Shown here: positions 1 through 64,000 of the stretch, one piece after another
How the letters are laid out: each line of letters starts with the position of its first letter
Position numbering within the stretch: the first letter of the stretch is position 1
Source: Bartonella sp. WD16.2
GTDB lineage: Bacteria > Pseudomonadota > Alphaproteobacteria > Rhizobiales > Rhizobiaceae
Assembly: GCF_002022505.1 (NCBI RefSeq)
Contig: NZ_CP019781.1
Location: 1,697,501 to 1,761,500, forward strand
DNA length: 64,000 nt
Direction: 5' to 3'
Made by a program: the position numbers and the translations under genes
Notes under the pieces: generated by a model
Told to the model about the DNA's origin: nothing
The model's input: only the letters and a program-made list of their open reading frames with translations
Databases searched by the model: none

Positions 1-88
1 TTTCAAGTGCAAAAGATAAGGATGTCAAAATATTGCGATCATCATCGACAAGTACAATCGTTTGGGTGATTGCTGGAGTATCCTTCAT
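1..88 (-). CDS. batR: ChvI/BatR-type response regulator, N-terminal fragment cut by the window edge
   Basis: Only the first 29 residues are visible; the gene reads leftward out of the window from an ATG at 86-88. The fragment contains VLVDDDRNILTS, the start of a CheY-like receiver with the acidic cluster D15-D17 that helps bind Mg2+ for phosphorylation. This wording is characteristic of rhizobial ChvI, called BatR in Bartonella, the OmpR-family partner of the sensor ChvG/BatS, which responds to the host environment. The DNA-binding half and the sensor gene lie outside the window. The family call is good; the exact symbol is inferred from genus context. Confidence 0.8.
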   Translation of the reverse strand, partial: MKDTPAITQTIVLVDDDRNILTSLSFALE

Positions 89-988
89 AGCTTCTTAGAC
101 CTTTCTATCGCTGTGGCAGAAAATCGCCCATAGCTGTTATATGAGAGTTCATATTTTTTTTGCAAAACAAATATGGTACAAATTGTAGCAAAGTAAAATA
201 CATTTCGTCTTAATGGTAAAGACTATTTTTTCTTTGCAGTTTTGTAATGCGTTTTTGCTTAATTAGGATTCCCTCGCTTAGTGTAGGTTTTCATTGAGGT
301 ATTTTTTACAAAATCTACCATTGTTTATAATAAAGAAGAAAAAGAGTTCATTTTTAATGGTTGGAGTTTATAAAGTGCACCTAATCTATTTTTACAGTAT
401 GGTGATATAGGGGGAATAGGTGCGCTATTAAAGATACGCTGTTATTGTACGAAAGAAAATTATAAAAGGATTTTAAATTTTTCTAAAATTAGCCAATTAA
501 TATAGGCAATTATAAACAAAAAGAAAACAACCTTAAAGCTGCGTTTAATAATTTTCAGTTTGGCACAGACAAAATCGATTTTAAATTGAAAATTGCGAAA
601 TTGTTTTGAGTAGAGAAGTTCAAAATTAAAGAAATATTTGAAGGAGTGGTTTTAATCGTTAATAATTCGTATGATATTTCTTTTATTAATGTTTGCAATC
701 TGATCATAAAGATTACAAGTCTGCTGCTGTACAAGGTTTAAAAAACTAAAGAGAGTTTTATAGAAAAAAGCTACAATACACTCGTTTTTGAAATCAATGT
801 TAAAGCCGCTTGATAAACTATTTTGAATAAATACTGTGTATTTCTGACATTGGCCAAATATGATAAGAGTGATAGGTAACTCTCTATTTTTAGATAAGTT
901 ATGGACCATTAATGGCCCTTAAGAAAAATTGAAAAACGTAAAATCCTGCTTTTATCGTATCATATGGCTCTGTAAGAGTTTTAAAAGT
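89..988. other. 900-base AT-rich spacer without a convincing gene
   Basis: This stretch separates the response regulator from the copper chaperone gene. It is very AT-rich and broken by stops on both strands. The only longer frame, minus strand 652-909 (85 codons), has no recognisable domain, no clear ribosome binding site and a composition like the surrounding spacer, so it is not called as a gene. In rhizobia the gene divergent from chvI is usually pckA; no trace of it is readable here. Confidence 0.6.
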
Positions 989-1501
989 TTATTGAGAGGT
1001 ATTTGGTTTAGAAGATGATGTTGCTCCTATAGCATCTACGGAAAAGTCAACATTAATTGCTCCAGCTTTCTCAAATGTTAATTTTGCATTGATTTTATTG
1101 CCTTGTTGAAATGGCTGTGAAAGTCCTATAAACATAATGTGATTACCACCAGGTTTCAATATGATTTCACCATTACCGGGAATTTCAATGCCATTAGACA
1201 GTTTTTTCATTTGCATAATATTGTTAACTGCTGCCATGGAATGAATTTCTGTTTCTTGTACTCCGTCCATTGAAATAGCAATTAACCGATCAGGGGTGTT
1301 ACCATGATTAATAATATGGAGATAACCGCTACCAACTTTTGCACTTTTAGGTGTTTCTCGTGTCCAAGGGTAGATGATTTCTAAGTCGCCAAGTTTATAT
1401 TGGTTAACATTTGCAATTGCAGGTAGGGTTATAAAAGTACACAAGATACAAGTGATAATAGTTTTAAATGCATATTGCGTATAAGTAGTGTGTGTGTCCA
1501 T
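989..1501 (-). CDS. Periplasmic copper chaperone, PCu(A)C family
   Basis: The 170-residue product has a hydrophobic signal segment at about residues 10-31, so it is probably exported. The mature part has the PCu(A)C fold signature with the Cu(I)-binding pattern H-x10-M-x22-HxM: H87, M98, H121 and M123 in this numbering. Members carry copper to the CuA or CuB centres of cytochrome oxidase. The start at 1501 is preferred because GGAGAG sits just upstream of it; an in-frame ATG four codons earlier (1513) has no ribosome binding site. The gene stands alone with long spacers on both sides. The family is clear; the client oxidase is inferred. Confidence 0.88.
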   Translation of the reverse strand: MDTHTTYTQYAFKTIITCILCTFITLPAIANVNQYKLGDLEIIYPWTRETPKSAKVGSGYLHIINHGNTPDRLIAISMDGVQETEIHSMAAVNNIMQMKKLSNGIEIPGNGEIILKPGGNHIMFIGLSQPFQQGNKINAKLTFEKAGAINVDFSVDAIGATSSSKPNTSQ

Positions 1502-2105
1502 AAAACTCTCCATTTTAGAGCGGATTGGTTTATTTTTAGTTTGTTAAACTCATGTTAATTTTAAGTGCAATTCTTATACATATCAATAAAAGGTAATATT
1601 GCACAAATTATGTTGGTGTAAATGATTAAAAAGGGAAGGGCATATGCATATTAGTTAAAGAAATGAGAAAAGTTTAAAATGATCAGAAAGAAAATAATTT
1701 AGGGAGTACATAAGAATTAAGAGTTTTGCTCCATTCAAAGATGGGTTTAATTTTATAAGCGATGTAGAAATACTTATGTTTAGAAATTAAGTTGCTCTAT
1801 TGCAGCCAATATAAAGTCTATTTAAGTGCGATTGGAAATATTTAGATAAACTTATTGTGCGCGAACGATATTTTTACAAACTTTGCCTTGAATATTTTTA
1901 GTCATTGTGAGAAATAAAAGTTAAGGAAAAGGGAAACAATTATTCTTATTCCTTCAAGTTTTATAGGCGTAATTTACAGCTTTGTGGGAGATATGCTATT
2001 GTACTTGCTTAGTTTTAGAAATATATTTTAACAAAGATATTATAAAGTACGAATGCTTATTTTAAAGAAAATTTTTATTTTAGAAAATGTTTCTTTCGTT
2101 ATTCT
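1502..2105. other. AT-rich spacer upstream of the dnaK promoter
   Basis: About 600 bases with no open frame of useful length and no RNA gene that I can recognise. The right end leads into the putative heat-shock promoter of dnaK. Confidence 0.6.
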
Positions 2106-2134
2106 CTTGTAGGGGTAAAAAGCTGTTCTTATAT
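2106..2134 (+). promoter_or_regulatory. Putative RpoH (sigma-32 type) promoter of dnaK
   Basis: CTTGTA at 2106-2111 and CTTATAT at 2128-2134 are separated by 16 bases. This resembles the alphaproteobacterial RpoH pattern, CTTG-like at -35 and a CYTAT-type -10. Transcription would start near 2141, leaving a leader of roughly 135 bases before dnaK. Inference from sequence only. Confidence 0.55.
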
Positions 2135-2140
2135 ACCAAC

Positions 2141-2155
2141 TAACAAGACTTGTTA
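2141..2155. repeat. Perfect 15-base dyad at the predicted dnaK transcript start
   Basis: TAACAAGACTTGTTA is a perfect 7+1+7 palindrome placed at about +1 to +15 of the predicted dnaK transcript. It is not a CIRCE/HrcA element. It may be an operator or a 5'-end hairpin. Confidence 0.5.
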
Positions 2156-2274
2156 TGATTCTCAAGTTATCGTTTATAGTGTTGAAATCAAAAGCAGGCT
2201 TAAATGTGATAAGGAGCTGTCTTGGAAAGATGCTTGATAAAGGTTTAGGCAGCTTGCTGAATGGAGATTAAAAT

Positions 2275-4170
2275 ATGGCAAAAGTAATTGGTATTGATTT
2301 GGGGACGACCAACTCCTGTGTTGCTGTCATGGATGGCAAAAATGCAAAGGTCATTGAAAATTCAGAAGGAGCACGGACAACACCTTCTGTTGTTGCATTT
2401 ACCGATAATGGTGAACGGCTTGTTGGGCAACCTGCTAAACGGCAAGCGGTTACCAACCCTGAAGGGACAGTTTTCGCGGTTAAACGTCTGATTGGACGCC
2501 GCTTTGATGATCCTATGGTTGAAAAAGATAAAGTGCTTGTACCTTATAAAATTGTTAAAGGTGACAATGGGGATGCATGGGTTGAAGAAGCGGGTAAGAA
2601 ATATTCTCCATCGCAGATTTCAGCAATGATTTTGCAAAAAATGAAAGAAACTGCAGAATCTTATTTAGGTGAAAAGGTTGAACAAGCGGTTATTACTGTT
2701 CCTGCCTATTTTAATGATGCACAACGTCAAGCGACCAAAGATGCTGGTAAAATTGCTGGGCTTGAAGTTTTACGAATCATTAATGAACCTACAGCTGCTG
2801 CTTTAGCTTATGGTTTAGATAAGAAGGACGGTAAAACTATTGCAGTTTATGACCTTGGAGGTGGTACATTTGATATTTCTGTTCTTGAAATTGGGGATGG
2901 TGTTTTTGAAGTTAAGTCAACCAATGGAGATACATTCTTAGGTGGTGAAGACTTTGATATGCGCTTGGTTAGCTATTTTTCGGATGAATTCAAGAAAGAA
3001 CATGGGATTGATCTGAAAAATGATAAGCTGGCTTTACAACGTTTGAAAGAAGCAGCGGAGAAAGCAAAGATCGAGTTATCTTCTTCACAGCAGACTGAGG
3101 TTAATTTGCCATTTATCACAGCTGATCAATCTGGTCCTAAACACTTAACGATGAAATTAACCAGAGCAAAATTTGAATCGTTAGTAGAAGATTTGATTCA
3201 GCGCACTATTGAGCCTTGTAAAGCTGCATTAAAAGATGCTGGCTTAAGCGCTGGTGAAATTGATGAAGTCGTTTTGGTGGGTGGTATGACCCGTATGCCT
3301 AAAATTCAAGAAGTAGTACAAAGCTTTTTTGGTAAAGATCCACATAAAGGCGTTAATCCCGATGAAGTTGTAGCTATGGGTGCTGCTATCCAAGGGGGTG
3401 TGTTGCAAGGTGATGTAAAAGATGTATTGCTTTTAGATGTTACACCTTTATCTTTAGGTATTGAAACATTAGGTGGAGTATTTACACGTCTAATTGAACG
3501 CAACACCACTATTCCAACTAAAAAATCGCAAACTTTTTCAACGGCTGATGACAATCAGAATGCTGTCACTATTCGTGTTTTCCAAGGTGAACGTGAGATG
3601 GCTAATGATAACAAGTTATTAGCTCAGTTTGACCTTGTTGGTATTCCACCGGCACCACGTGGTGTTCCTCAGATTGAGGTCACTTTTGATATTGATGCAA
3701 ATGGTATTGTGAATGTTTCAGCCAAGGATAAAGGTACTGGTAAGGAACATCAGATTCGCATTCAAGCGTCAGGTGGTTTGAGTGATGCTGACATTGAAAA
3801 TATGGTTAAAGATGCAGAAGCACATGCTGCTGAAGATAAAAAGCGTCGTGAAAGTGTTGAAACGAGAAATCAAGCAGAAGCTCTTGTCCATTCAACTGAA
3901 AAATCTTTAGCTGAATATGGTGATAAAGTATCACCTGAGGATAAAGGTCAGATTGAGACAGCAATGGCTGATTTAAAAACTGCACTTGAGGGTACTGATA
4001 CTGAAGAGGTAACAGTAAAGATGCAAAAATTAGCAGAAGTTAGCATGAAGCTTGGGCAAGCTATGTATGAAGCTTCAGAAACAGCAGCAAAGGCTGATGC
4101 TAAAACAGATACAAAAAATGATGATGTTGTTGACGCTGATTTTGAAGAAGTTAATGATCAAAAGAAATAG
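2275..4170 (+). CDS. dnaK: Chaperone protein DnaK (Hsp70)
   Basis: This 631-residue ATP-dependent cytosolic chaperone binds exposed hydrophobic segments of client proteins and works with DnaJ, which follows, and GrpE, which is not in the window. The ATPase domain begins with [10 protein letters not shown] (residues 6-15) and contains [10 protein letters not shown]; the substrate-binding domain and helical lid follow, and the C-terminus ends in the acidic [15 protein letters not shown] tail common in proteobacterial DnaK. GGAG lies just ahead of the ATG. Expression is probably heat-shock controlled through the promoter at 2106-2134, and a strong terminator follows at 4199, so dnaJ may have its own start or depend on read-through. 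Confidence 0.99.
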
Positions 4171-4198
4171 TTGAAGCAAATGTATTTATAAGTTAATA

Positions 4199-4231
4199 AA
4201 CCCGGCCTGTGAAATATAAGGCTGGGTTTTG
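4199..4231 (+). terminator. Rho-independent terminator of dnaK
   Basis: AACCCGGCC (4199-4207) pairs with GGCTGGGTT (4220-4228) with one G-U wobble around a 12-base loop. A short T-rich run follows. It lies 28 bases after the dnaK stop and before dnaJ, so it could set the DnaK:DnaJ ratio. Confidence 0.85.
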
Positions 4232-4329
4232 TTACTTAGGAACAATTTTATAACTTTGTTGCTTAAAGAATATAGATTAAAACAAATTTATCTTGAGATG
4301 GATGACGGAAAATTTATCAGGAATACATG

Positions 4330-5460
4330 ATGAAAGTTGATTATTATGAAATTCTCGGCGTAACGCGTGGATGTGATGATAAAAAGCTGAAATCTGCTTT
4401 TCGTAAGCTGGCAATGCAATATCATCCTGATCGTAATCCAGGGGATAAAGAAGCAGAACAAAAATTTAAAGAGATTGGTGAAGCCTATGAAGTTCTGAAA
4501 GATCCTCAAAAGCGGGCTGCTTATGATCGATTTGGTCATACCGCTTTTGAAAGTGGTAATCGTGAGGGGGCTAGTCCGTTTGGTGGTGGATTTGCTGATA
4601 TTTTTGAAGATTTTTTTGGCGAAATCATGGGCGGTGGACATCGTAAACGTAGTGATGGCCGTGAACGTGGTGCAGACCTAAGTTATAATATGGAAGTGAC
4701 ATTAGAAGAAGCATTTGCAGGTAAAACGGCGCAAATTAATATTCCAAGTTCCATTGTATGTGATGTTTGCGAGGGATCGGGTGCAAAAAAAGGCTCCAAA
4801 CCACAAACTTGTGGAACTTGTTATGGGGCTGGGCGTGTGCGTGCTGCGCAAGGTTTTTTTTCTATTGAACGAACATGTCCACTCTGTCATGGCCGTGGTG
4901 AAATCATTACAGATCCATGTTCAAAATGCCTTGGTACAAGACGGGTGGAAGCAAATCGTTCGTTGCGTGTCAATATTCCAGCAGGTATTGAAGATGGTAC
5001 CCGTGTTCGTCTTTCTGGTGAAGGTGATGCTGGAACTCGTGGAGGTCCTGCGGGTGATCTTTATATTTTTCTTTCCATTAAACCGCATGAATTTTTTCAG
5101 AGGGATGGGGCAGATCTTCATTGTCGTGTGCCTATTTCGATGATTACGGCTGCGTTAGGAGGAGAGTTTGAAGTTTCTGATCTTGATGGTGTCAAAGCGC
5201 GAGTAAAAGTTCCAGAAGGTACACAAAATGGGCATCAATTCCGCCTTAGAGGTAAAGGAATGTCTATGTTACGCCAACAAACAAGAGGTGATCTTTATAT
5301 ACATATCACTATTGAAACACCGCAAAAATTGACGCAAAAACAACGTGAATTATTGCAAGAATTTGATAAACTTTCCAATCATGAAAATTCACCGCAATCA
5401 CACGGTTTTTTTTCGCGTATGAAAGAGTTTTTTGAAAATATTGCTGGTCAAAATTCATAA
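4330..5460 (+). CDS. dnaJ: Chaperone protein DnaJ (Hsp40)
   Basis: The 376-residue co-chaperone stimulates DnaK ATPase and delivers substrates. The J domain occupies residues 1-70 with HPD at 32-34. A Gly/Phe-rich linker follows, then the zinc domain with four CxxC pairs (C144/147, C161/164, C183/186, C197/200), then the C-terminal substrate-binding domains. All metal ligands are present, so it is a full type I DnaJ. Two adjacent ATGs are possible; the second (4330) is chosen because it sits about seven bases from AGGA and matches the family's MKVD start. The gene lies 159 bases after dnaK, beyond a terminator. Confidence 0.98.
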
Positions 5461-6646
5461 AATAGACACAGCAAGGAATGAAAAAAAGTACACATGAATA
5501 TCTGCTAAATCTATCAGAATATTCTTAAATCAAATAGCCTAACAGGTTCTTCTTAAAGTATAATCTTTAAAATACTTATAGAAGATTGTGGTAGAAAGTA
5601 TCAGAATGGTCAATTCTCTGCCTAAGATTGGATAATCAACATAGTTTTTTAAGCTTTATGTATAAAATATTTTCCATTGGGCGCAATCAGAGTAATCAGT
5701 AACTATAGATTTCATGTATTTGTTTTTCAGTTTTTTGTAGTTTCTATAGTATGAAAGGGTTGTGAATTGGTTGCATAAATTTCAATATATTCAACGTTTT
5801 TTATCATATTTATTGTAAGATATTAGTAGAAAAACTCAAATCACATTTAATTTTTGTATTTGAAAGCAAATTTTTGTTTTATAGCTTCGGTTTTACAGCA
5901 ATGATAGTTGAGTAATGAATTAGTGTTTAAATTTCAGTAGTTTGTAAAGCTATGGATTGTGAAGGAAAAATAACGAACAAGTTTCGATATTGCACTGTGA
6001 TGATAATTAATTTTATTGGAAACTTATTAAGGTGAAATTTTTGATAGTTAGTTCTTCAAAAAAAATAGAACGGATTGGTCCAATATGGTACAGATCGTGA
6101 TAAAAGTAAAAACCTTAAAAGATAGACATAGAGATCAAAATACAATCGCTTTTATGAGTGCTTAACTTTTACGCAGAAATTGCTAAGGCTTGGATTCTAT
6201 TAAACAATGTTTAATTAGTAATGATAATGCATTTATGTATTAGACGATTATTACAACTTACTAAATTGTTCCATTTACTAGAGATATGGCAATTAATTAT
6301 ATTATAGAAAAATATTTTTTCCATAAAACCGTTGATCTTTTAAAACCTATTTTGTTAAAGCGTTATTGTATAGTTTAATCAGTAATTTTATAGCATTCCC
6401 CAAAAAATTTTTTATACTATCCTAGCACTTTTGATAAAGTAAGCTTATAAAGCAGTGATATTTTTTGTTTCTCTTTTTTAAGTACTCCAGTGTCAATAAT
6501 TGCTTTAAGGTGTATTTATCTAGTTTCATTTGTTTTAAACGCAATTTTGAAAAAATCAGATGATTTTTAAGGAGTTGAATAGAGAAAATGTATTTCAAAT
6601 CTGTTTTCACTTTCCCTAAACTTTATAAAAGAGGGCAAAAAATGGT
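5461..6646. other. 1.2 kb AT-rich spacer between dnaJ and argB
   Basis: This is the largest gene-free block in the window. Both strands are rich in stops. A 62-codon minus-strand frame at 6422-6610 is Lys/Leu/Ile-rich with no domain and is treated as chance. No tRNA, hairpin-T-run or repeat stands out. It may be the eroded remains of lost genes, but no protein fragment is recognisable by eye. Confidence 0.55.
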
Positions 6647-6661
6647 GAGGAGATTCTTTTG

Positions 6662-7567
6662 ATGGGTGATATTGCAAATACTGCCGCAGATATTTTCGAA
6701 AAACAGGCAGCGTTTTTGTCATCTGCTTTGCCTTACATGCAAGAATATGAAAATAAAACGGTTGTTGTAAAATATGGCGGACATGCTATGGGTGATCCTG
6801 CTTTGGGGCAGGCATTTGCACGTGATATTGCTCTACTGAAACAATCGGGCATTAATCCTGTTGTAGTTCACGGGGGTGGTCCTCAAATCGCTGATATTTT
6901 GAGGAAAATGGGTATCGAATCGCGATTTGAAAATGGTTTACGCGTAACTGATGAAAAAATCGTTGAAGTAGTTGAGATGGTTTTAGCAGGCTCCATCAAT
7001 AAGGAGATTGTAGCTCTCATCAATGCTGAAGGAGAATGGGCAATTGGTCTTTGTGGTAAAGATGGCAATATGGTTTTTGCTGAAAAAGCTTATAAGACTA
7101 TAATTGACCCTGATTCGCGCATTGAACGTATTTTGGATTTAGGATTTGTTGGTAAGCCTGTTGAAATTGATCGGACATTGTTGGATCTGTTAGCACGTTC
7201 TGAAATGATTCCGGTACTTGCTCCGGTTGCTCCGGGCCGTGACGGCAAAACCTATAATATTAATGCTGATATTTTTGCTGGCGCAATTGCTGGTGCTTTA
7301 AAAGCTAAACGCCTTTTATTTCTAACTGATGTTTCTGGTGTGTTGAATAAAGAGGGTAAGATTTTAAAAGAATTGACAATTTCTGAGGCTGAACATCTTA
7401 TCAAAGATGGAATAATTTCAGATGGTATGATTCCAAAGGTAGAAACTTGTATTGAAGCTATTCAAAATGGCGTGGAAGGTGTAGTTATTTTAAATGGTAA
7501 AACACCTCATTCTGTTTTGCTTGAATTATTTACCGAACATGGAGTTGGGACGCTTATCGTTTCATAA
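6662..7567 (+). CDS. argB: Acetylglutamate kinase
   Basis: The 301-residue cytosolic amino-acid kinase phosphorylates N-acetyl-L-glutamate, the second step toward ornithine and arginine. Seen in the sequence are the N-terminal [10 protein letters not shown] and [10 protein letters not shown] glycine-rich loops that hold the phosphates and substrate, and the C-terminal ATP-binding part with [12 protein letters not shown]. The ATG at 6662 lies nine bases after GAGGAG (6647-6652); a TTG directly before it is a poorer start. The gene looks fully intact, which is notable because argF in this window (55054-55992) is a pseudogene. It stands apart from other arg genes and is followed 23 bases later by a permease gene. 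Confidence 0.97.
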
Positions 7568-7590
7568 AATGTATCGGAATCAATTTAGGG

Positions 7591-8517
7591 ATGGAACCTT
7601 TCATGGCTGAAATGCAGCAGTTAAGACGCTTTTTGTTCAGTAAGCAAGAATTGGCATTATTTGCTGCGACAATACTTTGGGGTATTACATTTTTAATTAT
7701 TCATATTGCAGTACAATATAGTGGACCGCTTTTTTTTGTGGGATTTCGTTTCATTGTTGCAGCATTCATATCTGGTCTGATTTTTTTGCGCTCTATGAAA
7801 GGCATAACTTTTTATGAAATTTTTGCTGGTATGAGTATTGGTTTGGGAATGTTTTTTGGTTACGCTCTGCAAACAGCGGGACTTCAAACTATTATCAGTA
7901 GTCAGTCAGCATTTATCACGGCACTTTATGTGCCGATGGTTCCAATATTGCAATGGATTTTTTTTAAAAAGCCGCCTCATTTTGCCAGTTGGATTGGTAT
8001 TATTTTTGCTTTTGTTGGGCTTTTGCTGGTTTCTGGACAAGGGTTTAAAGGTGTTAATTTTTCAAAAGGTGAAATTTTTACTTTGCTAGGAGCTTTGGCG
8101 ATTGCTGGGGAAATTATTCTTATTGGTTTTTTTGCAAATAAGGTGGATAGTCGGCGTATAACGGTTATACAATTATTTTTTGGTGGTGTTTTTTCATTTC
8201 TCTGTATGCCTTTAATGGGGGAAAATATTCCTGAATTTTCATGGGTTTGGTTAAATGTGGGTTTAAGTTTAGCTTTGATGAGTGCGGTAATCCAATTGAC
8301 TATGAACTGGGCACAAAAATCTGTTTCACCTACTCGTGCAACACTCATTTATGCAGGTGAACCTGTTTGGGCTGGTATTGTTGGACGTTTGGCTGGCGAG
8401 CGTTTATCTGCTTCAGCTTTATTAGGTGGTTTACTTATTCTAATTGGGATTGTGATAGCTGAATTACAGCCTGCACAATGGTGTAAAAAAGGCATAGTGA
8501 ATAAAAAAATCAATTAA
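7591..8517 (+). CDS. DMT-superfamily (EamA) permease
   Basis: The 308-residue product has about ten hydrophobic segments arranged as two EamA repeats, the usual build of drug/metabolite transporters of the inner membrane. Recognisable pieces are the first-repeat ALFAATILWGITFL start and the second-repeat PTRATLIYAGEPVWAGI region. The substrate cannot be read from sequence; family members export amino acids, metabolites or drugs. The gene follows argB by 23 bases and is probably co-transcribed with it, which gives a weak hint toward amino-acid traffic. Start chosen at the first ATG, just after TTTAGGG. Confidence 0.85.
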   Translation: MEPFMAEMQQLRRFLFSKQELALFAATILWGITFLIIHIAVQYSGPLFFVGFRFIVAAFISGLIFLRSMKGITFYEIFAGMSIGLGMFFGYALQTAGLQTIISSQSAFITALYVPMVPILQWIFFKKPPHFASWIGIIFAFVGLLLVSGQGFKGVNFSKGEIFTLLGALAIAGEIILIGFFANKVDSRRITVIQLFFGGVFSFLCMPLMGENIPEFSWVWLNVGLSLALMSAVIQLTMNWAQKSVSPTRATLIYAGEPVWAGIVGRLAGERLSASALLGGLLILIGIVIAELQPAQWCKKGIVNKKIN

Positions 8518-8779
8518 CTTTTTCTTCTTAACAATTTTTTATGACGATTTTGCTTAATACAGCTAGGTTATTGAAAATGCTTAGAATCTTATTAATTGGT
8601 AAAAATCAAAATAGAGAATTTCATATTGATTGTCATTGTGATTAAGCAAATAAAGATTTAATCTTTGTTCAAGTTTAATGGGGTTTTACGAACGATCTTC
8701 ATCTCTGTTCTTTTAAAGGTTTTCAAGAGTATATAATTGGTCTTTGCGTTTTGTGCTATTCTTTGCTAAATCGCCCTGT

Positions 8780-10585
8780 ATGACAATAGATCGCAATTAT
8801 ATTCGTAATTTTTCCATTGTGGCACACATCGATCATGGAAAGTCAACTTTGGCTGATCGCTTGATTCAAATGACAGGTGGTCTTGAAACACGAGAGATGA
8901 AAGATCAAGTGCTCGATTCTATGGATATTGAGCGCGAACGTGGGATTACTATTAAAGCGCAAACAGTACGTTTGCGCTATAAAGCAAAGAATGGTGACAC
9001 ATATATCTTAAATCTTATTGATACACCTGGACATGTTGATTTTGCTTATGAAGTATCGCGTTCATTGGCGGCTTGTGAGGGTTCATTATTGGTAGTGGAT
9101 GCAAGTCAGGGGGTAGAAGCGCAAACGTTAGCAAATGTTTACCAAGCCATTGATAATAATCACGAATTGGTTGTTGTACTTAATAAGATAGATCTTCCAG
9201 CAGCAGAGCCTGAACGAATTAAAGAGCAAATTGAAGATGTGATGGGTATCGATGCATCTGAGGCGTTGGAAATATCGGCAAAAACAGGTTTAGGTGTTGT
9301 GGATGTTTTAGAAGCAATTGTTATGCAACTACCTCCTCCCCACGTTGGCGATGTTACAAAACCATTAAAGGCAATGCTAGTTGACAGTTGGTATGATGTT
9401 TATCTTGGTGTTGTTGTTTTGGTGCGGGTAATTGATGGTGTGTTAAAAAAAGGTCAAATCATTCGTATGATGGGCACGGGAGCAAAATATCCCGTTGAGC
9501 GAGTTGGAGTATTCACTCCAAAAATGATACAGGTTGATGAATTAGGGCCAGGAGAGATTGGTTTTATAACCGCTTCTATTAAAGAAGTTGCTGATACACG
9601 TGTTGGGGATACTATTACTGAGGAACGCCACCCTTGTGAAGATATGTTACCTGGTTTTAAACCTGCTCAACCGGTTGTCTTTTGTGGTCTTTTTCCAATT
9701 GATGCAGCTCATTTTGAAGATTTACGTGCAGCTATGGGGAAATTGCGCTTAAATGACGCGAGCTTTTCTTTTGAAATGGAAACATCGGCTGCTTTGGGTT
9801 TTGGTTTTCGTTGTGGTTTTTTAGGGCTGCTTCATCTTGAAATTATTCAAGAACGATTGGAGCGTGAATTTAATTTAGATTTAATTGCAACAGCACCTTC
9901 TGTTGTTTATCGTATGCATATGACTAATGGTTCTATTGAGGAATTGCACAATCCAGCTGATATGCCTGATAGTGTTAAAATTGTTTCCATTGAAGAGCCA
10001 TGGATTCGCGCAACAATTATGACACCTGATAATTATCTTGGAGCGATTTTGGAACTTTGCCAAGAACGGCGTGGGGTACAAGTTAGTTTGTCATATGTTG
10101 GGACACGTGCCATAGTAACGTATGATTTACCCCTAAATGAGGTAGTTTTCGATTTTTATGATCGATTAAAGTCAATTTCAAAGGGATATGCTTCTTTTGA
10201 TTATCAGATGATTGATTATTCTGAGGGTGATTTGGTTAAAATGTCTATTTTAGTCAATGGAGAACCTATTGATGCATTGTCGATGCTTGTACATCGCACT
10301 ATAGCAGAAAAGCGTGGGCGTTCTATGTGCGAAAAACTTAAAGATCTTATTCCTCAACATATGTTTCAGATTCCAATTCAAGCAGCAATTGGTAGTAAAA
10401 TTATTGCGCGTGAAACAATTCGTGCTTTACGCAAAGATGTGACAGCTAAATGTTATGGTGGTGACATTACCCGTAAGCGCAAGTTGTTAGAAAAGCAAAA
10501 AGAAGGCAAAAAACGTATGCGTCAGTTTGGGAAGGTAGAAATTCCGCAGTCAGCTTTTATTCAAGCACTTAAAATGAGTAAATAA
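8780..10585 (+). CDS. lepA: Elongation factor 4 (LepA), ribosome back-translocating GTPase
   Basis: The 601-residue translational GTPase acts on stalled or mistranslocated ribosomes. The G domain shows AHIDHGKST (residues 15-23), DTPGH and NKIDLP; the EF-G-like domains II, III and V follow, and the C-terminal LepA domain ends with the basic [15 protein letters not shown] region. The start is placed at the ATG giving [10 protein letters not shown], which matches the family; an upstream in-frame TTG at 8744 would add 12 residues not found in homologues. The gene is single, with a 260-base AT-rich spacer before it. Confidence 0.97.
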
Positions 10586-10671
10586 TTTAAAAAGGAAAAT
10601 ATTTGCCTTCTTGATTATTTTAGCTTTGATAGTAATGCTTACCGAGAAAGAAAGATCCTTAAACAGCACTT

Positions 10672-11520
10672 TTAGTCGCGTAGGAGATCGTTAATGGATG
10701 TTTTTTCTCTTGTTTTTTGATCTACTCGTTTGACAATGACAGCACAGTAAAGATTGGGACCTATTCCACCGTTGGGTAGCGGTTTTCCAGGGAGTGAGCC
10801 TGGAACAACAACTGAATAGGCCGGTACTTCACCTATAAAAATTTTGCCTGTTGTACGATCAATAATTTTTGTAGATTTTCCAATAAAAACTCCCATGCCT
10901 AAAACAGCACCTTCACGAATAATGCAACCTTCAACTATTTCAGAACGTGCACCAATAAAACAATGATCTTCAATAATTGTTGGACCTGCTTGCAGTGGCT
11001 CCAACACACCTCCAATGCCCACGCCACCAGAAAGATGAACATGCTTACCAATTTGGGCACAGGAACCAACAGTGGTCCACGTATCAATCATTGTTCCTTC
11101 ATCTATATAAGCACCAAGGTTAACAAAAGATGGCATTAAAATAACGTTGGGCGCAATATAAGCAGAGTGGCGTACAATCGCTCCAGGAACTGAGCGGAAA
11201 TTGGCTTGTTTAAAATCAGCTTCTTGCCATCCAGAAAATTTTGAAGGTATTTTATCCCACCAACACGATTCATTTGTTTGACCAGAAATGATGCGCATAG
11301 GATTGAGTTTAAATGATAGAAGAATAGCTTTTTTTAACCATTGATAAATATGCCATTGACCATCTTCTTGGCGTTTTGCTACGCGGATTTCACCTTTGTC
11401 TAGAAGATTTAATGCGTGTTCAACGCTGTCACGAATTTCACCTTTTGTAGAGGTATTAATAGAATCGATATTGTTAAATGCTTTTTCGATAATTGTTTCA
11501 AGTTGTGTGAGATTGCTCAT
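10672..11520 (-). CDS. dapD: 2,3,4,5-tetrahydropyridine-2,6-dicarboxylate N-succinyltransferase
   Basis: The 282-residue trimeric enzyme adds succinyl from succinyl-CoA to tetrahydrodipicolinate in the lysine/diaminopimelate pathway, which supplies peptidoglycan. An N-terminal helical region is followed by a left-handed beta helix of hexapeptide repeats, seen as runs such as [13 protein letters not shown]. The ATG at 11520 (MSNLTQLE) is chosen because it matches the family; an upstream TTG at 11541 only adds a few residues. It is divergent from the LOG-family gene. The aminotransferase ArgD at 56010 probably serves the next step, as in many bacteria. Confidence 0.96.
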
Positions 11521-11650
11521 TGCCAAAGTTCCATTAAGCAAGTTAAAAGCATAAAGATTTATTGTTTATGGCCTACGTGAAGAAATGTGTGTAGTCAATA
11601 AAAGGATTTTAAAAAAGTGTAATAGGTATATAGAAAAAGGCTATAGGAGC

Positions 11651-12493
11651 ATGGTAAAAAGGGAAGAAAAAAATTATATGCTATCTTCCTCTGCAAAGGA
11701 AGTTGAACGACAGGTGAATGCAATATCTAAGACACCACAGATGCGTTCACTTACTTACCGTATAGCTTATATGGATCAAGAATTTATGATGCGCCCTGAA
11801 TTACGTTCACAGCGTCTTGGGCTTGAGTTTTTAAAACCGGAGATAGTTTTTCAGGAATGTGGCATTCAATCAACTGTTGTTTTATTTGGTGGAGCACGTA
11901 TTCCTGAGCCTGGACAAGAAGCATGGGCAGCGAAAAATCAACAACAAAAAAAGAATTTGCAAAGTATATCTCATTATTATGATGAGGCAAGAGAGTTTGC
12001 ACGTTTATGCTCACGCTATTCTGCCACCACAAAATATCGCGAATTTGTAATTGTTACAGGGGGAGGACCTGGGGTGATGGAAGCAGGAAATCGTGGTGCA
12101 GGTGATGTTGGTGCACCAACGATTGGTTTGAATGTTGTTTTGCCTCATGAACAATGGCCTAATACTTATGTGACACCGCATTTGTGTTTTAATTTTCATT
12201 ATTTAACAATACGAAAAATGCATTTTTTAATGCGTGCAAAAGCATTAGCAATTTTCCCTGGAGGATTTGGCACTTTGGATGAGCTGTTTGAGGCATTAAC
12301 TTTAATGCAAACAGGTCGTATGGAACGGGTTCCTATTTTAATATTTGGGAAGGAATTTTGGAACAATGTTATCAATTTTGATTATTTGTCCGCTCAAGGT
12401 ATGATTTCTCCCTCTGATGTTGATCTTTTTACGTTTGTCAATACAGCAGAACAAGCTTTTGAAATAATTCGTTCTTTTTATAAGTTGGGTTGA
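11651..12493 (+). CDS. LOG-family (TIGR00730) nucleotide phosphoribohydrolase-like protein
   Basis: The protein carries the Rossmann-like lysine-decarboxylase/LOG fold with GGGPGVMEA, the basic RKMHFLMRA helix and the signature PGGFGTLDE, which form the nucleotide and ribose-phosphate site. LOG enzymes cleave nucleoside 5'-monophosphates at the N-glycosidic bond; the bacterial role may be nucleotide salvage or pyrimidine/purine housekeeping. The start is uncertain: ATGs at 11585, 11651 and 11678 are in frame, and the region before about residue 30 of the shortest form is poorly conserved in style. It converges on truA with a 27-base gap. Confidence 0.85.
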   Translation: MVKREEKNYMLSSSAKEVERQVNAISKTPQMRSLTYRIAYMDQEFMMRPELRSQRLGLEFLKPEIVFQECGIQSTVVLFGGARIPEPGQEAWAAKNQQQKKNLQSISHYYDEAREFARLCSRYSATTKYREFVIVTGGGPGVMEAGNRGAGDVGAPTIGLNVVLPHEQWPNTYVTPHLCFNFHYLTIRKMHFLMRAKALAIFPGGFGTLDELFEALTLMQTGRMERVPILIFGKEFWNNVINFDYLSAQGMISPSDVDLFTFVNTAEQAFEIIRSFYKLG

Positions 12494-12520
12494 TAGTTTA
12501 AGAATACATTTTTAAAATAG

Positions 12521-13264
12521 TTAATAGTCAATTTTCATTAAATAAAGGCCTGAAGGAGGTGCGACCATACCACAGCGTGCACGGTCTTTGGCATGGAGAG
12601 CTGCTTCAAGATCTTGAGCTGTCCATTGTCCAATACCAACTTTCACAAGACTTCCTGCAAATGAACGGATCTGATGGTGAAGAAAAGAGCGAGCCTGTGC
12701 ATAAAGGAAAATTTCTTCTCCTTTTCTGTGCACATCTAAGCGTTCAAGGGTGCGAATAGGGCTTTTAGCTTGGCAGTGAGCTGAGCGGAAAGTAGTAAAA
12801 TCATGCTGTCCTACAAGCTTTTGGGCTGCTTCATGCATAGCATCGGCATTAAGATGTTTTGGTAGCCACCACACACGTTTAACGTTTAAAGCTGGTGGTG
12901 AGCGACGATTGAGAATTTTAAAGAGATAATAGCGTTTGGTTGCACAAAATCGTGCATGAAAATTATCTGGGACATTTTGTACATTTAAAACGGCAATATT
13001 TTCACCTTGTTGCTGCAAATGAGCATTAAGTGCATTATGTATAGTATTAGCGTGCCAGTTTTTTGTAAAATCAACATGCGCAACTTGTTCTATAGCGTGA
13101 ACACCAGCGTCGGTTCTACCAGCTGTAACGATGGTTAATTTTTGGCCGCTAAAGTTAAAAATAGCTTGTTCAATAGCACCTTGGATAGTGCGAAGCCCTG
13201 CTTGACGTTGCCAGCCAGCATAATTGGAACCATCATATTCAAGAGTGAGTTTAAAGCGTACCAT
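12521..13264 (-). CDS. truA: tRNA pseudouridine synthase A
   Basis: The 247-residue enzyme converts uridines 38-40 of the anticodon stem-loop to pseudouridine. The catalytic Asp is D52 in GRTDAGVHA, and the N-terminus MVRFKLTLEYDG is typical. The start at 13264 is chosen over an upstream in-frame ATG because it matches the family and begins one base after the fmt stop, which indicates translational coupling in the def-fmt-truA operon. Confidence 0.97.
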   Translation of the reverse strand: MVRFKLTLEYDGSNYAGWQRQAGLRTIQGAIEQAIFNFSGQKLTIVTAGRTDAGVHAIEQVAHVDFTKNWHANTIHNALNAHLQQQGENIAVLNVQNVPDNFHARFCATKRYYLFKILNRRSPPALNVKRVWWLPKHLNADAMHEAAQKLVGQHDFTTFRSAHCQAKSPIRTLERLDVHRKGEEIFLYAQARSFLHHQIRSFAGSLVKVGIGQWTAQDLEAALHAKDRARCGMVAPPSGLYLMKIDY

Positions 13265-13265
13265 A

Positions 13266-14195
13266 TCAAAAAACTGCAGAAATGTTGGTTCCTCGCAAAA
13301 ATGTTGGACTGTCAAGAATTTTACCACCAGATCGTTGGAGGTGAGTTATTTCTATTTGTCCTTTTCCGCAATGGATAATCAGATCTTTTTCTTCTATCCG
13401 GCCAATTTCAAGTGAGAGGTCTTCCACTACGCGACTTCCAAGAATTTTCACCCGTTCTTGTTTTCCACCAATATCCATGACGCACCAACAACCAGGAAAG
13501 GGAGACAGAGCGCAGATACGTTTGTGGATGGATTGTGCAGATTGCGCCCAATCAATTCGGGTTTCTTCTTTTTTAATTTTAGCGGCATAGGTTACCCCTT
13601 CCAAGGGTTGTGGGGTAAGTTTGAGTTGGTTTCTTTCAAGATCTGATAGAGCTTCTACTATGAGCTTTGCTCCGATGTGTGACAACTTATTTGAAAGTTC
13701 ATGAGCTGTCATATTATCGGTAATAGCGATTGAGCGAGACAAAGCGATAGGCCCTGTATCTAGTCCTTCATCCATTTTCATAATCATTATTCCAGTTTCT
13801 TGGTCACCAGCCATAATCGCACGTTGGATAGGGGCTGCACCACGCCAACGCGGTAATAATGAGGCATGAACATTTAAACAACCAAAACGCGGTGTTTCGA
13901 GAATAGCTTTTGGCAAAAGTAATCCATAAGCTGCAACAACAGCGACATCAATAGACAATGCTGCAAACCGATCTTGCTCTTCAGATGTTTTGAGACTTTG
14001 AGGGGTGAAAACGGGGATGGATTTTGCTTGTGCGGCATTTTGAACAGGAGAAGGGATTAATTTAAGACCACGCCGTCCTGCTGGACGGGGAGGTTGGCTG
14101 TAGACTGCTACAATATCATGACCAGCATCTAATAAAGCATGTAAAATGGGTACAGAAAAATCAGGTGTTCCCATAAAACCTAATCGTAATACCAT
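13266..14195 (-). CDS. fmt: Methionyl-tRNA formyltransferase
   Basis: The 309-residue enzyme formylates initiator Met-tRNA from 10-formyltetrahydrofolate. The N-terminal Rossmann part has the FMGTPDF start and the [13 protein letters not shown] loop next to catalytic N108 and H110; a C-terminal OB-like domain binds tRNA. The ATG at 14195 overlaps the def stop codon as TGATG, so the preceding in-frame GTG (14198) is less likely. It lies between def and truA, the standard arrangement in which deformylase and formyltransferase are co-expressed. Confidence 0.97.
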
Positions 14196-14725
14196 CACAC
14201 AATTACTTTCTGTGTGTTTTTTTCTTTTGCGCGTTTTTTTAATTTTCGAATTACCATATCGCGCTTGATTTTTGAAATGTGATCAATAAAAAGACAGCCA
14301 TTCAAATGATCGATTTCATGTTGCAGGCAAGTAGCCAAGAGATCATCTGCTTCAATTTCTGTTTGCTTTCCTTCACGGTCTCTATAACGAACACGAAGAC
14401 GTTTAGGACGTTCAACTTGTGCGTAATATTCAGGAATAGAAAGACAACCCTCTTTGTAAATATTGCGTTCATCTGATAGCCATAAGATTTCTGGGTTGAT
14501 CACAACAAGCGGATTTTTAGGGGTATTGTTTTCAGCAATATCTATAACCAGCATACGTAATGGTACACCAATTTGAATAGCAGCAAGACCAATGCCTTGA
14601 GCGTGATACATGGTTGCCAACATATCATCCGCTAGCTTTTGAATGGCTAGATCAATATGTTCGATAGGTTTTGAAACTTCACGTAGAATAGGGTCAGGTA
14701 AAGTAACTAAAGATTTCATTGACAT
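14195..14725 (-). CDS. def: Peptide deformylase
   Basis: The 176-residue metalloenzyme removes the formyl group from new polypeptides. All three family motifs are present: GIGLAA (44-49), EGCLS (92-96) and QHEIDH (135-140). The metal ligands C94, H136 and H140 and the catalytic E137 are intact. It is the first gene of the def-fmt-truA operon. Two in-frame ATGs two codons apart are possible starts, neither with a strong ribosome binding site. Confidence 0.97.
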
Positions 14726-14814
14726 AGAAATAAATTAATCAATGGTTTATTACTGGTCAATATTGAATGGGAGATTTACGCGCTTTTTCGTAATAAAATC
14801 GCTATATTGCTGTT

Positions 14815-15981
14815 ATGTTTGATTCGTTTTTTTCTTTGATACTCTTAAATGAGCGTTTTTATGAATTTATAGTTTTATTTTTACTAGCCGGTTTTGTGCT
14901 TATGATGATTATGCGCAGTAACCGGAAAAAGGCTATTGAAGCGACTACACATGCGCATGAAATGCAAATGCAGATGGCTGCATTGTTAAAAACCCAAGCC
15001 GAAATGCAAGGGCGTATGCAGACAATGGCAGAAATTTTTGGTCAAAGACAGGCTGAATTAAATCAGTCTATTCGCGAACAGCTCAATGGGATGACAACTA
15101 ATTTGGGTCAAACACTTCAGGTGCAGACCAAATCTACTTATGAAAATTTGACTCGTTTGCAAGAACGTTTAGCAGTAATTGATGCGGCACAAAATAATAT
15201 TCAATCGCTTACTGGGCAGATTATTCAGCTGCAAGCTATTTTAAATAATAAGCAGACACGCGGTATCTTTGGTCAAGGACGAATGGAAGCTATTATTTCT
15301 GACGCTTTACCAGCTAATACTTATGTTTTTCAGGCGGTTCTTTCAAATGGAAAACAACCAGATTGTCTCATTCATATGCCTAATAAAGCACCAGCTCTTG
15401 TTGTGGATGCTAAATTTCCTTTAGAAGCTTGGAATGCTATGCGTAAGGCGTCATCTTCTGAAGAACGAAAAAGAGCTGAACGCCAATTTCACACTGATAT
15501 GGATGTACATATTCGTGATATTGCACAAAAATATTTAATTCCCGGAGAAACACATGATACAGCTTTTCTCTTTGTGCCATCGGAATCAATTTTTGCAACA
15601 ATCTATGAAGATTTTGAACAATTGGTACAAAAAGCCAATCGTGCGCATGTAATTATTGTATCGCCATCTTTGTTAATGTTATCTGTTCAAGTTGTACAAA
15701 CCATTATGAAAGATGCAAAAATACGTGAACAAGCGCATTTGGTTCAATCAGAGGTAGCAAAATTGATGGAAGACTTTGGGCGGATGGACATGCGTATTCG
15801 CGCTTTGCAAAAACATTTTTACAAAACAGGTGAAGATATTGAGGCAATTTTAACATCGTCTTCTAAAATTATGAGACGTGCTAGTCGAATTGAAGCTTTC
15901 GAATTAAAAGAAGATGATTTTATATCAAAACCAGTAACAGCGCACGTTCAGTCGCAAACATTGCGTTTGGGTGATGAGTAG
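14815..15981 (+). CDS. rmuC: RmuC-family DNA recombination/nuclease-like protein
   Basis: The 388-residue protein has an N-terminal transmembrane segment (about residues 16-32), then a Gln/Met-rich predicted coiled coil (about 40-150), then the RmuC domain with FGQGRMEAI, VDAKFPLEAW and VSPSLLMLSVQ. E. coli RmuC limits inversions at short inverted repeats; biochemical activity is not firmly known. It is divergent from def across about 90 bases and probably monocistronic. Confidence 0.9.
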   Translation: MFDSFFSLILLNERFYEFIVLFLLAGFVLMMIMRSNRKKAIEATTHAHEMQMQMAALLKTQAEMQGRMQTMAEIFGQRQAELNQSIREQLNGMTTNLGQTLQVQTKSTYENLTRLQERLAVIDAAQNNIQSLTGQIIQLQAILNNKQTRGIFGQGRMEAIISDALPANTYVFQAVLSNGKQPDCLIHMPNKAPALVVDAKFPLEAWNAMRKASSSEERKRAERQFHTDMDVHIRDIAQKYLIPGETHDTAFLFVPSESIFATIYEDFEQLVQKANRAHVIIVSPSLLMLSVQVVQTIMKDAKIREQAHLVQSEVAKLMEDFGRMDMRIRALQKHFYKTGEDIEAILTSSSKIMRRASRIEAFELKEDDFISKPVTAHVQSQTLRLGDE

Positions 15982-16094
15982 TAAAATAAAGTTACTCAAG
16001 TAAATATAGGATAATTTTTTATCCTTTATTAATTTAGTAAGAATTTGGGAGTATTTATATTACGTTTTATCTTTTTATAAGGGGACAAAGGGTG

Positions 16095-16681
16095 ATGCGG
16101 CACCTTTTATTATTGGGGACATTTGCATTGTTTTTGGGCAGTTGTGCAACAAAGCCTCCCACATATACAGATAATGCTTGCGCTATTTTAGCTCAAAAAA
16201 TGGCTTTTTTGATAATTGGAAAAAAGCTTCTAGAAATGCAGAAATGCGTCATGGAATTCCTGCATCTATTATTCTTGCAACGATTAATACAGAATCGGGT
16301 TTTCGTCATAATGCGCGTCCTAAACGTAAAAAACTTCTTGGTTTTATTCCGTGGAAGCGTCGTTCAACAGCTTACGGTTATGCTCAAGCGCTTGATAATA
16401 CATGGGCAGTCTATATCCGCTCTACAGGAAGATCTTCTGCACGACGGACTAATTTTGCTGATTCTGCTGATTTTGTTGCTTGGTATCACCGCCAAAGTGT
16501 TAGACGCAATGGTGTTAAACCCAATGATGCGTATAATCTTTATTTAAATTATTACATGGGGCATGGTGCTTATGCCCGCAATAGAGGTCGTTCTACCCCA
16601 GCAATTACAGAAGTTGCACGACGTATGGATAAAATGGCGAGACGTTATGATCAGCAATTAAGAACGTGTGGATGGCGCTAG
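16095..16681 (+). pseudogene. Lytic-transglycosylase-like lipoprotein interrupted by a one-base frameshift
   Basis: The first frame gives a lipoprotein signal (LLLLGTFALFLGSCATKPP, with the lipobox at LGSC) and then loses homology at A6 (16195-16200). The second frame, open from 16178, continues with FFDNWKKASRNAEMRHGIP and an SLT-like domain (ATINTESGFRHNARP, GYAQALDNTW). Adding one A to the tract joins the two into about 195 residues. If read through, the protein would be an outer-membrane lipoprotein cleaving peptidoglycan. It may be a true pseudogene, a phase-variable tract or a sequencing error; the intact rest of the reading frame argues for a very recent event. Confidence 0.8.
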
Positions 16682-17027
16682 AAAGGGTTGCGCAAATAAC
16701 GGACAAAAGAGTCATTAAATATTTTGGGAAATTTGTATTTGTTGCGGATGATGTACGAGCAAATGATTGATCACTTCTGTTTCTGTAGGTTAGATTTATT
16801 TTGTTTAGTTGAAGCTTTTTAAGTTTTAAAGCTCATACTTAGTTGGGAAAATACAGTTATATCCCCTGATGCCACAGTAATATAATATTACAAAAATAAG
16901 TTCATTTTTCTCATTTCTAAAAGAGATAATATATCTACATAATCTTTGTAGTAGGATTTAAGATTATAAAATAGCTACAATACTAAATTCATAGATTAGA
17001 TGATTTCATAATTTTTCTTAAAATAGT
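16682..17027. other. AT-rich spacer, nothing recognised
   Basis: About 345 bases between the convergent lipoprotein gene and the DUF1150 gene. No frame, RNA gene or clear terminator is visible. Confidence 0.55.
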
Positions 17028-17279
17028 TTAGTGCAGTGTGACAATTTGTAACTCGTGTTCATTGGCACCTGCAAGAGCGATAGAGCGTTCATCGGACAAA
17101 ATGATTGGATGACCTGTTTCGCCAAAGAGAGCCCATATTGTAATTCCTGGAGTCATTGGCGGAAGATCTGGAAAATTTTTAGCTAGATCGTCTGTACAAA
17201 CTTTTTTTAAATAAGCAATCTGTCCTTCATTAGAAGAGGCAGTGTCTTGTAACGACAAGATTTGTTTATGCTCACTCAT
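17028..17279 (-). CDS. DUF1150 family protein
   Basis: The 83-residue product matches the small rhizobial DUF1150 family: an N-terminal variable part, then DLPPMTPGITIWALFGETGHPIILSDERSIALAGANEHELQ-like core, of which GITIWALF and GHPIILSD are the clearest blocks. The function is unknown. In many rhizobia the gene follows a small heat-shock protein (Hsp20/IbpA) gene; here no such gene precedes it. AAAGGA before the ATG supports the start. Confidence 0.82.
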   Translation of the reverse strand: MSEHKQILSLQDTASSNEGQIAYLKKVCTDDLAKNFPDLPPMTPGITIWALFGETGHPIILSDERSIALAGANEHELQIVTLH

Positions 17280-17813
17280 TTCATTGGTCCTTTATGCATT
17301 GACTTTTGTTATTTTCGCTGCTGACTTGAATTAGATCTATTGCATTTAATGAATAAAGAATAATTGATAAAAGATTATTTTTCAACTTAGTACTTATGCT
17401 ATACATATCTTTAATGAGAGGAAAAGCGTGTTGGAGCTTATGCGAAGTTATACCATGATAGAAATATTGATATAGCTTTAACTGTTTGTTTACTGTGAAT
17501 AGCCGGTTAATTCCTTCCAGAGGAAGTTTAAGCTTATTAAGCCTTAGTGGCGATAATAGCTAGAGTTTGCACGTATAATTCTTCTCATTATTTTTATGAA
17601 AATACTCACTATTTATAACTTATTAGTTATATCAATGTATTGTGATGTTTTATTTTTTTCAAATTCAAAAAGAAAAGGATAGAATATGTATCATTGTAAT
17701 AATTATACTTTAAAGTGATTAATTGACAAATCTTTAAAAAGCATTTTTCATATTTCTCTTATGTGGGCTAAAAGCGTGAGCAATAACTTCAAAGGAAATG
17801 AGAAAGAAGGTTA
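17280..17813. other. 534-base AT-rich spacer between the DUF1150 gene and nth
   Basis: This contains the divergent control regions of the DUF1150 gene and nth. A small hairpin (CTTCC-AGA-GGAAG, near 17515) is the only local structure seen, and there is no T run. No Hsp20 remnant could be read on the minus strand, where one would be expected from gene order in relatives. Confidence 0.55.
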
Positions 17814-18554
17814 ATGACTGAAAAGACAAGGCAATTGAGAAAAGCGCAAAAAGTTGTCGAAACATTATATAGAAAAGATGAAATTGCAGAAATCTTTCGC
17901 CGTTTTTCTATTCAACGCCCTACTCCCAAAAGCGATCTTATATATACGAATGCTTTTACTCTTTTGATTGCAGTTATTCTTTCAGCTCAGGCTACAGATG
18001 TTGGTGTTAATAAGGTTACACAAGAGTTATTTCCCCTTGCGGATAGACCGGAAAAAATGGTTGCATTAGGAGAAAAAGGGATCGCATCTTATATCCGAAC
18101 CATTGGTCTTTGGCGTGCAAAAGCCCGAAATATTTACGCACTTTGTTGTTTTTTAATTGATCAATATGATGGACAGGTGCCTGATAGTCGCGAAGCACTT
18201 ATGGCATTACCTGGTGTAGGGCGCAAAACGGCTAATGTTGTTTTGAATGTTGCTTTTGGTCAACCTACTCTAGCTGTAGATACGCATATTTTGCGCCTTG
18301 GAAACCGTCTTGGTTTAGCACCAGGTAAAACACCAGAGGTAGTTGAAGAGAAGTTAGTGAAAATTATACCAGCTTGTTATATGCATTATGCTCATCATTG
18401 GCTCATTTTACATGGGCGTTACATTTGCAAGGCGCGTAAAGCACTCTGTACACAGTGCATTATTGCTGATCTTTGCAAAGCAGTAATCAAAACAAATGCC
18501 ATGCCAGCACCCTTGGTTGAGGTTAAAGGAAATAGAGCTCCTGTTTTTTTTTAA
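17814..18554 (+). CDS. nth: Endonuclease III (DNA glycosylase/AP lyase)
   Basis: The 246-residue base-excision repair enzyme removes oxidised pyrimidines and nicks the abasic site. The helix-hairpin-helix LPGVGRKTANVVLN carries the catalytic K138; the catalytic Asp is D156 in VDTHILRLG. The C-terminal [4Fe-4S] cluster is complete as C205-x6-C212-x2-C215-x5-C221. A ribosome binding site AAGAAGG precedes the ATG. A run of T follows the stop but has no convincing stem. Confidence 0.97.
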   Translation: MTEKTRQLRKAQKVVETLYRKDEIAEIFRRFSIQRPTPKSDLIYTNAFTLLIAVILSAQATDVGVNKVTQELFPLADRPEKMVALGEKGIASYIRTIGLWRAKARNIYALCCFLIDQYDGQVPDSREALMALPGVGRKTANVVLNVAFGQPTLAVDTHILRLGNRLGLAPGKTPEVVEEKLVKIIPACYMHYAHHWLILHGRYICKARKALCTQCIIADLCKAVIKTNAMPAPLVEVKGNRAPVFF

Positions 18555-18608
18555 TACGGCCTTGCTATTTTATGTATACTGGCTTATGAAAACATGGTTA
18601 GAACCGCC

Positions 18609-18675
18609 CGGCAGGGCATGCCGTGGCTGTTTAAATAGCTTATTCAAGTTTTGATCAGTTTGATCAAATTTAAAC
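18609..18675 (+). promoter_or_regulatory. Folded leader of the rpmI-rplT mRNA
   Basis: Three stems are visible before the rpmI ribosome binding site. CGGCA/TGCCG (18609-18623) is a GC-rich hairpin. GTTTAAAT (18629-18636) pairs with ATTTAAAC (18668-18675). Nested inside is TTGATCA-GTT-TGATCAA (18651-18667), directly abutting the outer strand. The location suggests L20-mediated autoregulation as in other rpmI-rplT operons, but this is inference; I do not recognise a described alphaproteobacterial motif. Confidence 0.5.
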
Positions 18676-18690
18676 ATATGGAGTAGCAAA

Positions 18691-18894
18691 ATGCCCAAAA
18701 TGAAGACCAAATCATCTGCTAAGAAACGGTTCAAGGTTACTGCACTAGGTCGGGTGAAAGCAGCAGCAGCAGGCAAACGTCATGGTATGATTAAACGCTC
18801 TAATAAGTTTATTCGTGATGCACGTGGAACAATGATTCTAGCTGAATCAGATGCTAAAAAAATTACTCAGTATTATTTACCGAATGGCATTTAA
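18691..18894 (+). CDS. rpmI: 50S ribosomal protein L35
   Basis: The 67-residue basic protein begins [14 protein letters not shown] and has the L35 core with [12 protein letters not shown]. It is a large-subunit component. GGAG lies about 10 bases upstream. It is followed 33 bases later by rplT, the usual L35-L20 pair; infC, which often precedes rpmI, is not here. Confidence 0.98.
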
Positions 18895-18927
18895 GCTTTG
18901 CACTTTTGATTCATAGGAGATTATCAT

Positions 18928-19329
18928 ATGGCACGTGTAAAAAGAGGTGTTACAGCTCACGCTAAACATAAAAAAGTTCTTAAAGAAGCTGAAGGTTTTC
19001 GTGGTCGGCGTAAAAATACCATTCGTGCAGCTAAAGCAGCGGTTGATCGTTCAAAGCAATATGCTTATCGTGATCGTAAAAACCGCAAGCGTACTTTCCG
19101 CTCTTTATGGATTCAGCGGATCAATGCAGCTGTTCGTGTAGAAGGTTTAACTTATGGACGTTTTATTGACGGTCTATCAAAGGCCGGTATTGAAATTGAT
19201 CGTAAGGTTCTGTCTGATATAGCTATTTATGAGCCCGCAGCATTTGCTGCTTTAGTGGTTTCTGCAAAGAAAGCTTTAGAATATTTAAAAGATACGACGC
19301 CTAATGCTTTTGAAGGCGCTGTCAAGTAA
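18928..19329 (+). CDS. rplT: 50S ribosomal protein L20
   Basis: The 133-residue protein binds 23S rRNA early in large-subunit assembly and often represses its own operon. The N-terminal basic arm ([19 protein letters not shown]) and the globular half with [17 protein letters not shown] are typical. TAGGAG precedes the ATG. An intrinsic terminator follows before pheS. Confidence 0.98.
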
Positions 19330-19369
19330 GCCAGTTGCGTTTTCTTAAAGCATTTATTTATTTGAGATT

Positions 19370-19400
19370 CCGCTCTGGTTATTACTGGTGCGGTTTTTTT
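19370..19400 (+). terminator. Intrinsic terminator between rplT and pheS
   Basis: A ten-step stem (19370-19379 with 19384-19393) contains one T-T mismatch and two G-U pairs, has a four-base loop, and is followed by seven T. It sits 21 bases before pheS. It may end the ribosomal-protein transcript or act as an attenuator of pheST; no Phe-rich leader peptide is visible. Confidence 0.75.
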
Positions 19401-19420
19401 AATGTAAAATAGGCAGAAAT

Positions 19421-20506
19421 ATGAACGATATTGAACGTCTAGAACAAGAAATTTGTTTAGCTTTAGAAGCAGCCAATGATGAACAGGCACTTGAAGCGAT
19501 ACGTATTGCGGCATTGGGTAAAAAGGGTAGCATTTCTGAACAATTAAAAGCATTAGGGAAGATGGATGCTGATGAACGCCACAAAGTCGGACCGATACTT
19601 AATGGGTTAAAAAATCGTATTTTAGAGTTATGGTCGCAAAAGCGCGATATTCTCAAACGTCACGCAACAGCTGTACGTCTCTCTAAGGAAACAATTGATG
19701 TAACTTTGCCTGTTCGTTCTTCACCTATAGAGCGTGGTCGTATCCATCCTATTTCGCAAGTGATTGATGAAATCATAGCTATTTATGCGAATATGGGCTT
19801 TTCTATTGCGCAGGGGCCAGATATTGAAACGGATTATTATAATTTTACTGCATTGAATTTTCCTGAAAATCATCCAGCGCGCGAAATGCACGATACCTTC
19901 TTTTTTGATGTGGATGAAACGGGAAATCGGAAATTATTGCGTACGCACACATCGCCAGTACAAATTCGCGTGATGGAAAAGCAACAAACACCAATACGCA
20001 TCATTATTCCTGGAAAAACTTACCGTATGGATTCTGATGCAACGCATTCACCAATGTTTCATCAGGTGGAAGGATTGGTGGTTGATAAAACTTCTACTAT
20101 TGCACATATGATGTGGCTTCATGAAACTTTTTGTAAAGCTTTTTTCGAAGTATCTTCGGTAAGAATGCGTTTTCGCCCATCTTTTTTTCCTTTTACTGAA
20201 CCGTCTATGGAAGTAGACATTCAATGTAATCGTTCCGGTTCAGAAGTGAAGTTTGGAGAAGGTCGTGATTGGTTGGAGGTTTTAGGATGTGGCATGGTGC
20301 ATCCTCATGTGTTAAAGAATGCTGGCTTTGATCCGGATGAATATCAAGGATTTGCGTGGGGTATGGGGATTGATCGTATGGCTATGTTAAAATATGGCAT
20401 GCCTGATTTGCGGGCTTTTTTTGAGACTGATCTACGTTGGTTAAATCATTATGGTTTTCGTTGTTTTGATGTGCCTGCCCTTTTTACTGGCTTGAGCAGT
20501 GTATAA
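19421..20506 (+). CDS. pheS: Phenylalanine--tRNA ligase alpha subunit
   Basis: The 361-residue catalytic subunit of the (alpha-beta)2 enzyme activates Phe and charges tRNA-Phe. An N-terminal coiled-coil arm (about 1-85) is followed by the class II catalytic core with motif 2 region [12 protein letters not shown] (near 260) and motif 3 [14 protein letters not shown] (near 310-323). The beta subunit gene follows after 31 bases. Confidence 0.98.
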
Positions 20507-20537
20507 TTTTGTCACGGTTTTCATGTGAGGTTTTAAG

Positions 20538-22952
20538 ATGAAATTTACATTGTCTTGGTTGAAAGATCACTTAGAAACAGATGTATCTTTAGATGAAATT
20601 TGTAATAAACTGACAGCTATTGGTCTTGAGGTTGATCATGTTGAAGATTACGCTTTTTTAGCGGGTTTTGTGAATGCAAAGGTTTTAACAGCTGTAAAAC
20701 ATCCTGATGCGGATAAATTGCAAATTTTGTCAGTAGATACAGGATCTAGTGCACCTGTGCAAGTTGTGTGTGGAGCACCAAATGCACGTGTTGGGCTTGT
20801 TAGTGTTCTTGCATTGCCAGGCACTTATGTACCGGGGCTTGATGTGACATTATCTGTGGGGAAAATCCGTGGTGTTGATAGTTTTGGTATGATGTGTTCA
20901 TCAGCAGAACTTAAGTTGTTAGATGAACATGATGGGATTATTGAATTGCCAGAGGACGCTCCTCTTGGAGTGCCGTATGCAGATTATGCAGGTTTGAATG
21001 ATCCTGTGATTGATATTGGATTGACGCCTAATCGTTCTGATTGCACGGGTGTTCGTGGGATTGCTCGTGATTTAGCTGCAGCTGGCATTGGGCGATTAAA
21101 AGAATTATCGATACCGCAATTTGATACCTCTTTTGGAACATCGGTCCAAGTTACTTTGGATTTTTTTCAAAGTACCTCACTATGTTTAGGCTTTTCTTGG
21201 CGTGAAGTGCGTAATGTGCGAAATAATGCATCACCACAATGGATGCAAAGACGTTTGAATGCAATCGGTTTAAGACCGATTAATGCGCTGGTTGATACAA
21301 CAAATTATATAAGTTTTGATCTTGGTCGTCCACTTCATGTTTTTGATGCGGATAAGGTTAAAGGGGCTTTAAGAGTACGTCGTGGTTGTGAAGGTGAACA
21401 ACTTCAAGCTCTGAATGGTAAAATCTATAATTTAGGTACTAAGGATTGTGTCATTGCGGATGAAGAAGGGGTTGTTGCTATTGCTGGTATTATGGGTGGT
21501 GTCAGAACGAGTTGTGATGAAATGACACGCCGTGTTATTATTGAATCAGCTCTTTGGAATTCACGCAGTATTGCACAGACCGGTCGCGCATTAGGCCTTG
21601 TTAGCGATGCACGTTATCGGTTTGAACGGGGTGTTGATCCTGCTTTTATGGAATCAGGGCTTGAGATTGCCACACAGTTGGTGTTGAATCTTTGTGGTGG
21701 TGAGGTATCAAAAGCGCAGGTTGTTGGCTATCAGAAGCCAGAAGTTAAACAGATCAGCTTTCCATTTTCTGAAATTAAACGTTTAACTAATTTAGAAATA
21801 GAACGTGGAAAAGCCGTTGTTATTTTAAAACAGCTTGGATTTGGTATTAAAGGGGAAGGAGATGTCGTTACGGTTGAAGTGCCAACATGGCGCTTTGATA
21901 TTATGGGCAAAGCTGATTTAGTAGAAGAAGTGATACGAATTTATGGGCTGGATAAAATTAAACCTATACCATTGAAAGATTTTACTGGGGGAAATAATAA
22001 AATTCTAACGTTTTCGCAAATTGTTTCACGTGTTGCTCGTCGGGCTTTAGCGTGTAGAGGCATGGTGGAAGCTGTATCTTGGTCATTTATTTCTGAAAAT
22101 CAGGCGCTTACTTTTGGAGGTGGTCAAGCGCAGCTTAAATTGGTAAATCCTATTGCAACTGATATGTCGGTGATGCGCCCTTCTCTTTTGCCTGGTTTGC
22201 TTATTGCTGCACAGCGAAATGTTGATCGTGGTTTCCCGGATTTTGCCTTGTTTGAAGTTTCAAGCATCTATAAAGGTAATGCATCTGATGAACAACAGTG
22301 TGTTGCTGGTGGTATTCGCCGTGGTACAGCAAAATTTGAAGGTTCTGGACGTTTTTGGAGTGGAAATGCAAAGGCAGTTGATGTTTTTGATGCCAAAGCA
22401 GATGTATTGGCTGTTTTAGAAGCGTGTGGTGTAGATATTAGCAAAGTACAAATTGGGACTGAAACACCTGATTGGTATCATCCTGGTCGCTCAGGTGTTA
22501 TTAAGCTTGGACCAAAGGTTATTCTTGGTTTTTTTGGTGTTTTTCATCCTGATACATTAGAAAAATTAGATGTTAGCGATCCTTTATGCGGTTTTGAAGT
22601 TTTCCTTGACCAAATTCCGGAACCAAAGAAAAAAGCAACAAAAATTCGTTCTCCTTTAAAACTATCGCCTTTTCAAATGGTACGACGCGATTTTGCATTT
22701 GTGGTTGATAAAACAATAACATCTTCTCTAATTGTTAATGCTGCACGTGGGGCAGATAAAAAACTTATTCATTCAGTACAGATTTTTGATCTTTTTGAAG
22801 ATCCAAGTCTTGGTGAGGATAAAAAGTCTGTAGCGATTGAAGTTGCTATTCAACCCGTTGAACGAACCTTAACAGATGAAGATCTCGAAGAACTTGCTTT
22901 GAAGGTAGTGGAAAATGTTATTAAAGCGACGGGTGCATATTTGCGTTGCTGA
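20538..22952 (+). CDS. pheT: Phenylalanine--tRNA ligase beta subunit
   Basis: The 804-residue subunit supports tRNA binding and editing of misacylated Tyr-tRNA-Phe. Domains in order are the EMAP-like tRNA-binding domain (about 40-150), B3/B4 editing domain (about 210-385), B5 domain (about 405-475), a catalytic-like core, and the C-terminal anticodon-binding FDX-ACB domain (about 710-804). TGAGG upstream of the ATG serves as the ribosome binding site. It is co-transcribed with pheS. Confidence 0.98.
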
Positions 22953-23226
22953 TCTTATGGTTTGCAGAGTTTGTTACTATTCTGTTGTATGAATTATTTT
23001 ATAATAAGCGCTTTTTAAGTATTTTTTTTGAGTATTAGAGCAGTAAACATGGCCATTAAACTAGAATTTTTCGAAATTGATTTTCATATCAGTAGGCTAT
23101 TAATTGAAATTATAAACATTTTTAGGTGTAAAAGAGAATTTTTTAAATAACTGAAAATAACAGAAAAAAACCATTATTTTGGATAATTTTTCATTGCAAA
23201 GGTAGAAATTAACTGTTAATTGATAA
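22953..23226. other. Spacer between pheT and the sitA operator
   Basis: An AT-rich spacer without a gene. A T8 run near 23020 follows a weak AAGCGCTT dyad and might end pheT transcription, but the stem is too short to call a terminator. The sit promoter must lie in the right half. Confidence 0.5.
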
Positions 23227-23241
23227 TGCAAATCATTTGCA
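23227..23241 (+). promoter_or_regulatory. Mur/Fur-like operator of the sit operon
   Basis: TGCAAATCATTTGCA is a perfect 7+1+7 dyad ending 15 bases before the sitA ATG. It resembles the Mn-responsive Mur (Fur-family) boxes found before rhizobial sitA genes. Bound repressor would cover the ribosome binding region and promoter edge. Assignment is by resemblance and location. Confidence 0.65.
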
Positions 23242-23256
23242 ATAGAAAGTAGATCG

Positions 23257-24165
23257 ATGAAAGTAAAAGCGTTTTTTACTGCATTTTTTTTAGGTTTAAT
23301 CCTTTTAATTCCTAACTTAGCTTTGAGTGCTAACAAGTTTAAAGCTGTTACAACGTTTACTATTATTGCTGATATGGCACGTAATGTAGCAGGTAATGTT
23401 GCTGATGTTGAATCCATTACTAAACCAGGTGCTGAAATTCACGAATATCAGCCTACACCGCGCGATCTTATGCGTGCGCAAGGTGCCAATCTTATATTGT
23501 GGAATGGACTAGAATTAGAACTTTGGTTTGAAAAATTTTTTCAAAATATTAAAAATGTTCCAAGTGTTGTTGTTTCAGAAGGTGTTGTACCGATCGCAAT
23601 TGGTGAGGGGCCTTTTAGTGGTAAACCAAATCCTCATGCGTGGATGTCACCGACTTTGGCGTTGATTTACATTGATAATATTCGCGATGCTTTTGTAAAA
23701 TATGACCCTGAGCATGCTAGTATTTATAAGGAAAATGCTGAAATCTATAAGCAAAAAATTCGTTTAAGTCTTGACCCGATCAAAGCTGAATTGGAAGCAT
23801 TGTCGGAAGATAAGCGTTGGCTTGTAACCAGTGAAGGTGCGTTTAGCTATTTGGCTCGTGATTTTGGTCTAAAAGAGCTTTATTTATGGCCAATCAATGC
23901 TGATCAACAGGGAACACCACAGCAAGTTAAGCATGTTATTGATATGGTTCGTAAATATCATATTCAAGTCATTTTTTCTGAAAGCACCATTTCTGCTGCA
24001 CCCGCCAAACAAGTTGCAAAAGAAACAGGCATTCGGTATGGCGGTGTTCTTTATGTTGATTCACTAAGTGAAAAAAGCGGTGAGGTTCCAACCTATATTG
24101 ATTTGTTACGTGTTACGAGTACACGTATTGCCCAGGGGTTATCTGATGGGGTGAAAGGTCAATGA
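23257..24165 (+). CDS. sitA: Manganese/iron ABC transporter, periplasmic binding protein
   Basis: The 302-residue cluster A-I (ZnuA/TroA/SitA) binding protein has a signal peptide (about residues 1-25). The metal ligands expected in this family are visible: H62 in IHEYQP, H127 in NPHAWM, E193 in TSEGAF and D268 in YVDSLS. The H-H-E-D set points to Mn2+ or Fe2+ rather than Zn2+. It delivers metal to the SitC/SitD channel. First gene of a tight operon, with the stop overlapping the sitB start (ATGA), and under the dyad operator just upstream. Confidence 0.94.
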
Positions 24166-24992
24166 GTGAATCTGGAATATCTGTTCAAGATGTAACAGTG
24201 ATTTATCGCAATGGGCATATGGCTTTGCGCGAAGTAAGTTTTGAGAATCCAATTGGTTCGATTGCAGCATTAGTCGGAGTTAATGGATCAGGAAAGTCAA
24301 CGTTATTTAAAGCTATTATGGGATTTGTACAGCCTTCAAAGGGGAAAATTCGTATTTTAGGTTTGCCAGTTAAAAAGGCTTTGAAACAAAATCTCATTGC
24401 TTATGTACCTCAGAGTGAAGATGTTGATTGGGATTTTCCCGTTCTTGTTGAGGATGTTGTATTGATGGGGCGGTACGGCCATATGAATTTTTTTCGCTAT
24501 GCGCGCGCGCAAGATCGCGAAGCCGTTCGTTCTGCTTTAGAGCGTGTTGATATGTTAGCGTTTGCTAAGCGCCAAATTGGGGAGCTTTCTGGCGGACAGA
24601 AAAAACGTGTCTTCCTAGCCCGTGCTTTAGCACAGGAGGCAAAAGCTATTTTATTAGATGAACCGTTTACGGGGGTTGATGTCAAAACGGAAGATAAAAT
24701 TATTGCTTTGTTGCAAGACCTGCGTAAAGAAGGTGCGATAATATTAGTTTCTACCCACAATTTAAGTTCTGTTTTTGAATTTTGTGATCGTACGGTTTTA
24801 ATAAAAGGAACTGTTTTAGCTTCTGGATTGACACAAATGGTTTTCACGCAGAAAAATCTTGAACGAACTTTTGGTGGTGCATTACACCGTCATAATATTG
24901 ATTTCCAAGGTGGAAAAAAAGATAATATTTTTGCAGATGGTGAAGAACCTTTATTTTTTGACTACAATCAAGAGCGAAAGCACGTTTCATGA
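24162..24992 (+). CDS. sitB: Manganese/iron ABC transporter, ATP-binding protein
   Basis: The 276-residue cytoplasmic ATPase powers the transporter. Walker A is GVNGSGKST (39-47), the ABC signature LSGGQ is at 142-146, and Walker B ILLDEP is at 163-168, followed by the switch His in STHN. It overlaps sitA and sitC by ATGA junctions, so translation is coupled. Confidence 0.95.
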
Positions 24993-25843
24993 TATCTTGG
25001 TTACTTGAGCCATTCAACTATCAATATATGGTCAATGCAATGTGGGTCTCGGGGTTAGTTGGGTGTGTTTGTGCGTTTCTTTCGGCTTTTCTAATGTTAA
25101 AGGGCTGGTCGTTGATTGGTGATGCACTTTCTCATTCGATTGTGCCTGGGGTTGCTGGGGCTTATCTTTTAGGATTGCCTTTTTCGCTTGGAGCTTTTTT
25201 CTCTGGTGGGGCTGCGGCTGCCGCGATGTTATTTCTTAACCATCGAACAAAACTGAAAGAAGATACGATTATTGGTTTAACTTTTTCCTCCTTTTTTGCT
25301 CTTGGATTGTTTTTAAAGTCATTAAAACCAATGGCTGTTAACATTGATACGATTGTTCTTGGAAATGTTTTAGCAATTAGTTCATCAGATATTATGCAGT
25401 TAGTTTGTATTAGTGTTTTCTCTTTGTTGATATTATGTGCGAAGTGGAAAGATTTATTAGTTTCTTTATTTGATGAAAGTCATGCACGTGCTCTTGGATT
25501 GAATGTAAAGCTATTGAAAATTCTCTTTTTTACGCTGCTTGCTGCTTGTACTGTTGCTGCTATGCAAACGGTAGGAGCTTTTTTGGTTATTTGTCTTGTG
25601 GTGACACCAGGGGCTACGGCTTATCTTTTAAATGATCGCTTTTTAAATCTTTTGATAATTGCAGTAGTAATTGGAACATTTACGAGTGTACTGGGTGTTT
25701 ATGTGAGTTATTTTTTAAATGCGCATACCGGTGGTGTTGTTGTGCTTTTTCAGGCGTTTCTGTTTATTATAGCTTTTATTTTTTCTCCAAAATACGGTTT
25801 TCTCGCTGCCCGTTTGCGTGTGAGAGTGGCAAAAAAAATATGA
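24989..25843 (+). CDS. sitC: Manganese/iron ABC transporter, permease
   Basis: The 284-residue inner-membrane protein of the ABC-3 family has about eight hydrophobic helices. Family features are the early [16 protein letters not shown] stretch, the ALGL coupling region, and the late [19 protein letters not shown] segment. It pairs with SitD to form the channel. Start and stop overlap its neighbours by four bases. Confidence 0.94.
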
Positions 25844-26751
25844 TAGATCAATTACTACTCCCTTTTCAGCTTTCTTTTATGATTAAGGGTATGGCTATTA
25901 CCGTTATTCTGTCCATTCCAATGGCTATGCTTTCTTGTTTTCTTATTTTAAAAGGGTGGGCGCTTTTAGGAGATGCGATTTCTCACGCAGTTTTTCCTGG
26001 TGTGGTTGTTGGTTATATGACAACACCGTGGGTGATAACATTTTTAGCTTCTTTGCCGTTTTCTTGGTTTCATCATCTACATCCCGCTAATGTTACGATG
26101 ATTTTAATTGTTTTTGGTGCTTTTATTGCTGGTATGATTTGTGCCATCACGACAGGTTTTTTAGGGAGCAATAGCCGTATAAAACAGGATACGGTCATGG
26201 GTGTTGTTTTTTCGTCTATGTTTGGTTTGGGGCTTGTTTTAGCAACGGCAATTTATAGTAATTTAGATTTAAATCACATCTTATTCGGTAATCTTTTGGG
26301 CGTTAATTGGCTTGATATTACGCAGACAGCAATAATTTCTATTATCGTCACTTTAATTTTGGGGACAAAATGGCGTGATTTTATGCTGTATATTTTTGAT
26401 TCGATTCAAGGACGTGCAATAGGATTACAGATATCAGTGCTCCATTATGCTCTGTTGACAATGATTTCTCTCACGATTGTTGCGGCTTTAAAAGCAGTTG
26501 GAATTATTTTGGTTATTTCTTTGTTGATTGCACCAGGAGCAATTGCTTATCTTATTACTAAGCGTTTTTTTTCTATGCTTTTGATTGCTGTATTGATTGC
26601 TGTTTTTTCTAGTTTTTTAGGAATTTATCTAAGCTTATTCATTGGTTCTGATTCTGCTTCTACAATTGTATTGATTTTGACACTAATCTTTGCTGCTGTT
26701 TTTATATGGATTTTTGTTCAACAGGCTGCAATTCGGGAAACACAAGTATAA
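25840..26751 (+). CDS. sitD: Manganese/iron ABC transporter, second permease
   Basis: The 303-residue ABC-3 permease is a paralogue of SitC, with the matching GWALLGDAISHAVFPG and GIILVISLLIAPGAIAYL blocks. Two different permeases plus one ATPase and one binding protein is the SitABCD/YfeABCD plan, which takes up Mn2+ and Fe2+. Last gene of the operon; a probable small RNA gene follows. Confidence 0.94.
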   Translation: MIDQLLLPFQLSFMIKGMAITVILSIPMAMLSCFLILKGWALLGDAISHAVFPGVVVGYMTTPWVITFLASLPFSWFHHLHPANVTMILIVFGAFIAGMICAITTGFLGSNSRIKQDTVMGVVFSSMFGLGLVLATAIYSNLDLNHILFGNLLGVNWLDITQTAIISIIVTLILGTKWRDFMLYIFDSIQGRAIGLQISVLHYALLTMISLTIVAALKAVGIILVISLLIAPGAIAYLITKRFFSMLLIAVLIAVFSSFLGIYLSLFIGSDSASTIVLILTLIFAAVFIWIFVQQAAIRETQV

Positions 26752-26820
26752 TAAATCCTTGCATAGCAGCCATGCGTTTTTATATGTTGTTTTAAATTTT
26801 TCTTTTTATTAAATGGAAGA

Positions 26821-26931
26821 GTGCTGGGTTATTTTCCTCCTAATATCTAGCCAATGAATGCAGTATTTTCTCCTCCCAACACTGCATTCGTAATTAAGGG
26901 GCTGCATTGATTTATCGTGCAGCCTTTTTAT
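26821..26931 (+). ncRNA. Probable AbcR/alpha-r15-type trans-acting small RNA
   Basis: A compact unit of about 110 bases has two unpaired anti-Shine-Dalgarno motifs and a strong terminator. The first motif is CCTCCT (26836-26841) in a weakly closed loop. The second is CTCCTCCC (26870-26877) in a 16-base loop closed by the perfect 9-bp stem GAATGCAGT/ACTGCATTC (26856-26864, 26881-26889). The terminator stem follows at 26900. This matches the plan of the Rhizobiales AbcR RNAs, Hfq-dependent repressors of ABC transporter mRNAs. The 5' end is estimated; a TTGTTT...TTAAAT pair near 26787-26814 may be its promoter. It could alternatively be only a long sitD 3' end. Confidence 0.6.
26900..26931 (+). 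terminator. Strong Rho-independent terminator after the small RNA
   Basis: GGCTGCA (26900-26906) pairs perfectly with TGCAGCC (26918-26924) around an 11-base loop and is followed by a T-rich tract. It would also end any read-through from sitD. Confidence 0.9.
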
Positions 26932-27135
26932 TTTTGAATGTCCTAAAAGCTTATTTTCATTTCTTGAAAACTTTTAAATGATCATCATATTGCATAAATT
27001 GTTCTACATTTTAGGCAATGGTCATTTTTGAAAATATGTTTGTTGATGGAGAGTATTCAGTAAGATTATGTGCTAAATATATAAAAGGCAAAATTTCACG
27101 TCATGGTATTTAAGTGAGAAAAGAAACAGCGATAA
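26932..27135. other. Spacer before the DUF454 gene
   Basis: AT-rich, no feature recognised apart from the presumed promoter of the next gene. Confidence 0.5.
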
Positions 27136-27555
27136 ATGATAGAAAAAAATTTTAAGATATCTCGCCCTTTACGAGTTTTTTATTCTATATTGGGTGGGGT
27201 GATGGTTTTATTAGGTTTGATAGGTGTGGTTTTACCTATTATGCCAACCGTACCTTTTCTGTTGGTTGCTTCATGGTGTTTTGCCCGTTCATCACCGCGG
27301 TTTCATTGTTGGTTGCATAATCATCGAATTTTTGGTCTACCCATTAAGCAATGGGAAGAAAAGAGAATCATCTCGCCTTTTGTTAAAATTTTTGCAGTGG
27401 TAAGTATGACCGGTGGCTTTTTATCATTTTTAATAATTGTACATCCTGCTTTATGGTTCGCTTTATCAGCTGCAATTATTTTGCTGGTAATCGCTATTTA
27501 TATTATGACGCGCCCATCCTCATCTACGTCGTCATCTTCATCATTACCAAAATAA
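27136..27555 (+). CDS. DUF454 (YbaN-like) inner membrane protein
   Basis: The 139-residue protein has three or so hydrophobic helices: about 16-40, a second around 82-102, and a third up to about 125. The DUF454 hallmark is the GLIGVVLPIMPTVPFLLVA stretch followed by WCFARSSPRFHCWL. Function is unknown. In other bacteria YbaN-like genes often sit near metal or haem genes, and here sitABCD precedes it, separated by a terminator. The tail is a Ser-rich run encoded by TCA/TCT-type repeats. Confidence 0.85.
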   Translation: MIEKNFKISRPLRVFYSILGGVMVLLGLIGVVLPIMPTVPFLLVASWCFARSSPRFHCWLHNHRIFGLPIKQWEEKRIISPFVKIFAVVSMTGGFLSFLIIVHPALWFALSAAIILLVIAIYIMTRPSSSTSSSSSLPK

Positions 27556-27928
27556 AAAATTTTATTAATTGAGTCTGTCTTGCATTTTTCTTATTTTATT
27601 GAGGCTATTTTCAGAGAATTGTCTAGTTAAAAAATATTTAAGATAAGGTTTTCATCTATCAATATCAATACGCACACCAGTATGTCGGATTTTCTAAAGT
27701 AGTAAATGGTATGTCCGCTAGATAGAATGATACGCTAGTTAAAATCATTTATTATTGGTGGAATGTGCATAAATGCTTTATTGGGTGCTGACCAAATCGT
27801 TTTATAAGCAATAAGAGGCACTCGTTTAATGATATTGTTTTTGCATATTAAGAGAAATAGAAATAATACCCACTATTTGAGTTGGGTAATGATTTATTTC
27901 ATAGTTGGTTTCTTTTTTATTTAATCAG
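27556..27928. other. Spacer between the DUF454 gene and pncB
   Basis: About 370 bases between convergent genes. It holds a weak pncB terminator candidate near 27868 and no gene. Confidence 0.5.
27868..27887 (-). terminator. Possible pncB terminator
   Basis: Reading on the minus strand, ACCC and ACT pair with AGT and GGGT around a five-base loop with one bulged A. The following tract is only moderately T-rich. Weak candidate. Confidence 0.3.
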
Positions 27929-29239
27929 TTAACGATTAAATTTTGATAGCTTTGAAACGGATATTTCAGGATTGAAAAAATTCAAATAACGTTGTATTTC
28001 TTGTGCATCTCCAATGGCTTTTTCAGGATTATCTGAAAGTTTTACAGTTGGTCTACCGTTGGCGTGGGTTGCTTTGCAAACAAGGGAAGCAGCTGCAAGG
28101 TTTGCAATGCTTTGAGGCGCACAATTTTCAAAATCATTGGTGAGATTTGTTCCCCACCCAAAACTCATGCGTATTTTACCATGAAAGTGATGATAGGTTT
28201 TTTCAATTGTGTCTACATTTAGCGCGTCGGAAAAAATCAATAATTTTTCTCGTGGGTTTTTTCCTTTTTCTTGCCACCATTTTATAATGCGTTCACCTCC
28301 TTCAATGGGTAGAGCGCTGTCAATTCTAAAACCTGTCCAGTCTGCTACCCAGTCTGGTGCATTGCGTAAAAATGCTTCTGTTCCAAAAGCATCGGGTAAA
28401 ACAATCAAAAGATTTCCACCATAATAGCGGTTCCAATTTTGTAGAACTTTATAAGGTGCTTGGCTCAAATCATTATCATTGTTGGTAAGGGCTGCGATAA
28501 CCATAGGTAGTTCATGTGCGTTTGTTCCAAGAGCTTCTAAGTCTGTGTCCATTGCTAGAAGGATATTAGAAGATCCCACCAAGGAGGTGCCAATTCCTTC
28601 TTTTAACGCTTCTACACACCAACGTTGCCATAAAAAAGAATGACGACGTCTAGTGCCAAAGTCAGCGATGTTAAGGTCAGGCAATTGTTTAAGGCGTTCA
28701 ATTTTACTCCACATTTTTGCTTTAGCACGGGCATAAAGGACATCGAGTGCAAAACGACCGAGGTTTTTCATTGCAGCGCGTGAACGTAATTCACTGATAA
28801 TAGAAAGGGCAGGGATTTCCCACATAGAACTATAAGCCCATGGACCATGAAAATGTAGAATATATTGGCCGTCTTTGTGGGTTAATTCGTATTCGGGCAG
28901 TTGAAATTTTTCAAGCCAATGAAGAAAATCCGGTTTAAAAATTTGTTTGCGACCATAAAATGTATTACCAGCAAGCCAGATTATTTCTTTTTTGGTAAAG
29001 CGTAAACTAAGGGCATGATCAAGCTGCGCGCGTAGCTCACCTTCATCAATGTCATTAGCAAGGCAAATTGTTTTACTACGGTTTATGAGTGAAAAGGTGA
29101 CATGAATATTTGGGTAAAGTCCCCAAATCATTTGCACCATAAGAAGCTTATAAAAATCCGTATCAAGAAGCGAGCGAATAATAGGGTCAAGTTTCCATGT
29201 GCGGTTATAAACGCGTCTAGCAATATCTGTATGATTCAT
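27929..29239 (-). CDS. pncB: Nicotinate phosphoribosyltransferase
   Basis: The 436-residue enzyme joins nicotinate to PRPP with ATP hydrolysis, the entry to NAD salvage. Typical blocks are the N-terminal [22 protein letters not shown] with the basic residues of the phosphate site, and the C-terminal [11 protein letters not shown]. Length fits the alphaproteobacterial family (about 434). A host-adapted bacterium may depend on this salvage step. It is transcribed in the same direction as the glucan synthase gene upstream, with a gap of about 115 bases. Confidence 0.96.
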
Positions 29240-29354
29240 AACCCTTTTCTTTCAAGCTGAGTGAAATCTAAAACTGTTGTGTATCAATATAGTCATCAAA
29301 AGAGATGCAAAAACTATAACAGCTTTATAACTGTGAATAGTGTAAAAAAGTTTT

Positions 29355-32300
29355 TCATTTTTTTGGAGTTGGGGATTTAAGAGTACGTATGATCTCATGA
29401 ACACCTGTTTTTTGTAGTTCTATACCTGTATCAATGTTAGCATATTCTTTGCTGTTAACACTGAGTGTATCTTTTGAAGCCCATTTAACTTTAATAATAT
29501 AAACAGCTTCATAAAATTTAATTTTTACTTCATATTCAGGCCAGCAAGAAGGCAAATGTGGACGTAAAAATAACTGATTGGCTTGGATGTGAATCCCAAG
29601 AATAGTTTCTGTCGCTGCACGATAAAACCAACCTGCTGAACCCGTATACCATGTCCAACCACCTCGTCCTCGATGTGGTTCAACAGCATAGATATCTGCG
29701 GCCATGACATAAGGTTCAACACGGTAAACTTCAGGATTTTGACCATGGGTGATAGGGTTTATCATGGAAAATAAGTTGTATGCTTTATCTATTTCACCTA
29801 TTTCTGCAAGTGCTATAATGCTCCAAATAGCACCATGAGTATATTGGCCACCATTTTCTCGAATTCCCGGTGGATATCCTTTAATATAGCCGGGCTCGAG
29901 AGTGCTTTTATTGAAAGGTGGCCAGAAAAGACGAATAAGCCCACTTTGTTCATCGCATAAGTGATCAAGCATTGACATCATTGCTTGTTTTTGGCGGTTG
30001 GGAGATGCCATTTTAGAAATTACAGCCCAAGATTGAACGATGGTATCAATTTGACATTCAGTATTTATTTGAGAACCAAGAGGGGTTGCATCATCAAAAT
30101 AACCACGTCGATACCAAGCGCCATCCCAACCATTTTTTTCCAGAGCTTTTGTTAAACGTTTAAGGTGTGTGCTCCATGCTTTAACGTGGTTATCGTCACC
30201 GCGGTTTTTAGCAATGGGAATGAATGCTTGTAATGTGGTACCAAGAAACCAGCCCAACCAAATACTTTCACCTTTTCCTTTCACGCCCACCAAATTCATA
30301 CCATCATTCCAATCACCACCTAAAATAAGTGGGAGGCCATGTGGACCACAACGTTTGATAGTAAGATCTAAAGCTAGAGCACAATGTTCATAAAGTGTTG
30401 CAATTTTTGATGATTGTGTGGGGTGAAAATAAGCATCGTGTTGCCTTGTTTTGAGAGGAGCTCCTTCAATAAAAGCAATAGGAGTATCAAGAAATGTATG
30501 CTCACCAGTAGTATTGACATAAAGGGCTGTTCCATAAGCAAGCCAGACTACGTCATCAGAAATGAGTGTACGAACACCAGCTTTAGTATCAGGAAACCAC
30601 CAATGTTGTACATCACCTTCAACAAATTGACGGGCTGCAGCGCTTAACAATTGTTCACGCGCTAATTGTGGTTTAAGTAGTAACAAAGATAAACTATCTT
30701 GTAACTGATCGCGAAAGCCAAATGCACCACTGGCTTGGTAGAAAGCTGCACGTGCTATCATACGGCATGCATAAATTTGATAAGGAAGCCAATGATTGAC
30801 CATAATGTCAAAAGAGGGATCAGGAGTTTTAACTTGCAAAGGAGAAACAAAATCATTCCATTGCTGTTTTTGTTGCGCAAGAATAACTTGAAAATCATTC
30901 ATACGCACTTGGTCCAGCAATTTTTCAGCTTCTTGTCTATTTTCAGCACTGCCAAGATAAAAGGTAATCTCTTTTGTTTGACCCGGTAATAGATAAATAT
31001 CATAAGCTGATGCTGAGCAAGGATCATGACCTGCTTCTACTGTATTTGAAAGTTCTTCAGCTTTGTAAATAGCATGAGGGTGTTTAACTGTTCCTATTGA
31101 ACCAATAAACTCAGTGCGATCAGTCGTAACACTGGTTGGTATTTCGGATGCTGATAAAAAAGTGACCTGTTGAGATCTTTCTATATGATAAGGATTTTGA
31201 ATAAAATGTGCACCACGTTTGGGATCGTAAGAGGGGATGATAAAGGGAGTGTATTTTGTACGTGCATTACCCAAAACCCACTCAGCGTAATTATAAAGAC
31301 GTAAGCTGCGTGGTTTTTTGCTTTCATTTTTAATAATAAGGCGTGAAAAACGAACAGGCCTTTCTCGATCGAGTGTATGGGTAAGTTCTAATGCAATATT
31401 GGAATGTGTGGATTTAAAAGTTGAAAATCCAAAACCATGACAAGCTTCGTAAACAACACTATCATTACATTCAACAGCAGAGACTGGAGAAAAACGTTTA
31501 AAGGAAAGACGATCAACAAGATACAATGCTTCTCCTGGGCGGTTGGAAACGGGGTCATTAGTCCAAGGGGTTAAGTGATAATCACGACTATTGTTAGCCC
31601 AGGTGAAAATTGCGCCCTCAGCTGATACGTAAAAGCCAAAACTGTGATTAGCAACTACATTAATCCACGGTTGTGGTGTGGTGGTATGTCCATTGAGATG
31701 CACCACATAATGATTATGCTGATTAAACCCTCCATAACCATTCCAGTAACGCAGGTCTTTTCCATTAATAAGAGGAAATGATTGTTTTTGTTGAGCTATA
31801 AGACCAATAGAAGTGGGTGAATTTTGTTCATTTTGCGTTTCTACTTGTCTTTTTTTGTCATGTTTGCTGTGATTTAGTTTGTGATTAAAATTTTGCCTAC
31901 TATTGCGAGTTATTAGATCGGAATCAATATTTTCTGTACATTTAAGCTGTTCAGATAAGGAACTATTTTGGGCATGAAGTATGATGCGGGCTGATGCAAG
32001 AAGTGTCTTGAAACTTTGCTCATTCATTTGATCACGTTGAAGGGTGAAAATGTGTTTATTTTCATTTATTTCGTTGGCATGACGACGATAGGATTCACAT
32101 GTCCATTCAATAGCGCGTTGAGTGTCTTGTATATAAGAAAATGCCTGTTCATTCAAAACAACCATATCAACAATTAACCCTCGCATACGCCAATATTCAT
32201 GTGCTTTAAGCAGGTCGCGTAGTACAGTTATATTCGTTTTACTATCAATTCTGAGAAGACAAATAGGATAATCTCCTGAGATGGACATTGGCCAAAGATC

Positions 32301-35300
32301 AGATTGTTTTCCAAGAGTATTAGCGAGCGTTTTAGAGGGAAGACGCCATGTTCGGTCGGGATATATAAGTGGTGTTGCATATTTTTGATAAGCAATAGCT
32401 TCTCTGGGACGGATATTGTTTTGAAATAGTGAAACTTGCGAGCGTGTCCATGTTATAGAAAATTCCCGCTGAAACATATTAGGTTGTCGATAACGTTCAA
32501 TATGATTTTGCAGCGTTTCTTTTGAATGAGCTGCAAATGTCCAAAAAATAAGTTCTCTTTTTTCATGTGCTGGAATTTTTAAATAACAGCGGATTGAGAT
32601 AATCGGGTCAAGAACACAGCCTTGCCGGTTACTAAAGTGGGCATTTTGATCAAATGCAGCTGGACGATGAATAGATCGACCACGACCAATAAAAATATAA
32701 CGGTCAGTTTCAGCTTCTGATTTTGGAATAGTTCCAGATGGGTCAGTGACAAAATGGGCAATATGAATATCCACGTCACTAGGGGCGCGTTTGCGCCTTT
32801 TAGCAAAAATCGTTCCACCTGAATCAGCAATTTCTGTTTCTACAAACATGTGTGAAAAAACAGGGTGAGCACAAACATTATCCATGGTTGCTAATGCTAG
32901 TTCACCATAAGATGTCACTTCAATCAGATGATCTTTATTGGTTGTATTCATAAGCTGAAGGCGCCTGCCTTCACCATCACCTTCAGATGCTACAAGACAT
33001 TCAAGAGTTGATTTTATACCATCAACCGTTTTTGTATATTCAGCTTTTTCATCTGTAAAAATGGTGACTGATTTTTCTTCAACAATGCGTGTTGGTTCAC
33101 CGGTGGCAGACCACCAGCGCCCATTTTGGGTATCACGTAGGAAAAACAAAGTACCTTGTTGATCTTCTGATGCATCAGGGATAAAGCGTGTGATAGCGTA
33201 ATCATGCCAACGGCTATAGCCGGAACCATTGGCTGTTAGCATTGTGGAATAACGACCATTAGATAAAAGCAAAGTTTCACGGGGTTTGAGAAGCGGGTTT
33301 GTGATAATGCGCAAAGGGGCATCATCAAATTCTCCAGAATCACTGCGCATTGGGTTGGCAACTTTGGTGTGAATGATAGGAATTTGACGGGGGGCTCTTT
33401 CTTGTAACAATAATTGTGCTGCTTCAATGACGGGATCACAATGAAAACGATTACGCATTCGTCCTTCAAAAATGACATTATTAATTGCAAGAATTGACAT
33501 GCCGTGATGGTGCGCATAATAATTACGCACGATAGCATATTGTTCTCCCTTTGGTATACGCGAAGGAGTAAAATCAATAGAATCATAATATCCATAGGCT
33601 CCTAAAGCACCAAGATCACGTAAACGTTTTAAATTTATGAGAGCTTGAGTTGGCATATATTGCGCAGCTAAAATGCTAGCGTAAGGAGCAATAACGGCAT
33701 TGCGTGATAAACCGCGTTGAAGTCCAAGGCTTGGAGCTCCAAAATTGGAGTATTGGTAATTCATTAAATGATCGCGTGCATTAAATGCAGCTTCTGAAAT
33801 ACCCCATGGCAGTCCCCGTTTATGGGCGTATTGTATTTGATGACGAATAATCAATCGATTGGTTTGATCTAGTATGGATCCTAGGGGTTCACGCATGACC
33901 AAAGAAGGCATAAGATATTCAAACATAGATCCCGACCATGATAATAAAGCACCTTTCCAACCAATTGGGATGAGTAAACGACCGAGATGAAACCAATGTT
34001 TGAATTTGATATCGCCTTTGGCAATGGCGAAAAGACTTGAGAGACGTGCTTCTGAAGCTAGAAGATCATAACAGCTTTCATCAAGTTTATTTTCCTGAAC
34101 ACGATAGCCAATAGACAAAAGTTGTCGTTCAGGTTGTTCTAAAAAGTCAAATTTCATATCAAAAGCTATTTGTCGTGCTTTTGTCGCTAAAGTATTTAAT
34201 TGTTTGCGCAGTTTTTCTATATCATAGTTATAGGTAATATCGTGGTGATGTGCTTCACAGGTTTCTACAAGACATTTAGCCCAAGACAACGCGTGGGCAG
34301 ATTCTACAGTTTGAATTTTTTTATCAAGTTCCTCTGTTAAGAACATAATATCACGAGCTAAGAGTGGAAGATTAGTAGTGCGGAGAGTTACAGTTTCTGT
34401 CTTTTCTTTGAAAATATTGATAACACGACGAAAGTGAGCAATGCGTTCTTCGATCTGTTGGTATAGGGAGCGTGAAAAATGCTGATTATCAGGAATCTCT
34501 TTTAAAGTTTCTTCAAGAATATCACTAACATCAAGTAAACCTTCTGGATCACTTTGTAAAAACATGTCAGGTGTTTCAGCCCATTCACTTAAAGCCGAAG
34601 AGAGTGTCACTAAATGACCGGCGAGATTACCTGAATCAACTGTTGAAACATAAGTTGGCAATAGAGGTTTAAGTGTGTCTGTTTCATACCAATTATAGAG
34701 ATGACCACGGAATTTTTCCATTTTTTCAAGGGTTCTTAATGTACGCTTGATGCGTGTAATAGCATCTTCAAAACTAATCCAACCAAAATCACGTGCGGCA
34801 ATAGTAGAGAGAAGATAAACTCCAATATTGGTAGGGGATGTACGCTGAGCAACAAGGGGTTCGGGATCTTCTTGAAAATTATCGGGTGGCAAATAATTGT
34901 TTTGCGCATTGACAAAAGTTGCGTAATAAAGCCACGTTCGTCGTGCAATACACCGAAGTGCTTTTTCATCTTCTGAGGATATATCAAGCATATCTTGAAA
35001 TGTTGCTGGTTGACTCACAATCCACGCGATGAGTGGTGAGAAAAACCAAACTAGTCCAAAGGGCAAAGCAATGAAGATTGTTGGGCTACAGAAGGATATA
35101 GGTAGCGCTATGGCAATTAAACCAATCAATGATGCTGGCCACATTGTGAGGATATAGAAGCTTAAACTATTAGGAATTAATTTTGTTGCAGCAGAGGTTT
35201 TCCATTCAAGCAGATGCTGTTTTGAAATCAGCATACGATAGAAAGTGCGGATAATTGCATCGGTTGTAAAATAAGCTGAATGAGCAATAAAAGTAGTTTT

Positions 35301-37946
35301 AAGAAGTATTTCTGCTGTCGTTGAAGTAATACTGCTCAAAATTAATTGCAGCTGTCCACGCAAAGAATGATCAAGACTGAATAGCATGAATGTCTGAAGC
35401 ATACTTAGAATTGGAGAGATAAATAGACTGATCAGCAAAAATATTTGCCAGATGGTTGCTATCTTTAATGATAAAATAGACCATCCCATGATTGCTGCAA
35501 TTAGCCATATAAGTGGTGTGAGAGAACGGCGTAGATTATCCTGGATCTTCCAGCGATTCATAAGATTAATTTGACAGCGCTTAAAAAGATAAGGTAATAA
35601 TTGCCAATCACCACGAATCCAACGATGATGACGAGCAACGTCAATGTTATAGGCTGTTGGATAATCCTCGATTACTTCCACATCACTTACGAGTGCTGCA
35701 CGTGCATAGCTACCCTCTAAAAGATCATGGCTAAGAACAGTATTTTCTTTGATTTTTCCATTAAGTGCTTGCTCAAATGCATTGATATTATAAAGACCTT
35801 TGCCGGTAAAAGTTCCTTCTCCCCAAAGGTCTTGATAAGTATCAGAGACAGCAAAGACATAAGGATCAATTCCACGATTAGTAGAAAAAATTTGTTGAAA
35901 AATTGATGTTTCTTTTCCTGTTGTAAGAGAAGGTGTAATACGTGGTTGTAAAATGCTGTAGCCTTTTACAATTGTTCCATTGTTGGGGTCAAAAACGGGA
36001 TGATTGAGTGGGTGGTTGAGCTTACCAACAAGTTTAGTAACTCCTTCAGGGGTTAGACGTGTATCTGAATCCAGGGTCATAACGAAACGACAATCTAGAG
36101 GAAGGCGTGGATCTGGAGTATAAAAACTCGTATTTTGATTTCCTCGTAGTAAAAGGTTGAGCTCATGAAGTTTACCACGTTTACGTTCCCATCCCATCCA
36201 GCATTTCTCGCTAGAATTGTAAAGGCGTCGGCGATGAAGAAGGAAAAATAAAGGAATGTTATCACGATGATAGCGGCGGTTAAGTTTAGCTATGCTCTCT
36301 TGTGCATAATGCAGCAAATCAAGATCATCTTGTGTTTCTTCTAATGAAGAATCTGCCCAGTCTGTGATTAACGCAAAATGAATAGCACCTTGCGGGTTAG
36401 AAAGATAATGTACTTCAAGATTACGTACTTGTTCATCAATATAATCATATGATGTAATTAAAGTAGGCACGACAACCATTGTACGTGCGTTTTTAGGAAT
36501 TCCCTCTTTATATTCATAACCAATGAGTTGATTTGGTGGGATAAACCATGAAACAACAGTGTTAAAAAAGGAAAAAGAAGCCTCCATGGCAGGAAAAAGT
36601 GCTAGAGCGGTAAAAGTAAGGTTCATCCGTGGCGGTAGATTGGATATTTGTAATAGAGTATAAGTTACAAGCAAAAGAATAAGCGTTAAAATAGAAACGG
36701 GAATTGCAATTGTTCCTACTTTTAAGCGATGGTAAGCGCGTATCCATCTTATAAAAAGGGGTGGAGTGTACCCACAAGCTTTTTCAAAGGCATAACGCCC
36801 GTTGTCAACAAGGTACCAGCCAATAGAAGAACTATTTTGATGAGCGTTATCCTCAAGAAAGATTTGCGTCATCTCTACAGCTTTGTGCGTAACTTCCAAC
36901 TCACTGAGCAAAGAATGGGATGCGATTTTTTCAATTACTTGTCGGTAGGTATTACGTGAATGAGAATCGAGTTCAGAAAAATCACTGTTTTGACGCAGAA
37001 TGGAGTCCACATGGCTAACGGTTTCAAACCACGCTGTCCAATCAATGTCATCAATAGTTTTGAGGGCACGAATAATATTGCCCATGGTCACACCGTCTTT
37101 TGCTTGACGGGTATGTTCATCAGCTGTTGCAATTTCTGGGTTACTACCGTGATGATGCAATTGCTTTTCAAGCCAAGTCAGTGCCATTGTAACATCAACA
37201 GATGCACCCCGCAGACGATAAAATAAATGAGTTGAAAAGGTTAAATTGGCAGTGAATTTTTCATAAAGAGTGAAAAGGTTGTGTAATTCAATCTCATCTT
37301 TCGCAAGGGTAATTTTGTTAGCCACTTGATTGGCGAGGTAGCGCATATGTTGTGCTTGCTCAATACGCAATGAAAGACGACGGACATTTTCAATTAAAAT
37401 CATACGAATAACAGAAGGCAAGGCCCACAATTCGCCAATTTTAAGGTTACATACTTCCTGAAAGCCATTAACCATAGCTGTAAGGGTTTCTTGTGAGAAA
37501 CTACTATCTGTATGGGCAATGTAAAGCCAGGTTAAAACAAAAATACGTGGAATCCCTTCTTTTTGTTCATCGAGAGGAAGTTTTTTAGTGAGAGTTTTTG
37601 GAAAATTACAGCGTAACTGTTGTATGGTTTTGTCAATGGTGTAATGATTATCAATAAGCCATTGAGCAGATGGTGCTATAGTTTCATTGTTACGTGCAGT
37701 AACATCACTCATGCGGAAAGCGTGGAGGATAAGTTTAGCATTTTCAGTTAATCGTTTGCGAAAATCACTCTCTCCCTTGTATTCAGGAAGAGAAATTTTT
37801 TTGCCCGAAGCTATATTATGGCCTAATTTATAAAGCTCTTCTTGCGATTTATCAGTTGAACGAATAGGGGAATTAGTTTCAGAAAAATAACAAATTTCTG
37901 TTTTTTGAGAAGAGAACCACTTCATGGAAAATAGTGTGGGTGCCAT
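29355..37946 (-). CDS. cgs: Cyclic beta-1,2-glucan synthase (NdvB/ChvB/Cgs type)
   Basis: A 2863-residue inner-membrane enzyme, the same size class as Brucella Cgs. Hydrophobic clusters lie at about residues 404-466, 812-857 and 924-979. Between the first two is the GT84 glycosyltransferase domain with the DxD element LDSDTR near 622. The long C-terminal half is a GH94-like phosphorylase/length-control module with GGDWNDGMN near 2545 and PHLPSCW near the end. It polymerises UDP-glucose on itself, trims and cyclises the chain, and releases periplasmic cyclic glucan, which matters for osmoadaptation and host interaction. The frame is fully open. An alternative Met start lies seven codons in. 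Confidence 0.96.
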   Translation of the reverse strand: MAPTLFSMKWFSSQKTEICYFSETNSPIRSTDKSQEELYKLGHNIASGKKISLPEYKGESDFRKRLTENAKLILHAFRMSDVTARNNETIAPSAQWLIDNHYTIDKTIQQLRCNFPKTLTKKLPLDEQKEGIPRIFVLTWLYIAHTDSSFSQETLTAMVNGFQEVCNLKIGELWALPSVIRMILIENVRRLSLRIEQAQHMRYLANQVANKITLAKDEIELHNLFTLYEKFTANLTFSTHLFYRLRGASVDVTMALTWLEKQLHHHGSNPEIATADEHTRQAKDGVTMGNIIRALKTIDDIDWTAWFETVSHVDSILRQNSDFSELDSHSRNTYRQVIEKIASHSLLSELEVTHKAVEMTQIFLEDNAHQNSSSIGWYLVDNGRYAFEKACGYTPPLFIRWIRAYHRLKVGTIAIPVSILTLILLLVTYTLLQISNLPPRMNLTFTALALFPAMEASFSFFNTVVSWFIPPNQLIGYEYKEGIPKNARTMVVVPTLITSYDYIDEQVRNLEVHYLSNPQGAIHFALITDWADSSLEETQDDLDLLHYAQESIAKLNRRYHRDNIPLFFLLHRRRLYNSSEKCWMGWERKRGKLHELNLLLRGNQNTSFYTPDPRLPLDCRFVMTLDSDTRLTPEGVTKLVGKLNHPLNHPVFDPNNGTIVKGYSILQPRITPSLTTGKETSIFQQIFSTNRGIDPYVFAVSDTYQDLWGEGTFTGKGLYNINAFEQALNGKIKENTVLSHDLLEGSYARAALVSDVEVIEDYPTAYNIDVARHHRWIRGDWQLLPYLFKRCQINLMNRWKIQDNLRRSLTPLIWLIAAIMGWSILSLKIATIWQIFLLISLFISPILSMLQTFMLFSLDHSLRGQLQLILSSITSTTAEILLKTTFIAHSAYFTTDAIIRTFYRMLISKQHLLEWKTSAATKLIPNSLSFYILTMWPASLIGLIAIALPISFCSPTIFIALPFGLVWFFSPLIAWIVSQPATFQDMLDISSEDEKALRCIARRTWLYYATFVNAQNNYLPPDNFQEDPEPLVAQRTSPTNIGVYLLSTIAARDFGWISFEDAITRIKRTLRTLEKMEKFRGHLYNWYETDTLKPLLPTYVSTVDSGNLAGHLVTLSSALSEWAETPDMFLQSDPEGLLDVSDILEETLKEIPDNQHFSRSLYQQIEERIAHFRRVINIFKEKTETVTLRTTNLPLLARDIMFLTEELDKKIQTVESAHALSWAKCLVETCEAHHHDITYNYDIEKLRKQLNTLATKARQIAFDMKFDFLEQPERQLLSIGYRVQENKLDESCYDLLASEARLSSLFAIAKGDIKFKHWFHLGRLLIPIGWKGALLSWSGSMFEYLMPSLVMREPLGSILDQTNRLIIRHQIQYAHKRGLPWGISEAAFNARDHLMNYQYSNFGAPSLGLQRGLSRNAVIAPYASILAAQYMPTQALINLKRLRDLGALGAYGYYDSIDFTPSRIPKGEQYAIVRNYYAHHHGMSILAINNVIFEGRMRNRFHCDPVIEAAQLLLQERAPRQIPIIHTKVANPMRSDSGEFDDAPLRIITNPLLKPRETLLLSNGRYSTMLTANGSGYSRWHDYAITRFIPDASEDQQGTLFFLRDTQNGRWWSATGEPTRIVEEKSVTIFTDEKAEYTKTVDGIKSTLECLVASEGDGEGRRLQLMNTTNKDHLIEVTSYGELALATMDNVCAHPVFSHMFVETEIADSGGTIFAKRRKRAPSDVDIHIAHFVTDPSGTIPKSEAETDRYIFIGRGRSIHRPAAFDQNAHFSNRQGCVLDPIISIRCYLKIPAHEKRELIFWTFAAHSKETLQNHIERYRQPNMFQREFSITWTRSQVSLFQNNIRPREAIAYQKYATPLIYPDRTWRLPSKTLANTLGKQSDLWPMSISGDYPICLLRIDSKTNITVLRDLLKAHEYWRMRGLIVDMVVLNEQAFSYIQDTQRAIEWTCESYRRHANEINENKHIFTLQRDQMNEQSFKTLLASARIILHAQNSSLSEQLKCTENIDSDLITRNSRQNFNHKLNHSKHDKKRQVETQNEQNSPTSIGLIAQQKQSFPLINGKDLRYWNGYGGFNQHNHYVVHLNGHTTTPQPWINVVANHSFGFYVSAEGAIFTWANNSRDYHLTPWTNDPVSNRPGEALYLVDRLSFKRFSPVSAVECNDSVVYEACHGFGFSTFKSTHSNIALELTHTLDRERPVRFSRLIIKNESKKPRSLRLYNYAEWVLGNARTKYTPFIIPSYDPKRGAHFIQNPYHIERSQQVTFLSASEIPTSVTTDRTEFIGSIGTVKHPHAIYKAEELSNTVEAGHDPCSASAYDIYLLPGQTKEITFYLGSAENRQEAEKLLDQVRMNDFQVILAQQKQQWNDFVSPLQVKTPDPSFDIMVNHWLPYQIYACRMIARAAFYQASGAFGFRDQLQDSLSLLLLKPQLAREQLLSAAARQFVEGDVQHWWFPDTKAGVRTLISDDVVWLAYGTALYVNTTGEHTFLDTPIAFIEGAPLKTRQHDAYFHPTQSSKIATLYEHCALALDLTIKRCGPHGLPLILGGDWNDGMNLVGVKGKGESIWLGWFLGTTLQAFIPIAKNRGDDNHVKAWSTHLKRLTKALEKNGWDGAWYRRGYFDDATPLGSQINTECQIDTIVQSWAVISKMASPNRQKQAMMSMLDHLCDEQSGLIRLFWPPFNKSTLEPGYIKGYPPGIRENGGQYTHGAIWSIIALAEIGEIDKAYNLFSMINPITHGQNPEVYRVEPYVMAADIYAVEPHRGRGGWTWYTGSAGWFYRAATETILGIHIQANQLFLRPHLPSCWPEYEVKIKFYEAVYIIKVKWASKDTLSVNSKEYANIDTGIELQKTGVHEIIRTLKSPTPKK

Positions 37947-38108
37947 AATATTCTATTGCCATTCAATTATGCAAATTTCTTTTTTTTAATAAATTGTTAA
38001 CATTTTATCCTAGTCACGAATGGTTAGTGGGAAAAATAAGTTTTTATTTAAAAATATTTATTTTTTTGTCAGACTACTGAAAAGTTAAGAAAATATTTTC
38101 AGCGAAAG

Positions 38109-38140
38109 ATAAAAAAGACCGCTCGAAAATAAGCGGTCTT
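38109..38140 (-). terminator. Rho-independent terminator of rpsA
   Basis: On the minus strand AAGACCGCT pairs perfectly with AGCGGTCTT around an eight-base loop, and a T run follows. It starts 17 bases after the rpsA stop and isolates rpsA from the glucan synthase gene. Confidence 0.92.
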
Positions 38141-38156
38141 AAATATGAGTTGTTTA

Positions 38157-39857
38157 TCAATCTTGCTCTTGTTTTTTTAAGGCTACACCAAGAATGTCAC
38201 CGAGAGAAGCACCAGAATCTGTTGATCCATATTGTGCTACTGCTTCTTTTTCTTCTGCAATTTCCAAGGCTTTGATGGATACTGACAGTTTCCGCGTTTT
38301 TTTATCGAATGCGGTGATACAAGCATCAACCTTTTGTCCAATAGCGAAACGTTCAGGATTTTGTTCATCACGATCACGAGCCAAATCGGAACGGCGAATT
38401 GTTGTTTCAAGATTGTGGTCAATTAATTTCACATCAATGCCATTTTCATTGATTCCAGAAACTTCACAAGTCACAATAGTGCCTTTACGTAATTCACCAG
38501 AGGCTACTGCTTCTCCAACTTTATCGCAAGAAAGTTGCTTAATTCCCAAGGAAATGCGTTCTTTTTCAACGTCAACATCAAGAACAACAGCTTTAACGAT
38601 ATCGCCTTTGTTATAAGTCTCGATGACTTGTTCACCAGGACGATTCCAATCAAGATCAGATAGGTGAACCATCCCATCGACATCGCCTTCAAGACCGATG
38701 AAAAGGCCAAACTCTGTTTTATTTTTAACTTCACCCTCAATTTGTGAATTCACAGGAAATTTGTTAGCAAAAGCCACCCATGGATTTTCACATGTTTGCT
38801 TTAAACCAAGTGAAATCCGCCGTTTAGAAGCATCAATTTCAAGAACAACAACTTCTACTTCCTGTGATGTGGAAAGGAGTTTTCCAGGGTGGATATTTTT
38901 CTTTGTCCAGCTCATTTCAGAGACATGAATTAATCCTTCAATTCCTGGTTCAATTTCAACAAAACCACCATAATCAGTGATGTTCGTAACAGCACCCGTA
39001 ATTTTCTTACCAACTGGATATTTATCATTGATACTATCCCATGGGTCATTTTCAAGTTGTTTCATCCCAAGTGAAATACGGTGCGTATCCTGATTGATAC
39101 GAATAATTTGAACTTTAATAGTTTGACCCATTGTAAGGATTTCAGATGGGTGATTAATACGCCGCCATGCCATATCGGTGACATGTAAAAGGCCGTCAAT
39201 TCCTCCAAGATCAACAAAGGCACCATAGTCGGTAATATTTTTAACTACACCTTCAACAATTTGATTTTCTTCAAGATTTTGAACAATTTCTGAACGTTGT
39301 TCAGCACGGCTTTCTTCTAAAACGGTACGGCGTGAGACAACAATATTACCACGACGACGATCCATTTTCAGAATTTCAAAAGATTGTGGGTTGTGCATTA
39401 AAGGTGCAACATCGCGGATAGGACGAATGTCAACTTGACTGCGGGGTAAGAAAGCAATGGCACCATCAAGATCGACTGTAAATCCACCTTTAACTTGACT
39501 AAAGATAACTCCCTCCACACGCGCACCAGCATTAAATTTTTCTTCAAGGCGAGTCCAGCTTTCCTCACGACGTGCTTTTTCGCGTGATAAAACAGCTTCA
39601 CCCATCGCATTTTCGATGCGTTCAACATAAACTTCAACTTCATCACCAGCTTGCAAGGAGCCATCTTTACCTTTTGTGCCAAATTCCTTAAGTGGAATAC
39701 GTCCTTCTACTTTAAGGCCAGCATCAATAATGACCATGTCTTTTTCGATTGCAATGATACGGCCTTTCACGACTGATCCTTCAGTAAGATCGTTAGTTTG
39801 AAAGGATTCCATTAAAAGAGCTTCAAAATCCGCTGTTGTGGGATTATATTGTGACAT
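38157..39857 (-). CDS. rpsA: 30S ribosomal protein S1
   Basis: The 566-residue mRNA-binding ribosomal protein contains six S1 (OB-fold) repeats; the central ones are clear as GAFVDLGGIDGLLHVTDMAW and GGFVEIEPGIEGLIHVSEM blocks. S1 helps mRNAs with weak ribosome binding sites, relevant in such an AT-rich genome. The start at 39857 (MSQYNPTT) follows TAGGAG at seven bases; the ATG-like codon six residues earlier is rejected. It is the last gene of the aroA-cmk-rpsA cluster, 136 bases after the reconstructed end of cmk. Confidence 0.98.
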   Translation of the reverse strand: MSQYNPTTADFEALLMESFQTNDLTEGSVVKGRIIAIEKDMVIIDAGLKVEGRIPLKEFGTKGKDGSLQAGDEVEVYVERIENAMGEAVLSREKARREESWTRLEEKFNAGARVEGVIFSQVKGGFTVDLDGAIAFLPRSQVDIRPIRDVAPLMHNPQSFEILKMDRRRGNIVVSRRTVLEESRAEQRSEIVQNLEENQIVEGVVKNITDYGAFVDLGGIDGLLHVTDMAWRRINHPSEILTMGQTIKVQIIRINQDTHRISLGMKQLENDPWDSINDKYPVGKKITGAVTNITDYGGFVEIEPGIEGLIHVSEMSWTKKNIHPGKLLSTSQEVEVVVLEIDASKRRISLGLKQTCENPWVAFANKFPVNSQIEGEVKNKTEFGLFIGLEGDVDGMVHLSDLDWNRPGEQVIETYNKGDIVKAVVLDVDVEKERISLGIKQLSCDKVGEAVASGELRKGTIVTCEVSGINENGIDVKLIDHNLETTIRRSDLARDRDEQNPERFAIGQKVDACITAFDKKTRKLSVSIKALEIAEEKEAVAQYGSTDSGASLGDILGVALKKQEQD

Positions 39858-39993
39858 AAGAACTCCTAAATACATACCTTTGTTATAAAAGGTATAAGCG
39901 CTGGGTTAGTGTTAATATGGGGTAATTCCATGATTTCTTATCTTTAATACAGGAAAGAGAAATTAGCGCTGAGCTGGAATCACCAGGGTGATT

Positions 39994-42543
<2,550 letters not shown>

Positions 42544-42665
42544 AGAAAACGAGAAGATTCAATATTCGTTTTGTTGAAGACAAATTCCTCTTGATCTTGG
42601 ATTTTTCTCGTTTTAGGAATCTTTTTAGATTGTTAATCTTCCTTTTGGGAAGAAAAGGTATTTTT

Positions 42666-42741
<76 letters not shown>

Positions 42742-43502
42742 AAAAGATTAGAGTATTTTTCTCAATATAACGCAAATATTTGGAAAGAAAATTTATACAT
42801 CGGTTGAGAGGCACTGTGGTTTTCGTGATAAATCTCTTTTTTAAGAGGTTTATTCAATAAGTTCGTAATATGTTTATCTACACTTAATTCATTCTATGTC
42901 TTTTTGAATTTTAAACAGCCATAGAAATGTAAGTTTAATGAGAGCAAAGTAAAATAAACTATTCGCTAAACAGAAATTCTATTATTGCTCGAAGGCAATA
43001 CGAAAAAGCCATTGACTGTATTATGGCCTGTAATAAAAAATTCAAGAGTGATGTAAAATTAAATCCATAAACTAGAATATAGTGCTAACTTTATGATTCG
43101 TAATGTGCAGCACATACCAAAGTATGTAATGGGATTTGATTTTATTTTCAAGAAAATAATTTAAAAATCAATGTATTATACATTATAAACTCATGATTTA
43201 AATTTTTATTCATCATGAAGTCAATTAATATTAGTTATTATTATTGTCTAATTGTGCTTTTATTTGGTTTTTGTAAGTTATTGTTATATTTAATCAAAAT
43301 TAAAGAAGTGCATAGGATAATCTTATTGGTTATGGACGATAAACATCCATCAAATTGAATTTTGTAAAGGATCTCAGGCCCTTAGAAATTTGACTGCTTC
43401 AATAAAACAATATTTTTTGTTTTTAGCACTAAAATTCTTGCCTTTATAATTAGGTTGCAGCACAACAAAGAAGAATTTTAGAATTATTCAAGGAAAAAAA
43501 TA
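42742..43502. other. 760-base spacer between tRNA-Ala and ilvD
   Basis: AT-rich and without an open frame of note. It holds an 11-bp inverted repeat at 42828-42853 and, near 43445, a TATAAT that may be the ilvD -10 element, though no good -35 partner is visible. Confidence 0.5.
42828..42853. repeat. Inverted repeat after tRNA-Ala
   Basis: ATAAATCTCTT (42828-42838) faces AAGAGGTTTAT (42843-42853), 11 steps with one G-U. There is no following T run, so it is not a standard terminator; it may be a processing or transcript-end structure for the tRNA. Confidence 0.5.
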
Positions 43503-45341
43503 ATGCCTTTTTATCGTTCAAGAACATCAACTCATGGACGCAATATGGCAGGGGCTCGTGGTCTTTGGCGTGCAACAGGAATGAAAGATATGGATTTTGG
43601 TAAGCCCATTATTGCAATTGCAAATTCTTTTACACAATTTGTGCCAGGGCATGTACATTTAAAAAATCTTGGGCAACTTGTTGCGCAAGAAATAGCCACC
43701 GCTGGTGGTGTTGCGAAGGAATTTAACACCATTGCTATCGATGATGGGATTGCTATGGGGCATGATGGAATGCTTTATTCTTTACCTTCCCGTGAAATCA
43801 TTGCTGATTCTATTGAATATATGGTCAATGCCCATTGTGCAGATGCTCTTGTTTGCATTTCTAATTGCGACAAAATTACGCCTGGCATGTTGATGGCTTC
43901 TTTACGGTTAAATATTCCAACAATTTTTGTTTCAGGTGGCCCTATGGAAGCGGGCAAGATTAAATGGAAAGACCAGGATATTACTGTTGATTTAGTTGAT
44001 TCAATGATTGTTGCGGCTGATGATCGTAATTCAGAGGAAGAAGTTTCTGAAATGGAACGCGCCGCTTGTCCTACATGTGGCTCTTGTTCAGGCATGTTTA
44101 CTGCCAATTCTATGAATTGTCTTACCGAAGCATTAGGGCTTTCTCTTCCTGGAAATGGATCAATGTTGGCTACACATGCGGATCGTCAGGGGCTTTTTGA
44201 AGAGGCAGGCCGACGTATCGTTACATTGACAAAACGTTATTATGAACAAGACGATGAGACAGTTTTGCCGCGTTCTATCGCTTCACGTAAGGCTTTTGAA
44301 AATGCAATGATTGTAGATATTTCCATGGGTGGATCAACTAATACTGTACTGCATCTTTTAGCAGCAGCACAAGAAGGCAAGGTGGATTTTACCATGGCTG
44401 ATATTGACCGTCTTTCACGCAGTGTTCCTGTTTTGTGTAAAGTTGCACCTGCTGTTGCTAATATTCATATGGAAGATGTTCATCGTGCTGGTGGTATTAT
44501 GGGACTTTTGGGTGAATTAGATGCAGCGGGACTTATCGATACATCAACTTACACGGTTCATGCAAAAACAATGAAAGAGGCTCTATGTCAGTGGAATGTG
44601 AAACAAACCAATGAAAAAAGCATTCATGAATTCTATCGTGCGGCACCAGGTGGTGTATCAACACAGGTAGCTTTTAGCCAAGCATCTCGTTATGATACTC
44701 TTGATCTTGATCGTGAAAAAGGTGTCATCCGTGATATTGCGCACGCTTATTCACAAGATGGAGGCTTGGCGGTTCTTTATGGGAATCTTGCAAAAGATGG
44801 TTGTATTGTGAAAACTGCAGGTGTTGATCAGTCGATTTTAACCTTTAAAGGTCCTGCACGGATTTTTGAAAGTCAAGATTCAGCTGTTTCAGCAATCTTA
44901 GCTGATAAAATTAAACCAGGTGACGTTGTTTTGATCCGTTATGAAGGTCCACGCGGTGGACCTGGAATGCAAGAAATGCTTTATCCAACTAGCTATCTTA
45001 AGTCTAAAGGATTAGGGAAGGTTTGCGCACTTGTAACAGATGGGCGTTTTTCGGGAGGGTCTTCAGGGCTTTCTATTGGTCACGTTTCACCAGAAGCTGC
45101 TGAAGGAGGCACAATTGCTTTAGTAGAAGAAGGCGATATTATAGAGATTGATATTCCTAATCGTATCATCCATTTGATGGTTGATGAAATTGAGATTATG
45201 CGCCGTCGTGCCAAGATGGAAGGAAAAGGAAACACTGCTTGGCAACCGGTTGAAGAACGTAAGCGTAAAGTTTCAAAGGCTCTAAAAGCTTATGCAGCTA
45301 TGACCACTTCTGCTGCTAAAGGTGCGGTTCGTAATATTTAA
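43503..45341 (+). CDS. ilvD: Dihydroxy-acid dehydratase
   Basis: The 612-residue Fe-S dehydratase makes 2-keto acids in isoleucine and valine synthesis. The cluster-binding motifs [11 protein letters not shown] (near 119) and [18 protein letters not shown] (near 195) and the C-terminal [19 protein letters not shown] are all present. It stands alone, with more than 600 bases of spacer on each side, so regulation is not evident from neighbours. Confidence 0.97.
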
Positions 45342-45977
45342 TTTAAGTGGAAAATTGAATTTAATGCAGATAAGTGAAATTGACCAAAACTTTAGTATCT
45401 TTTCGTAATTTTTGGGATTGATCACTCTATTGGTCTAGAGGGTGTCGTTATGAGCTATTTTGATTAAAGTGTAGAGGGATCAAAAAATGTCAATGATGCA
45501 ATTTTTGATTGCTGTAGTTTCTCTACTTCATAGAAAGAGCAAAAAGTTATCCCAAACAATGACTTATGAATAAGCTCTACTAAAGTGCCAAAAAGAAGAT
45601 CTACAGTTAAGGAATGAAATCGATTTACACTTAATCTATAAGTTGTACTGATCATAACAAAAAGCAATAATAATACAATAAGTTGTAGGCATAAATGGAG
45701 GATAGTAGGACGGTATATTTGAAGGTTATCTTGACAAGGTAAGAGTATTTACCGAAAGAACTGATGTACCATAATGTTGATAACTAAATCACTTAATGTT
45801 GTTGGTAAGGAAAAATCAGAAAAGTGAAGTTTATTTGTTAGATTGTTCATGTTCCAAATAAAAAATTATGAATTCTAAAAGGAGAAAAATCAAAAAGATT
45901 TAAGTTCAAATAAAGCTTTTTTCAAAAAACTATGACTAAGTAAATGACGAGAAACCTTTTTGCAGTTTATGAAAGAT
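45342..45977. other. 636-base spacer between ilvD and mutS
   Basis: This separates convergent genes. A 67-codon minus-strand frame (45464-45667) and a 28-codon plus-strand frame (45487-45573, preceded by GAGGG) are open, but neither resembles a known protein. No clear terminator is seen for either flanking gene. Confidence 0.5.
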
Positions 45978-48701
45978 TCAGTGTGTATTCAGCTGCTTAA
46001 GGCGATAGAGCTCTTCTAACGCATCCTTAGGTGATAATTCATCGGGGTGAATATTATTTAAAGCTTCTTTAATTGCGTAATATTTGTCTGTTTCTTCAGT
46101 TGTGGGTGATGTTGTTTGAGGAGAAAATAACGGCAAGTCATCAATTAATTTGTTTCCTTTTCCAGCCATTTCACCTTTTTCTAATTGGTGTAGAACATCT
46201 GTAGCACGAGTGATAACTGCTGTGGGAAGTCCGGCAAGTTTTGCAACCTGTACTCCATAGGATCGGTCAGCAGCTCCTTTAGTGACTTCATGTAGAAAGA
46301 CCACATCACCATTCCAATTTTTAACTTTCATTGTTACATTATGAAGACGGTTGAGTTTTTTAGTCAGTGCTGTCATTTCATGAAAATGTGTGGCAAGGAT
46401 GGCACGACAGTGGTTTACCTCATGGAGATATTCAACTGCTGCCCAAGCAATTGAAAGCCCATCAAAGGTTGATGTACCTCGCCCGATTTCATCAAGAATA
46501 ACAAGAGAACGATTACTAGCGTGATTGAGAATGGTTGCTGTTTCGACCATTTCCATCATAAAAGTCGAACGTCCCCGTGCAAGATCATCAGAAGCACCAA
46601 CACGACTAAACAAACGATCAACAACACCAATATGAGCTGAAGCAGCTGGAACAAAGGAGCCCATTTGTGCCATAATAGCAATGAGAGCATTTTGTCGCAA
46701 AAAAGTTGATTTTCCTCCCATATTTGGGCCCGTTAATAACCAAATTGCTGCATATTGGTGATTTTGTTGTACAGAGAGATCGCAGTCATTAGCAACAAAT
46801 GATTCTGTTGCGTGTTTTCGTAATGCTTGTTCTACCACAGGGTGGCGTCCCCCAATGATCTGAAAAGTAAGTGAGTCGTCAATTTTGGGACGACAATATC
46901 CTTGTTCTTCAGCTAAATGAGCTAAAGCAACGGATACATCTAAGACAGCAAGTGCTTCAGAAGCTTTACGAATAAAATCAACGTGTGTGGTAATTTCATT
47001 AACAAGTGTATCAAAGATTTCTAATTCAAGCGTCATTGCATGATTTGCTGCATGAGCGATACGACTTTCAAGTTCGACAAGCTCTGTTGTGGTGAAGCGC
47101 ATAGCACTTGCCATTGTTTGCCGGTGGATAAAACGTGCTTTTAATTGTGGGGTATTTGTGAGAGCTGAAGCTTGTAAGCTTGTGACTTCAATGAAATATC
47201 CTAGAATGTTATTATGCTTAATTTTAAGCGTTTTAATATCTGTTTCTTGAGCATATTGTGCTTGAAGTTCAGCAATGACACGACGGGACTCATCACGTAA
47301 ACTGCGGGTTTCATCTAATTCTTGATGATAATTGGGACGAATAAAACCGCCGTCACGTTTGAGAAGAGGAAGATCATCGGCTAATGCTTTTTCTAATTGA
47401 GTGTACAAAGCAATGGGTAAATTTGAGAATACTTCTCGTACGTCACTTATTTCTTGGGGAGGCAATTCATTGTTTAGAAGCTGATTAAGCTCATTAATAA
47501 TTTCAAAGCCGCGTTGAATTGTAGCTATATCACGTGGTCCTCCTCGGCCAAGAGCTAAACGTGAAACTGCGCGCGGCATATCTGCTCCCCCTTTCAAAAT
47601 AATACGAATAGCTTTTGAAAGGGAAGTATTGCTCAGAAAAAAGGTGATTGAATCAAGACGTCTATCGATGGTTGCAGGAGTAGTAAGCGGGGAAATTAAG
47701 CGGTCAGCGAGAAGACGTGAGCCACCTCCTGTGACGGTACGGTCGATAGTTTTTAGTAAGCTCCCATCGCGTTGTCCAGATGTGGTGCGAATAAGTTCGA
47801 GGTTAAGTCTAGTAGCTGCATCAATGAAAAGGGTGGCACTTTCATTTTGGCGCTCAGGTCGCATAAGAGGGGGACGATGAGTGATTTGCGTTTTTTCAAT
47901 ATAACGGATAGCTGCAGCGATTGCTGAAAGTTCTGCAGGTGAATAGTCTGCAATGCCTTCAAGAGTTGATACTTTAAAATAACTGCAAATATCGTGTTCG
48001 GCGGTTATTGTATCAAAAAGACTAAGTGGTTGAGGTGAGACGATACGACCAAGAGCATTAAAGAGCGATTTTTGCGATGGATCATGGAAAAATGAGTCAG
48101 CTACAATCACTTCTTGTGGGTCTACACACATGATATCTGTCAAAAGTTTTTCAGGATGACTTTGTGTAACACGAAATATGCCCGTGGAAATATCAATCCA
48201 AGCAAGGGCAAATTCTTTTCTATCATTGGTTCTGGTGCGAGCCAGCGTCATCAAATAATTTGCGCGCGTTGGATCAAGGAGTTTTTCTTCTGTTATGGTT
48301 CCGGGTGTAACAAGGCGTACAACATCACGCTGAACAACGGATTTTGAGCCGCGTTTTTTTGCTTCTGCAGGATCTTCTGTTTGTTCACATACAGCAACAC
48401 GATAGCCACAAGCGATAAGCTTTTGCAAATAATCGTCTGCAGAGTGAACAGGAACACCACACATGGGAATGTCTTCGCCTAAATGTTTGCCACGTGTTGT
48501 GAGAGTGATTCCTAAAGCTTGCGAAGCTTCAATTGCATCATTGAAGAATAATTCATAAAAATCACCCATACGGTAAAAAAGGAGAGAATCACTGTTAACT
48601 GCTTTGATTTCTATATATTGCTCCATCATGGGTGTAAGGCGTTCTTGATGTGCAGTTGCAGACTGTGGGATTAAATTATTTTTTTCAGTCTTTTCTGTCA
48701 T
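45978..48701 (-). CDS. mutS: DNA mismatch repair protein MutS
   Basis: The 907-residue ATPase recognises mismatches and small loops. The mismatch-reading F48-Y-E50 motif is in MGDFYELFF; connector, lever and clamp domains follow; the ATPase has Walker [10 protein letters not shown] (near 656) and Walker B-type [14 protein letters not shown]. It is complete, so mismatch repair of slippage errors should be possible if mutL is present elsewhere, which is relevant to the two A-tract frameshifts in this window. It is divergent from the malic enzyme gene. Confidence 0.98.
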
Positions 48702-48914
48702 TTTGACGTGCCCATTTCCTTTGATATAGGTTTTTACGCCCTTTTTTATTTACTTCGATGCATATCTTCATTATCTCTAAATTGAAACGTATAGTGAATT
48801 ATCTATTTAAGAAAAGCATAGCGATTTTTAGCATATGAATCAAATTTTAAAATTAAATAATTGCGCTCGTTAATAAGCAGAATATATACTGTTTTTGGAG
48901 AAAAATTAAGTAAA

Positions 48915-51215
48915 ATGAAAAAAAGTGAACAGTATCAAAAAACGCATAAAAAAGCTTATAGTGCAAGCGAACAAGAAGCTCTTGATTTTCATAGTCGTGG
49001 TCGGCCGGGAAAACTTGAAATTGTTGCAACAAAGTCTATGGCAACTCAGCGTGATTTAGCACTTGCTTATTCGCCGGGTGTGGCTGTTCCGGTTAAAGAA
49101 ATCGCTCACGATTCAGCACTGGCTTATAATTATACAGCAAAAGGCAATCTTGTTGCTGTTATATCAAATGGGACTGCTATTTTAGGTTTAGGAAATTTAG
49201 GGGCACTGGCATCTAAGCCAGTGATGGAAGGAAAAGCAGTACTCTTTAAGCGTTTTTCAGATATTGATGCGATTGATTTAGAAATTGACACAAACGATAC
49301 AGAAAGTTTTATCAATCTAGTGCGTCATTTGGAACCATCTTTTGGTGGCATTAATCTTGAAGATATTAAGGCACCGGATTGCTTTATTATCGAAAGCCGT
49401 TTGCGGGAGATAATGAATATTCCTGTTTTTCACGATGATCAACATGGAACAGCAGTTATTGTAGCTGCTGGTGTTCTCAATGCTTTGCATTTAACTGGGC
49501 GTGATATGAATAATACGCGGTTGGTTTGCAATGGCGCTGGTTCTGCGGGGATTGCTTGTATTGAACTCATCAAAGCAATGGGTTTTCGACCTGAAAATAT
49601 TCTATTATGTGATACTAAAGGCGTTGTTTATGAAGGTCGTGAAGAGGGGATGAATCAGTGGAAGTCTGCTCATGCTACAAAAACGGATAAACGTACTCTT
49701 GCTGAAGCGATAGAAGGGGCTGATATATTTTTCGGAGTTTCAGTTAAAGGCGCACTAACCCGTGAAATGGTCAAGTCAATGGCTCCACGACCGATCATTT
49801 TTGCTATGGCCAATCCGGATCCCGAAATTACACCTGAAGAGGTTATGCAAGTACGTGATGATGCTATTATAGCAACAGGTCGATCGGATTATCCCAATCA
49901 AATTAATAATGTTCTTTGTTTCCCATATATATTTCGTGGTGCACTTGATGTGCGTGCGACGGTTATTAATGAAAGTATGAAAATTGCTGCAGCGAAAGCT
50001 ATTGCAGGTTTAGCGCATGAGAATGTACCAGATAGCGTTGCGAAAGCTTACCATGGAAATCGGCTAAAATTTGGTCCAAATTATATTATTCCTGTTCCGT
50101 TTGACCCACGTTTGCTTACAGTTGTTTCAATTGCTGTGGCAAAAGCAGCAATGGAGAGTGGTGTTGCAAGGAAGCATATTGATGATTTAGAGGCTTATGA
50201 GCGTGATTTAAATGCTAGGCGTGATCCCATTGCATCCACGATGCGTGGTATTTATAATCGTGTTCGTCAAACGCCAAAACAAATTGTTTTTGCAGAAGGA
50301 GAAGAAGAACAGGTAATGCGCGCAGCTGTTTCCTATGTTCATCAAAAATTGGGTAAAGCAATTTTGATTGGTCGTGAAGAGCAGATTAAAGGTACTGCTG
50401 CTGTTGCTGGAATTGATCTTGAACGTGAAGGTATTTCTATTGTTAATGCTAAGCTATCCCGTTATACGGACGCTTATGCTGATTATCTTTATAAAAAAAT
50501 GCAGCGCCAAGGTTGGTTGTTGAGAGATTGTCATCGCCGCATTAATAATGATCGCAATTATTTTGCTACTTGTATGGTAGCATTGGGCCATGCTGATGTA
50601 ATGATTACAGGAGTAACACGAAATTATGAAACAGCTTTAATGGATATACGCCGGGTAATTGATGAAAAACCAAAAGAACGGTTACTTGGTATCTCAATGG
50701 CTATTTGTCGTGAACGAACTGTGTTTATTGCTGATACAGCTATTCATGAACATCCTAATGCTGAAGAACTTGCTGACATAGCTGAACAAACAGCCTCTTT
50801 TGTTCGTGGGTTGGGATATCAGCCACGGGTAGCATTTTTAGCATTCTCTACTTTTGGGTATATGAAAGGGCAGGTTACTCAGCATATCCAGGATGCTGTC
50901 AGTCTTTTGTGTGAACGTAAGGTTGATTTTGAATTTGATGGAGAAATGAGTGCCGATATAGCACTCAATCCTAAACTAATGCAGCAATATCCTTTTATGA
51001 AGTTAACAGAGCCTGCTAATATTTTGATCATGCCTGGATATCATTCATCTTCAATTGCAAGTAAAATGTTACAAGAGCTTGGTCAAGCAACCATTATTGG
51101 CCCCATTTTAATTGGGTTAAAAAAATCTGTCCAAATTGTGCCGTTTAGTGGACACGATACAAATATCGTCAATATTGCAACACTGGCAGCTTATCATGCA
51201 GCAAAAATTGTTTGA
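48915..51215 (+). CDS. maeB: NADP-dependent malic enzyme with C-terminal phosphotransacetylase-like domain
   Basis: The 766-residue protein decarboxylates malate to pyruvate. The N-terminal malic domain includes LAYSPGVAVP and HDDQHGTAVIV; the nucleotide-binding loop GAGSAG is near residue 205; from about 440 a phosphate acetyltransferase-like domain (FAEGEEEQVMRAA, GVTRNY) follows, as in rhizobial hybrid malic enzymes where it is regulatory rather than catalytic. The start at 48915 is chosen over a TTG at 48861. NAD versus NADP preference cannot be settled by eye. Confidence 0.92.
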   Translation: MKKSEQYQKTHKKAYSASEQEALDFHSRGRPGKLEIVATKSMATQRDLALAYSPGVAVPVKEIAHDSALAYNYTAKGNLVAVISNGTAILGLGNLGALASKPVMEGKAVLFKRFSDIDAIDLEIDTNDTESFINLVRHLEPSFGGINLEDIKAPDCFIIESRLREIMNIPVFHDDQHGTAVIVAAGVLNALHLTGRDMNNTRLVCNGAGSAGIACIELIKAMGFRPENILLCDTKGVVYEGREEGMNQWKSAHATKTDKRTLAEAIEGADIFFGVSVKGALTREMVKSMAPRPIIFAMANPDPEITPEEVMQVRDDAIIATGRSDYPNQINNVLCFPYIFRGALDVRATVINESMKIAAAKAIAGLAHENVPDSVAKAYHGNRLKFGPNYIIPVPFDPRLLTVVSIAVAKAAMESGVARKHIDDLEAYERDLNARRDPIASTMRGIYNRVRQTPKQIVFAEGEEEQVMRAAVSYVHQKLGKAILIGREEQIKGTAAVAGIDLEREGISIVNAKLSRYTDAYADYLYKKMQRQGWLLRDCHRRINNDRNYFATCMVALGHADVMITGVTRNYETALMDIRRVIDEKPKERLLGISMAICRERTVFIADTAIHEHPNAEELADIAEQTASFVRGLGYQPRVAFLAFSTFGYMKGQVTQHIQDAVSLLCERKVDFEFDGEMSADIALNPKLMQQYPFMKLTEPANILIMPGYHSSSIASKMLQELGQATIIGPILIGLKKSVQIVPFSGHDTNIVNIATLAAYHAAKIV

Positions 51216-51240
51216 AAGAAAAAACTGAAATTTTAAAATC

Positions 51241-51264
51241 TTTTTGGTATTAAAAAACCAAAAA
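51241..51264. terminator. Possible bidirectional terminator between maeB and secB
   Basis: TTTTTGGT (51241-51248) pairs with ACCAAAAA (51257-51264). The stem is AT-rich but lies between two convergent genes, with A and T runs suited to both directions. Confidence 0.4.
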
Positions 51265-51291
51265 TAGATCACATTTGTTTTGAAACTCTTT

Positions 51292-51768
51292 TTAAGATGA
51301 TTGTGTTGAGTTATTTTTTTGTTCTTCAGCAATACGCTTTTGAAACAAAGCTGCAAAATCGATAGGATCGATACGTAAGGGTGGAAAACCACCATTGTGA
51401 GTAGAATCAGATATGATTTGCCGAGCAAAGGGAAATAAAAGACGGGGACATTCAATAAAAACCAATGGCATAACATGTTCTTGTGGAATATTTTTAATAT
51501 GGAAAATACCACCATAAATCAATTCTACATGAAATAATATTTCAGCATCATCAAAGGCTTTGACTGAAAGTGATAAGGTTACATCATAATTATCATTGCC
51601 AGCTGGGTTGGCATCGACATTTATGTTAATATCAATTTGCGGTGCTTTTTCTCGCGAACGCAATGACTGAGGGGCGTTTGGATTTTCGAATGAAAAATCC
51701 TTTAAGTACTGAGTCAATACAGCAAAAACTGGCCCTGCGTTTTTATTATTTATTTCACCTTCGGCCAT
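51292..51768 (-). CDS. secB: Protein-export chaperone SecB
   Basis: The 158-residue cytosolic tetrameric chaperone keeps preproteins unfolded and hands them to SecA. Family blocks are [16 protein letters not shown] near the N-terminus and the [19 protein letters not shown] region that forms the conserved groove. It lies near fxsA and the Tim44-domain gene as in other rhizobia. Confidence 0.97.
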
Positions 51769-51904
51769 ATTAAATACCTTTCATATGGAATGCATATATT
51801 TTTCAGGTTTCAAAATAAAGTGGTTACCATGCTTTGTGCAAGGTTACAAGAAACGTTCTTTTTATCTTCGTTATTTTTTATGTTTGTTGTAGCTTTTTTA
51901 TATT

Positions 51905-52402
51905 TTAATGATCATCATTTATACGCCAAGGAGATTCCTTGATATTATAGCTTTGATAATCTTCTGCGTTAAGCTCAATTATTTTTTCAGATTCATTTTG
52001 GGTATTGGTACTTGTTTTAGCATTAATTTTATTTTTTAATGATAAAAAGAAGAAACGGACAAAAGTACGTATAGGTTTTATAAGAAGTGATATTCCTAAA
52101 ATATCGCTTACAAAACCAGGAAAAATAAGTAAAATCGCGCCAATAATAATGAGGACATCATCAGCTATATAATATTCTGACATAGTCCCCTGGATAAGCT
52201 CTCGTTGTATATTTTTGAAAAGGCTAATACCCTGAATACGTAATAAAATGCTTCCAATTATCATTGTTAAAAGGATTAAGCTCAAAGTTGCTAAAATTCC
52301 GATTTCATTTCCAACAACAATAAAACCGGCAATTTCAACAAAAAGAATGCTAAGGACAATAACCACAAAAAAGCGAGGCTTTATATGATAAAATTTTGTC
52401 AC
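51905..52402 (-). CDS. fxsA: FxsA family membrane protein
   Basis: The 165-residue protein has two N-terminal hydrophobic helices (about 10-28 and 35-55) and a third at about 77-107, with the family's GILLIFPGFVSDILG-type segment. In E. coli FxsA overproduction relieves phage T7 exclusion by F plasmid; the normal role is unknown. A polar tail of about 45 residues follows. It is divergent from the Tim44-domain gene. Confidence 0.88.
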   Translation of the reverse strand: MTKFYHIKPRFFVVIVLSILFVEIAGFIVVGNEIGILATLSLILLTMIIGSILLRIQGISLFKNIQRELIQGTMSEYYIADDVLIIIGAILLIFPGFVSDILGISLLIKPIRTFVRFFFLSLKNKINAKTSTNTQNESEKIIELNAEDYQSYNIKESPWRINDDH

Positions 52403-52584
52403 ACGAAACTTCCCTTCTCAAGGTTTTTATAGGAAAATTTATATATAGTTTCTTTTCAACTTAAATTAGAGACCATAAACACTATTTGAATGGTAGATTT
52501 ATTTAATTTATATATTAATTGATAAATAATATTAACTGTAATGTTTATTGCAGATCACTTTAGGTTTGGAGATTGACAGCACCC

Positions 52585-53277
52585 ATGGAATTTGATGTTG
52601 TACTTGTAATAGCTCTTGTTATTATGGTTGTTGTTTTTATGCAACTGCGTAATGTATTAGGAAAGCGGACTGGTTTTGAAAGGCCTCCCTTTGACCCTTA
52701 TTCTGGTTGTTCTAAAAAGCAGATTGAAACAGAAACAGTCGATCATAGTTTTTCGTTTCCTCATCAGGTTAATGCGCGAAAGAAAGATTTTAGTGAAATC
52801 GATGCAATTGCACCAGAAGGGAGCGCATTGAATGATGGTTTGCGGGCTATCTGTCAGGCTGATTCTAATTTTTCTCCTCAATTTTTTGTTAATGGTGTTC
52901 AAATTGCTTATGAGATGATTATGGTAGCTTTTGCACAAGGCGATCGTGATCAACTTAAAAAGTTGCTTTCTCAAGATGTTTTTGAAAGTTTTTGTGCAGC
53001 TATTGAGCAGCGCGAAAAAAGAGAGGAGAAAGTCAAATTTACTTTTGTTGGGATTAATAAAGTTGAATTTGTTGCAGCAGAAATGCAAAAAAATGAAGAG
53101 TTTTTAACTGTGCGTATTGTTAGTGAAATTATTTCTGTAACTTATAATAAGCAAGACGAATGTATAGATGGTGATCCTGAAGCTATTGTAGAAATTAAAG
53201 ATATTTGGACCTTTGTTCGCAACAGTTTATCACAAGATCCAAATTGGAAACTTTTTGCAACAGAAGATGGAGATTAA
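52585..53277 (+). CDS. Tim44/TimA-domain membrane-anchored protein
   Basis: The 230-residue protein has one N-terminal transmembrane helix (about 3-20), a short linker, and a C-terminal Tim44-like domain with FVNGVQIAYEMIMVAFAQGD and LKKLLSQDVFESFCAAI. Alphaproteobacterial relatives are thought to be ancestors of mitochondrial Tim44. It sits near secB, consistent with a membrane or export role, but its activity is not established. The ATG at 52585 is used; the TTG at 52573 is too close to GGAG. Confidence 0.9.
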   Translation: MEFDVVLVIALVIMVVVFMQLRNVLGKRTGFERPPFDPYSGCSKKQIETETVDHSFSFPHQVNARKKDFSEIDAIAPEGSALNDGLRAICQADSNFSPQFFVNGVQIAYEMIMVAFAQGDRDQLKKLLSQDVFESFCAAIEQREKREEKVKFTFVGINKVEFVAAEMQKNEEFLTVRIVSEIISVTYNKQDECIDGDPEAIVEIKDIWTFVRNSLSQDPNWKLFATEDGD

Positions 53278-53335
53278 AACGATTGTTCGTTTATTGAGTT
53301 TTTTAATTAAATTCAAGGAAAATTGCAGGGTCAAA

Positions 53336-53920
53336 ATGGCTAAAGGTCAAGAGGAGAAGAGGCATAAGTTATTGATGTTAGAAGATAGCTTTTTGTGGGA
53401 GAAAGTTTGTCGTACTACGATACCACTTCATGATGAGAGCTCTCCTTTTATGAGAGAAGATGTTGAAAATACCAAACATAAAAAACTGCAAGAAAGACAT
53501 ATTTTTTCATTCTCTCAACAAAATCAAAAACGATTAACAATGGTTAAAAACAGTAGAGGGATGCTAGAACAAACAGAAAAAATATATTTTTTCGATCGTA
53601 CAACACATCGTAAAATTGCAAAAGGTCATTATTCTATTGAGGCATGTATTGATCTTCATGGTTTTATACAGGATGAAGCCTATTTTTTCTTGAAAAAATT
53701 TTTACAATCATCTCAGCAACGTGGATTGCGCTATGTTCTAGTGATTACAGGCAAAGGTCAATCACATGGAAGTAATGGCGTTTTATATCAGTATGTTCCT
53801 TATTGGTTATCAACACCAATTTTTCAATATTATATTCATGCTTTTGAGAAAGCTTCTCGTCAGCATGGTGGAAATGGCGCACTTTATGTCCGGTTACGCA
53901 GTTTATATAAGAGGAAATAG
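53336..53920 (+). CDS. Smr-domain protein
   Basis: The 194-residue product has a variable basic N-terminal half and a C-terminal Smr domain with IDLHGFIQDEA and VLVITGKGQSHG, the LDxHG and TGKG motifs of the MutS2-type nuclease fold. Its cellular role is uncertain; Smr proteins cut or bind nucleic acids and some rescue stalled ribosomes. The start at 53336 is favoured by CAGGG nearby; earlier in-frame starts overlap the Tim44-domain gene. It follows that gene by 58 bases. Confidence 0.88.
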   Translation: MAKGQEEKRHKLLMLEDSFLWEKVCRTTIPLHDESSPFMREDVENTKHKKLQERHIFSFSQQNQKRLTMVKNSRGMLEQTEKIYFFDRTTHRKIAKGHYSIEACIDLHGFIQDEAYFFLKKFLQSSQQRGLRYVLVITGKGQSHGSNGVLYQYVPYWLSTPIFQYYIHAFEKASRQHGGNGALYVRLRSLYKRK

Positions 53921-53975
53921 TTTATAATGCTGTGTTTAGCAAAATTATACAAATCATGTTTGTTGTTGAATTAAG

Positions 53976-53993
53976 AAGAAACGGTTCTTTTTT
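53976..53993. terminator. Weak terminator candidate between smr and hslO
   Basis: AAGAA-ACGG-TTCTT (53976-53989) is followed by a short T run on the plus strand. It could end the smr transcript; the stem is short. Confidence 0.3.
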
Positions 53994-54007
53994 GCTATAA
54001 GTGGAAA

Positions 54008-55021
54008 TTATTTGTGTTCTGTTTCAGAAAATTCTTGTGGTTTGAAATAATAGACTGTTGAACAAAATTCACATGTGACTGAAATTTGTTGGTTTTGAAC
54101 TGTTTGAGCGCGTTCTTCAGTAGAGAATTTATCTAATATCATTTTAATTTTTTTGCGCGAACAAGAACATTGAGCCACAATAGGAGATGCTTTAAAAACT
54201 GTAACGCCTTGTTCGTGAAAAAGGCGGAACAGTAACCGTTTAGGACCAACTTGAGGGTCTGTAAGTTCTTCATTTTCAATGGTTTTAGTGAGTACTTTAA
54301 CTTCTTGCCATTGATCTTTAAGTTGGGCATGAGTTTTAGTTTCTTTTACTTGTTGATGTGCTATATGCGTTTTATAATGGGGTGATTCCTGGGGCAAAAG
54401 TTGAGTTAAAATACCCCCTGCTCGCCAGGTTCTTGTTAATTTTCCTTGGTGATCATGATTGGTTAACACGGCGACTGCTAAACGAATATCCGTGGAGATT
54501 TGTTCTGATTGATCAAAATAAGTACAGGCAACTTCCTGTAGATTTGATCCAGCTAATGCGACAATTCCTTGATAGCGTTTCGTATGGGGACCTTGATCGA
54601 TAGTGAATGCTAAGGTTCCTTTTCCAAGCAGCATTTCTGAAGATGTTTGTCCATTGGTTATCGCTTGTTTTAAACTTTTTTCATCAAAGCGAGCGTAACC
54701 ACGTAACTGAGAGGGAGTAGTAAAGTCACATACCAGCATATTTACTGGTCCATCAGAGTGGGTTTGTAAGATAAATTTCCCTTCAATTTTGAGTGAAGTT
54801 CCAAGTAAGACGGTTAAAACTAAAGCTTCTGCCAAAAGATAAGAGACAGGTTCAGGATATTGATGGCTTGTAAGAATAGAGTTGACAGTTTCTCCAAGTT
54901 GTACAATACGTCCACGCACATCAAGTCCTTCAACTTGAAAGGGAATAACAGTGTCATCTCCATTCAAGCAGATATTATTAGAATAAGTCTCATTATTGGT
55001 TTTTTCGCTTTCAACGTTCAT
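54008..55021 (-). CDS. hslO: Redox-regulated chaperonin Hsp33
   Basis: The 337-residue chaperone is activated by oxidation. The C-terminal zinc switch is intact, with CxC in QCSCSRKK and CxxC in CEFCSTV about 30 residues later. The N-terminal core has the usual VLGTSLKIEGKF stretch. It lies directly after the ruined argF, matching the rhizobial argD-argF-hslO order, and is apparently still maintained although its upstream neighbour has decayed. Confidence 0.95.
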   Translation of the reverse strand: MNVESEKTNNETYSNNICLNGDDTVIPFQVEGLDVRGRIVQLGETVNSILTSHQYPEPVSYLLAEALVLTVLLGTSLKIEGKFILQTHSDGPVNMLVCDFTTPSQLRGYARFDEKSLKQAITNGQTSSEMLLGKGTLAFTIDQGPHTKRYQGIVALAGSNLQEVACTYFDQSEQISTDIRLAVAVLTNHDHQGKLTRTWRAGGILTQLLPQESPHYKTHIAHQQVKETKTHAQLKDQWQEVKVLTKTIENEELTDPQVGPKRLLFRLFHEQGVTVFKASPIVAQCSCSRKKIKMILDKFSTEERAQTVQNQQISVTCEFCSTVYYFKPQEFSETEHK

Positions 55022-55053
55022 ATCTTTGACTTTTTATGATTTATTTGAATAAT

Positions 55054-55992
55054 TTATTGTGCAGAGAAAAATGCGTCATGTAAACACCAAGCAAGAATCG
55101 CTTTTTGGGTATGGAGACGATTTTCGGTTTCATCAAAAATGACAGAATGTGGTCCATCAATTATAGTATTTACGACTTCTTCACTACGGTGAGCAGGAAG
55201 ACAATGCATAAAAAGAGCGTTTTGGCTAATTTCATTAAAGCTTCATTGACTTGATAGGGCTTAAAAATAGAATGACTGCGGGCACGAAATTTTTGCACCA
55301 TGGAAACTCATGTATCGGTAATAATGCAATCAGCATTTTCTGCAGCTTTTTGGGGATCGTTAGTAAATGTAATATGAGCACCTCGTTCACATGACCACTC
55401 GATATATTTTGTTTGCGGTTCATTACCTTTGGGTGTGGCAATGCATAGGTGAAAGTTAAAAATGGCTTTTGCTTTGATTAAGGGGCGAAGAACATTATTA
55501 CCGTATTACCGTTTCTCATCCAAGCAAATATTTTACCGGAAATTGGTTCACAATATTCTTCATAAGTAAGAATATTTGTTAGAATTTGGCAAAGATGTGT
55601 ACCATCTGTGAGGGCGTTAATTACAGGAATTTGGGCATATTGTGCTAATTTAAGCATTCGATGATGTGCTGTAGTTTTCAGTGTAATGATATCTACAAAA
55701 CACGATAATATCTGTGCTGCATCAGAAATGGTTTCACTATGACTAAGTTGTATCTTTGAATCAGTTAACATAGACGTTTTTCCACCAAGCTATCGCATGC
55801 CGATATCAAATGAAATGCGAGTACGTGTGGATGATTTTCAAAAATCATTGCCGATGTTTTACCAACAAAAAATTCTGAATTTTGCCTTGTTTTGAAAGTT
55901 GTTTTAAGGATTGCGGCATAATCGATGATAGCGCGTGCTGTTTGCAGGATTAAAATGGATAAGTCAATGAAATGGCGAAGAGCATTTATCAT
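55054..55992 (-). pseudogene. argF: Ornithine carbamoyltransferase, decayed
   Basis: Pieces of a normal ArgF are spread over several frames: MINALRHFIDLS at the start, KTSAMIFE followed after a one-base loss by SSTRTRISFDIGMR, then the ETISDAAQILS, DIITLKTTAHHRML, PISGKIFAWM and [15 protein letters not shown] blocks. Visible lesions are a frameshift inside the carbamoyl-phosphate loop STRTR, a TAG in place of Gln after DIGMR, a TGA in place of Trp in DTWVSM, and further frame changes. The enzyme would make citrulline from ornithine. Several independent lesions make this a genuine pseudogene, unlike the single-base cases elsewhere. Confidence 0.93.
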
Positions 55993-56009
55993 GAGATTAC
56001 AATTTATTT

Positions 56010-57209
56010 TTATTTTTTATGAGTTCGTGAGAGGTGAGTAATTGCTTTTTCAATACGGTGCAGACCTTCACGTATTTCTTCTTCAGTTATGATGAGAGGA
56101 GGTAAGAAACGCACAAAATTATTGCCGGCACTAACACTTAAAATATGTTCATTTTCCAATGCAGTGATAACCTCATTTTGAGGGATAATACACTGAATAC
56201 CTAGCATAAGGCCTTTTCCTTGAACTGCACAAATAACATCAGGATAAGTTTCAAGAATAATTAAAAGCCCTTGTTCTAGCTGGTGGGCTACGTGTTGAAC
56301 ATGATTAAGAAAATCAGGTTCTGCCACAATATCAAGAACACTGTTGCAAACAGCCATACCAAGAAGATTGCCTCCAAAAGTTGAGCCATGAGTCCCTGGT
56401 ATCATGCTTTTTGCAGCTTTATTTGTTGCAAGGCAAGCCCCTAATGGAAAGCCACCACCTAATCCTTTTGCTAGAGTGAGAATATCAGGTGTAATATCAC
56501 TCCATTCATAAGCAAAAAGTTTACCTGTCCGTCCGATACCAGTTTGAACTTCATCTAAAATCAATAACAAGTCATTTTCATCACATAGTTTGCGTAAAAG
56601 CTTTAGAGTTTCAAGGGGTACTACTCGAAGCCCTCCTTCTCCTTGAATGGGTTCAATAAGGATGGCGGCAGTATTTTTATTGATAGCATTACGTAAAGCT
56701 TTTTCATCCCCAAAGGGAACTTGAATAAAACCACTTACTTTAGGACCAAAACCTTCAAGATATTTTGCTTGTCCACTGGCAGCAAGTGTTGCAAGTGTGC
56801 GACCATGAAATGCATCTTCAAAAGTAATAATTTCAAAACGTTCTGGTTGACCATGTGCATAGTGATAACGTCGGGCAGTTTTAAATGCACACTCTAATGC
56901 TTCTGCACCAGAGTTACAGAAAAAAACTTTATTAGCAAAACTATTTGCACAAAGACGCGTAGCAAGAGCTTCTTGTTCAGGTGATTGAAAAAGATTGGAG
57001 ATATGCCAAAGTTTTTTAGCCTCTATTTTAAGAGCATCAATTAGTTTTGGGTGAGCATATCCTAAAATATTAACAGCAACGCCAGATGTAAAATCAAGAT
57101 AATGCTCCCCTTTGTCGGAAATAAGCCATACACCATCGCCTTGTTTAAAACACAAATTACGTCGAGCAAAACTATTATAAAGTGATTGTGTAGAGGTGCT
57201 TCCCATCAT
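56010..57209 (-). CDS. argD: Acetylornithine/succinyldiaminopimelate aminotransferase
   Basis: The 399-residue PLP enzyme belongs to class III aminotransferases. Landmarks are CNSGAEALE, the LILDEVQTGIGRTG Asp that pairs with the cofactor, and the PLP lysine (near residue 248) in LAKGLGGGFPLG. ArgD works in arginine synthesis and can also serve as DapC in lysine synthesis; that second job may explain its survival beside a dead argF. AAGGA precedes a pair of ATGs; either could be used. It heads the argD-argF-hslO cluster. Confidence 0.95.
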   Translation of the reverse strand: MMGSTSTQSLYNSFARRNLCFKQGDGVWLISDKGEHYLDFTSGVAVNILGYAHPKLIDALKIEAKKLWHISNLFQSPEQEALATRLCANSFANKVFFCNSGAEALECAFKTARRYHYAHGQPERFEIITFEDAFHGRTLATLAASGQAKYLEGFGPKVSGFIQVPFGDEKALRNAINKNTAAILIEPIQGEGGLRVVPLETLKLLRKLCDENDLLLILDEVQTGIGRTGKLFAYEWSDITPDILTLAKGLGGGFPLGACLATNKAAKSMIPGTHGSTFGGNLLGMAVCNSVLDIVAEPDFLNHVQHVAHQLEQGLLIILETYPDVICAVQGKGLMLGIQCIIPQNEVITALENEHILSVSAGNNFVRFLPPLIITEEEIREGLHRIEKAITHLSRTHKK

Positions 57210-57570
57210 TATTTCCTTTATTTCTTAAGCACCGTAGTCTGATGAATAAATAATGCTACACTTATCAATAAATGTAATCGGTACTTCAAAATTATTGATA
57301 AACTATCGCGCTAACTAATAAAAAATCAATTAAGCTTTCTAAAAGATATGTTTACAATGAAAAGATTGGAGCAAAAGAAAGAATTTTATCTATAATTGAT
57401 TCGCAAGTTGGGGAAAACTTTTTAAAAAGACATTTCAAAAGGCAAAGGCTCTTGTCATAGAGTCAGTGCATATTATAGTCTAAATAGGTAAACGAGATTA
57501 TATTTACGTTTGTAAATTTACGGATCAGATAAGATCTTTTTGCGCCTGATTTTAAAATATAAAGATTTAT
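57210..57570. other. Divergent control region between argD and gcrA
   Basis: AT-rich, no gene. It contains two GANTC sites (57398-57402 and 57460-57464), about what chance predicts, and leads into the CtrA-like box. Confidence 0.5.
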
Positions 57571-57585
57571 TTAAAATAAAGTTAA
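57571..57585 (+). promoter_or_regulatory. CtrA-type box upstream of gcrA
   Basis: TTAA-N7-TTAA lies about 58 bases before the gcrA ATG, where it would cover a promoter. CtrA represses gcrA in Caulobacter. The region is very AT-rich, so a chance match is possible. Confidence 0.4.
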
Positions 57586-57643
57586 GACATTTAAAAATGC
57601 AATAAGATGCATTTCAATGATATAATCAGAGAGGAGTTCTTGT

Positions 57644-58177
57644 ATGGGCTGGACATGTGAACGCGTTGAACTTCTTAAGAAGTTTTGGAGTGAGGGTCTA
57701 AGTGCAAGTCAAATCGCAGCTCAACTGGGTGGGGTCAGCAGAAATGCAGTGATTGGTAAAGTGCACCGGCTAAAATTGCCAGGGCGTGGTAAGACAACCC
57801 CTGTGATATCGCGTGTACAAAAAACAGCAGCAGGTGTTGGTTCATCAATGCCGCGAGTGCGTCGTGCTGCATCCTCTGTAGTCCCAGAAAATGCTATTTC
57901 TTGCAGTGTTGGGGCAACAGCTTTGAAAATGGATTTTATAGCTGAGGGTGTGACACAAGCTGATGTTCTAGAGCAATCAAAAGTGGTTGTTCCTATTTCA
58001 CGTCATCTTAATCTTTTGCAACTGAGTGAAAATACATGTAGATGGCCAGTTGGAGATCCTTTGTCATCAGATTTTCATTTTTGTGGCGCTGATTCTGGTG
58101 AAGGCAATCCTTATTGTGCTTTTCACGCCAAAATAGCGTTTCAACCAATATCGGAAAAACGGCGAATAAGAATATAA
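57644..58177 (+). CDS. gcrA: Cell cycle regulator GcrA
   Basis: The 177-residue DNA-binding protein has an N-terminal helix-turn-helix (about 18-45; GLSASQIAAQLGGVSRNAVI) that reads GANTC-methylated promoters with sigma-70 in Caulobacter. A variable linker follows, then the conserved C-terminal block with CRWPVGDP (132-139), FCG and YCAFH. GAGGAG sits eight or so bases before the ATG. It indicates a CcrM/GcrA cell-cycle circuit, as in other Rhizobiales. Confidence 0.96.
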   Translation: MGWTCERVELLKKFWSEGLSASQIAAQLGGVSRNAVIGKVHRLKLPGRGKTTPVISRVQKTAAGVGSSMPRVRRAASSVVPENAISCSVGATALKMDFIAEGVTQADVLEQSKVVVPISRHLNLLQLSENTCRWPVGDPLSSDFHFCGADSGEGNPYCAFHAKIAFQPISEKRRIRI

Positions 58178-59030
58178 TTAAAATATTATCTTATACCGGA
58201 ATTTATACTTTATAAGTGAATTTTAGTTTAAAAAATAAAAAATTATTTTTTAAATCTGAAATCTTACAGAAGAAATCCTTTTTGAAGATATATATTTAAA
58301 TGGATATGAAATTTTCATTGGAATTTTTTAGGTTCAAGTTTCACCTTTTATGATTATTATCGAATGATAATACGCATTAGTGAGTGTATAAATCATCGCA
58401 AAATTTAGGCAAAATTTCATTATTCCATGAATGTTTTTTATCTGTAGATATTTTCTTGATTCTTAAAGCTAAACTGCATCATTCAACTGGTGTGTTTAAT
58501 ATTTACGTTTTCATTTTTTGATGCATTTTTACGATAAATAATTCTTCCTAAAAAGGAGGTAATAGGAACTTTGAGCAAAGTTTTGATAGCTTTATCAAAG
58601 AAACTGATTGTGTGTATTAATTATTATTAGTTTTTGAGCAGTTTTATTACTTCTTATTCATCGAATTCTTTGTTAATTGTTGGCTGTATATGTTAATTAA
58701 GGCTATTATTGATATTACAGCAATAAAGCTTATTGTAGTAGATTGGCATGATTAATTAAAATGTTTGAGGTCACGGTTCATAAGATAGAATTAGCAATGT
58801 TTAGCGGACTGTGGTGTTAACCAAGCTATAGTGATCTGAGAAATGAAGTATGTGCTTGTACAAAAAATGCATATCAAGAAAGTAAAGCTAAACTAGACAT
58901 ACGGTGAGTGCAAACTTAATTTGAAGACTTAGTAAAAAAGCTAAGATGTACACTCTAATATGGAAATGACTTAAATCAAAAATAATTGTTTGTTTAATTT
59001 CTTAATAAAACACCGAAAGATTAAAATTGT
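58178..59030. other. 853-base spacer between gcrA and ccmG
   Basis: AT-rich and without a convincing gene. At 58553-58560 there is a near-perfect Shine-Dalgarno, AAGGAGGT, followed ten bases later by TTG and only 19 sense codons (58571-58630), which may be the stub of a lost gene. No RNA gene is seen. Confidence 0.5.
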
Positions 59031-59654
59031 TTATTTAGGTGAAATAAATAATTTATCGTTGGAAGATTCTTCTACAGTTATAGCTTTTTCTATTTTGGGC
59101 AGAATTTCTTTTTGATAAATTTGCCATGTTAAGGGGCCAATATGTCTGGCAATGATGATACTTTCTTTATCCAGAACAAAGGTTTCCGGTGGTCCATATA
59201 CGCCCCAGTTAATGGCTGTATGGTTTGAAACATCAAAACCGATAAGTTTAAAAGGATTGCCAAAATGAGTTAAAAAACGTTTGGCATTTTCTTTATTATC
59301 TTTAAAATTAATCCCGATAAGGTCAAAACGGTGATCTTTTGCGATTTTCATAAGGATGGGATGTTCTTCGCGACAGGGTGGGCACCAGGATCCCCAAAAG
59401 TTAATTAATGTTATGCGTCCTTTAAACTGCTCTGAATTTAAATCATCATCTTTGTTTAACAAAGGAAGGTTAGTTTTGGGAGCTGGTTTTCCAATTAATA
59501 TATTTGAGGTGAGGGAAAGATCATTGGAGTGTTTGTTTTTTATAGAGCTAAAGAGCAGTAAAATCAGGAGAAGAAAGAGAAAAAATGGTGCAAGCAGGCC
59601 AAATAAAATAGGTAAAGATATACTTTTTTTAAATTTGAATGGAGTTATTTTCAT
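59031..59654 (-). CDS. ccmG: Thiol:disulfide interchange protein CcmG/DsbE
   Basis: The 207-residue membrane-anchored thioredoxin-like protein reduces apocytochrome c cysteines for haem attachment. One N-terminal transmembrane helix (about 12-37) precedes the redox motif WCPPC (90-94) and the GVYGPPETFVLD segment with the cis-proline region. The start at 59654 overlaps the end of ccmD by 26 bases; the frame stays open upstream but without homology. Last gene of ccmABCDG. Confidence 0.93.
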   Translation of the reverse strand: MKITPFKFKKSISLPILFGLLAPFFLFLLLILLLFSSIKNKHSNDLSLTSNILIGKPAPKTNLPLLNKDDDLNSEQFKGRITLINFWGSWCPPCREEHPILMKIAKDHRFDLIGINFKDNKENAKRFLTHFGNPFKLIGFDVSNHTAINWGVYGPPETFVLDKESIIIARHIGPLTWQIYQKEILPKIEKAITVEESSNDKLFISPK

Positions 59655-59880
59655 TGCGTTTTTCTTCCAAAATAAACTCTTTTGCTTGTAGTTGTTGCAA
59701 GATTTTTCTTTGATGTGCTCCTTTACGGAGAATATGCCCAATAAAACAAAGGAGAGTGATTGCAGAAAGCATGTAACTTAAAATGACAGTTTGTTCATGG
59801 TGAAGAGTACCAAGGAGAAGATCAATGTGCTGGGAAAAATTTTCTGAAAGTTTATTTTGCATATTATTTGAGTTGGGCAT
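59629..59880 (-). CDS. ccmD: Haem exporter protein CcmD
   Basis: A small (83-residue or slightly shorter) protein with a single transmembrane helix (about 33-51) and a following basic, Gln-rich tail, between ccmC and ccmG. CcmD is needed to release holo-CcmE from CcmABC. It is on the long side for the family; the extra length is mostly the C-terminal tail that overlaps ccmG. An internal Met at residue 7 is an alternative start. Confidence 0.85.
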   Translation of the reverse strand: MPNSNNMQNKLSENFSQHIDLLLGTLHHEQTVILSYMLSAITLLCFIGHILRKGAHQRKILQQLQAKEFILEEKRNENNSIQI

Positions 59881-59898
59881 AGTAAAGAAGTTTTAATA

Positions 59899-60648
59899 TT
59901 AAGTGCAACGGGTTATTTTAGTTTGGAGTGCTTGAATATGACGACGAGTAATTTCATTTTGCATGGACATTAAGTTTAATAAGATAAATAGGAGAATAAA
60001 ACAAAACATCATAGTTATAAGTGGCCATAGCATGGGGCCATCAATTGTTGTACCACCTGAACGTAAAAGTGATGCTGATTGATGAAGCGTGTTCCACCAA
60101 TTAACGGAAAATTTAATAATGGGGATATTAACTAATCCAACTAGTGTTAAAATTGCTGTAGCACGTGCGGCTTTTACTTGGTTGTCAAAAGCACGAACGA
60201 GCGTGATAATAGCAAGATAAATAAAAAATAAGATTAAAACCGATGTTAATCTAGCATCCCATACCCACCATGTTCCCCATGTAGGGCGTCCCCAAAGGGC
60301 TCCTGTCATTAAGGCTAAAGCCGTAAAGATTGCTCCAATGGGAGCACTACATTTGAGCGCTATGTCAGCAAGGCAATTATTCCAAATCAGGCTGCTTAAT
60401 GCAGCGGCACTCATCATAATGTAGCAAATTGTAGATAGCCACGCAAATGGTACATGAATATACATAATCCTAACAGTAATACCTTGTTGATAGTCATCGG
60501 GAGAATGTATAATAAGGGCTAACCCTAAAATAAAAAAAAGCACTGTTGCGCTGGTTAACCAAGGTAAAACAGCACGACTGATTTCCATAAAGCGAGTTGA
60601 ATTTATAAGAAAAAGCTTCGTATTTTTTTGACGTAATAATTCATTCAT
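59899..60648 (-). CDS. ccmC: Haem exporter permease CcmC
   Basis: The 249-residue six-helix inner-membrane protein loads haem onto CcmE. The tryptophan-rich WGTWWVWDARLTS signature lies at about the middle, and the two flanking His ligands are in YIHVPFAWLS and WNTLHQSAS. It follows ccmB by 45 bases. Confidence 0.96.
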   Translation of the reverse strand: MNELLRQKNTKLFLINSTRFMEISRAVLPWLTSATVLFFILGLALIIHSPDDYQQGITVRIMYIHVPFAWLSTICYIMMSAAALSSLIWNNCLADIALKCSAPIGAIFTALALMTGALWGRPTWGTWWVWDARLTSVLILFFIYLAIITLVRAFDNQVKAARATAILTLVGLVNIPIIKFSVNWWNTLHQSASLLRSGGTTIDGPMLWPLITMMFCFILLFILLNLMSMQNEITRRHIQALQTKITRCT

Positions 60649-60693
60649 AAGTTTATAATAAGCAAACTTTAGTTTTGCAGCAATTATCTTTTA

Positions 60694-61356
60694 TTATTCT
60701 AATAAATATTTCAATGTTATAGCTGCGACAAAAGAGCTAAAGACACTTAAAAAAAGTGAGAAAGCAATAAGAAAAGCCAAGGCAGTAAAAAAGATGTTTG
60801 GTATTATTGGGGCTGTAGCAGCGGCAACACCAAAAATCATGATTGGAATTGTCCATGGCAAAATAATAATGAAAGTGAGAATAGTACTGTGCGGCAATGA
60901 TATTGCCAATGCTGCACCAATGGCACCAATAAAAATGATAGCAGGTGTTCCACATAAAAGGGTGAGCACCGTTGCGCAAGTTGTTTTAGTATCTAAATGG
61001 AGCATAAATGCTAAAATAGGGGTAGCAAGAATAAGAGGAAGCATAGTTCCTGCCCAATGAGCAAAGCATTTGGTAAAAACAATAAGTGTTAAGCTTTGTC
61101 TGTGAGCGGCGAGGATAAGTTGATCAAGATTTCCGTCATCATGATCAATTTGGAACAGTTTATTAAGGTTAAGTAGGCTAGCTAGAAGAGCACCAAGCCA
61201 TAATATACCTGGACCTATTCGTGCGAGAATATCTGGATCTGGCCCGATGGCAAAAGGAATAATCATAATAACAGCAATAAAAAATAAGAGCTCTGTTAGC
61301 GAAAAAATTTGTGCTTCTAAGGTTAGTTTAAGATCTCGCCAGAATAATGCTTTCAT
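60694..61356 (-). CDS. ccmB: Haem exporter permease CcmB
   Basis: The 220-residue protein has six hydrophobic helices and the N-terminal FWRDLKLTLE plus FQIDHDDGNLDQLI blocks of CcmB. It is the membrane partner of the CcmA ATPase, whose gene ends 13 bases upstream. Confidence 0.95.
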   Translation of the reverse strand: MKALFWRDLKLTLEAQIFSLTELLFFIAVIMIIPFAIGPDPDILARIGPGILWLGALLASLLNLNKLFQIDHDDGNLDQLILAAHRQSLTLIVFTKCFAHWAGTMLPLILATPILAFMLHLDTKTTCATVLTLLCGTPAIIFIGAIGAALAISLPHSTILTFIIILPWTIPIMIFGVAAATAPIIPNIFFTALAFLIAFSLFLSVFSSFVAAITLKYLLE

Positions 61357-61369
61357 TTATATTTTCTCT

Positions 61370-61981
61370 TTATAAGGGTAGAAAATGCTCTAGAGCAATC
61401 GTATAGTTTTCTGGAAGACCAAGGGGTATATGGGTTGCAGCAATAATCATACCGCCTTGGTTGAGATGATTCTGAAAAAGATTTGCAAAAATGATTTGAG
61501 TATGACTATCAACACCAGATGTTGGTTCATCTAGAATCCAGACAGGACGATAGGATAGCAAAAGACGAGCAATAGCTACGCGCCTTTTTTGCCCAGTTGA
61601 TAAAACGCGAAAAGGTAAGTGCCCAAGACCAGAGAGACCAACATCTGCAAGAGCTTCATGGGGAGTACGCAGATATTGACCGTAAAATGCTGCCCAAAAT
61701 TGCAAATTGTCAATAACTGATAAGGAGGATTTCATGGCATTTTGAATACTTAGATAATGACATACGGTAGCTAAGGGATATGTTTGTGTATGTTCTTTAA
61801 AGATGATATGGCCTTCAGTAGCTTCAAGAAGGCCGACAATGATTCGCAATAATGTCGATTTTCCGATACCATTTGGGCCTGTAATTGTCATGAGTTGTTG
61901 TGGGAGTAGACGAAAAGAAAGGCCTTGAAATAAAATTTCTTCATTCCTACGTGCTGCTAGATCTTTACCTAATAACACCAT
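61370..61981 (-). CDS. ccmA: Haem exporter ATP-binding protein CcmA
   Basis: The 203-residue ABC ATPase has Walker A GPNGIGKST (35-43), the signature LSTGQKRR, and Walker B WILDEP followed by the TSGVD D-loop. With CcmB and CcmC it drives release of haem-loaded CcmE. First gene of the operon; ccmE, ccmF, ccmH and ccmI are not in the window and are expected elsewhere in Rhizobiales. Confidence 0.96.
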   Translation of the reverse strand: MVLLGKDLAARRNEEILFQGLSFRLLPQQLMTITGPNGIGKSTLLRIIVGLLEATEGHIIFKEHTQTYPLATVCHYLSIQNAMKSSLSVIDNLQFWAAFYGQYLRTPHEALADVGLSGLGHLPFRVLSTGQKRRVAIARLLLSYRPVWILDEPTSGVDSHTQIIFANLFQNHLNQGGMIIAATHIPLGLPENYTIALEHFLPL

Positions 61982-62120
61982 GTGATTGCCTGTTATTCTT
62001 ATTATTTTTATAACTTTTATTACATTGTAAAATAAAAAACACGTTTTTTATGTAATTGTGTCTAGAATAGTTCTAGGAATAGTTTTATAAGGTGTGTGTT
62101 CTATCAGTTGTTGATATAGA

Positions 62121-62255
62121 ATGGATTTTAGGATCGAGCTGCGAATTGACCGAAGAAAGCGGGGAATGGATAGCGGAAGTGATTGCGTTTGTATTCAAGC
62201 TGCACTTATATCTGCAGTTTGTGTTGTTCATTCCGGAAAATGGATGAGTGTATAA
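62121..62255 (+). other. GC-richer leader segment with a 44-codon open frame before acnA
   Basis: This stretch is noticeably richer in G and C than other spacers and holds an ATG-started frame ending 18 bases before acnA. Its codons are rare ones (AGG, CGA, AGA, CGG), there is no ribosome binding site, and the predicted peptide is unlike any family I know. It is more likely acnA leader RNA than a gene. Confidence 0.3.
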
Positions 62256-62273
62256 TTATAAGGATGAACAATC

Positions 62274-64000
62274 ATGTCTCAAATTGATAGTTTTAATTGC
62301 CGTAAAACTTTAAATGTTGGTGGCAAAGAATACGTTTATTATAGTTTAATTGAAGCAGAGAAAAATGGCCTTAAAGGTGTTTCTCGTTTGCCATTTTCCA
62401 TGAAGGTTCTTCTCGAAAATCTGCTACGATTTGAAGATGGTCGTACAGTTAAAAAAGAAAATATTGTAAACATCGCTAACTGGTTAAATGATAAAGGCAG
62501 CGCTGGTGCAGAAATTTCTTATCGCCCCGCACGTGTTCTCATGCAAGATTTCACTGGCGTCCCTGCAATTGTTGATCTTGCTGCAATGCGCGATGCTATG
62601 GTAAAACTTGGAGGAAACGCTGAAAAAATCAACCCTCTCATTCCCGTTGACCTTATTATTGATCACTCAATTATCGTTGATAATTTTGGCAATTCAATGG
62701 CATTTAAGAAAAATGTTGAACGTGAATATGAACGCAATGGTGAACGCTATCGTTTTCTTAAATGGGGGCAGAAAGCGTTTAAAAATTTTCGTGTTGTTCC
62801 TCCAAGAACAGGGATTTGCCATCAGGTTAATCTAGAATATTTAGCGCAATGTGTGTGGATGAACGATAAAGATGATTGTCAGACGGTTTATCCTGACACG
62901 TGCGTGGGAACTGATTCGCATACAACCATGGTGAATGGTTTGGGTGTTTTAGGTTGGGGTGTTGGCGGCATTGAAGCAGAAGCTGCCATGTTGGGACAGC
63001 CAGTTTCAATGTTATTACCTGAAGTTATTGGTTTTCGTTTAACTGGAAAACTAAAAGAAGGTGTAACTGCTACTGATTTAGTTCTAAGGGTGACACAAAT
63101 TTTACGCCAAAAAGGTGTTGTTGGTAAATTTGTTGAATTTTTTGGTCCTGGTTTAGAGTATATGACGCTTGCTGATCGGGCGACAATTGCGAATATGGCG
63201 CCTGAATATGGGGCAACTTGTGGTTTTTTCCCAATTGATAAAGAAACAATACGCTATCTTAATATGACAGGGCGCGATGAAAGTCGGATTGCTTTGGTAG
63301 AGGCTTATTCTAGAGCACAAGGGATGTGGCGTGATGAGACGGGATCTGATCCTGTTTTTAGTGATGTAATTGAATTAGATATGGGAAGCATTGTGCCTTC
63401 TATGGCTGGTCCCAAACGTCCTGAAGGGCGAGTTCCATTGGAAGATGTGAGTCAAGGTTTTGAGACGGCATTGGTTCAGGATTATAAGAAGACTACTGGG
63501 CAAAATGCTCGTTATAAGGTTGAGGGTGAGGAGTATGAACTCGGTCATGGGGATGTGGTGATTGCTGCGATTACTTCTTGTACGAATACATCAAATCCAA
63601 GTGTTCTTATTGCTGCTGGTCTTTTGGCACGTAATGCTGTGGCAAAAGGCCTCAAAACCAAGTCATGGGTTAAGACTTCTCTTGCGCCTGGCTCACAGGT
63701 AGTTGAAGCTTATCTTCTTAGTTCAGGTCTTCAGAAAGATTTGGATGCTTTAGGGTTTAACTTAGTTGGGTTTGGATGTACGACATGTATTGGGAATTCT
63801 GGTCCTTTGCTACCAGCGATTTCCAAAACGATAAACGATAATGGTTTAATTACTTCAGCAGTCCTTTCAGGTAATCGTAACTTTGAAGGGCGTGTATCAC
63901 CTGATGTACAAGCAAATTATTTGGCTTCACCACCCTTAGTTGTAGCGCATGCTTTGATGGGGACGGTACGCAAAGATTTAACCAAAGAACCTCTTGGTAG
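62274..64000 (+). CDS. acnA: Aconitate hydratase A, N-terminal three-fifths (cut by the window edge)
   Basis: The frame is open from ATG at 62274 to the end of the window, 575 codons; a full AcnA has close to 890-900. The [4Fe-4S] ligands are C436 in TSCTNTSNP and C502 and C505 in GCTTCIG, matching the AcnA spacing. The enzyme interconverts citrate and isocitrate in the TCA cycle; apo-AcnA may bind mRNA under iron starvation. A TATAAT at 62251 may be its -10. The ccmA-acnA divergent arrangement is common in Rhizobiales. Confidence 0.97.

What the first reader, a model, noticed from the sequence alone, without database searches (positions are those of the whole stretch)
26821..26931. Probable AbcR-type small RNA with two anti-Shine-Dalgarno loops after sitABCD
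Seen: a CCTCCT motif, then CTCCTCCC in the loop of a perfect 9-bp stem, then a strong terminator, all within about 110 bases and with no protein frame. Known: Rhizobiales AbcR1/AbcR2 RNAs have this plan and silence ABC transporter mRNAs by pairing to their ribosome binding sites through Hfq. Inference: this is the Bartonella counterpart or an analogue, sitting next to an ABC transporter operon, and so could link metal supply to nutrient uptake.
Basis: partly seen in the sequence, partly recalled or inferred. Interest (0 to 1): 0.75.

Follow-up and report, generated by a model that had tools for sequence, protein, structure and literature searches.

The report
Bartonella ribosome-site-blocking small RNA

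Summary
Window 26821-26931 folds into three hairpins, with CCUCCU in loop 1, CUCCUCCC in loop 2 and a terminator; the fold beats all 200 shuffles. The best Rfam match is ar14/NfeR1 (RF02344: full length, E 4e-6 in a 601-base search, 40.7 bits against a cut-off of 58.8); AbcR/ar15 does not match. My own model finds the gene in 71 of 71 genomes of the genus, downstream of sitD in 72 of 72 loci, and a deep-branching group passes the Rfam cut-off there. AbcR is a separate locus beside lsrB, decayed in the window's nearest relative. New points: the B. bacilliformis copy fits the published BbsR14; a LysR-type box stands at a fixed distance upstream, and the one LysR protein of G001 is LsrB; anti-SD loops fall from three to two to one across the genus, and in one clade loop 2 is a C-tract of varying length. 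Expression in this organism, targets and LsrB binding are inferred.

The parts
26760..26776 (+). LysR-type box TGCATAGCAGCCATGCG (GCAT-N3-AG-N3-T, imperfect palindrome), candidate LsrB/VtlR site
   Evidence: with a degenerate expression, 67 of 74 copies have it 51 nt upstream of the model start, 6 more within 2 nt of that, 1 none; pattern with up to 2 mismatches in 67 of 71 genomes, reversed control 0
26787..26815 (+). presumed promoter: TTGTTT (26787-26792), 17 nt, TAAATG (26810-26815); weak, inferred by eye
   Evidence: TTGT kept in at least 90% of the aligned upstream regions; not reported by the sigma-70 scan
26821..26931 (+). small RNA gene, ar14/NfeR1-derived, about 110 nt; 5' end inferred
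   Evidence: Rfam RF02344 match 26817-26931; R1 match 26811-26934
26821..26852 (+). hairpin 1 with anti-SD loop UUCCUCCU
   Evidence: fold; helix 1: 4 of 7 pairs with changes on both sides
26854..26891 (+). hairpin 2 with anti-SD loop CUCCUCCC
   Evidence: fold; helix 2: 2 of 9 pairs with changes on both sides
26896..26931 (+). hairpin 3 and U-run, intrinsic terminator; its loop lacks the anti-SD motif present in the deep-branching group
   Evidence: fold; loop table
25840..26751 (+). sitD, upstream neighbour (ABC-3 permease)
   Evidence: Pfam PF00950
27136..27555 (+). DUF454 gene, downstream neighbour
   Evidence: Pfam PF04304

Best explanation
A trans-acting small RNA, orthologous across Bartonella and descended from the ar14/NfeR1 (CCUCCUCCC, 'cuckoo') family. 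Shown: locus, structure, conservation and a LysR-type box at a fixed distance upstream. Inferred from NfeR1: it is transcribed from its own promoter under the LysR-type regulator LsrB/VtlR, and its exposed anti-SD loops pair with the Shine-Dalgarno region of chosen mRNAs, blocking ribosome entry and lowering their expression. In the window's group the third loop has no seed and AbcR has decayed, so this RNA may be the main anti-SD regulator left.
For: Full-length ar14 match; over-cut-off ar14 matches downstream of sitD in 14 deep-branching genomes; 71 of 71 genomes by own model, 37 of them not used to build it; sitD upstream on the same strand in 72 of 72 loci; covariation; each of 74 copies keeps at least one CCTCC loop; box at a fixed distance, and at -56/-57 in 4 of 14 Rhizobiaceae ar14 loci without a DUF1127 gene in front, against 0 of 16 with one; the only TTCCTCCTAA pair of both B. 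bacilliformis genomes lies here, fitting the expressed, pH-regulated BbsR14; the single LysR protein of G001 matches A. tumefaciens LsrB, PDB 9HH1, E 3e-136; LsrB binds the NfeR1 promoter and NfeR1 represses ntrB through its anti-SD seeds (PMC10746234, section 5, passages).
Against: The window score is below the Rfam cut-off and the third seed is missing. No transcript data for this organism. The box differs from the published VtlR consensus at one base (TG to AG) and lies at -57 to -41 from the ar14 model start, against -72 to -60 from the NfeR1 start site in the paper. 10 of 14 Rhizobiaceae loci without DUF1127 lack the box at that place. The extended complement of loop 1 is not enriched in the genus (29 hits outside the RNA gene against 69 for the control), so no specific target emerged.
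Confidence: 0.85

Rival explanations
1. It is an AbcR (ar15) RNA or its direct counterpart, binding Hfq and silencing ABC transporter mRNAs through M1 and M2.
For: Contains CUCCCA (M1-like) at 26873; NfeR1 too is predicted to target transport mRNAs (PMC10746234 and PMC7143759, passages).
Against: No ar15 match at E up to 10; M2 absent in 74 of 74; a separate AbcR locus beside lsrB carries M1 and M2.
Confidence: 0.03
2. It is only the 3' untranslated region and terminator of the sit operon mRNA, with anti-SD loops by chance or by processing from that mRNA.
For: It begins about 70 nt after sitD and no terminator was found between them (a scan that also missed the RNA's own terminator); its terminator could end sit transcription too.
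Against: Own box and spacing; in the two deep-branching genomes examined another gene lies between sitD and the RNA, and the distance from the sitD match is 928-1293 nt in all 14 of that group; a CCTCC loop kept in 74 of 74.
Confidence: 0.1
3. A variant of the best explanation, not exclusive of its first half: the RNA acts on translation broadly (a general brake or SD sponge) rather than on chosen targets, as the BbsR14 authors speculated.
For: Seeds are nearly pure anti-SD; extended loop complement not enriched; PMC7717549 passages.
Against: NfeR1, with similar seeds, has a defined target, ntrB, and predicted ones (PMC10746234, passages).
Confidence: 0.25

Closest known systems
ar14 family / NfeR1 (Smr14C2, RF02344) of Sinorhizobium meliloti; 'cuckoo' RNAs
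   Same: Three-hairpin plan, anti-SD loops, length, standalone gene, LysR-type box upstream, orthologous over-cut-off copies in the deep-branching Bartonella group
   Different: Window scores 40.7 against cut-off 58.8; loop 3 has no anti-SD, loop 1 has CCUCCU instead of CCUCCUCCC; one copy found in the window's nearest relative, against six in S. meliloti (PMC7143759, passages)
BbsR14 of Bartonella bacilliformis (PMC7717549, passages seen)
   Same: Two stem-loops with TTCCTCCTAA; the only such pair in both B. bacilliformis genomes lies at this locus, so very probably the ortholog
   Different: The main text names no ar14, NfeR1, cuckoo or AbcR (0 occurrences); B. bacilliformis has a second, tandem copy; the supplement with coordinates was not readable here
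AbcR1/AbcR2 (ar15, RF02345)
   Same: Anti-SD loop, candidate LsrB control, expected mode of action
   Different: Other family and locus, M1 and M2 motifs (PMC5461406, passages); contrasted with Hfq-independent NfeR1 in PMC10746234
Rhodobacter RS0680a and other CCUCCUCCC RNAs (RS0680a from PMC3927594 section 21; its DUF1127 gene context is recalled)
   Same: Anti-SD loops; RS0680a has two stem-loops
   Different: Encoded after a DUF1127 gene; the window copy follows sitD
RepG of Helicobacter pylori (PMC8295292, start of abstract seen in the listing)
   Same: Small-RNA pairing that involves a homopolymer
   Different: There the G-tract of the mRNA varies; here, in one Bartonella clade, the C-tract of the RNA varies

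Membership tests
ar14 (RF02344) | Covariance score at or above the gathering cut-off (58.8) | tested here: not met
   40.7 bits in the window; met in 14 of 71 genomes of the genus, downstream of sitD
ar14 (RF02344) | Three hairpins, each with CCUCCUCCC in its loop | tested here: not met
   Three hairpins yes; loop 2 CUCCUCCC, loop 1 CCUCCU, loop 3 none; CCTCC in all three loops in 14 of 74 copies
ar14 (RF02344) | Descent: orthologous locus with full members | tested here: met
   Downstream of sitD in 72 of 72 loci, same box, alignable throughout
ar14 (RF02344) | Conserved LsrB-type box upstream | tested here: met
   one base off the VtlR consensus; in Rhizobiaceae only 4 of 30 loci have it at -56/-57; binding not testable here
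ar14 (RF02344) | Represses targets through anti-SD seeds, without Hfq | not testable with these tools
   needs experiment
AbcR (ar15, RF02345) | ar15 covariance match | tested here: not met
   none at E up to 10 in 26600-27200
AbcR (ar15, RF02345) | M1 CUCCCA in hairpin 1 and M2 GUUCCC between hairpins 1 and 2 | tested here: not met
   CUCCCA lies in hairpin 2; GUUCCC absent; definition from PMC5461406
AbcR (ar15, RF02345) | Locus next to lsrB (as seen here for Bartonella AbcR) | tested here: not met
   Window copy lies by sitD; the AbcR-like RNA follows the lsrB homologue in G057 and in 10 of 12 weak-hit loci fetched
AbcR (ar15, RF02345) | Hfq binding | not testable with these tools
   An Hfq gene in G001 only shows that it is possible

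The most novel reading that the evidence does not exclude
Bartonella has reduced its LysR-driven anti-SD RNA network to one regulator (LsrB) and, in the window's group, one RNA, this one; and in a large sister clade the second seed has become a hypermutable C-tract (5-11 C) whose slippage changes targeting between cells: a phase-variable small-RNA seed, the mirror image of H. pylori RepG.
Probability: 0.15. Interest if true: 0.75.

Novelty: new variant of a known kind. Interest (0 to 1): 0.5.

Why it matters
It puts a named family, a probable regulator and a testable mode of action on an RNA that is present in all 71 genomes of the genus searched and was reported in one species as an RNA of no named family. 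It also offers a natural series (three, two and one anti-SD loops) for asking how many seeds such an RNA needs, and whether redox control by LsrB has shifted from AbcR to this RNA in some lineages.

Tried and rejected
AbcR membership: rejected. Link to the sit operon: duplex energies of the two loops with the starts of sitA-D were -3.2 to -8.6 kcal/mol, where shuffled loop 1 gave means of -3.5 to -8.1 and a canonical SD gives -10.5 to -10.8; sitC with loop 1 (-5.8 against -3.5) was the only sit start clearly better than shuffled. I reject them as direct targets (nine genes near the RNA only, only loop 1 shuffled). Extended loop-1 targets: TTAGGAGGAAAA gave 81 hits in 51 of 71 genomes, 52 of them the RNA gene itself and 29 elsewhere, against 69 for the control pattern (counted by hand): no enrichment. 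Sigma-70 scan: no site at 26787-26815. Plasmid search with 26700-27200: no match. A genome-wide target prediction was not done: the window's own assembly is not held. Del Val 2012 and Reinkensmeier 2015 are not held, so the founding descriptions were seen only through PMC10746234, PMC7143759 and PMC3927594.

In print: the listings showed no title or abstract start that names an ar14/NfeR1 RNA in Bartonella; I looked into the papers named in this report, and into PMC5387305 and PMC8070961 by passages, only; (whole words r14, Bartonella, sRNA) returned 0 papers but does not match 'Bartonellaceae' or 'sRNAs'. Against novelty: PMC3927594 (section 16) lists Bartonellaceae among families covered jointly by seven models that include two CCUCCUCCC models, without saying which, so an earlier tabulation cannot be excluded; PMC7143759 (passages) gives ar14 as represented in Rhizobiaceae, Brucellaceae and Phyllobacteriaceae; PMC5596092 (passages) mentions a Mesorhizobium RNA, MH_s11, with homologues in Bartonella, which I did not identify.

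Full report
Names used. 'Mammal-type' means the other 57. The window groups with G001, G013, G030 and G039.

What is there. The stretch 26821-26931 folds into three hairpins with CCUCCU and CUCCUCCC unpaired in the first two loops and a terminator at the end (-36.9 kcal/mol, z -4.96, 0 of 200 shuffles as good). No other pair of such motifs 10-80 nt apart exists in the window on either strand. All three + frames are stopped; one minus frame is open across the stretch in the window, but in 57 of 74 copies no minus frame is open over the whole match. It lies between sitD (ends 26751) and a DUF454 gene (starts 27136).

Which family. The gathering-level Rfam scan of the window returns only a tRNA. 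A permissive scan of 601 bases gives ar14 (RF02344) over its full length, 40.7 bits, E 4.2e-6, below the cut-off of 58.8; ar15 (AbcR) is not among the matches at E up to 10. In 71 genomes of the genus ar14 rings in 41 at E <= 1 and over the cut-off in 14 (strict filters). sitD lies upstream on the same strand in 72 of 72 loci (window and one per genome): 63-77 nt from the model start in 57 of the 58 mammal-type loci (window included; 339 nt in one tandem case, measured to the second copy), 928-1293 nt in the 14 others, measured from the end of the sitD match. DUF454 follows on the same strand in 56 of 58 mammal-type loci and on the opposite strand in 2 of 14 others; in the remaining 14 loci it was not seen in the fetched flank. 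So over-cut-off members and the window copy are orthologous.

Own model. A model from 35 copies (window plus 34 genomes) finds 71 of 71 genomes at E <= 0.01; 37 of these were not in the training set, and the weakest best match among them is E 9.5e-15. The 72 sources give 74 matches, because G008 and G009 carry two in tandem; a duplicate contig copy in G053 was left out. 99.2% of pair cells are standard pairs against 25-49% when partners are slid; 8 of 25 pairs have changes on both sides. The alignment is fitted to the model, which favours it.

BbsR14. The B. bacilliformis paper (PMC7717549, passages) describes an RNA found by RNA-seq, BbsR14, with two stem-loops of TTCCTCCTAA, higher at pH 8 than at pH 6. 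The pattern TTCCTCCTAA-N20-50-TTCCTCCTAA occurs once in G008 and once in G009, both at this locus, and not in G001. G008 is the sister of G009, and I recall its contig length as that of strain KC583, the strain of the paper. The identity with BbsR14 is strong inference; its coordinates were not readable.

Promoter. A box TGCATAnCAGnnATGC, sought with a degenerate expression written after seeing the sequences, stands 51 nt upstream of the model start in 67 of 74 copies, within 2 nt of that in 6 and is unmatched in 1. With up to 2 mismatches the longer pattern is found in 67 of 71 genomes (not G009, G059, G060, G061), by eye always at the RNA locus apart from one extra hit in G023; the reversed control gave 0. 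PMC10746234 (section 5) reports that LsrB binds the NfeR1 promoter at a TGCA-N6-GCAT motif; the VtlR/LsrB consensus is GCAT-N3-TG-N3-T (PMC7486931 and PMC8844928, passages). The Bartonella box reads GCAT-N3-AG-N3-T, one base off. Of 30 Rhizobiaceae ar14 loci, 16 follow a DUF1127 gene and none of these has the box; of the 14 others 4 have it at -56/-57, 1 at -96 and 9 not. The exact consensus stands at -61 in 6 of 6 AbcR promoters of the deep-branching group that were fetched (of 14).

Regulator. G001, G008 and G043 each have one match to the LysR substrate domain; G057 of the deep-branching group has 11 (4 genomes searched). The G001 protein has an HTH domain and matches PDB 9HH1 over 299 residues, E 3.2e-136; 9HH1 is A. 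tumefaciens LsrB (PMC11975290, passages). Its neighbour is thioredoxin reductase (TIGR01292), as the paper says for lsrB. The C-terminal 197-225 residues of the three mammal-type proteins are 71-73% identical to the G057 protein that precedes AbcR.

AbcR. ar15 is over its cut-off in 14 of 71 genomes, weak in 23 more and without a match at E <= 1 in 34, including G001, G013, G030 and G039. Downstream of lsrB, G057 has an intact AbcR; read by eye, G001 shows a remnant without the anti-SD motif and without the terminator, and G008 none that I recognise. In 10 of 12 weak-hit loci fetched, the lsrB homologue lies by the hit, and several of these AbcR-like RNAs look intact.

Loop evolution. Of 74 copies, 14 have CCTCC in all three loops, 18 in loops 1 and 2 (window among them), 38 in loop 1 with a C-run in loop 2, 3 in loop 1 only, and 1 (L142, G010) in loop 2 only; none has lost all. 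On a sitD tree of 71 rows (72 sources; L006 dropped because its sitD piece is short) the three-loop rows are one group and the C-run rows lie in one clade of 42 rows, of which 38 have a C-run (root at the midpoint). C-runs are 5 to 11 long and differ between close relatives (6 and 11 in L055 and L124). This suggests slippage; variation within a strain was not tested, and assembly error in homopolymers is possible. The window itself has no C-run.

Mechanism and limits. By analogy with NfeR1, the loops occupy ribosome binding sites. The two loops bind a canonical SD with -10.5 and -10.8 kcal/mol. No targets were established: sit starts are unremarkable and the full loop-1 complement is not enriched. 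An Hfq gene exists in G001, but NfeR1 is called Hfq-independent (PMC10746234, passages).

Verdict. Real, conserved, known in kind, but a diverged variant: an ar14-derived two-loop RNA, not AbcR. The probable LsrB link and the C-tract clade are the interesting parts.

Noticed in passing
A2 copies of the clade of 42 rows, e.g. L055, L124, L058, L099, L136: Loop 2 has become a C-tract of 5-11 (38 of 42 rows) that differs in length between close relatives, as if slippage-prone.
   Followed up: partly
L142 (G010), 1501-1628 minus: Loop 1 has lost CCTCC (CATCC) while loop 2 has CCTCCC, although its nearest kin on the tree have C-runs there: a reciprocal swap of seeds.
   Followed up: partly
L143 and L144 (G009, G008), 1501-1898 minus: Tandem duplication of the RNA gene with its box (the box of the second copy in L143 is altered); the second copy has a degenerate loop 2.
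   Followed up: partly
L037-L049: Second ar14-like matches in 13 deep-branching genomes directly follow a DUF1127 gene (13 of 13 by tblastn; Pfam on one); so do 16 of 30 Rhizobiaceae loci.
   Followed up: partly
L230, L228, L229 against L237: AbcR beside lsrB looks decayed or missing, by eye, in the three mammal-type genomes examined, intact in the deep-branching genome.
   Followed up: partly
L146 3280-4056 minus, L145 1790-2587 plus: In these two deep-branching genomes a glycosyltransferase family 25 gene lies between sitD and the RNA (PF01755).
   Followed up: partly
L146 4117-5372 minus: In G057 the sitD-sitB region reads as short frames, as if the sit operon were broken there while the RNA is kept; by eye only.
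   Followed up: no
29355-37946: A frame of about 2860 aa with GH94 supersandwich and catalytic domains and a glycoamylase domain, as in cyclic beta-glucan synthases (recalled).
   Followed up: no
19421-22952: Two phenylalanyl-tRNA synthetase chains (pheS, pheT) lie upstream of the sit operon.
   Followed up: no
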